33,110 nucleotides of DNA from Acidilobaceae archaeon. Lineage in GTDB: Archaea; Thermoproteota; Thermoprotei_A; Sulfolobales; Acidilobaceae. The stretch spans positions 1-33,110 of the forward strand of contig JALWPV010000084.1 of the NCBI GenBank assembly GCA_027080775.1, given 5' to 3'. Position 1 is the first letter of the stretch, and every line of letters starts with the position of its first letter. Of this stretch, positions 1-33,110 are shown piece by piece. A model generated the notes under the pieces. It did not search any database and was not told the DNA's origin. It worked only from the letters and a program-made list of their open reading frames with translations. Both the position numbers and the translations under genes were made by a program.

Positions 1-1
1 G

Positions 2-70
2 TGGAGGCTCCTGGCGTCGAGGCGGGCCGGCCTCGCCAGGGTCTACGCCGTGCTGGGCTTGCACTCCTAG
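2..70 (+). CDS. C-terminal tail of an unidentified protein (partial)
   Basis: An open frame enters from the left edge and stops at TAG 68-70, giving 22 residues that end in ARVYAVLGLHS. Its codons (AGG, GCC, CTC, GTC) match the window. It lies 43 bp upstream of the ABC-2 permease on the same strand, so it may be the end of a partner permease or ATPase. Too little is present to name it. Confidence 0.4.
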   Translation, partial: WRLLASRRAGLARVYAVLGLHS

Positions 71-113
71 CCCCCGGGGGCTGGGGGCCTAGTGCCCCGG
101 GGGCGCCGCCGCG

Positions 114-950
114 GTGGTCTGGGGGGCCTCGAGGGTGGAGGGGCGGCGGGGGCTGGCCTGGCAGTTCAGGGCTATGCTCTGGCTCCACGTTGTTAGGACT
201 GGGAGGTACCTCTACAGCCTTGCTAACTGGGTGCTCGTTGAGGGGCTCTGGGTCACGATATACGTCCTCGGCGCTCTCACGTTCGCCTCCCCCTCGAGTT
301 ACCCGCGCGTCGCTCCCATGGTGTTCTGGGCGGTGCTCGCGTGGAACCTGATGAGCACACCCGTTTGGACGATCGGCAACTGGGCCCGGTTCTACGTTAA
401 CATGGGCGTGTTCGAGGAGCACGAGATTGCCGGGGCTAGTCACAGCCTCTTCCTGGCCCTGAGGAGCCTCCCCGCCATCCTGGTGAGCCTGGGCACAGCG
501 GGGGTGGTGGGGGCGTTCATAGCCTACGTCACCGGGGCCCCCGTGCTCGAGGCCAGGGATCCCCTCCTGCTCGCCGCCAGCCTGGCGGCGATAACCCTTG
601 ACGCCATATTCTACAGCCTCGTCCTAGCCTTCCTCTCCCTGGCGACGAGGGCCCCAGCCCCCCTCCTAGACTTCATGAACTTCCTCCTCTTCATAGCCGG
701 TGGGATAGCCGCGCCCGTCTCCAGGCTGCCGGGTCCTGTTAGGGTATTCGCCCTCCTCACGCCCTACAGCCACCCAGCGGAGCTCATGAGGCTCGCGGCG
801 GTTGGAGAGCCAACGTACCTCCCCCCGGCCCTGGAGGCCCTCCTCACCCTGGCGTGGCTAGCCGTCATGGCCCTGGCCTGGCTGGCCTCGGCCCACTGGG
901 CCCTCGGGCTGGCGCGCCGCGAGGGCGTCAGGGGCATCGGCAGGATGTAG
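114..950 (+). CDS. ABC-2 type transporter permease
   Basis: This is an integral membrane protein of about 278 residues, probably the permease of an ABC-2 type exporter. It shows about six hydrophobic segments: roughly residues 38-55, 65-80, 115-140, 150-175, 185-205 and 240-265. The stretch RLPGPVRVFALLTPYSHPAELMR before the last segment resembles the conserved C-terminal signature of ABC-2 permeases, where a Pro-rich loop is followed by 'P' and 'R' residues. The ATPase partner is not in the window and probably lies to the left. The start is uncertain: GTG 114, GTG 135 (preceded by a G-rich run) and ATG 174 are all in frame. The substrate cannot be inferred. It could also be a self-contained membrane protein, but the architecture favours ABC-2. 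Confidence 0.7.
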   Translation: MVWGASRVEGRRGLAWQFRAMLWLHVVRTGRYLYSLANWVLVEGLWVTIYVLGALTFASPSSYPRVAPMVFWAVLAWNLMSTPVWTIGNWARFYVNMGVFEEHEIAGASHSLFLALRSLPAILVSLGTAGVVGAFIAYVTGAPVLEARDPLLLAASLAAITLDAIFYSLVLAFLSLATRAPAPLLDFMNFLLFIAGGIAAPVSRLPGPVRVFALLTPYSHPAELMRLAAVGEPTYLPPALEALLTLAWLAVMALAWLASAHWALGLARREGVRGIGRM

Positions 951-970
951 CCCTAAGCCCCGGGGGAGGG

Positions 971-1013
971 GTTTATATGGGTTGCTCACGCGCCGTGCGC
1001 ACCCCCTATTTAA
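971..1013 (+). promoter_or_regulatory. Candidate TATA elements for the secreted-protein gene
   Basis: Two AT-rich boxes stand out in a G+C-rich gap: GTTTATATG at 971-979 and CTATTTAA at 1006-1013. The second would place a transcription start near 1035, giving a very short leader before GTG 1044. The GGTGAGG at 1036-1042 is a good Shine-Dalgarno match but sits very close to that start. Confidence 0.45.
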
Positions 1014-1043
1014 CGCTGCACCCCCGCTACCATGCGGTGAGGA

Positions 1044-1571
1044 GTGGTGCCCCTGGGAGGCAAGGCGGCTCTGATAGCCGTGCTGGCCGCCGTTGGCGCC
1101 CTTGGGGGCGCGGCGGCCGCTGGCTGGGGCGCGCCCCTGGGCTTCCTGAGCTTCCACATCAACGGCACGGGCGTTAACGTTACCTGGGTGCCGGTCTACA
1201 TAGACCTCGGCACGCTCCAGGAGGGACAGGCGGTCAACGCGACGGGCCAGGCGACTATAACCCTCAGGGACCCCGGGGTCTACGTTGTGAACATAGTGGC
1301 CCCCGAGCACTACGCCAGGGTCTTCCAGTACTTCAACGTGACCCTGACGATAGACGGCAATAAGACCGTTAACCTGAGCCTCCGCCACCCCTACGCCAAG
1401 GTGAGGCTCGCAGCAGGCCACCACGAGATCGACGTCGTGCTCCACGCCAAGGTCAGGAGCCACCTCCCGAACATAACTGTCGAGCACGCGCCATTCCTAG
1501 CCATACACAAGCTACCCCCACACCACGGCCACCACGGGGGCAGCCACGGAGCGGCGCCTCACAGGCCCTAG
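1044..1571 (+). CDS. Secreted, sequon-rich protein with His-rich C-terminus
   Basis: I do not recognise the family. The 175-residue product opens with a hydrophobic signal-like segment (residues 8-26, ending in AAAAG). The mature part looks all-beta, as alternating hydrophobic and polar residues, and has seven N-x-S/T sequons (NGT, NVT, NAT, NVT, NKT, NLS, NIT), consistent with a glycosylated extracellular protein. The last 65 residues hold about 13 histidines, including PPHHGHHGGSHG, so metal binding is possible but inferred. There is no obvious C-terminal membrane anchor. The start is GTG 1044; GTG 1047 is also possible. It is separated from the permease by 93 bp and has its own TATA-like boxes, so it is probably transcribed separately. 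Confidence 0.65.
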   Translation: MVPLGGKAALIAVLAAVGALGGAAAAGWGAPLGFLSFHINGTGVNVTWVPVYIDLGTLQEGQAVNATGQATITLRDPGVYVVNIVAPEHYARVFQYFNVTLTIDGNKTVNLSLRHPYAKVRLAAGHHEIDVVLHAKVRSHLPNITVEHAPFLAIHKLPPHHGHHGGSHGAAPHRP

Positions 1572-1790
1572 CACCACAGCTACCCACTCCTGGATAGCCC
1601 CAGCCTAGCCCCAAGTTTTTATATTATAAATGATTCATCATAAAATTATTACTCGCACTACCCCTTACTTCTTCCCCCATGTGGTCTGGGGATCCAGGCG
1701 GGAGCCCAGTAGGATCCTGATAGGGTGTAGAAAGCGTGCCCCGATTGGGGGGTGGGAGGAGGGCCTAGGGGGCTTGGGTTTATGCTCGCG
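1572..1790. other. Convergent intergenic spacer with AT-rich tract
   Basis: This 219-bp gap separates the 3' ends of the secreted-protein gene (plus) and atpB (minus). Bases 1613-1652 are strikingly AT-rich against the G+C-rich window and begin with a T-run (GTTTTTATATTATAAATG), which fits a T-rich archaeal terminator for the plus-strand gene. The rest is G-rich. Two GGATCC palindromes near 1689 and 1712 could pair. I found no convincing ORF, tRNA or C/D-box RNA here. Confidence 0.45.
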
Positions 1791-3209
1791 TTATGCTTGT
1801 TGAGCGCCAGCCTGGGCCTGCATCCTATACTTGGGGTGGTACTTGCGTATCAGCTCCTCCTTTATGTTGGTTAGCTCCTCCTCGGGGAGTATCGATAGGA
1901 CCTCCCAGGCGAGGTCTAGGGTCTCCTCTATGCTCCTGTTCTCCCTCGTGCCCTGGCTGAGGAAGCGGCGCTCGAACTCGTCGGCGAACTTGAGGTATAG
2001 CCTGTCGACCTTGCTCAGGCTCTCCTCGCCCACCACGGCTGCGAGGCTCCTCAGCTCGACGCCCCTGGAGTAGGCTGCGTAGAGCTGGTTGCTCACGGCA
2101 GCGTGGTCCTCCCTAGTCTTGCCGGGGCCTATCCCCTCCTTCATGAGCCTGGAGAGGCTCATGAGCACGTTTATGGGTGGGTATATGCCCCTGTTGTGGA
2201 GGTCCCTACTCAGGACTATCTGGCCCTCGGTTATGTAGCCCGTCAGGTCGGGTATCGGGTGGGTTATGTCGTCGTTTGGCATCGTGAGTATGGGCATCTG
2301 GGTTATCGAGCCCTTCTTACCCTTCACCCTACCGGCCCTCTCGTATATGCTGGCCAGGTCGCTGTAGAGGTAGCCCGGGTAGCCCTGGCGGCCCGGCACC
2401 TCCTCCCTCGCAGCGCTTATCTCCCTGAGGGCCTCGGCGTAGTTCGTCATGTCGGTCAGTATGACTAGGACGTGCATGTCCCTCTCGTAGGCCAGATACT
2501 CCGCTAGGGTCAGCGCCGCCCTCGGGGTTATGAGCCTGATCATAGCTGGCTCGTCGGCTAGGTTGACGAACATCGCCACCTTGTTCAGGGCCCCGGTCTC
2601 CTCGAAGAACTTCCTGAAGAAGAGGTAGTCATCGTACTTGATGCCTATGGCGGCGAAGACTACCGCGAACTCCTCGGCCTCCCCCCTGACGGTGGCCTGC
2701 CTCGCTATCTGGGCGGCGAGCACGTTATGAGGCAGCCCGCTGCCGCTGAATATGGGTAGCTTCTGGCCCCTCACCAGGGTGTTCATGCCGTCTATGGCGC
2801 TCACGCCAGTCTGTATGAAGTCCTCCGGGTAGTCCCTCTCAGCGGGGTTCAGGGGGGCCCCGTTGACGTCCCTCCTCTCCTCGGCCTCCACTGGGGGGCC
2901 GCCGTCTATGGGCTCGCCGAGGCCGTTGAAGACCCTGCCCAGCATGTCCTCGCTCACGGGTATCTCGAGGGGCTTGCCGAGGAACCTCACCTTCGTGCCA
3001 GTGGTCGTTATGCCCGTCGTGCCCTCGAACACCTGGACCACGGCTATGTTCCTGTTTACCTCGAGCACCCTGCCCCTGCGCTTCTCCCCCGTGGGCAGCT
3101 CGACCTCGACTATCTCATCGTAGGCTACCCTCGAGACCCCCTCAACTATCAGGAGGGGACCCTTGATCTCCGTGACCCTCGTGTACTCCCTAACGCCGAG
3201 CACTCCCAC
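1791..3209 (-). CDS. atpB: A/V-type ATP synthase subunit B
   Basis: This is the non-catalytic nucleotide-binding subunit of the archaeal A1 head, which alternates with subunit A in the A3B3 hexamer. The 472 residues match the usual family length. Recognisable features are the N-terminal beta-barrel ([12 protein letters not shown]), the conserved [22 protein letters not shown] region, GSGLPHN in place of a functional P-loop (as expected for B), and the signature [22 protein letters not shown]. It starts at GTG 3209, preceded by an AGGGGG ribosome-binding site, 7 bp after atpA. It is the last gene of the atpF-E-A-B operon. atpD, which often follows atpB in archaea, is not here. Confidence 0.97.
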
Positions 3210-3216
3210 GCACCCC

Positions 3217-5034
3217 CTAGCCTAGGCGTGCCTCCAGGGATTCAAGTGCCTTGAGGACCTTGGCCCTCAGCTCGTCTATCAGGTCCAGCCTGTCGTTGGG
3301 TATGTCGAACTTCGCCTTCGCCATGTCGACGTAGAGCCTGCCGACGGCCTCCCTTATCTGGGCTACCGTCGCGCCCTTCTCCACTAGCTCGCGGGCCTTC
3401 CTGTAGTAGTCTATGATCATCTGTAGGAGCTTGAACTGCTTCTCGGGCGGGCTGAAGGCGTCTATCGGGTCGAAGGCGTTCTGCTTGAGGAACCCGTCCT
3501 TGATGAGCCTGGCGGCGTCGAGTATGAGCTTGTCCCTCTCCTCGAGGCTCTCGGTGCCCACGAGCCTCACTATCTCCATCAACTCGTCCTCCCTCATGAG
3601 TATCTCCATGGCCTCGTCCCTGTAGCTCCTCCACCTCGGGTCGACGTTCTTGTGCCACCAGTCCTCGACTAGGTCCACGTAGGCGCTGTAGCTTATGATC
3701 CAGTTTATCGCCGGGTAGTGCCTGCTATAGGCGAGCTTCGTGTCGAGGGCCCAGAAGACCCTTATGAACCTCTTCGTGTGGCTCGTCACCGGCTCCGTGA
3801 AGTCCCCGCCGGGCGGGCTGACAGCCCCCACTATGGTCACGCTGCCCAGCCTCTCGGGGCTGCCGAGGGCCTCGACCCTGCCGGCCCTCTCGTAGAACTC
3901 GGCGAGCCTCGAGGCCAGGTAGCTCGGGTAGCCCTCCTCAGCCGGCATCTCCTCGAGCCTGCCCGCTATCTCCCTGAGGGCCTCGGCCCACCTGCTTGTA
4001 GAGTCGGCGACGAGGAGGACGTCGTAGCCCATGTCCCTGTAGTACTCGGCCAGCGTCACGCCCACGTAGATGCTGGCCTCCCTGGCTGCGACGGGCATGT
4101 TACTCGTGTTCGCTATGAGTATGGTCCTATCCATGAGGGGCTTCCCGGTCCAGGGGTCGGTGTACTGGGGGAACCTAACGAGCACCTCGGTCATCTCGTT
4201 CCCGCGCTCCCCGCAGCCTATGTAGATCACGACCCTCGCAGCGCTCCACTGGGCCAGACTATGTAGGGTGACGGTCTTCCCCGTCCCAAACCCGCCGGGT
4301 ATGGCGCCCGTCCCACCCTTGGCCATGGGGAAGAATGTGTCTATTATCCTCATACCCGTTATTAGGGGCTCGCTGGGGTCCAGCTTGACCTTGTAGGGCC
4401 TGGGGACCCTGACGGGCCAGCGGTGCATCATCCTGATGCCCCTGGTCTCACCGTCGACCTCGACCTCCGCTATCACGTCCTCGACTGTATAATCGCCCTC
4501 AGCAGCGAGCCACTTCAGCCTCCCATGGACGCCGGGGGGCACCATTACCTTGTGTGTGATTATGCTCGTCTCCTGAACCCAACCCAGCACGTCCCCCGGG
4601 TTCACGGTGTCGCCGGGGGCGGGCTTCCTGCCGGTGTCGGGGTCTCCGGGGTGGAAGGTCCACTTCCTCTCCCTGTCGAGGGCCGGTACGTTAACGCCCC
4701 TCTCGATGAACATCCTCCTGTGGGGGGCCTTCTCAGCTATGACCTCGGCTATCCTAGGCAGGGGCCTCTGGACGCCGTCGTAGATCGTGCCGAGGAGCCC
4801 GGGGCCCAGCTCGACGCTGAGGGGCGCCCCTGTGCCCTCGACGGGCTCGCCGGGCTTGAGGCCGCTGGTTGACTCGTAGACCTGTATGTAGGCCTCGTCC
4901 CCCCTAATCCTCGTCACCTCGCCTATGAGCCCCTCCTCTCCGACCCTAACCATCTCGTACATCTGGACGCCCTTCATACCCTCGGCCACTACGAGTGGCC
5001 CGGATATCCTCACTATCCTACCGCGTACAGACAC
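3217..5034 (-). CDS. atpA: A/V-type ATP synthase catalytic subunit A
   Basis: This is the catalytic subunit of the A1 sector, which makes or hydrolyses ATP in the A3B3 hexamer. Its 605 residues include the N-terminal barrel, the non-homologous insertion region ([19 protein letters not shown]), the P-loop [10 protein letters not shown], the Walker B/arginine region [18 protein letters not shown], and the C-terminal helical domain ([15 protein letters not shown]). The P-loop reads GGFGTGKT rather than the commonest archaeal GPFGSGKT, but remains a valid Walker A. GTG 5034 shares one base with the atpE stop, so translation is probably coupled. Identification is secure. Confidence 0.98.
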
Positions 5035-5648
5035 TATCCGACACCCCCGAAGAGCACGCGGGAGGCAACGCCCCTCAGCAGGGGCTGGAGGTCCCTGAGG
5101 AGGAGGTCTAGGCTGTAGTCCAGCACCACAGAGCCGTCGGGGGTCGACGCTATGGCGCCCCCGAGTATCCCGGCGGGCTCCTCCGAGACCTCGAGGTCCC
5201 CGCCCACCTCGGCGACGAGCCTCCTGGCTAGGTCCCTGTCCTCCTCGGCCACCCTAACCACGAGCCTGCCAGCCTCGGCGGCCTCGCCCGCGAGGCCCTC
5301 TATGACCCTCCTCATGTACCTCTCGTACCAGGGGGCGCCAACCTTCTCCCTCTTGATCCTCTCCCTCACCAGCTCCATCACCCTCGAGATGTACTTGTCC
5401 TTCTCCTCGGCCGCGTGCGTCTTGATGGCGATCTCCGCCCTGGCAGAGGCGCTCTTGACCCTCTCCTCCGCTACCATGTAGCCGTCCCTCAGGGAGTCGA
5501 GGCTCTTCCTCAGCACGTCCCTCATCTTCTCCTCGAGCAGCCTGAGGCCCTCCTTGTAGGCCTCCTCTATCTCGCCCTCGGCGCTCGCCCTCTCACCCGC
5601 TATTACCTCGCGGGCGAGCTTCTCCGCGTCACCATAGAACCCCGGCAA
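5034..5648 (-). CDS. atpE: A/V-type ATP synthase subunit E (peripheral stalk)
   Basis: This is the peripheral-stalk subunit that links the A1 head to the membrane sector as a stator. It has 204 residues. The N-terminal half (about 5-105) is a long charged helix with heptad-like hydrophobics, and the C-terminal half is the globular head-binding domain ending in [30 protein letters not shown], a typical E-subunit ending. It starts at TTG 5648, supported by GGGTGAT five bases upstream, which also overlaps the atpF stop. It overlaps atpA by one base. Confidence 0.93.
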
Positions 5649-5654
5649 CCGCTA

Positions 5655-5972
5655 TCACCCGAATCCAAGGGCCCTCGCGAGGAGCCTCTCAACGTTAACG
5701 GGCTCGGCGGGGGCCCAGAGGGTGGGCAGTATGAGCACGGGCAGCCCCAGGGCCCTCGCCTCGCGGCGGATCCTATCCTCGTCCTCGACGGCGTGCTTGA
5801 ACACTATAGCCAGGGCATAGCCCCCCTCCGAGGCGAGGCCGCGGAGCGCCTCCACTACGGCGTCGTCCCCCACGGCCTCCACAGCGTGGGCTCCCAGCCC
5901 CCTCAGCAGTGGCAGGGTCTCAGCGTCTCCTATGACCGCTACCTTCAAAGTATAACCCCCGCCGCCTCCCAT
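5655..5972 (-). CDS. atpF: A/V-type ATP synthase subunit F
   Basis: This is the small central-rotor subunit (105 residues) of the A1 sector. KVAVIGDAETL at residues 10-20 is the hallmark start of F subunits. An alternating beta/alpha pattern follows, with YALAIVFKHAVED and LPVLILPTLWAP. It is the first gene of the operon and lies 6 bp before atpE. ATG 5972 is supported because a TATA box (TTTATAAG on the minus strand, 5994-6001) lies about 26 bp upstream, as expected for a leaderless transcript. A shorter start at TTG 5948 would match the usual MKIAVIGD form, so the Gly-rich N-terminus is uncertain. Confidence 0.92.
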   Translation of the reverse strand: MGGGGGYTLKVAVIGDAETLPLLRGLGAHAVEAVGDDAVVEALRGLASEGGYALAIVFKHAVEDEDRIRREARALGLPVLILPTLWAPAEPVNVERLLARALGFG

Positions 5973-5993
5973 GAAGGCCCGACGTGGTGGGGC

Positions 5994-6001
5994 TTATAAA
6001 A
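5994..6001 (-). promoter_or_regulatory. TATA box of the atpFEAB operon
   Basis: The minus strand reads TTTATAAG here. Its centre is about 26 bp upstream of ATG 5972, which implies transcription starting at or within a base or two of the start codon. Confidence 0.6.
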
Positions 6002-6064
6002 CAATCGAGCACCCCAGCTAAGTTACTCCCACCAAGCCCACCCCGCGAGGCGCCCGGCGGAGCC

Positions 6065-6433
6065 TCAGGGGTCCGGGAGCGGGTCCACTATGGCACGGGG
6101 ATCCGCTACCCTACCAGCCTCGACGGGCACCCCCTCCAGCCCCAGGAGCCTAGCCTTGAACCGGGGGCCCCCGAGGCTGTAGCCCCCGAGGCCCCCATTC
6201 GAGGAGACAACCCTATGGCACGGGTAGACTATGGGGTCGGGATTCAAGGCCAGGGCCCTGCCCACGAGGCGCGGCGACACACCGAGGAGGCGGGCTATCC
6301 TGCCGTAGGTCGTCACGCGCCCCGGGGGCACTAGGCTCGCGAGGACCCTCACGGCCTCCACGTAGTCGCCGAGGCGTGCGCGCCTAGGCCCCGGGGATCC
6401 CTCCTCGAGCACCAGCACCGGCACCCCGGGCAC
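6065..6433 (-). CDS. ogt: O6-alkylguanine-DNA alkyltransferase (MGMT/Ogt)
   Basis: This suicide DNA-repair protein transfers alkyl groups from O6-alkylguanine to its own cysteine. The catalytic motif YPCHRVV is intact, so it is a true transferase rather than an alkyltransferase-like (Atl) protein. The helix-turn-helix TYGRIARLLGVSPRLVGRAL carries the region of the arginine finger, and the active-site partner motif GGYSLGGPRFKARLLGLEG follows. At 122 residues it is shorter than typical archaeal members (about 150-170), and most of the N-terminal RNase-H-like domain is missing. GTG 6433 follows a GGGGGT run. It lies downstream of arfA and may be co-transcribed with it. Confidence 0.9.
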   Translation of the reverse strand: MPGVPVLVLEEGSPGPRRARLGDYVEAVRVLASLVPPGRVTTYGRIARLLGVSPRLVGRALALNPDPIVYPCHRVVSSNGGLGGYSLGGPRFKARLLGLEGVPVEAGRVADPRAIVDPLPDP

Positions 6434-6493
6434 ACCCCCTATAGCCCCCCGGGAGCGCCGGGGCCCGGGTGGGCTGTGAGGAGACCAGCTATC

Positions 6494-6530
6494 GGCCCAG
6501 CCCCCCTGGGGGGTGATGGGCTGATTGGCC
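6494..6530. other. Inverted repeat 3' of arfA
   Basis: GGCCCAGCCC at 6494-6503 can pair with GGGCTG and GGCC at 6518-6530, around an inner CCCCCTGGGGGG. It begins 16 nt past the arfA stop on the minus strand and precedes ogt. It could be a 3' stabilising hairpin or a terminator; there is no T-run to decide. Confidence 0.3.
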
Positions 6531-6545
6531 TATGCCGAGCCCCCT

Positions 6546-7295
6546 TCAGGGTGGGGCCTCGTATACCACTATTCTCTCGTGGGCCCTCCTGCTCCTTATG
6601 TCGTGGAGTGCCCTCGCCGCTAGGCTTAGGGCCTCGCGGGGTGTTGGCGCTATGCCGACTCCCGCCTTGAGTGTCATGCCGCGGGGGGCCATCTCGCCGG
6701 TCCTGGCTAGGAGTCTCTCGGCGTCGAGGCGGGGCGCTGCGGGTGGCAGCACGACTAGTATGTTGTCGCCCCCCAGGTACTGGACTAGCGCGCCGGCGGC
6801 GGCCGCCTCCTCGGCTAGCACGTGGTGGAGCCTTACAACATCCAGGAAGGCCTCGTATGCCCCCCGCTGGAGGGTGGCGTAGCTTATGTTGTCCACGTCA
6901 ACGTGGGCCACCGCCGTCTCCTCGCGGGCGCTGCATCCCTCGACCTCGAGGCCGCCGGGCTCTACCCTGCCGAGCATCCCCTGGGCAGCCCTCAGGGCGT
7001 CGAGGGGCGTGGGGGCGCAGGCGCTCGCGGCCCTAACGGGCACGGGCGACTCGGAGGCCACGGCGTCTATCACGGCCTTCTGGGAGTAGTCCTGGAGGTT
7101 GCTGGAGAGGAGGACCATGAAGTCGTACCTGAGAGGTACGACGAAGCCCCCGTGCTCCTTGGCCTCCTCCTGGGCCGCCCTGTATATCCTGGCCTGGGTC
7201 AGCTGTATTGCCCACTCCCTATCGTCGCCGAGGCTCTCGGTCCACTCCCTGTAGCCCCTCAGCTCTATGAGCGTGAGCCTCGTGAGCCTAGCCAA
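6546..7295 (-). CDS. arfA: GTP cyclohydrolase III (archaeal type)
   Basis: This enzyme converts GTP to the formylated pyrimidine FAPy nucleotide, the first archaeal step toward riboflavin and the deazaflavin of F420. The 249-residue protein matches the Methanocaldococcus MJ0145 family. It is a tandem of two ferredoxin-like halves related to nucleotide cyclases, with HVDVDN (131-136), YLGGDNILVV (173-182) and LKAGVGIAPTPREAL (209-223). The acidic residues in DVDN and GGDN are the expected metal and GTP ligands. TTG 7295 is the only plausible start: a TATA box (7331-7340) lies about 40 bp upstream and there is no earlier ATG or GTG in frame. No other riboflavin gene is nearby. Confidence 0.93.
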   Translation of the reverse strand: MARLTRLTLIELRGYREWTESLGDDREWAIQLTQARIYRAAQEEAKEHGGFVVPLRYDFMVLLSSNLQDYSQKAVIDAVASESPVPVRAASACAPTPLDALRAAQGMLGRVEPGGLEVEGCSAREETAVAHVDVDNISYATLQRGAYEAFLDVVRLHHVLAEEAAAAGALVQYLGGDNILVVLPPAAPRLDAERLLARTGEMAPRGMTLKAGVGIAPTPREALSLAARALHDIRSRRAHERIVVYEAPP

Positions 7296-7330
7296 CCCGG
7301 AAGCCCCTGGGGGAGCGGCCCGGGGCTCGG

Positions 7331-7340
7331 GATTATTTAT
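7331..7340 (-). promoter_or_regulatory. TATA box of arfA
   Basis: The minus strand reads ATAAATAATC, an isolated AT-rich element in the short gap between rpl14e and arfA. It would give a leader of about 15 nt. Confidence 0.5.
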
Positions 7341-7382
7341 GGGGGAGGACGGATTCCAATGATGTGCCCGGGGCCGCGGGGT

Positions 7383-7673
7383 TTAGATGGGTGAGAGCTC
7401 TGGCTTGATCCTCTCCCTCATGAAGTCTAGGAGGCCAGCCTCCTTGAGGGCCTTCTCGACCTCCTCGTCGCTCGCCCCCTTGGGTATCTCTATCTTCTTG
7501 TCGAGGGGCTCTATGTGGTCCACGTTGGCCCTCCTCCTCCGGACTCCGCTCACGTGCTTCGGGCCCGTTATGAGAACGAAGTTCTCATCGATAATGTCTA
7601 CTATCACGCACTTCCTCCCGGCCTCGCGGCCGTACACCTTGACGCAGAGCCTGCCGACCTCTATCGCAGGCAT
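7383..7673 (-). CDS. rpl14e: Large-subunit ribosomal protein L14e
   Basis: This 96-residue protein of the 50S subunit carries the KOW-like barrel of the L14e family. Diagnostic stretches are [35 protein letters not shown] and the basic [21 protein letters not shown]. Length and sequence are typical for archaeal L14e, which is common in Crenarchaeota and patchy elsewhere. ATG 7673 is preceded by a GGGGGG run, with a TATA box at 7708-7715. Confidence 0.96.
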
Positions 7674-7707
7674 GCCCTGACCCCCCGGGCACGCTTGGGG
7701 GCCCGGG

Positions 7708-7715
7708 ATTAAATG
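7708..7715 (-). promoter_or_regulatory. TATA box of rpl14e
   Basis: The minus strand reads CATTTAATC between the end of the dtxR-like gene (7720) and rpl14e. Its centre is about 38 bp from ATG 7673, leaving room for a leader of about 11 nt with a G-rich ribosome-binding site. Confidence 0.5.
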
Positions 7716-7719
7716 CCTG

Positions 7720-8178
7720 TTACCAGAGGAGCACGCAGGAGCCCTCGAGGCTCACGTCCCCCGTGCATGGGTGGGGTATCGAGTGGCCGTGGGGGCACGT
7801 GCGGGGGTGGCCCAGGGCCCTGCATAGGGCCTCGGCGTCCTCATCGTCTATCGTGCAGGCAGCCTTCCTGGCTATCCTGCGGAGCGCCGCACCCCGCAGC
7901 CCGGCCCTGCTGAGGGCCAGCTCCAGGAGGCCCACCTTCCAGGCGAAGCGCGCTAGGGCCTCGAGCCCCCTGCCGGTAAGCCTGAGGCCCCTCCCGGGCT
8001 CCCTCTCCAGGAGCCCCCTGCCCTCGAGGCGGCGGGCTATCACAGCCACCGTGGCCTTCGCCACCCCGAGGCTCCTGGCCACCGCCGCGGTCGAGACGTA
8101 GCGCCCCCCGGGGCGGCCCCCGAGGGCGTAGACTGCCTTGAGGTACTCGTAGACGCTCCTACGGGCCACGCCCCCCAC
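7720..8178 (-). CDS. DtxR/MntR-family metal-dependent regulator
   Basis: This is a predicted Mn- or Fe-responsive repressor of the metal-uptake operon it closes. The N-terminal winged helix (residues 8-70: [12 protein letters not shown], then [33 protein letters not shown]) matches the DtxR family. The C-terminal part has the family's metal-binding and dimerisation pattern, with Cys102, DDEDAEALC and [12 protein letters not shown]. At 152 residues it lacks the SH3-like third domain, as in MntR. GTG 8178 overlaps the permease stop by 20 bp, and GTG 8169 is an alternative. Which metal it senses cannot be read from the sequence. Confidence 0.88.
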
Positions 8179-8995
8179 CCCTGCCTGCGAGGCGGGCCGC
8201 CGCTAGCATCGCTAGGAAGACTATGCTCACGGTTATACCGGAGGCAGCGGCGGCGTTCAGGCCCGTCTCCCAGGCGAGGGCCACCGCTGACAGGACCGCC
8301 GTGAGGCTCGCGCCCACGCTGGCCGCTAGGAGGGATGAGATGCTCCTCCTAGCCGACCTGTGGGCCGCAACGCCCGGGGCGACTAGTATTATGTGGGCCA
8401 TGAGGACGCCCAGCACGTAGGTCAGCCCTAGGGCTGTTATCGCCACCAGGCTATTAAGGAGGGCCCTGTAGGCGCCCGTCCTAACACCGGCGACCTCGGA
8501 GCTCTCGGGGTCGAAGTAGACGTATGCTATCTCCCTGCCGAATAGGTAGACCGCGGCGGCCACTATCGCCGCTACGGCCAGGAGGCCCTGTAGGTCAGTC
8601 CGGGAGACGAGGAAGGCGTTGCCGACAAGCAGGCCAGTAACGACGCTGCCTCCGGTCGGGTCGACCCTCACCAGGGCGTAGAGGCCGAGGGCCACTATTA
8701 CGGCTGAGAGGAACGCCGTGACGCCCACCGCGGTGTCGGCCTCCATGCCAAGCTCCATTAGCGCCGTGGCGAATAGGCTCAGAAGCACCACGACAAGCGC
8801 TGCAACGGCTATCGGGGGGATCCTCCAGCCCAGGGCGAACGCCAGGCCCCCGACGACGCCCGCAGCTAGGACGGCGTGAACCATCTCAACCGCCAGGAAG
8901 ACCGAGCCCGACGCCACCACCAGGGGGCTCATGACGCCGGCTGCGAGCGAGGCCAGGCCGCCAGCCGCTAGAGCCGCCGCCAGCAGGGGATCCAC
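8159..8995 (-). CDS. ABC-3 family metal ion permease (ZnuB/MntB-like)
   Basis: This is the membrane component of a metal-ion ABC importer. It has 278 residues with about eight hydrophobic helices. The family pattern is visible in GSVFLAVEMVHAVLAAGV near the N-terminus and DPESSEVAGVRTGAYRALLNSLVAITALGLTYVLGVLMAHIILVAPGVAAHR, the coupling-loop region that contacts the ATPase. It starts at GTG 8995, two bases after the ATPase stop, and overlaps the regulator at its 3' end. Specificity (Mn, Zn or Fe) is unresolved, but the DtxR-type regulator favours Mn or Fe. Confidence 0.92.
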   Translation of the reverse strand: MDPLLAAALAAGGLASLAAGVMSPLVVASGSVFLAVEMVHAVLAAGVVGGLAFALGWRIPPIAVAALVVVLLSLFATALMELGMEADTAVGVTAFLSAVIVALGLYALVRVDPTGGSVVTGLLVGNAFLVSRTDLQGLLAVAAIVAAAVYLFGREIAYVYFDPESSEVAGVRTGAYRALLNSLVAITALGLTYVLGVLMAHIILVAPGVAAHRSARRSISSLLAASVGASLTAVLSAVALAWETGLNAAAASGITVSIVFLAMLAAARLAGRGGGRGP

Positions 8996-8997
8996 GC

Positions 8998-9792
8998 CTA
9001 GCCACCCCTCATCGAGGCCATGAGCGAGGCGAGGCCGGTGTACTCCCTGAAGGTCTCGCTCAGCGCCTTGGCGTCGGAGAGCAGCTCGCCGAGGGGTGCG
9101 ACCCTTATGATCCTCCTATTCATGAGCGCCCCCACGGCCCGGCTCGCCACGGGCTCCTGGAGGAAGGGGGTTATGTCGTGCGTCGTGATAACGATGCTCA
9201 TCCCCTCCTCGTGGAGCCCCCAGAGGGCCCTGACCACGTGGAGCCTCCTGCTAGGATCCACCATGCCTATGGGCTCATCCGCCACCAGCACGTCAGGCCT
9301 CCCAGCTATAGCCCGGGCTAGGAGGGTCAGCTGCCTCTCCCCCCCGCTCATACCGGAGAAGGGCTTGCAGGCCAGGTGGCCCGCCCCCAGGGCCTCGAGG
9401 GCCCTGAGGGCCTCCTCCCTGACGGCCCTAGTGAGCTCCCTGGGGGGCCTCTGGGTGAGGTAGAGCCTCATGGCGGCCACCTCCCAGCCCCTGAGGGGTA
9501 TGTTCGTGTTGACCCTCTGGAGCTGGGGCACGTAGCCTAGCCTCCCGGCTAGCCTCCTCCTGCCCCCGGGGGCGTGGGGGTCAACGCCTAGGAGCCTCAC
9601 GAGGCCCCTCTGGGGCCTGAGGAGGCCTATGAGTAGCTTGAGGAGCGTGGTCTTACCGGCGCCGTTGGGGCCCAGTATCACTAGGAAGAATGGCCTCTCC
9701 AGCCTCAGGCTCTCAACGCTTATCGTGGGCCCCGAGCCGTTGCCCGCGTAGGAGAACTCGAGGCCCTCCACGACTAGGCCCTCCTCACCCAC
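8998..9792 (-). CDS. Metal ABC transporter ATP-binding protein
   Basis: This is the ATPase of the metal importer. All nucleotide-binding motifs are intact: Walker A GPNGAGKTT (about residues 41-49), the Q-loop in LGYVPQLQRV, the signature SGGERQLTLLARAIAGRPDVLVADEP with Walker B, and the switch His in IVITTHDITPF. I chose GTG 9792, which has GGTGAT six bases upstream and gives the normal first strand (GLVVEGLEFSY). It overlaps the binding-protein stop by 19 bp. GTG 9771, behind GAGGAGG, is an alternative start. An open frame extends back to 9843 but has no reason to be used. Confidence 0.93.
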   Translation of the reverse strand: MGEEGLVVEGLEFSYAGNGSGPTISVESLRLERPFFLVILGPNGAGKTTLLKLLIGLLRPQRGLVRLLGVDPHAPGGRRRLAGRLGYVPQLQRVNTNIPLRGWEVAAMRLYLTQRPPRELTRAVREEALRALEALGAGHLACKPFSGMSGGERQLTLLARAIAGRPDVLVADEPIGMVDPSRRLHVVRALWGLHEEGMSIVITTHDITPFLQEPVASRAVGALMNRRIIRVAPLGELLSDAKALSETFREYTGLASLMASMRGG

Positions 9793-10784
9793 GCCGCCAT
9801 CACCACCACTCCAGCAGCGAACGATGCCACGGCCAGGCCCCACCCCCCAAGGGATCCCCCGGGGCAGGCGCCGCGGGCCCCAGCCTGGGGGGCGCCAGTT
9901 GCCTGGATGGATTGGAGGATCCCCACGGACTCCTCCATGGTTAGGAGGGGGTCGGCGCCCGGCTGGCCTAGGGGCAGTATGACCGCTGGGACCCCGCGGG
10001 CCCTGAGGTCCTCGACTATCCTCGCGGCCGCCCTGGAGTAGAGTACGTCGATCCTCGTCGCGACGAAGACGTCCACCCTGCCCTCCCTGTAGAGCTTGAC
10101 TACCTCCGACACCGCCGTGGCCGAGGGCTCGGCCCCCGGGGAAGGCGCTGCCGTGTAGACCAGCTCCCCGCCGGACTCCTCTACGAAGTACTGGACTATT
10201 GGGCTATACGCCGCCACCCTGAGGCCCCTGAGGCTCCCCTCCAGGGCCCTGGCCTTGGCGGCGTAGAGGCTGGCCCTGGCCCTGTACCAGGCCGCGTGGG
10301 CTGGGTCGATCCTAGCGAGGGCATCGCCTATGCTGGAGGCTATGACTGCGAGGCTCTTGGGCCCCCACCAGTAGCCGTGGGGGTTCGTGTGGCCGTTGAT
10401 ATCGAGTAGCCTCAGGCCGGCCGCTGTATAGTTCCTGTAATATAATATTAGGGGGTGCCTGAGGGCCCCCTCGAGCCTCGCGGCTACGATCGACTCCTCC
10501 ACCTTCATGTGGTGGGGTCCACTCATCACTATGAGGTCGTAGGAGTCGAGCCTCGCGATGACGCTGGCCGGCGGCGAGTACGTGTGGGGGTCCACGCCCG
10601 GGGGGATCACCTGGTCAACCTCAACGTATGGGGCACCTATGGACTCCACGAGGGGGGCGAAGAGGGGCACAGTCACCGCCACCCTAACCCTCGCCTGGGT
10701 TTGCTGCGCCGCGGCGGGCGCTGCCACTAGGGTCGCCGCTAGCGCTAGTGCAAGTGCTGAAAGCGCCATGAATCTGTTAGACAC
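9774..10784 (-). CDS. Metal ABC transporter substrate-binding protein (ZnuA/MntC-like)
   Basis: This is an extracellular metal-capture protein of the cluster A-I family, 336 residues. It has a signal peptide (6-26, ending APAAAQQ) and a C-terminal hydrophobic anchor (about 312-332) followed by RRA, which would tether it to the membrane. Likely metal-ligand histidines sit in DPHTY (65-69), GPHHMKVEE (89-97) and GHTNPHGYWW (131-140). There is no long His-rich loop of the kind seen in many Zn-specific ZnuA proteins. GTG 10784 is supported by GGGGGGT six bases upstream; ATG 10769 is possible. It is the first gene of the operon, and a palindrome overlaps its start. Confidence 0.9.
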   Translation of the reverse strand: MSNRFMALSALALALAATLVAAPAAAQQTQARVRVAVTVPLFAPLVESIGAPYVEVDQVIPPGVDPHTYSPPASVIARLDSYDLIVMSGPHHMKVEESIVAARLEGALRHPLILYYRNYTAAGLRLLDINGHTNPHGYWWGPKSLAVIASSIGDALARIDPAHAAWYRARASLYAAKARALEGSLRGLRVAAYSPIVQYFVEESGGELVYTAAPSPGAEPSATAVSEVVKLYREGRVDVFVATRIDVLYSRAAARIVEDLRARGVPAVILPLGQPGADPLLTMEESVGILQSIQATGAPQAGARGACPGGSLGGWGLAVASFAAGVVVMAAWVRRA

Positions 10785-10790
10785 TGTCTA
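10778..10790. promoter_or_regulatory. Palindrome over the metal-operon start, candidate DtxR-type operator
   Basis: TAGACACTGTCTA is a perfect 13-bp inverted repeat centred on base 10784, the first base of the binding-protein start codon. It lies just downstream of the predicted transcription start (about 10795). Binding there by the regulator encoded at the end of the operon would block initiation. The role is inferred. Confidence 0.45.
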
Positions 10791-10817
10791 CCCCCCAGGA
10801 TGCGACGTGGCCCAAGG

Positions 10818-10829
10818 GTTAAAACCTAT
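10818..10829. promoter_or_regulatory. Shared AT-rich core promoter (metal operon / atpI)
   Basis: GGTTAAAACCTA is the only AT-rich element in the 94-bp gap between two divergent genes. On the minus strand GTTTTAACC would give a start near 10795 for the binding protein. On the plus strand TTAAAACCTA would give a start near 10849 for atpI. It may serve both directions. Confidence 0.5.
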
Positions 10830-10878
10830 ACCACGGGGGCTCCAACGGGGAGTACCGCTTAGGTGGGGGGCTCAGCTG

Positions 10879-12933
10879 TTGATCCTGCCGAGGAAGGTCG
10901 AGGAAGTGCTGATAGCGGTTGGCGCACGCCACTACGACGAGGTCGTGAGGAGGCTAGCCGAGGCCGGGCTCATGCACGTCGACAAGCCCCCAGAGGAGCT
11001 GGGCAGGGTCGACAGGCGCTTCCAGACGGAGCACACTAGGGCGAGGGAGAAGCTCTCGAGGCTCGAGGGGTACTTCCAGCTCGTGGGGGCCGAGCCCGAG
11101 ACCCTGAGGAGCGTGGAGCTCAGGATCCCCGGGTGGCTCGAGGGCCTCTCCCACCTGGAGAGGGAGTACGCCGACCTGGAGGAGGCCTTCCAGAGGGGGG
11201 AGGCGGAGATAGCGAGGCTCGAGGAGAGGCTGGCAAGCCTCCAGCAGGCCAAGGCTATACTAGAGGTGTTCAAGCACATAGAGGAGGACCTGGTTAGGGC
11301 CTCGAACGCCTCCTTCATAGGCTTCGCCCTCGGCGTCACCAGCAAGGAGGGCCTGGACCTAATACTCGGGGAGGCCCGGGAGAGGCTCCTCCTCGTAGCG
11401 TGGGAGGAAGCCGGGGAGGAGGCGTACGCCGTGGCAGTAGTGGGTAGGCAGGCCGACGTGAGGGCAGTCGTTGCTAAGGTCAGGGCGGCTGGCTGGACCC
11501 CCTACACGGTGCCCGAGGGCCTCCCCGGGGTCCCGGCCAAGGCCTACAGGCAGCTGGAGGAGGAGATAACGAGGATAGCATCGGAACTCGAGTCCATCAG
11601 GGAGTCCCTGAGGAGGCAGTGGCTGGGGAGCCTGCGGGAGTACTACACGAAGCTCGTCGTGCTATCCGCGGCCCTCGAGCTGCTGGCCAACACTGCCGCC
11701 CGGGGGGACTTCAGGTTCATCAGGGGCTACGTGGACGTAGGGGACTCGAGGAGGCTGCGCCGCCTGGTCGAGGAGGCGACAGAGGGCGCCTACGCTATCT
11801 ACAGCCTCGGAGTCAGGAGGGCTAGGACCGAGGAGGAGAGGGTGCCTACTAGGATAGAGCTTCCGAGGCTAGTCAAGCCCTTCCACAAGCTTATAGAGAT
11901 GTACGGTGAGCCAGAGCCCAACGAGGTCGTGCCGACGCTCTTCGCGGCATTCACCATGCCCGTGTTCTTCGGCCTAATGTTCCCGGACCTCGGCCACGCA
12001 CTCCTCGTGATAATATTCGCCTACTACCTCTTCAAGGACAGGGACCCGGAGTGGGCGTACGTGCTAAGCGTCCTCGGCCTCGCGGGGGCGGTGACGGGCT
12101 TCCTCGCGGGGGAGTTCTTCGGGCCCCTGACGGGTAAGCCCATAGTGGAGTTCTGGCACCACCTAGGCTTCAGCCACCCACCGCTCTCCAGCCCCGTCGA
12201 CGTGGTTGCGGTCGAGAAGGAGAGCGCCGAGGCCGCAATAGCCTTCATGTATAGGTGGATATCGATAAGCCTATTCCTGGCGGGCTACACGCTCTCACTC
12301 GGCACCCTGCTGGGCTTCGTCAACGCACTACTCGAGGGCAAGAAGGCGGAGGCCTTCGCCGTGAAGCTTGGCAAGTTCGTCCTCTTCCTAACGGGCACCC
12401 TGCCCTTCCTAATGCACCCCCTCGACGTCTCGGCGGCCGCCGGCCTCCTCAACAGGGCCATATTCGGCCCCCGCACCGGCCTTGCGGAGGTACTAGCCTA
12501 CATTGGCGCGGCGGCTTTCCTATGGGTCATCATAGGGCCCGCCATAGTGGCGGCCGTGGAGGGCGAGGGCATCGGCAGGGGGTTCGCCGAGGGCTTCCTA
12601 GAGTTCTACGAGAGCTTCCTAATGATACTAGGCAACACCGCCAGCTTCCTCAGGATCCTAGGCCTCAGCCTGGCCCACGCTAGCCTCATGGTCGGCTTCT
12701 ACGAGATGACGATACCATTCCTGCACGGCCTAGCATACCTGGCCGGGGCGACGATCTACATACTAGGCAACCTCCTGACCGCGGGCCTGGAGGCAATCAT
12801 AGTGTTCGCCCACAGCCTTAGGCTCCACTACTACGAGTGGTTCAGCAAGTTCTACCGCGGCACGGGCATACCCTTCAAGCCCGTGAAGCTCCCGGAGGGG
12901 GCAAGGATAATCCTGGCTGGGGCCCAGGCCTAG
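10879..12933 (+). CDS. atpI: A/V-type ATP synthase subunit a/I (membrane stator)
   Basis: This is the membrane subunit that forms the proton (or sodium) half-channels against the c-ring. It has 684 residues, normal for the family. The N-terminal half (about 1-340) is cytosolic and largely coiled-coil (HLEREYADLEEAFQRGEAEIARLEERLASLQ). The C-terminal half has about eight membrane helices, with MFPDLGHALL, GTLLGFVNALLEGK, SFLRILGLSLAHASLM (containing the essential Arg) and ALEAIIVFAHSLRLHYYEWFSKFY-like ends. The frame is open further upstream, but TTG 10879 is chosen: it has AGGTGGGGGG just before it and gives the usual start (LILPRKVEEVLIAV). It is 4.9 kb from the atpFEAB operon, on the opposite strand. 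Confidence 0.95.
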   Translation: MILPRKVEEVLIAVGARHYDEVVRRLAEAGLMHVDKPPEELGRVDRRFQTEHTRAREKLSRLEGYFQLVGAEPETLRSVELRIPGWLEGLSHLEREYADLEEAFQRGEAEIARLEERLASLQQAKAILEVFKHIEEDLVRASNASFIGFALGVTSKEGLDLILGEARERLLLVAWEEAGEEAYAVAVVGRQADVRAVVAKVRAAGWTPYTVPEGLPGVPAKAYRQLEEEITRIASELESIRESLRRQWLGSLREYYTKLVVLSAALELLANTAARGDFRFIRGYVDVGDSRRLRRLVEEATEGAYAIYSLGVRRARTEEERVPTRIELPRLVKPFHKLIEMYGEPEPNEVVPTLFAAFTMPVFFGLMFPDLGHALLVIIFAYYLFKDRDPEWAYVLSVLGLAGAVTGFLAGEFFGPLTGKPIVEFWHHLGFSHPPLSSPVDVVAVEKESAEAAIAFMYRWISISLFLAGYTLSLGTLLGFVNALLEGKKAEAFAVKLGKFVLFLTGTLPFLMHPLDVSAAAGLLNRAIFGPRTGLAEVLAYIGAAAFLWVIIGPAIVAAVEGEGIGRGFAEGFLEFYESFLMILGNTASFLRILGLSLAHASLMVGFYEMTIPFLHGLAYLAGATIYILGNLLTAGLEAIIVFAHSLRLHYYEWFSKFYRGTGIPFKPVKLPEGARIILAGAQA

Positions 12934-12952
12934 AGAGGGGGAGAAGAGAGAC

Positions 12953-14914
12953 TTAGGGGGAGGCGCCCCCCTCCTCCCTGGCCAGCTTGTCTATTTCCTC
13001 GAGGACCTCCTTGATCTTCTTGGCCACCAGCTCGGAGACTATCCTACCGTCTATCCTGCCCCTCAGCTTCGCCATAGCCCTACCCATTATCGGGCCGTGG
13101 GCCCTCTCCCTCCTCTCCTTTATTATTGCGACGTTGCTCCTCACTATCTCCTCTACTATCCTCTCCGCCTCCTCCCTCGAGACGCTCGTCAGTCCGAGCC
13201 TCTCAGCGGCCTGCCTGGCGGTCTCCCCGGGGTGCTTGGATAGCTCGACCAGGAGGGGCTCCACGGCCTCCTTGGCTATCCTCCCCTCGGCCAGCATCTC
13301 CACTATCTCCTCGAGGTGCTCGTCCCTCACGGCCTCGGGGTCTGCTCCCTTGGACTTAATGCCCTTGAGCGTGACGGTGAATATGCTGGCTATGAGCTTC
13401 GCCGGCACCCTGGGGTGGAACCTCCTTATCAGCCTCTCTATGAGGTCTAGCCTTATGTCGGATATGACCCTCTCCGCCATGTCCCTGGGAAGCCCGTACT
13501 CCTCGACCAGCCTCTTGAGCTTCACCTCGACGGGCTCGGGCTTTATCTTCTCGGCCTCATCGTGCATGTCCTCCGTGACTAGGAGGGGGGGTATATCGGT
13601 CTCGGGGTACATCCTAGCGCTACCCGGCCTCGGCCTCAGGAACCTGGTCGTGCCATCCTCGTTAGCCGCCCTCGTCTCCTCCGGGACCCCGATCGTGGCC
13701 TGGGCGGCCCTCTCCCTGACGGCCTCTATGGCCCTCCTAGCGCTGTCGGGGTCTCCTGCTACGAGCACGAAGGCGTCCCAGCCCCTCCTAGCGCCTAGGG
13801 CGTTGTATACCTCCTCGACCTCCTCACGGGTTATGCCGTACTTGGGTAGCTCGTCGCTGTGGAAGAGACCGCCCACGCCGCCCCAGAACCTGGCGTAGTC
13901 CGCCAGCTCGGTGCCGAGCCTCCTGCCTGGCACTAGCTCCCTGCCTAGGAGGCCGTGGAAGCCTGGGAGGCGCAGGGCTAGCACGACGCCACCAGCCTCT
14001 ATGGCCCTACGCACGACCTTGCTGGCGGTGCCCCTGAATATCTCAGTGACGTCTACGGGCTCCACGGCCCTCACGTCCTCGGCCTTCACGCCCCTCCTGC
14101 GTAGCTCGTCTCTTATCTCGAGGAGGCGGAGCTGGCGGAGGGCCTCGTACTCCACGACCCTCGGTATCAGGTCCAGCCTCTGGACCCCCTTGATCTCCGT
14201 CTTCGCCCCGCCGCGTATGCTGACGTTGAGGTCCTGCCTTATCGTGCCGAGCCCCCTCTTCACCTTGCCGGTCAGCCTCAGGAGCCTCCCGATGGCTAGG
14301 GCGACCTTGTAGGCCTCCTCGGGCGTGTGCATGTCGGGCCCCGTGGCTATCTCTATGAGCGGGATCCCGAGGCGGTCGAGCCTGTAGCGTGTGGTGCGGC
14401 CCCTCTCGCCTAGCTTCCTGGCGGCGTCCTCCTCAACTACTATGGTCTCGATGCTGTAGTCCCTGCCCTCCACCCTGATCGAGCCCCCGAGGGCTACTAT
14501 GGCTGTCCTCTGGAAGCCGCTCGTGTTGCTGCCGTCTATCACGATCTTCCTCATCACGTGGACCTCGTCCACTATCCAGGAGCCGAGGGCCTTGGCGACG
14601 GCCATCGCTATCACAACCGCCTCCCTGTTGATCGGGTGCGGCGGCTCCTCGTCGGCCTCAACGAGGCAGCTGTGGTGGTGGGGGGCCTCGTACTCGTATA
14701 CCCTCCCCTTCCTCCACTCGAAGAGCGCCGCTATGTCGACCTCGCCCAGCTCGCTCCTGGTGGGCCTCAGCCTCCTCCTGAACTCGTCGTGCTCCTCATC
14801 GCTCAGCTCCGCGGGGCAGCCGCAGAAGAGCTTGGTCTTAGTGGCGAGCTGCTGGTGTATCTCGAGGCCCACGGTGAGGCCTATGGCCCCGTAGTCTATG
14901 CTAGGCTGGCCCAT
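12953..14914 (-). CDS. gatE: Glutamyl-tRNA(Gln) amidotransferase subunit E
   Basis: This is the archaeal subunit that recognises misacylated Glu-tRNA(Gln), phosphorylates the Glu and accepts ammonia from GatD to make Gln-tRNA(Gln). The 653-residue protein has the GatB-like cradle near the N-terminus (GLTVGLEIHQQLATKTKLFCGCP), the archaea-specific GAD insertion (FHGLLGRELVPG through SDELPKYGITREEVEEVYNAL) and the C-terminal YqeY-like helical domain (MGRAMAKLRGRIDGRIVSELV). ATG 14914 overlaps the gatD stop by 14 bp and has GAGGTGGT upstream. Its 3' end is 19 bp from convergent atpI. Confidence 0.97.
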   Translation of the reverse strand: MGQPSIDYGAIGLTVGLEIHQQLATKTKLFCGCPAELSDEEHDEFRRRLRPTRSELGEVDIAALFEWRKGRVYEYEAPHHHSCLVEADEEPPHPINREAVVIAMAVAKALGSWIVDEVHVMRKIVIDGSNTSGFQRTAIVALGGSIRVEGRDYSIETIVVEEDAARKLGERGRTTRYRLDRLGIPLIEIATGPDMHTPEEAYKVALAIGRLLRLTGKVKRGLGTIRQDLNVSIRGGAKTEIKGVQRLDLIPRVVEYEALRQLRLLEIRDELRRRGVKAEDVRAVEPVDVTEIFRGTASKVVRRAIEAGGVVLALRLPGFHGLLGRELVPGRRLGTELADYARFWGGVGGLFHSDELPKYGITREEVEEVYNALGARRGWDAFVLVAGDPDSARRAIEAVRERAAQATIGVPEETRAANEDGTTRFLRPRPGSARMYPETDIPPLLVTEDMHDEAEKIKPEPVEVKLKRLVEEYGLPRDMAERVISDIRLDLIERLIRRFHPRVPAKLIASIFTVTLKGIKSKGADPEAVRDEHLEEIVEMLAEGRIAKEAVEPLLVELSKHPGETARQAAERLGLTSVSREEAERIVEEIVRSNVAIIKERRERAHGPIMGRAMAKLRGRIDGRIVSELVAKKIKEVLEEIDKLAREEGGASP

Positions 14915-16268
14915 GGTACCACCTCGGGTACAACCTCAGACTGTGCCTCGATGAGATCTCGCCCGCGAGGGGCGTAAGCATGAGCCTCCTCACCTCCCCG
15001 GGATCCCGGGTCCTCTTGAGGACCCAGGAGAGCTTCACGTAAGCCGTCTCGGGCGTCATGTCCTCCGCCGGTATAACCCCCGCCTTTAGCATCCTCCTCC
15101 CTGTGCTGTACACGTTGAGGTTGACCCTCCCGAAGAGCGTCTGGCTCGCCGCAACCACCGCCACTCCCTCCTCGACAGCCCTCTGGATGCTGGGTATGAG
15201 CCTGTTGGCCACGTGCCCGAAGCCCGTGCCCTCCAGCACTATCCCGTGGTAGCCCCTGTCGACGAGGAAGTCTATGACCTCCGGGTCCATGCCGGGGTAG
15301 TACTTGACTAGGGCCACCCTGTCATCGAAGCCATTCTCAACTACGAGATCCTGGGCCCCCCTCCTCCTATAGTTCCCGTCGAGCACCACTATCTCCCCCC
15401 TATCAGGCCACACCATGGCCAGGGGGACGGCGTTGATTGACTGGAAGGCGTCCCTCCTGCTCGTATGCATCTTCCTGGCCCTCGTGCCCCTATGGGCGAG
15501 GGCGTAGGTGTCACCCGTCTCCCCGTGCATGACTATGACGACCTCGGCGAAGGGGGCCCTCGCCGCGGTGAGGACGCTCGCCGCGAGGTTGAAGGCTGCG
15601 TCGCTGGAGGGCCTATCACTACTCCTCTGCGCCCCCGTGAGGACTATCGGCACGGGGAGGCCGGAGTGGAAAACGAAGGACAGCGCGGCGGCCGTGTAGT
15701 GCATAGTGTCCGTGCCATGGGCTATCACAACGCCGTCGTAGCCCTCCCCTATGAGCCTCGCGGCCTCCGAGGCTATCCTCTCCCAGTGGCTGGGCGTCAT
15801 GTCCTCGCTGAAGAGCCTGAACAGCTCGACCGCCTCTATCCTAGCATAGTTAAGGACCTCCGGCACAGCCTGCACTATCTCGTCAGCGTCCATATAGGGG
15901 TTAACGGCGCCGGTCTCATAGTCTATCCTGCTCGCGATCGTGCCCCCCGTGCCTATGATCACGACCCTCTCGCGGGGCAGCCTCTCAGGGGGCTCGGCCA
16001 GGGGGGCGGGCACGCCGGGCTTGCCGCCGCCCCCGCCCCTCCTCTCCACTCTGATCCTCGTCTCCGGAGTAACCCTGACCCCAATGTTGTAGCCGTTGCC
16101 GAGCTTCACGACTAGGATGGGCCTCTCCTCTATCTCGTAGCGGGGCATGAGGACGCCCCTCACCGGCGGGGCGCCGGGCCTCTCGATGACCACTACGTCC
16201 CCGGGCCTGGCGCCCGCCTCGCGGAGCTTCTCAGCGGCTACACCGACGTAGCCCCACGCTTCCTCCAA
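14901..16268 (-). CDS. gatD: Glutamyl-tRNA(Gln) amidotransferase subunit D
   Basis: This is the glutaminase partner of GatE, supplying ammonia for transamidation. It is an L-asparaginase-like enzyme of 455 residues. An N-terminal barrel-like domain (about 1-85) precedes the amidohydrolase core, with GTGGTIAS (first catalytic Thr), VIAHGTDTMHYTAAALSF (second Thr and Asp), LTGAQRSSDRPSSDA, and the Lys-containing HRGTRARKMHTSRRDAFQS. All four catalytic residues seem present. TTG 16268 is the only plausible start before the conserved region. A Pro/Gly linker (GGGGGKPGVPAPLAEPPE) joins the two domains. Confidence 0.96.
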   Translation of the reverse strand: MEEAWGYVGVAAEKLREAGARPGDVVVIERPGAPPVRGVLMPRYEIEERPILVVKLGNGYNIGVRVTPETRIRVERRGGGGGKPGVPAPLAEPPERLPRERVVIIGTGGTIASRIDYETGAVNPYMDADEIVQAVPEVLNYARIEAVELFRLFSEDMTPSHWERIASEAARLIGEGYDGVVIAHGTDTMHYTAAALSFVFHSGLPVPIVLTGAQRSSDRPSSDAAFNLAASVLTAARAPFAEVVIVMHGETGDTYALAHRGTRARKMHTSRRDAFQSINAVPLAMVWPDRGEIVVLDGNYRRRGAQDLVVENGFDDRVALVKYYPGMDPEVIDFLVDRGYHGIVLEGTGFGHVANRLIPSIQRAVEEGVAVVAASQTLFGRVNLNVYSTGRRMLKAGVIPAEDMTPETAYVKLSWVLKRTRDPGEVRRLMLTPLAGEISSRHSLRLYPRWYHGPA

Positions 16269-16311
16269 GGAGCCGGGTACACCCCCATGAGGCCCCGGGG
16301 GTTGCTTGGGA

Positions 16312-16319
16312 GGTATAAA
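16312..16319 (-). promoter_or_regulatory. TATA box of gatD-gatE
   Basis: The minus strand reads GTTTATACC in the 69-bp gap between the ClC gene and gatD. It would start transcription near 16290, giving a leader of about 22 nt before TTG 16268. Confidence 0.55.
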
Positions 16320-16337
16320 CGCCTCGGGGCCTTGGGG

Positions 16338-18239
16338 CTAGCGTTTCTTGATGCGCATCCTGGGGAGGCCCGCCTCTACTACGAGGTGGGCTAGGGCGGC
16401 TAGTATCTCCTCGACTGTTACCACGCCTATGTAGCGGCCCTCGTCGTCGACTACTATCACGTAGTCTGTGCCCCTCTGCACCATCTCCTCCAACGCCCTC
16501 TCCACGGTGTCGTCCATGTGGAGCACGGGTGGCACCTGTATGGGGAGGCTCCACGCTGGCAGGCTTGGGTTGGCGCCGCTCCTCTCCACGGCGTACTCTA
16601 TCTCCTCTGGCGTTACGACGCCGCGTAGCTTGCCGTCGGGGGATACTATGGGTATTATCCTCTGCTTGTTGTTCTCCATTACCTCTATCACCCTCTCTAT
16701 CGGGGCCCCGGTCTCGACTGCGACGTAGCTCCTGTCGACGAGAGCCCTCAGGGGCACCTTGGCCTCCCTGTGGGCCTCCTCCCTCAGCAGGGCCAGCAGG
16801 CCCTCGGCGTCCACGACTATCCTCGGAGGCCTGTGGTCGAGCTGGCTGGCGTAGATCGAGGTCTTGCCCGTCAGCTCCCTGGAGAGCACCGCCGCTATGA
16901 GGGCTGGGACTATTAGGAGGTAGTTCCTACCCATCTCCGCAACCATGACGCTCGTGGCTAGGGGCACCTTCGCGGCGCCGCCGAAGAGAGCGGCCATGCC
17001 CAGGTAGGCGTAGAGCCTGGGCGAGAGGGGCACGAGCCTGGGGTCGACGGCCACCATGACGTGGTAGAATGAGAGGCCCGCCAGCGCCCCAGCCAGCAGG
17101 CCGGGCGAGAAGACGCCGCCGCTGCCGCCGCTGCCGACTGAGAGGCTCGTGCCAGCTATCTTCGCTATAGCGGCCAGGGCCAGGAGCAGCGCTGCGTAGA
17201 GGCCGGGCTTGTAGGCTGGGAGCGACGGTATGTGGTGGCCCTTGAGGGCCTCCGCCAGCACGCCCCTCCCGCTGCCGGCGACGAAGGGGGCCACCATCAC
17301 TATGGCGGCCGTGCCTATGGCGCCCAGGACGGGCCTCGCCTTCCTGGGGACTCCCCTCCTCTCGAGGCTCTTGAAGAACCTCTCGGAGCTCCTGAACATC
17401 TTGGCGTAGAGGTAGCTGAACGGCGCGATGTAGAAGCCCAGTATTATGTAGCTGGCGAAGGCGTAGGGGTTGAAGAGGGCCTGGGGCTCGACGTGGAAGG
17501 TTGGCAGGAAGACCTTATAGTGGAAGAGCGGCGCCGAGATGGCGTAGGAGGTTATACTCGCTATGAAGGCGGGTATCATAGCCTTGGCCTCCATGTCCCT
17601 CTGGTAGAGGACCTCGACCGCGAAGAAGGCGGTCCCCAGGGGGGCCTGGAAGAGCATGGAGAGCGCCGCCGCCATGCCGGCTACGAGCGCTATCCTGCGG
17701 TCCTCGAAGTTTAGTTTGAGCCACCTCGCAATGCTGGAGCCCACGCCAGCGCCCATCTGAACACTCGGCCCCTCAACCCCGCCGCTGCCGCCGCTGCCAA
17801 CGAGGAGGGCCGAGGCCAGGGCCTTCACGACCGCTACCTTGAAGGGTATTATCGCGGCCCTCCTATGGTACGCCCTGACCGCCGCGTCGGTTCCGTGGCC
17901 CTCCGCCTCGGGGGCGTAGGTGTAGACTATGATAGAGCTGAGGGCGGCGCCGAGGAGTATCACGACAGGAGTAAGCAGTGGAACCTCCTGGTGAAGCGCT
18001 AGTATGGCCCCCAGGTCAGCCTCCCCATGCGGAGCCTGGAGACCCAGGAAGCGGGCCGAGGCCCACACAACGAGTGCTAGAAGCCAGTAGAACATGTAGG
18101 CGAAGAGGCCCGTCAGAGCCCCGACTATAAAGCCTAGGGCCAGCCACTTCTCGGCGTAGGCCAGCTTGGTCCAGCCCATGGCGGCCTTTATCCACCTTAT
18201 GTTGCGGCAGCACCCGCCCCTACCCGTCTTGGCTGGCAA
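16338..18239 (-). CDS. ClC-family chloride channel/transporter with two CBS domains
   Basis: This anion-transport protein has 633 residues: a ClC membrane domain (about 30-465) followed by two cytosolic CBS domains (about 495-560 and 570-625) that probably bind nucleotides and gate transport. The anion-path motifs are GSGGSGGVEGPSVQ (148-161, with gating Glu156), GSGGSGGVFSPG (369-380) and the central Tyr463 in GKTSIYAS. At the position of the internal proton Glu of the E. coli antiporter (E203), the sequence FFAVEVLYQ has Val210, as in animal ClC channels, so it may be a passive channel. TTG 18239 is the furthest start; ATG 18179, at the start of the first helix, is equally possible. Confidence 0.95.
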   Translation of the reverse strand: MPAKTGRGGCCRNIRWIKAAMGWTKLAYAEKWLALGFIVGALTGLFAYMFYWLLALVVWASARFLGLQAPHGEADLGAILALHQEVPLLTPVVILLGAALSSIIVYTYAPEAEGHGTDAAVRAYHRRAAIIPFKVAVVKALASALLVGSGGSGGVEGPSVQMGAGVGSSIARWLKLNFEDRRIALVAGMAAALSMLFQAPLGTAFFAVEVLYQRDMEAKAMIPAFIASITSYAISAPLFHYKVFLPTFHVEPQALFNPYAFASYIILGFYIAPFSYLYAKMFRSSERFFKSLERRGVPRKARPVLGAIGTAAIVMVAPFVAGSGRGVLAEALKGHHIPSLPAYKPGLYAALLLALAAIAKIAGTSLSVGSGGSGGVFSPGLLAGALAGLSFYHVMVAVDPRLVPLSPRLYAYLGMAALFGGAAKVPLATSVMVAEMGRNYLLIVPALIAAVLSRELTGKTSIYASQLDHRPPRIVVDAEGLLALLREEAHREAKVPLRALVDRSYVAVETGAPIERVIEVMENNKQRIIPIVSPDGKLRGVVTPEEIEYAVERSGANPSLPAWSLPIQVPPVLHMDDTVERALEEMVQRGTDYVIVVDDEGRYIGVVTVEEILAALAHLVVEAGLPRMRIKKR

Positions 18240-18303
18240 GCCTCCTCGGCCCCCCGGGGCTTGGCCTGCGCTCCAGCGTCGAGGGGGGAGTGGGGTGTGC
18301 GGC

Positions 18304-18311
18304 GAATAAAA
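18304..18311 (-). promoter_or_regulatory. TATA-like box of the ClC gene
   Basis: The minus strand reads CTTTTATTC in the gap between rps30e and the ClC gene. It implies a start near 18281. A 22-bp inverted repeat (18338-18359) lies about 27 bp upstream of it. Confidence 0.45.
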
Positions 18312-18337
18312 GTAAGGAGGGCCACGCCCACATTACC

Positions 18338-18359
18338 CTATCCCACTAGAGGGGGATAG
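18338..18359. repeat. Inverted repeat CTATCCC-N8-GGGATAG
   Basis: Seven-base perfect arms flank an 8-base spacer. It lies 50 nt past the rps30e stop and upstream of the ClC TATA box. It could be an operator for the ClC gene or a hairpin at the end of the rps30e transcript. Confidence 0.35.
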
Positions 18360-18409
18360 ATGGAAGGCCTTGGGAGAGGGATCCCCCTTCGAGGGAGCCT
18401 TAGGGGGCC

Positions 18410-18562
18410 TCAGCTCCTTGCCGCTGCCGCCTGGAGGATGCGGCGCACGTACTTCATCCTGTTGCGCAGCCTCGGGGGCAGGTTCTTCTTTGGCTTGGGC
18501 TCTATCTTGGGCGTCTGCTTCCTGACCTTCCCAGCCTTTGTCATCGAGCCGTGGGTTGGCAC
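18410..18562 (-). CDS. rps30e: Small-subunit ribosomal protein S30e
   Basis: This 50-residue, strongly basic protein of the 30S subunit matches archaeal S30e almost throughout: [18 protein letters not shown], then [17 protein letters not shown] and MKYVRRIL. The family's start PxHGSLTKAGKVR is decisive and places the start at GTG 18562 rather than the internal ATG 18544. It ends at TGA 18412-18410. A TATA box (minus strand CTTAAAAA, 18600-18607) lies about 41 bp upstream. Its presence supports a crenarchaeal origin. It is divergent from nop5. Confidence 0.93.
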
Positions 18563-18599
18563 GCCTTATCCACCCCCCTGAGTGGGTCGGGCGCCGGGG

Positions 18600-18607
18600 T
18601 TTTTAAG
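18600..18607 (-). promoter_or_regulatory. TATA box of rps30e
   Basis: The minus strand reads CTTAAAAA, giving a predicted start near 18577 and a leader of about 15 nt before GTG 18562. Confidence 0.5.
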
Positions 18608-18630
18608 TGGCCGCGGGGGCGTGTGGGTTG

Positions 18631-18639
18631 GTTATAAGG
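18631..18639 (+). promoter_or_regulatory. TATA box of the nop5-flpA operon
   Basis: GTTATAAGG lies about 41 bp upstream of TTG 18676. It predicts a start near 18662, leaving a short leader that contains GGATGAGGAG. Confidence 0.55.
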
Positions 18640-18675
18640 GCCTCCTGCTCCGCTGTGCCGGGGGGATGAGGAGTA

Positions 18676-19956
18676 TTGCCGGAGGGGCCTGACCGGTTAT
18701 ACCTGGTTGACCTGGCGTTTGGCTCGTTCGCGCTTGACGAGAATGGTGAGGTAGTGGCCTACGAGCTGGCCCCCAAGAGCATTGACGATGCCGTGGAGGA
18801 GGCACTCAAGATCGAGAGGGGGGAGCTGGCCTCCTACACGCAGAGGCTGGCCGAGGCCCTCAGGGAGAGGGGCGTCTCGAAGGTAGTGGTGGAGGATGAC
18901 GAGGAGGCCAGGCAGCTGAGCAAGCTGGGCCTCGACGTCTCCGTGAGCCCTGCGGAGGAGCCCTTCTTCAAGGCCCGCAGGGAGATGGTGCAGCTGGCGG
19001 TCAAGACGGAGTTCGCGTCGAGCGAGGAGGAGTTCCTGAAGTGGCTCTTCGAGGCTGAGCTGGAGTATACCAGGAGGAAGCTGCGCGGCGCCGCCCAGAA
19101 GAGGGACCTCCTAGCGGCCCAGGCGATAAGGGCTATAGACGATATTGACAAGACTGCGAACCTCTTCATAGCGAGGCTCAGGGAGTGGTACAGCCTCCAC
19201 TTCCCCGAGCTGAACGACCTAGTCAAGGACCACGAGATGTACGCTAAGATCGTGGCGGAGCTGGGGAGGAGGGACGAGATAACGGCTGAGAAGCTCGTGA
19301 AGCTCGGGTTCAGCGAGGAGAAGGCGAGGCAGATAGAGGAGGCCGCCAAGAAGAGCATCGGCGCGGACCTCAGCGACTTCGACATAGAGGCCATCAAGAC
19401 ACTGGCCGGGATCCTCTCAGACCTCTACGCCCTCAGGAGGAGGCTGGCCGAGTACATAGAGGCTGTAATGAAGGAGGTGGCCCCCAACATTACAGCCCTA
19501 GTAGGCCCACTCCTCGGAGCGAGGCTCATAAGCCTAGCAGGCGGCCTCGATAGGCTCGCCAGGCTCCCCGCCAGCACCATCCAGGTGCTTGGGGCGGAGA
19601 AGGCGCTCTTCAGGGCCCTCAGGACAGGCGGGAAGCCCCCGAAGCACGGCGTGATATTCCAGTTCCCCTACATCCACAGGAGCCCCAAGTGGCAGAGGGG
19701 CAAGATAGCGAGGGCCCTCGCCGCGAAGCTAGCAATCGCAGCCAAGGTCGACGCCTTCACGGGCAGGTACATCGGGGACAAGCTCCGCGAGGAGCTGATG
19801 AAGAGGATAGAGGAGATCAAGAGGATCTACGCCAAGCCGCCCAAGAGGGAGAAGAGGGAGAGGGAGACCGCCAGGCCCCCGGCCAGGAGGCCCCCCAGGC
19901 GCGGCGGCAGGCCCGGCAGGGGCAGGCGCGGCAGGAGGGGCAGGGGCAGGAGGTGA
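18676..19956 (+). CDS. nop5: C/D-box RNP core protein Nop5 (Nop56/58)
   Basis: This is the scaffold of archaeal box C/D sRNPs; it bridges L7Ae-bound guide RNA and fibrillarin for 2'-O-methylation. It has 426 residues: an N-terminal fibrillarin-binding domain (about 1-120), a central coiled coil (about 130-260, around YALRRRLAEYIEAVMKEVAPN), and the Nop domain with ITALVGPLLGARLISLAGGL and the GAEKALFRALRTGGKPPKHGVIFQ signature. The tail from about 385 is Lys/Arg/Gly/Pro-rich, as in many Nop5 proteins. The start is TTG 18676. flpA follows after 22 bp. Confidence 0.97.
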   Translation: MPEGPDRLYLVDLAFGSFALDENGEVVAYELAPKSIDDAVEEALKIERGELASYTQRLAEALRERGVSKVVVEDDEEARQLSKLGLDVSVSPAEEPFFKARREMVQLAVKTEFASSEEEFLKWLFEAELEYTRRKLRGAAQKRDLLAAQAIRAIDDIDKTANLFIARLREWYSLHFPELNDLVKDHEMYAKIVAELGRRDEITAEKLVKLGFSEEKARQIEEAAKKSIGADLSDFDIEAIKTLAGILSDLYALRRRLAEYIEAVMKEVAPNITALVGPLLGARLISLAGGLDRLARLPASTIQVLGAEKALFRALRTGGKPPKHGVIFQFPYIHRSPKWQRGKIARALAAKLAIAAKVDAFTGRYIGDKLREELMKRIEEIKRIYAKPPKREKRERETARPPARRPPRRGGRPGRGRRGRRGRGRR

Positions 19957-19978
19957 ATCGGGAGGGGGGTGAGGAGCC

Positions 19979-20683
19979 GTGGCGTTGGAGGTAGTGAGGA
20001 TAGAGGAGCACCCCAAGTGGAAGGGCGTCTACATAGTGGAGCTGAGTGATGGTAGCCTAAGGATCGCGACCAAGAACCTAGTGCCGGGCCAGAGGGTCTA
20101 CGGTGAGAGGATCTACCACTACCAGGGGGAGGAGTACCGCGAGTGGAACGCCTACCGAAGCAAGCTCGCCGGGGCCCTCCTCAAGGGCCTGGTGGAGCTG
20201 CCCGTGAAGAGGGGTGACAGGATCCTCTACCTGGGCATAGCCAGCGGCACGACCGCGAGCCACGTGAGCGACATAATAGGCTGGGAGGGTAGGATCTATG
20301 GCGTGGAGTTCGCCCCCAGGGTTATGAGGGATCTGCTCCTAGTGGTGGCTGAGAGGAGGAACATCTACCCGATACTGGGCGACGCTCGCTTCCCCGAGAA
20401 GTACCGCCACCTGGTGGAGGGCGTCAACGGGCTCTACAGCGACGTGGCCCAGCCCGAGCAGGCCGCAATAGTGGTGAGGAACGCCAGGATGTTCCTGGAG
20501 GATGGGGGCTACCTGCTCCTGGCGATAAAGGCTAGGAGCATAGACGTCACCCTCGAGCCCAGCGAGGTCTATAGGAGGGAGATAAAGACGCTCCAGGAGG
20601 GGGGCTTCGAGGTAGTAGATGTAGTCCACCTAGACCCATTCGACAGGGACCACGCCATGATCTACGCCCGCTTCCACAGGTGA
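19979..20683 (+). CDS. flpA: Fibrillarin-like rRNA/tRNA 2'-O-methyltransferase
   Basis: This is the SAM-dependent methyltransferase of the box C/D sRNP. It has 234 residues: an N-terminal beta domain (EEHPKWKGVYIVELSDGSLRIATKNLVPG) and a Rossmann-like domain with ILYLGIASGTTASHVSDIIG (SAM loop), IYGVEFAPRVMRDLL, ILGDARFPEKY and the conserved Asp in GLYSDVAQPEQAAI. The Lys of LLAIKARSIDVT is present. GTG 19979 follows GGGTGAGG. It sits between nop5 and the UPF0216 gene, and its stop is part of the latter's ribosome-binding site. Confidence 0.97.
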   Translation: MALEVVRIEEHPKWKGVYIVELSDGSLRIATKNLVPGQRVYGERIYHYQGEEYREWNAYRSKLAGALLKGLVELPVKRGDRILYLGIASGTTASHVSDIIGWEGRIYGVEFAPRVMRDLLLVVAERRNIYPILGDARFPEKYRHLVEGVNGLYSDVAQPEQAAIVVRNARMFLEDGGYLLLAIKARSIDVTLEPSEVYRREIKTLQEGGFEVVDVVHLDPFDRDHAMIYARFHR

Positions 20684-20686
20684 AGC

Positions 20687-21142
20687 ATGGGGATGAGGGG
20701 CGCCCCGCCTGGCGTGGAGGCCGGCAGGAGGGCCCGCGACGCCATAGTAGCCAAGTACTACAGCGACGTTAGCAGGCTCCGCCAGAGCCTGGCCGCCGAG
20801 AGGCCCACTATGAGGGAGCTGCTGGCGAGGGACCCACCCACGATAAGGCTCCAGGACGGCACGCTCCACGAGGTCGACAGGGAGCAGCTCGAGGCCCTAG
20901 CGGGCATTATACCGAGGTATCTCTGGAGCCTGGTGAGGCTACCCTTCACCGTCCAGCTCGTGAGGTACGAGGACGGCTCGAGGGTCTACGCTGTAGCGGG
21001 CGACGTATGGCAGAGGAGGGCGGTCGAGCTCATAGTGAGGGGTAGGATGAGCCCTGACGGCCTCGAGAGGCTAGAGCCCGAGGAGTTCAGGCGCCTACTA
21101 AGGACGGCTGGCTCCATGGTGTTCACGATGCTCACCATATAA
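20687..21142 (+). CDS. UPF0216 (DUF61) family protein
   Basis: This is a conserved archaeal protein of unknown function, 151 residues. Family hallmarks are RPTMRELLARDPPTIRLQDGTLHEVDREQLEALAGIIP, then LRLPF-type 'VRLPFTVQL', and the tail VELIVRGRM. It is predicted soluble with no membrane segment. ATG 20687 (or ATG 20693, better spaced from AGGTGA at 20678) starts 3 bp after flpA, so co-transcription with nop5-flpA is very likely. This suggests, but does not prove, a role linked to RNA modification. Its last 45 bp overlap the 3' end of trmY on the other strand. Confidence 0.85.
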   Translation: MGMRGAPPGVEAGRRARDAIVAKYYSDVSRLRQSLAAERPTMRELLARDPPTIRLQDGTLHEVDREQLEALAGIIPRYLWSLVRLPFTVQLVRYEDGSRVYAVAGDVWQRRAVELIVRGRMSPDGLERLEPEEFRRLLRTAGSMVFTMLTI

Positions 21143-21724
21143 CCTGGCAGTCCTCGCCACCCCCAGGAACGCTATCACGTGGCTGACGAGGAGGCTCCGG
21201 GGCCCCACGCTCACTCTAGCCTGGGAGTAGCGGCGCGCCGCGGAGAGCACCTCCGGGGGCACGTCGAGGTGGGCCCCTGCCACGAAGGCTGCCCCGGCCT
21301 CTAGGGCCCCCGGGACCCTCGAGACGTCGACCCCGCCCTCCTCTAGGATGTAGACCCTATAGCCCCTCCTCCCCAGCTCGTGGAAGAGCCTCTCCGGGGG
21401 CTCCCAGAGCGCCTCGCACCCCCCGATCCTTTTGCCGGATAGGAGGCGCCTGAAGACCTCCATCACCCCCCTCTCACTAGCCGCCCCCGCGATGCATGCC
21501 CTCGAGACGAGGAGGATCCCGGGGGGCCTCGGGGGCCCTAGGAGGACGCCCGCGAAGACGCTCCCAGGCTCGGCCTCCACGGCGGCTAGCGCGGCCCTCG
21601 CGAGCACGTCGAGCCTCCCGCTGGGCCCCGCATAGCCCCTAGCCGGCCAGTCCGGCGCGGTCCTCGCAGTGGGGCTCACCACGACATACACGCCAGTGGC
21701 CCCCTCGAGGATCTCGAAGCCCAA
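21098..21724 (-). CDS. trmY: tRNA (pseudouridine(54)-N1)-methyltransferase TrmY
   Basis: This SPOUT-class enzyme methylates pseudouridine 54 in the T-loop of archaeal tRNA. Of 208 residues, the N-terminal motif YVVVSPTARTAPDWP with GPSGRLDVLARAALAA, and the C-terminal knot ARVSVGPRSLLVSHVIAFL with the preceding AAFVAGAHLDVPPEV, fit the TrmY/DUF358 family. TTG 21724 is the first start; GTG 21691 would begin closer to the usual family N-terminus. It follows the PIG-V-like gene by 22 bp. The family call rests on several motifs and is fairly sure. Confidence 0.8.
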   Translation of the reverse strand: MGFEILEGATGVYVVVSPTARTAPDWPARGYAGPSGRLDVLARAALAAVEAEPGSVFAGVLLGPPRPPGILLVSRACIAGAASERGVMEVFRRLLSGKRIGGCEALWEPPERLFHELGRRGYRVYILEEGGVDVSRVPGALEAGAAFVAGAHLDVPPEVLSAARRYSQARVSVGPRSLLVSHVIAFLGVARTARLYGEHREHHGASRP

Positions 21725-21746
21725 GACCCCAAGGCCCCCCTGGGGG

Positions 21747-22865
21747 CTAGGCTAGGAAGGAGTTCATATGCCAGGCGAGGAAGAAGAGTGCGAGGGCCAG
21801 CGAGGCGCCGGCATAGCCTAGGCCCGGCCTCCACCTCTCCCCGAGGGCCGCTATGGCGGGGAACGCTGGCAGGAGGAGCCTGGGGGCGGAGGCCGCCGGG
21901 ACCCCGGTGAGGCTCGCGACGAAGAGCACCACCGCCGCGGACCAGGCCAGCTCCAGGATCCTCCCCTGCCTGTAGAGCAGGGGTAGCCCGGCGGTGTAGG
22001 CTGCGTAGAAGCCCAGGTTCCTGGCAACCCACATCCAGGGCTTCAATGCTATGGGCCCGAGGGCCCAGGCTTGGCCCGTGAACCAGGAGTGGAGGAGCCA
22101 CTCCACCTGCGAGTAGAATGGTACCCCGAGGCCGGCCCCCCAGAGGGCCTCGGCCCTAAGGTAGATGAGGGGGTCCCCGTAGTAGTGGAGCCCTATCAGA
22201 GCGGCCGCCGCCCCGGGGGCGAGTGCGGCGGCCAGCATGTAGACGGCGCCCCTCCGGCTCCGCCTCACGGCGGCGGCGAGGGCTAGCACGAGCGATAGGA
22301 GGGCTAGCTGGTAGCGGGCCAGGCCCGCTAGGCCCATGAGGAGCGAGGCCCACCCCCACATGCCCCAGGAGGCGAGGGCCAGGCCCCCGGCGGCCAGTGG
22401 GAGGGCCACGCTGGCCGAGTAGGGAGCCGTGGTGTAGAGTAGGAGCGTCGGGAAAAGCGCCGCCGCCAGGGCGCCGTGCCTGGTGTAGAGGGCGCAGAGG
22501 GCCGGGGCTAGGGCTAGGCTCGCCAGGTTACCAGCCAGCAGAGCGGCCTCCCAGTAGGGGAGGCCCCTCGAGGCGAGGAGCCTTATGAGTAGGGGGTAGA
22601 GGGGGGCGAAGGCCGCGTCCTCGAGTGAGGCGTAGCCGTGGGAGGCGACTCTTATGAAGTGTATGCCGTCCCACCTATACGCCAGCGCCTCCAGGCCCCA
22701 GGCGTAGTGGGCCGCCGCTAGCAGGAGGGCCTTGGAGGCGAGGATGGCTAGGAGCATCACGGGCCAGCACCAGCCATTTACCCCTCCAGCCCCCCCGGCA
22801 TAGCGGGGGCCTGTGGCGGGTACTCCCGACTCCGACGCCGGGGCGCGGCTATGAGGAGAAGGCAT
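21747..22865 (-). CDS. PIG-V-like mannosyltransferase (GT-C membrane protein)
   Basis: This is a predicted multi-pass glycosyltransferase of 372 residues with about eight to ten hydrophobic helices. The signature after the first helix, YRWDGIHFIRVASHGY then AFAPLYPLLIRLLA, matches the PIG-V family (GPI mannosyltransferase II), whose Asp is the presumed catalytic residue of this dolichol-phosphate-mannose-dependent fold. Archaea have no GPI anchors, so the acceptor is more likely a lipid or a protein-linked glycan. ATG 22865 is used; ATG 22757, just at the first helix, would remove a Pro/Gly-rich leader. It lies 30 bp after the kinase, probably in the same operon. Confidence 0.75.
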   Translation of the reverse strand: MPSPHSRAPASESGVPATGPRYAGGAGGVNGWCWPVMLLAILASKALLLAAAHYAWGLEALAYRWDGIHFIRVASHGYASLEDAAFAPLYPLLIRLLASRGLPYWEAALLAGNLASLALAPALCALYTRHGALAAALFPTLLLYTTAPYSASVALPLAAGGLALASWGMWGWASLLMGLAGLARYQLALLSLVLALAAAVRRSRRGAVYMLAAALAPGAAAALIGLHYYGDPLIYLRAEALWGAGLGVPFYSQVEWLLHSWFTGQAWALGPIALKPWMWVARNLGFYAAYTAGLPLLYRQGRILELAWSAAVVLFVASLTGVPAASAPRLLLPAFPAIAALGERWRPGLGYAGASLALALFFLAWHMNSFLA

Positions 22866-22895
22866 TTGGCGCAGGCCCCCAAGCAGGTGGGAGGG

Positions 22896-24389
22896 CTATA
22901 GGGACATGAGGTTCCTCGCGTAGTAGTCTATCGCATCCCTTGGCCTCGCCCTGGTGTTTAGGGTGAGGGCCCTCCTCAGGGCTGTCCTGAGGGGCTCCCT
23001 TATCGGGGCAGTCTCGCTTACTATGCACTGCTCGTAGTACTGCCTCACCCTATCCACGACCCCCCCGGCGCCCGAGGCCTCCCTGCGGAGGGCCGAGACG
23101 GCTGCCTCTACCCTGCTTATGTAGGCGGCCGCCCTCGGGTTGCTCCTCCTCAGGGCGTCGAGGGCCTGCCTGGGCGGGGGCCTCCTGGCTAGGGCTGAGA
23201 GCATCATCATGTTCAGGACCCAGATGCAGTAGCAAGGGGATCCACGGGCCACCCTGTAGAGGAGGGCGGCCAGGTTGAAGACGTCGCTCGAGAGGCTCCC
23301 CGCCCTCCCCCTCGAGGCCACGAGGAGCGGGTCGCTGTACTCGGGGGTGAAGAGGTCCACGAGGAACCTGCCGTCAACCCTGTTGTAGCCCGTGAAGTCT
23401 GCGAGCTTCAGGAGTGGGGCCCCCCGGACCCTCCGGTAGAGCACGTTGGCGGGCTTCAAGTCGAAGTGGGCGAGGCCGAAGGAGTGCGCCAGCGCGAGTG
23501 CACCGCCTACCTGGCGGGCCACGCTTACAACGAGGTCATCGCGGGGCTCGCTGGCCTCGAGGGACTCGAGGTCCCCCTCCGCCAGCTCCATCGCTATGAA
23601 TGGGGGGTTGTAGGTGTACTCCTCGACGGACTCGTAGGAGCGGCGGGGCACGTGGATCGTGTAGACCCTGAGGATGTTAGAGGCCCTCTCCTCGAGGAGG
23701 CCCGCGAGGTCCCTCGGGTAGCCTAGGGCCTCGAGGTTGTGGGTTATGATCCTCCTATCAGCGTTGGAGAGCCTGGCGAGCACCTGGGCCTCCGAGACGA
23801 GCCTGTAGACCTCTAGGACAGCCCTGGCGTCGCCGGGCTTTATGCGGGGTATCTTGAGCGCAACCCTCTCCCCCCACGGGGCCTCGGCTAGCATTATGTA
23901 GCTGAAGGCCCCCTTGTCGCTGTGGAGCCCGAGGACCCTATAGCCGGCGAGCTCGAGGCCGACCCAGCCCTCGGGCGGTGGGGGCCTCGCCTCCCTCGGC
24001 TTCGCCGCCCCCAGGGCCCTCTGGACCTCCTCGGGGAGGCTCGAGAGTGGGGTCTCCCAGACGTCTACGACCCCCACCTCCCCGAGGTCCTCGAGTACCT
24101 TGAGGGCCTTTGAGCCGAGGATCCTGCCCTCACTAGTCTCGCCCACGACGCCGACTATGACTCCCTTGTAGGCGTATACCCTGTACTCCCCGCCGGGCCC
24201 CGTGAACTTAACCCTGACCAGGCTATCAGGGGAGGACTCGCTGGCCAGGAGTGACAGGAGGTCCTCGAGGCCCTTAGCCTTGAGCCTTGTCTTCAGCTTC
24301 CCGTTTATGAGTATGGCTAGCTCCACGTCCTGGCTGGAGAGCGCCTCGCTCAGCTCGTCGATGTTCGCCGCTATCCTGGCCTTGGCCAA
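22896..24389 (-). CDS. Eukaryotic-like Ser/Thr protein kinase with N-terminal domain of unknown function
   Basis: This 497-residue protein is part of a vWA-FHA-kinase cluster. Residues 1-125 form an alpha/beta region I do not recognise. A Pro-rich linker (131-140) leads to the kinase domain: degenerate glycine loop (153-162, LGLHSDKGAF), catalytic Lys179 in VALKIP, catalytic loop HFDLKPANVL (308-317), metal-binding Asp331 in DFT (DFG in most kinases), and SSDVFNLAALLYRVARGSP for helix F. The tail (about 400-497) is helical. TTG 24389 has AGGTGA seven bases upstream. It is probably cytosolic, as I see no membrane helix. Confidence 0.9.
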   Translation of the reverse strand: MAKARIAANIDELSEALSSQDVELAILINGKLKTRLKAKGLEDLLSLLASESSPDSLVRVKFTGPGGEYRVYAYKGVIVGVVGETSEGRILGSKALKVLEDLGEVGVVDVWETPLSSLPEEVQRALGAAKPREARPPPPEGWVGLELAGYRVLGLHSDKGAFSYIMLAEAPWGERVALKIPRIKPGDARAVLEVYRLVSEAQVLARLSNADRRIITHNLEALGYPRDLAGLLEERASNILRVYTIHVPRRSYESVEEYTYNPPFIAMELAEGDLESLEASEPRDDLVVSVARQVGGALALAHSFGLAHFDLKPANVLYRRVRGAPLLKLADFTGYNRVDGRFLVDLFTPEYSDPLLVASRGRAGSLSSDVFNLAALLYRVARGSPCYCIWVLNMMMLSALARRPPPRQALDALRRSNPRAAAYISRVEAAVSALRREASGAGGVVDRVRQYYEQCIVSETAPIREPLRTALRRALTLNTRARPRDAIDYYARNLMSL

Positions 24390-24399
24390 AAAGCTTCAC

Positions 24400-24780
24400 C
24401 TAGCCCCCACTCGACTCCTCACCCTTACCGGCCTCACCTTTACTTCTTTCCCGCTCCCCGCTGACATCCTCTAGGGGTTTTAACTCGAGGATGGTAGTAC
24501 CGAGGAGTACCTCCAGGCCGGAGTCGGGTATGGGTATGGGGCCCTTGCCCCTTATGTCCTCCCCCTTGACGTAGGTCCCGTTCCTGCTCCCTATATCCTG
24601 GATGTACCACTTGCCGTCGAAGTAGGATATCCTGGCGTGCCTCCTCGACACGAGCCTGTCCGGTAGGAGTACGTGCGCCTCCGGGCTCCTGCCGATGAGG
24701 TACGTCCCCGGCTCTAGGGTCATCTCACGCCAGGCCGGCTCGAAGAACGACCTCTTAACCCTCACGAGCAGCCTCTTCAA
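24400..24780 (-). CDS. FHA-domain phosphothreonine-binding protein
   Basis: This 126-residue protein consists of one forkhead-associated domain plus a short charged tail (RERSKGEAGKGEESSGG). The phosphothreonine-binding residues are all there: GRSPEAHVLLPDRLVSRRHARI (GR, and SxxH) and DIGSRNGTYV (NGT). A single small FHA protein directly before a kinase is expected to read that kinase's phosphothreonine mark or bring substrates to it. Its stop is 10 bp upstream of the kinase start. Identification is secure; the partner assignment is inferred from context. Confidence 0.95.
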   Translation of the reverse strand: MKRLLVRVKRSFFEPAWREMTLEPGTYLIGRSPEAHVLLPDRLVSRRHARISYFDGKWYIQDIGSRNGTYVKGEDIRGKGPIPIPDSGLEVLLGTTILELKPLEDVSGERERSKGEAGKGEESSGG

Positions 24781-24825
24781 CTCCCAGCCTACCCCCAGGC
24801 ACTAGGGGCCCCGGGGTGCCTAGGG

Positions 24826-28115
<3,290 letters not shown>

Positions 28116-28146
28116 CTACACCCGCCGGGTAATATGGGTGATTACA

Positions 28147-28155
28147 GTTTAAATG
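28147..28155 (-). promoter_or_regulatory. TATA box of the HTH regulator
   Basis: The minus strand reads CATTTAAAC, with its centre about 36 bp upstream of GTG 28115, predicting a start near 28124. Confidence 0.55.
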
Positions 28156-28169
28156 TATAGCTATAGCGA

Positions 28170-28207
28170 GAATGTTTGTGTCGGGGAGCGAACACTCTAA
28201 ATGTTCC
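28170..28207. promoter_or_regulatory. Cluster of three related half-sites (candidate operator)
   Basis: GAATGTTTG (28170-28178), the reverse of CGAACACTC (28189-28197, that is GAGTGTTCG) and AAATGTTCC (28199-28207) share the core TGTT. The last two form GAACA-N7-TGTTC at 28190-28206. They lie between the divergent TATA boxes of the HTH regulator and rio2. Confidence 0.4.
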
Positions 28208-28233
28208 CCCTAAAGCTCCACGCCTGTAGGCCC

Positions 28234-28242
28234 CCTATAAGA
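28234..28242 (+). promoter_or_regulatory. TATA box of rio2
   Basis: CCTATAAGA, about 50 bp upstream of GTG 28287, predicts a start near 28264. Confidence 0.55.
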
Positions 28243-28286
28243 GGGCCGGGTGCCCCATCCAGTAAACCCCGGGGGAGCAGCGGCGG

Positions 28287-29204
28287 GTGCCCGGCAGGCT
28301 CGCTAGGATCCTCGAGGCCCTGAAGGACGATGACTATAGGGTGCTGAGGGCCATAGAGAGGAACCTCGGCCGCTACGAGTACGTCCCAGCCGAGGTCGTG
28401 GAGAGGCAGTCGAGGCTGCCGCCCTCGAGGCTCCTGAGGAGCCTCAGGAGGCTCTCGGACCTCAAGCTCGTGAGGAGGACCCTTGGGAGCGTGATAGGCT
28501 ACACCCTCACGTTCCCGGGCCTCGACGCGCTGGCCATCAGGGCCCTCACCGCTAAGGGCGTGATAGAGGAGCTGGGCGACGTCATAGGCGCCGGTAAGGA
28601 GAGCGACGTCTACATAGCCCTGACCCCCACGGGCCGCAGGGTCGTTGTGAAGCTCCACAGGGAGGGGAAGGCCCCCTTCCACAGGATAAGGAGGACCAGG
28701 AGCTTCGCCGCCGACTTGAATAGGAGGAGCCTCATACTATGGGCCAAGCTCCTCGGGGAGAGGGAGTTCAAGGCCCTCCTAGAGCTCCACGCCCGGGGGG
28801 CCCGGGTGCCGGAGCCCATAGCGTGGAACAGGCACGCCGTTGTCCAGGGCCTCGTGGAGGGGGCCGTGGAGCTCTACCGGGTCCCCCCTCTCACCGTGGG
28901 GGAGGCGCGGGAGGCCCTGGCCCAGGTGCTCGAGACGGTGAGGATAGCCTATAGGGAGGCCGGCATAGTGCACGGCGACTTGAGCGAGTACAACGTACTG
29001 GTGGCCGAGGAGGACGGGGGCGTCGGGGCCTACGTCATAGACTGGCCCCAGTACGTCTACGCCGCCGAGCCCCACGCAAGCGAGCTCCTGGAGAGGGACG
29101 TGCGCTACATCACGAGGTTCTTCCGCTCCAAGTACGGCGTCGAGGCCAGCCTCGAGGAGGCCCTCGCCTACGTTAGGGGTGAGAGGGGTGAGCCGCCGGT
29201 CTGA
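28287..29204 (+). CDS. rio2: RIO2-family atypical protein kinase
   Basis: This kinase/ATPase acts in maturation of the small ribosomal subunit. It has 305 residues. The N-terminal winged helix (about 1-85) is specific to RIO2 and separates it from RIO1. The RIO kinase domain has the ATP loop GAGKESDVYIA, Lys in VVVKLHREG, the catalytic loop IVHGDLSEYNVLV and the metal Asp in VIDWPQYV, with the flexible-loop region FHRIRRTRSFA. GTG 28287 is used. Its last codons overlap the start of the DUF460 gene, so the two are probably translated from one mRNA. Confidence 0.97.
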   Translation: MPGRLARILEALKDDDYRVLRAIERNLGRYEYVPAEVVERQSRLPPSRLLRSLRRLSDLKLVRRTLGSVIGYTLTFPGLDALAIRALTAKGVIEELGDVIGAGKESDVYIALTPTGRRVVVKLHREGKAPFHRIRRTRSFAADLNRRSLILWAKLLGEREFKALLELHARGARVPEPIAWNRHAVVQGLVEGAVELYRVPPLTVGEAREALAQVLETVRIAYREAGIVHGDLSEYNVLVAEEDGGVGAYVIDWPQYVYAAEPHASELLERDVRYITRFFRSKYGVEASLEEALAYVRGERGEPPV

Positions 29205-31200
29205 GGGGCCCGTCTACATGGGCGTCGACCTGGAGTCCGGAGAGCCGGGATCCCCCGGGGCGAGGTACTCCATAGCCCTCGTGGACGGGGACGGCAGGCT
29301 GCTCGAGAAGGTGGAGGGGGCCAGCCTAGCCAGGATCCTCAGGCTGGCCTGGGAGTGGAGGCCCGAGGCTATAGGCACCGACAACCCCTACGAGCTCGCC
29401 AGGACAGGCAGGGACCTGGCGAGGATCCTGGAGCTTCTCCCCCCCAAGACGAGGCTCGTCCAGGTCAACGTCGTCGACGGGAGGCCCGTTAGCCTGAGGG
29501 AGGCCGCCTCGAGGGCCGGCCTCGAGGCGGGGCAGGGCAAGCTCAGCCCGGGGAGGACCGCATACCTCGCAGCCGTGCTGGCGGCCAGGGGGCTGGGGGC
29601 GCCACTGGAGCTTGTGGGTGAGAAGACCATCATAACCGTCTCGAGGGGGCGCTGGAGCAGGAGCGGTGGCATGAGCGAGGCTAGGTACCAGAGGAGGATC
29701 AGGGCCAGCGTGAAGAGGGCGGCCGATAAGGTCAGGGAGGCCCTAGAGAGGGCTGGCCTCGACTTCGACGTCACCTACAGGGAGGCCGAGGGAGGCCTCG
29801 ACTCAGCGGTCTTCACGGTCTACGCCCCGAGGGAGAGGCTCGTGGGCGTTGTGAGGCCCCACAGGGGCGTGGACTACACGATAAGCGTCAGGGTAGCCCA
29901 TAGGGGCGAGGTCCGCCTGGCCGGCGCGGGGCCCGAGAGGCCTGATAGGCCCCTCATAGTAGGCCTCGACCCAGGCCAGACCACCGGCCTCGCCGTGCTA
30001 GACCTCCATGGGAGGGTCCTCCTGACGACGGCTGGGAGGGGCCTGGATAGGGGGGCCATAATAGAGATACTCGAGTCCCTCGGGAAGCCCGTTATTGTAG
30101 CGGTCGACGTTGACGAGGTGCCCGAGGCGGTTAGGAAGCTGGCGGCCCAGTTCAACGCAGAGCTATACCACCCCGACAGGCCCATGAGCGTCGCCGAGAA
30201 GTCCGCCCTCGCAGCCAAGGCCCTAGGAGGCAGGCTCCCCGGGACCACCCACGAGAGGGACGCCCTAGCGGCTGCCTATAGGGCCTACCTGAACCTCCAG
30301 GCCAAGCTGCGCCACCTCGAGAGCTACCTCTCCAAGTTCGACGTCGACATAGACCCGCGGAGGGTCAAGGAGGCAGTGATAAGGGGCATAACCGTGGCCG
30401 AGGCGGTTGAGAGGGAGCTCGAGAGGATCCTCTCACCAGCCCTCCAGGCCCCGGGGGAGCCCCCCAAGCCCCAGGCCCGCGGGGAGCCCAGGTGCCCCCA
30501 GGGCGAGTCGGAGAGAATCCACCTCCTCGAGGCCGAGGTTAAGAGGCTCCAGGCCGAGGCCGAGAGGGAGAGGAGGAGGGCTGAGAGGCTCGAGGTGGAG
30601 CTCGGGGAGTGCAGGGCCAGGCTGCGCTCGGCCCCCCAGAGGGGCCCCGAGGCCCTCGAGGCCGAGGCTAGGAGGCACGCTGAGAGGGCCTCCAAGCTGG
30701 AGGCCGAGGTGGAGGCCCTCAAGGGCGCCCTGGAGAGGCTGACAAGCCTAGCGGTGAGGGCCGGGAGGGGGGAGGTACTCGCCGCCAGGATCCTCCCAGC
30801 CCTGACCAGGCCCCGCTTGAGGGAGACAATCGAGAGGGAGGGCCCCCTGAGGGAGGGGGAGGTTGTTGTAGTGGAGAACCCGGGCCACTTCGACCGGGAG
30901 GCCCTGGACGCCCTCGCCGAGGCGGGCGTGGCCGCCGTCCTCCTGCCCGGGTGGAGCGGGGGGCCCCTGAGGCTGGCCCGGGAGTTGAAGAGGAGGATGA
31001 TACCCCTCCTGAGGCTGGAGGACTACCTCGTCGAGATAGCCGGGGGCTACGCCTTCGTGGACTCTAGGGTGCACCTGGACGCCGAGGAGTGGGTTAGGAG
31101 GGTCCGGGAGGAGAGGGAGAGGCAGCTCGACCTGGAGAGGATTGTGAGGGAGTACAGGGAGATGAGGGCTAGAAGAGGGTCACCTCGCCGCGGAGTATGA
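29188..31200 (+). CDS. DUF460 (COG2433) family predicted RNase H-fold nuclease
   Basis: This archaeal protein of unknown function (670 residues) shows three parts. Residues 1-200 are a first RNase-H-like domain ([32 protein letters not shown]). About 245-370 form a second, RuvC-like domain with [42 protein letters not shown] and [14 protein letters not shown], whose Asp residues could bind metal. About 460-545 form a long Glu/Arg-rich coiled coil. The C-terminal part (about 555-670) has further alpha/beta structure. GTG 29188 follows GGTGAGA; GTG 29179 and ATG 29218 also fit. It overlaps rio2 by 17 bp, and its 3' end overlaps convergent mat by 32 bp. Nuclease activity is inferred from fold. 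Confidence 0.85.
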
Positions 31201-32389
31201 GGTCGGTCAGCTCCGTTATCCTCGATAGGGTCTCGTCCACTATCCCCGTTATCTCGGCCCTCATGTCCCCGGTGAGCCTAGCCCCCTCCTCTAGGTTCAC
31301 CTTCACATCAGCCACTAGGGGGTCGTCTATGGGCCTGCCTATCTGGCTAAGGAGCTTCACGTAGACCTCCCTGACCCCCTTCACCTGCTCGTAGATCTTC
31401 CTGGCTATTATGTTGGCGGCAACGTTGTAGATCTTGCCTACGTGGCTCACAGGGTTCTTGCCGGCGGTTGCCTCGAGGCTCATGGGCCTGAGCGGGGTTA
31501 TGAGCCCGTTGGCCCTGTTGCCCCTGCCCGTGGCGCCGTCGTCGCCGTGCTCGGCGCTGGTGCCCGTGACTGTCAGGTAGTACACGCCCTTCTCGGGTAT
31601 GTCCCCCGTGTTAACGTGTACGTGGACCTCGTAGTCGGGGGCTAGCCTGGAGGCGAGGTCGAGAACAGCCTCCCTGACGGCCTCCTTGGCGGCCTGGTAC
31701 TCCCCCGAGTCCCTTATGAGCCTGCTTATCATAGCAGCGGCTATCGTAAGGTCTATCCTCCTACCCCTCCTCAGCCCCATGACCTTTATGTCCTCGCCAA
31801 CCTCGGGGTGCCTCTGCTTGAAGTCCCCGCTGTTGAGGAGCCTCTCCGTGCTCAGCACCAGGTTCTCGAGTGTTGAGAGGGGGTAGAAGCCGCTGCCAAA
31901 GCTCGTGTCGTTGGAGCGCGGCACGCTCCTAGCGTTCTCGAATAACCCCACGAGGTCGACGCTCCCCTTCCCGATCTTGTAGTCAACTATGACGTGGGAC
32001 TCGGGGTCTAGGAAGCGGAAGTTCTCCCTTATCCACCTCTTAACAGAGCCCACGACTAGGCTGCCGACGGGCACGTGCTCCACTCCATCCTCAGTCTTGA
32101 CCTCCGTCGTGGCCCTCCCACTCACGATTATGTATATCGGGTGGAGTAACTCGCCCCCGCCGAAGCGGGGGGAGGCCTGGCCCCCGACTAGGAGGACCTT
32201 ATCAAGGTTGTGGTGGAGGATCCTCCCGAACCTCTTGAGGTAGTACTCGCTGAGGGCCCGGGAGGCCGCCTCCGCGGCCGCGTCGCTAATGTAATCCGGG
32301 TGGCCCAGGCCCTTCCTCTCAACAAGCTCGACCTCGAGCTCCTCAACGGAGGGGTAGGGGAAGGGCTCGACCACTATATTCCTGGCCAT
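31169..32389 (-). CDS. mat: S-adenosylmethionine synthetase, archaeal type
   Basis: This enzyme makes SAM from methionine and ATP, supplying the methyl donor for FlpA and TrmY in this window among others. The 406 residues match the archaeal MAT family, which is distinct from bacterial Met[87 protein letters not shown] and [17 protein letters not shown] 32389 lies about 26 bp from a TATA box centre, as in leaderless genes. It is convergent with the DUF460 gene. Confidence 0.98.
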
Positions 32390-32410
32390 CTCAACATCAC
32401 ACCCCCAGAC

Positions 32411-32420
32411 CCTTAATAGA
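32411..32420 (-). promoter_or_regulatory. TATA box of mat
   Basis: The minus strand reads TCTATTAAGG, with its centre about 26 bp upstream of ATG 32389. This fits transcription starting at the start codon. Confidence 0.6.
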
Positions 32421-32488
32421 CCCCGGCGTCTAGGGACACCCCCGACCCCCGGCGAAATTAAATCCTATACTCTAGCAGGCCCGGAGCC

Positions 32489-33109
32489 TCATGGCAGGAC
32501 CAGGTTGTAGACGCTAACCCAGAGCCCCAGGAAGAGGGCGGTATACGCCACGGCCCCCTCCACCGCCACCGAGGCTCCATGCCTAGCGGAGGCGGCCAGC
32601 GTGGCCGCGAGGCCTGCCAGGTAGAGGATTATGGGGGCCCAGAGCGACCCGAGGGGCCCGGGGAGGGAGCCGCTCGCCAGGCCGGCGGCCGAGCCCGCTA
32701 GGAGGCCCGCGAGCGTGGAGGCCGCAAGCATCCTACGCCTCCTCGGCGAGAGGGCCCAGAGGCTCACAGCGGGGCGCACCAGCGCGGCGGGGGTCAGGTT
32801 GGAGAGCCAGCCCAGAGCCAAGGCTGCCCCCAGAGCGGCGCACCGGCGGGGTGTGGGGCCTTCCTGCAGGATGCGCACCATCCCCCAGAGAGCCAGCGCG
32901 CCGAAGAGGGCAGCCCCGTTGTCGTCGTTGACGGCGCCGGAGATGAAGAGGAACTCGGGGATGAAGGCCGCGAGCCCGGCTGCCCCGACGGCCATCTCGG
33001 GCCGATCCGGGAAGACCTCCTGGCCGATTCGGTAGATCACCCAGACCGTGACCGCGCCCATCAGCACGGAGACGAGTCGGACCACCCGCAGGCCCAGCCA
33101 GGTGTCGCT
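32489..33109 (-). CDS. Partial membrane glycosyltransferase-like protein with mosaic codon usage
   Basis: The frame is open to the right edge, so the N-terminus is missing; the visible 206 residues end at TGA 32491-32489. The first part (VVRLVSVLMGAVTVWVIYRIG, then FIPEFLFISGAVNDDNGAAL) resembles bacterial, especially Chloroflexota, GT-C/DUF2142-type polytopic glycosyltransferases. The last 85 residues contain three hydrophobic segments without a clear family. Arg codons in the first part are all CGN (eight of eight) and Ile is ATC. After about 32750 Arg is mostly AGG, and an ATA for Ile appears, as in the rest of the window. It may be a recombinant gene, a transfer, or an assembly join. GTG 33085 is not a credible true start. 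Confidence 0.6.
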   Translation of the reverse strand, partial: SDTWLGLRVVRLVSVLMGAVTVWVIYRIGQEVFPDRPEMAVGAAGLAAFIPEFLFISGAVNDDNGAALFGALALWGMVRILQEGPTPRRCAALGAALALGWLSNLTPAALVRPAVSLWALSPRRRRMLAASTLAGLLAGSAAGLASGSLPGPLGSLWAPIILYLAGLAATLAASARHGASVAVEGAVAYTALFLGLWVSVYNLVLP

Positions 33110-33110
33110 T

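Follow-up and report, generated by a model that had tools for sequence, protein, structure and literature searches.

The right edge of the window, i.e., the whole 33,110-bp stretch of DNA that was analyzed, raises the question of whether a thermophilic archaeon carries a gene that is partly bacterial. The window is an entire contig (C84) of an assembly of 85 contigs and 1.78 Mb (completeness 99.9%, contamination 1.1%), and the open reading frame at its edge therefore sits at a contig end. The frame runs on the minus strand from 33109 to a TGA stop at 32491–32489, is open throughout, and encodes 206 amino acids. The initial annotation described it as a Chloroflexota-type half followed by an archaeal half, with a switch in codon usage at about 32750, and proposed an in-frame transfer or fusion or, alternatively, a chimeric assembly join. 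We conclude with near certainty that no such mosaic gene exists and that the frame is an artefact, namely the product of an ordinary chimeric join at a contig end. The features of the region are as follows.

32794..33110, minus strand: foreign stretch; internal fragment, cut at both ends, of a Chloroflexota (Thermoflexia/Anaerolineae) PMT_2 membrane glycosyltransferase gene, most likely outside the archaeal chromosome
32774..32793, minus strand: junction zone; G+C-only microhomology with the end of contig C23 at 32783–32793, codon change point at 32774; homology to the Thermoflexia locus L008 ends nearby, at 32769
32489..32779, minus strand: archaeal small gene; probable GTG start at 32779, 96 amino acids, hydrophobic, with homologues in the genomes G001, G003, and G051
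31169..32389, minus strand: metK, S-adenosylmethionine synthetase (AdoMet_Synthase, PF01941, E = 5e-174); syntenic anchor

Farther into the window, a long DUF460 protein is encoded at 29179–31200 (plus strand), directly 3′ of the Rio2 kinase gene (28287–29204).

The two parts of the frame have different relatives

Separate protein searches on either side of the switch agreed with the division into a bacterial and an archaeal half: residues 1–111 matched Chloroflexota only in a scan of genome contigs, and residues ~107–206 matched archaea of the same genus. Residues 1–111 were 89% identical in amino acid sequence and 86% identical in nucleotide sequence to L008, from the Thermoflexia J88 metagenome-assembled genome (MAG), and showed 66–79% amino acid identity to related stretches in two MAGs of Anaerolineae, also Chloroflexota. 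The DNA match to Thermoflexia was 86% over 33109–32769, and a search for a closer donor in the class to which the Thermoflexia genome belongs (298 genomes) found none above 86% nucleotide identity. The frame matched the Pfam family PMT_2 (PF13231, E = 1.6e-15) due solely to its first part, and the protein motifs cited in the initial annotation were correct. Residues 1–111 thus align to the PMT_2 domain as the membrane glycosyltransferases of Chloroflexota do, but they represent an internal slice of such a protein. The fragment begins at approximately residue 119 of the Thermoflexia protein (profile position 22 of PMT_2), and its homology breaks off before the end of the domain, so that a complete domain in a full-length protein is not present. 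The L008 glycosyltransferase has 734 amino acids and its gene extends beyond the join point, as is also the case at L009 and L010, whereas the N-terminal ~118 and the C-terminal ~500 residues of the Thermoflexia protein are absent here. Near the join, the conserved LSK of the bacterial relatives (in LSKLT) reads LSN (32800–32798), and this Asn could reflect donor variation or a read error. The residue after LT is P (32791–32789), unlike in the bacterial relatives, and could be explained by the archaeal part of the microhomology described below. A native second PMT_2 gene was also considered as the source of the fragment. The only other PMT_2 match was on contig C28 (a separate 393-amino-acid frame, 34 bits), and it was ruled out because this frame had no match to the Thermoflexia protein.

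Residues ~107–206 matched short proteins of 110–140 amino acids in two of the three same-genus archaea, with 51–52% amino acid identity (G001 and G003), and were 40% identical to a protein of G051, which belongs to another family of the same order. The short gene in G001 and G003 is located directly upstream of the S-adenosylmethionine synthetase gene on the same strand, as it is here, and in the archaeal relatives it stands without any glycosyltransferase part. The metK gene of the window is itself 81–82% identical in nucleotide sequence to L004 and L005. We consider that the true archaeal gene probably begins at the GTG at 32779 and encodes a membrane protein of 96 amino acids. No Pfam family was found for this small protein, and the part of the frame past 32750 gave no credible Pfam match. 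The members of this small hydrophobic archaeal family without a Pfam match are 32489–32779 (minus strand), L004:1375–1797, L005:1444–1776, and L006:1444–1755. In a more distant relative, the gene adjoins an apparent family-B DNA polymerase gene.

Codon usage and the position of the junction

Counted from the contig edge inward, the Arg codons are eight CGN down to 32750, followed by four AGG and one CGT, and the split at 32750 was significant (Fisher p = 0.007). The Ile codons are five ATC on the bacterial side, and one ATA and one ATC on the archaeal side. The codon switch reported earlier was therefore confirmed, and the statement that Ile is always ATC at the edge holds for the bacterial side, although the archaeal side has one ATC as well. 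Two of the Arg codons, namely CGC at 32776 (the eighth CGN) and CGT at 32737, lie at or past the join. When codon likelihood models based on the neighboring archaeal genes and on Thermoflexia genes were compared, the log-likelihood in favor of bacterial usage climbed to +28.3, with its peak at 32774 (range 32792–32744), and then dropped; over the foreign stretch, 32794..33110, it was +26.7. In the DNA comparison, the homology to L008 stopped at 32769, and the identity per 30-base bin was 21–30 of 30 (70–100%) before the join and 10–15 of 30 (33–50%) after it. The microhomology with the end of another contig, C23, corresponds to 32793–32783. The junction is thus at 32793–32774, instead of at ~32750 as first annotated. 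The DNA is 70–76% G+C, a composition in which stop codons are rare, so a frame that stays open over the junction is unsurprising and gives little information.

The archaeal chromosome most likely continues on another contig

In G003, a KaiC-like ATPase gene, the short gene, and metK are arranged in this order on a single strand, and the KaiC-like gene is only 13 bases upstream of the short gene. The ortholog of the KaiC-like gene in the window's own genome (85% amino acid identity) was found at C23:6517–7335. Contig C23 is 7,374 bases long and ends 39 bases past the stop of this gene (7335), in a run of G and C only. Its last 11 bases (7364–7374), CCCCCGCCGCG, are identical to 32793–32783 of the window on the minus strand. 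Only 0.2% of the positions in C23 end a match of at least 11 bases to anywhere in the 622-base stretch at the edge, and a match that also falls in the correct 20-base zone is rarer still. When C23 is placed before C84, the gene order of G003 is obtained, with ~42 bases from the KaiC-like stop to the GTG at 32779. The position of the KaiC ortholog near the terminus of C23, together with the presence of that contig's final 11 bases at the junction, indicates that the archaeal chromosome most likely runs from C84 into C23 and not into bacterial DNA. This adjacency is based on the gene order of a single relative, G003, combined with the 11-base match. The gene upstream of the short gene differs in G001, where it encodes a cyclase-type protein, so the neighborhood is not fixed and rearranges within the genus. 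The cyclase-type gene of G001 was also tried as a pointer to the neighboring contig, and had no match in the window's genome. A weak DNA match on contig C29 (49 bases, 80%), in an alanine-rich, G+C-rich sequence, was taken as chance.

Alternative explanations

We considered the possibility that the frame records a genuine and very recent horizontal transfer, in which the archaeon captured part of a glycosyltransferase gene from Chloroflexota, which was inserted after the KaiC-like gene and became fused in frame to the small membrane protein upstream of metK. The frame is open over the join, a hot habitat of this kind could plausibly contain Chloroflexota DNA, and the difference between G001 and G003 upstream of the small gene shows that changes occur at this position. 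However, the bacterial segment represents an inner part of a 734-amino-acid protein, without its two termini, and occurs at the contig end only; the foreign stretch reaches that end, so host DNA does not flank it on both sides. When a near full-length Thermoflexia homolog was used as the query, no further part of the bacterial gene was found in the assembly, and none of the related genomes searched contained the fusion. Furthermore, the 11-mer of the junction forms the very end of C23, which has no bacterial bases there, and this speaks against the transfer or fusion suggested in the initial annotation. We therefore regard such a capture as very improbable. Even less probable is a strain variant, in which some cells would carry the bacterial insert and others a continuous C23–C84 sequence, with the assembler taking the variant branch. 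This would also account for the fact that both contigs break off here, but it needs a real insertion in some cells, which nothing beyond the contig end supports, and the simpler join accounts for everything. Finally, a single native archaeal gene with odd codon use in its first part would fit the one open frame, but it is practically inconceivable and, as far as sequence comparison can tell, already refuted by the homology split, since the similarity to Thermoflexia covers exactly the first part and ends at the join, and the relatives' small gene lacks that part.

A chimeric join as the most probable explanation

A chimeric join explains these observations best. The two sides of the junction differ in their closest relatives and the homology of both stops at the same point; beyond it, the archaeal side continues at the end of C23 and the bacterial gene continues in L008, L009, and L010. 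The alternative already offered in the initial annotation, a chimeric assembly join, is borne out by the syntenic upstream gene at the end of C23 and by the junction 11-mer in which that contig ends. In such a join, the archaeal contig end would have been extended across the G+C-only stretch by ~317–337 bases of Chloroflexota sequence, and the donor was presumably a Chloroflexota organism in the same sample (best reference, 86% nucleotide identity). The join may have formed via the short microhomology, perhaps continuing into CTGGTGC, either during library preparation, through template switching or ligation, or during assembly, through a merge based on weak overlap. A short motif is shared at the break (Thermoflexia, CCGCCGCCCTGGTGC; window, CCGCCGCGCTGGTGC), and together with the G/C-only stretch, which may also have broken the contig, it would offer a natural way to form the join. 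With a chimeric join, the codon switch itself is real and the mosaic gene is not, and the open frame across the join is due to chance and has no biological meaning.

Chimeric contigs and contig-end misjoins are the kind of problem in MAGs that GUNC (PMC8201837) addresses. The present case resembles chimeric MAG contigs in that two lineages occur in one contig, with an abrupt boundary, a position at the contig terminus, and a short G+C-rich microhomology. It differs from the usual ones in that the foreign part is ~320 bases, below the size of one gene, and tools that rely on gene counts would probably miss it. The join was exposed without raw reads, by synteny in relatives and the orphan end of another contig, and the C23–C84 link would improve the assembly. 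As a caution for claims of gene fusion between domains, in G+C-rich DNA, a chimera smaller than a gene at a contig end may preserve the reading frame and mimic an inter-domain fusion.
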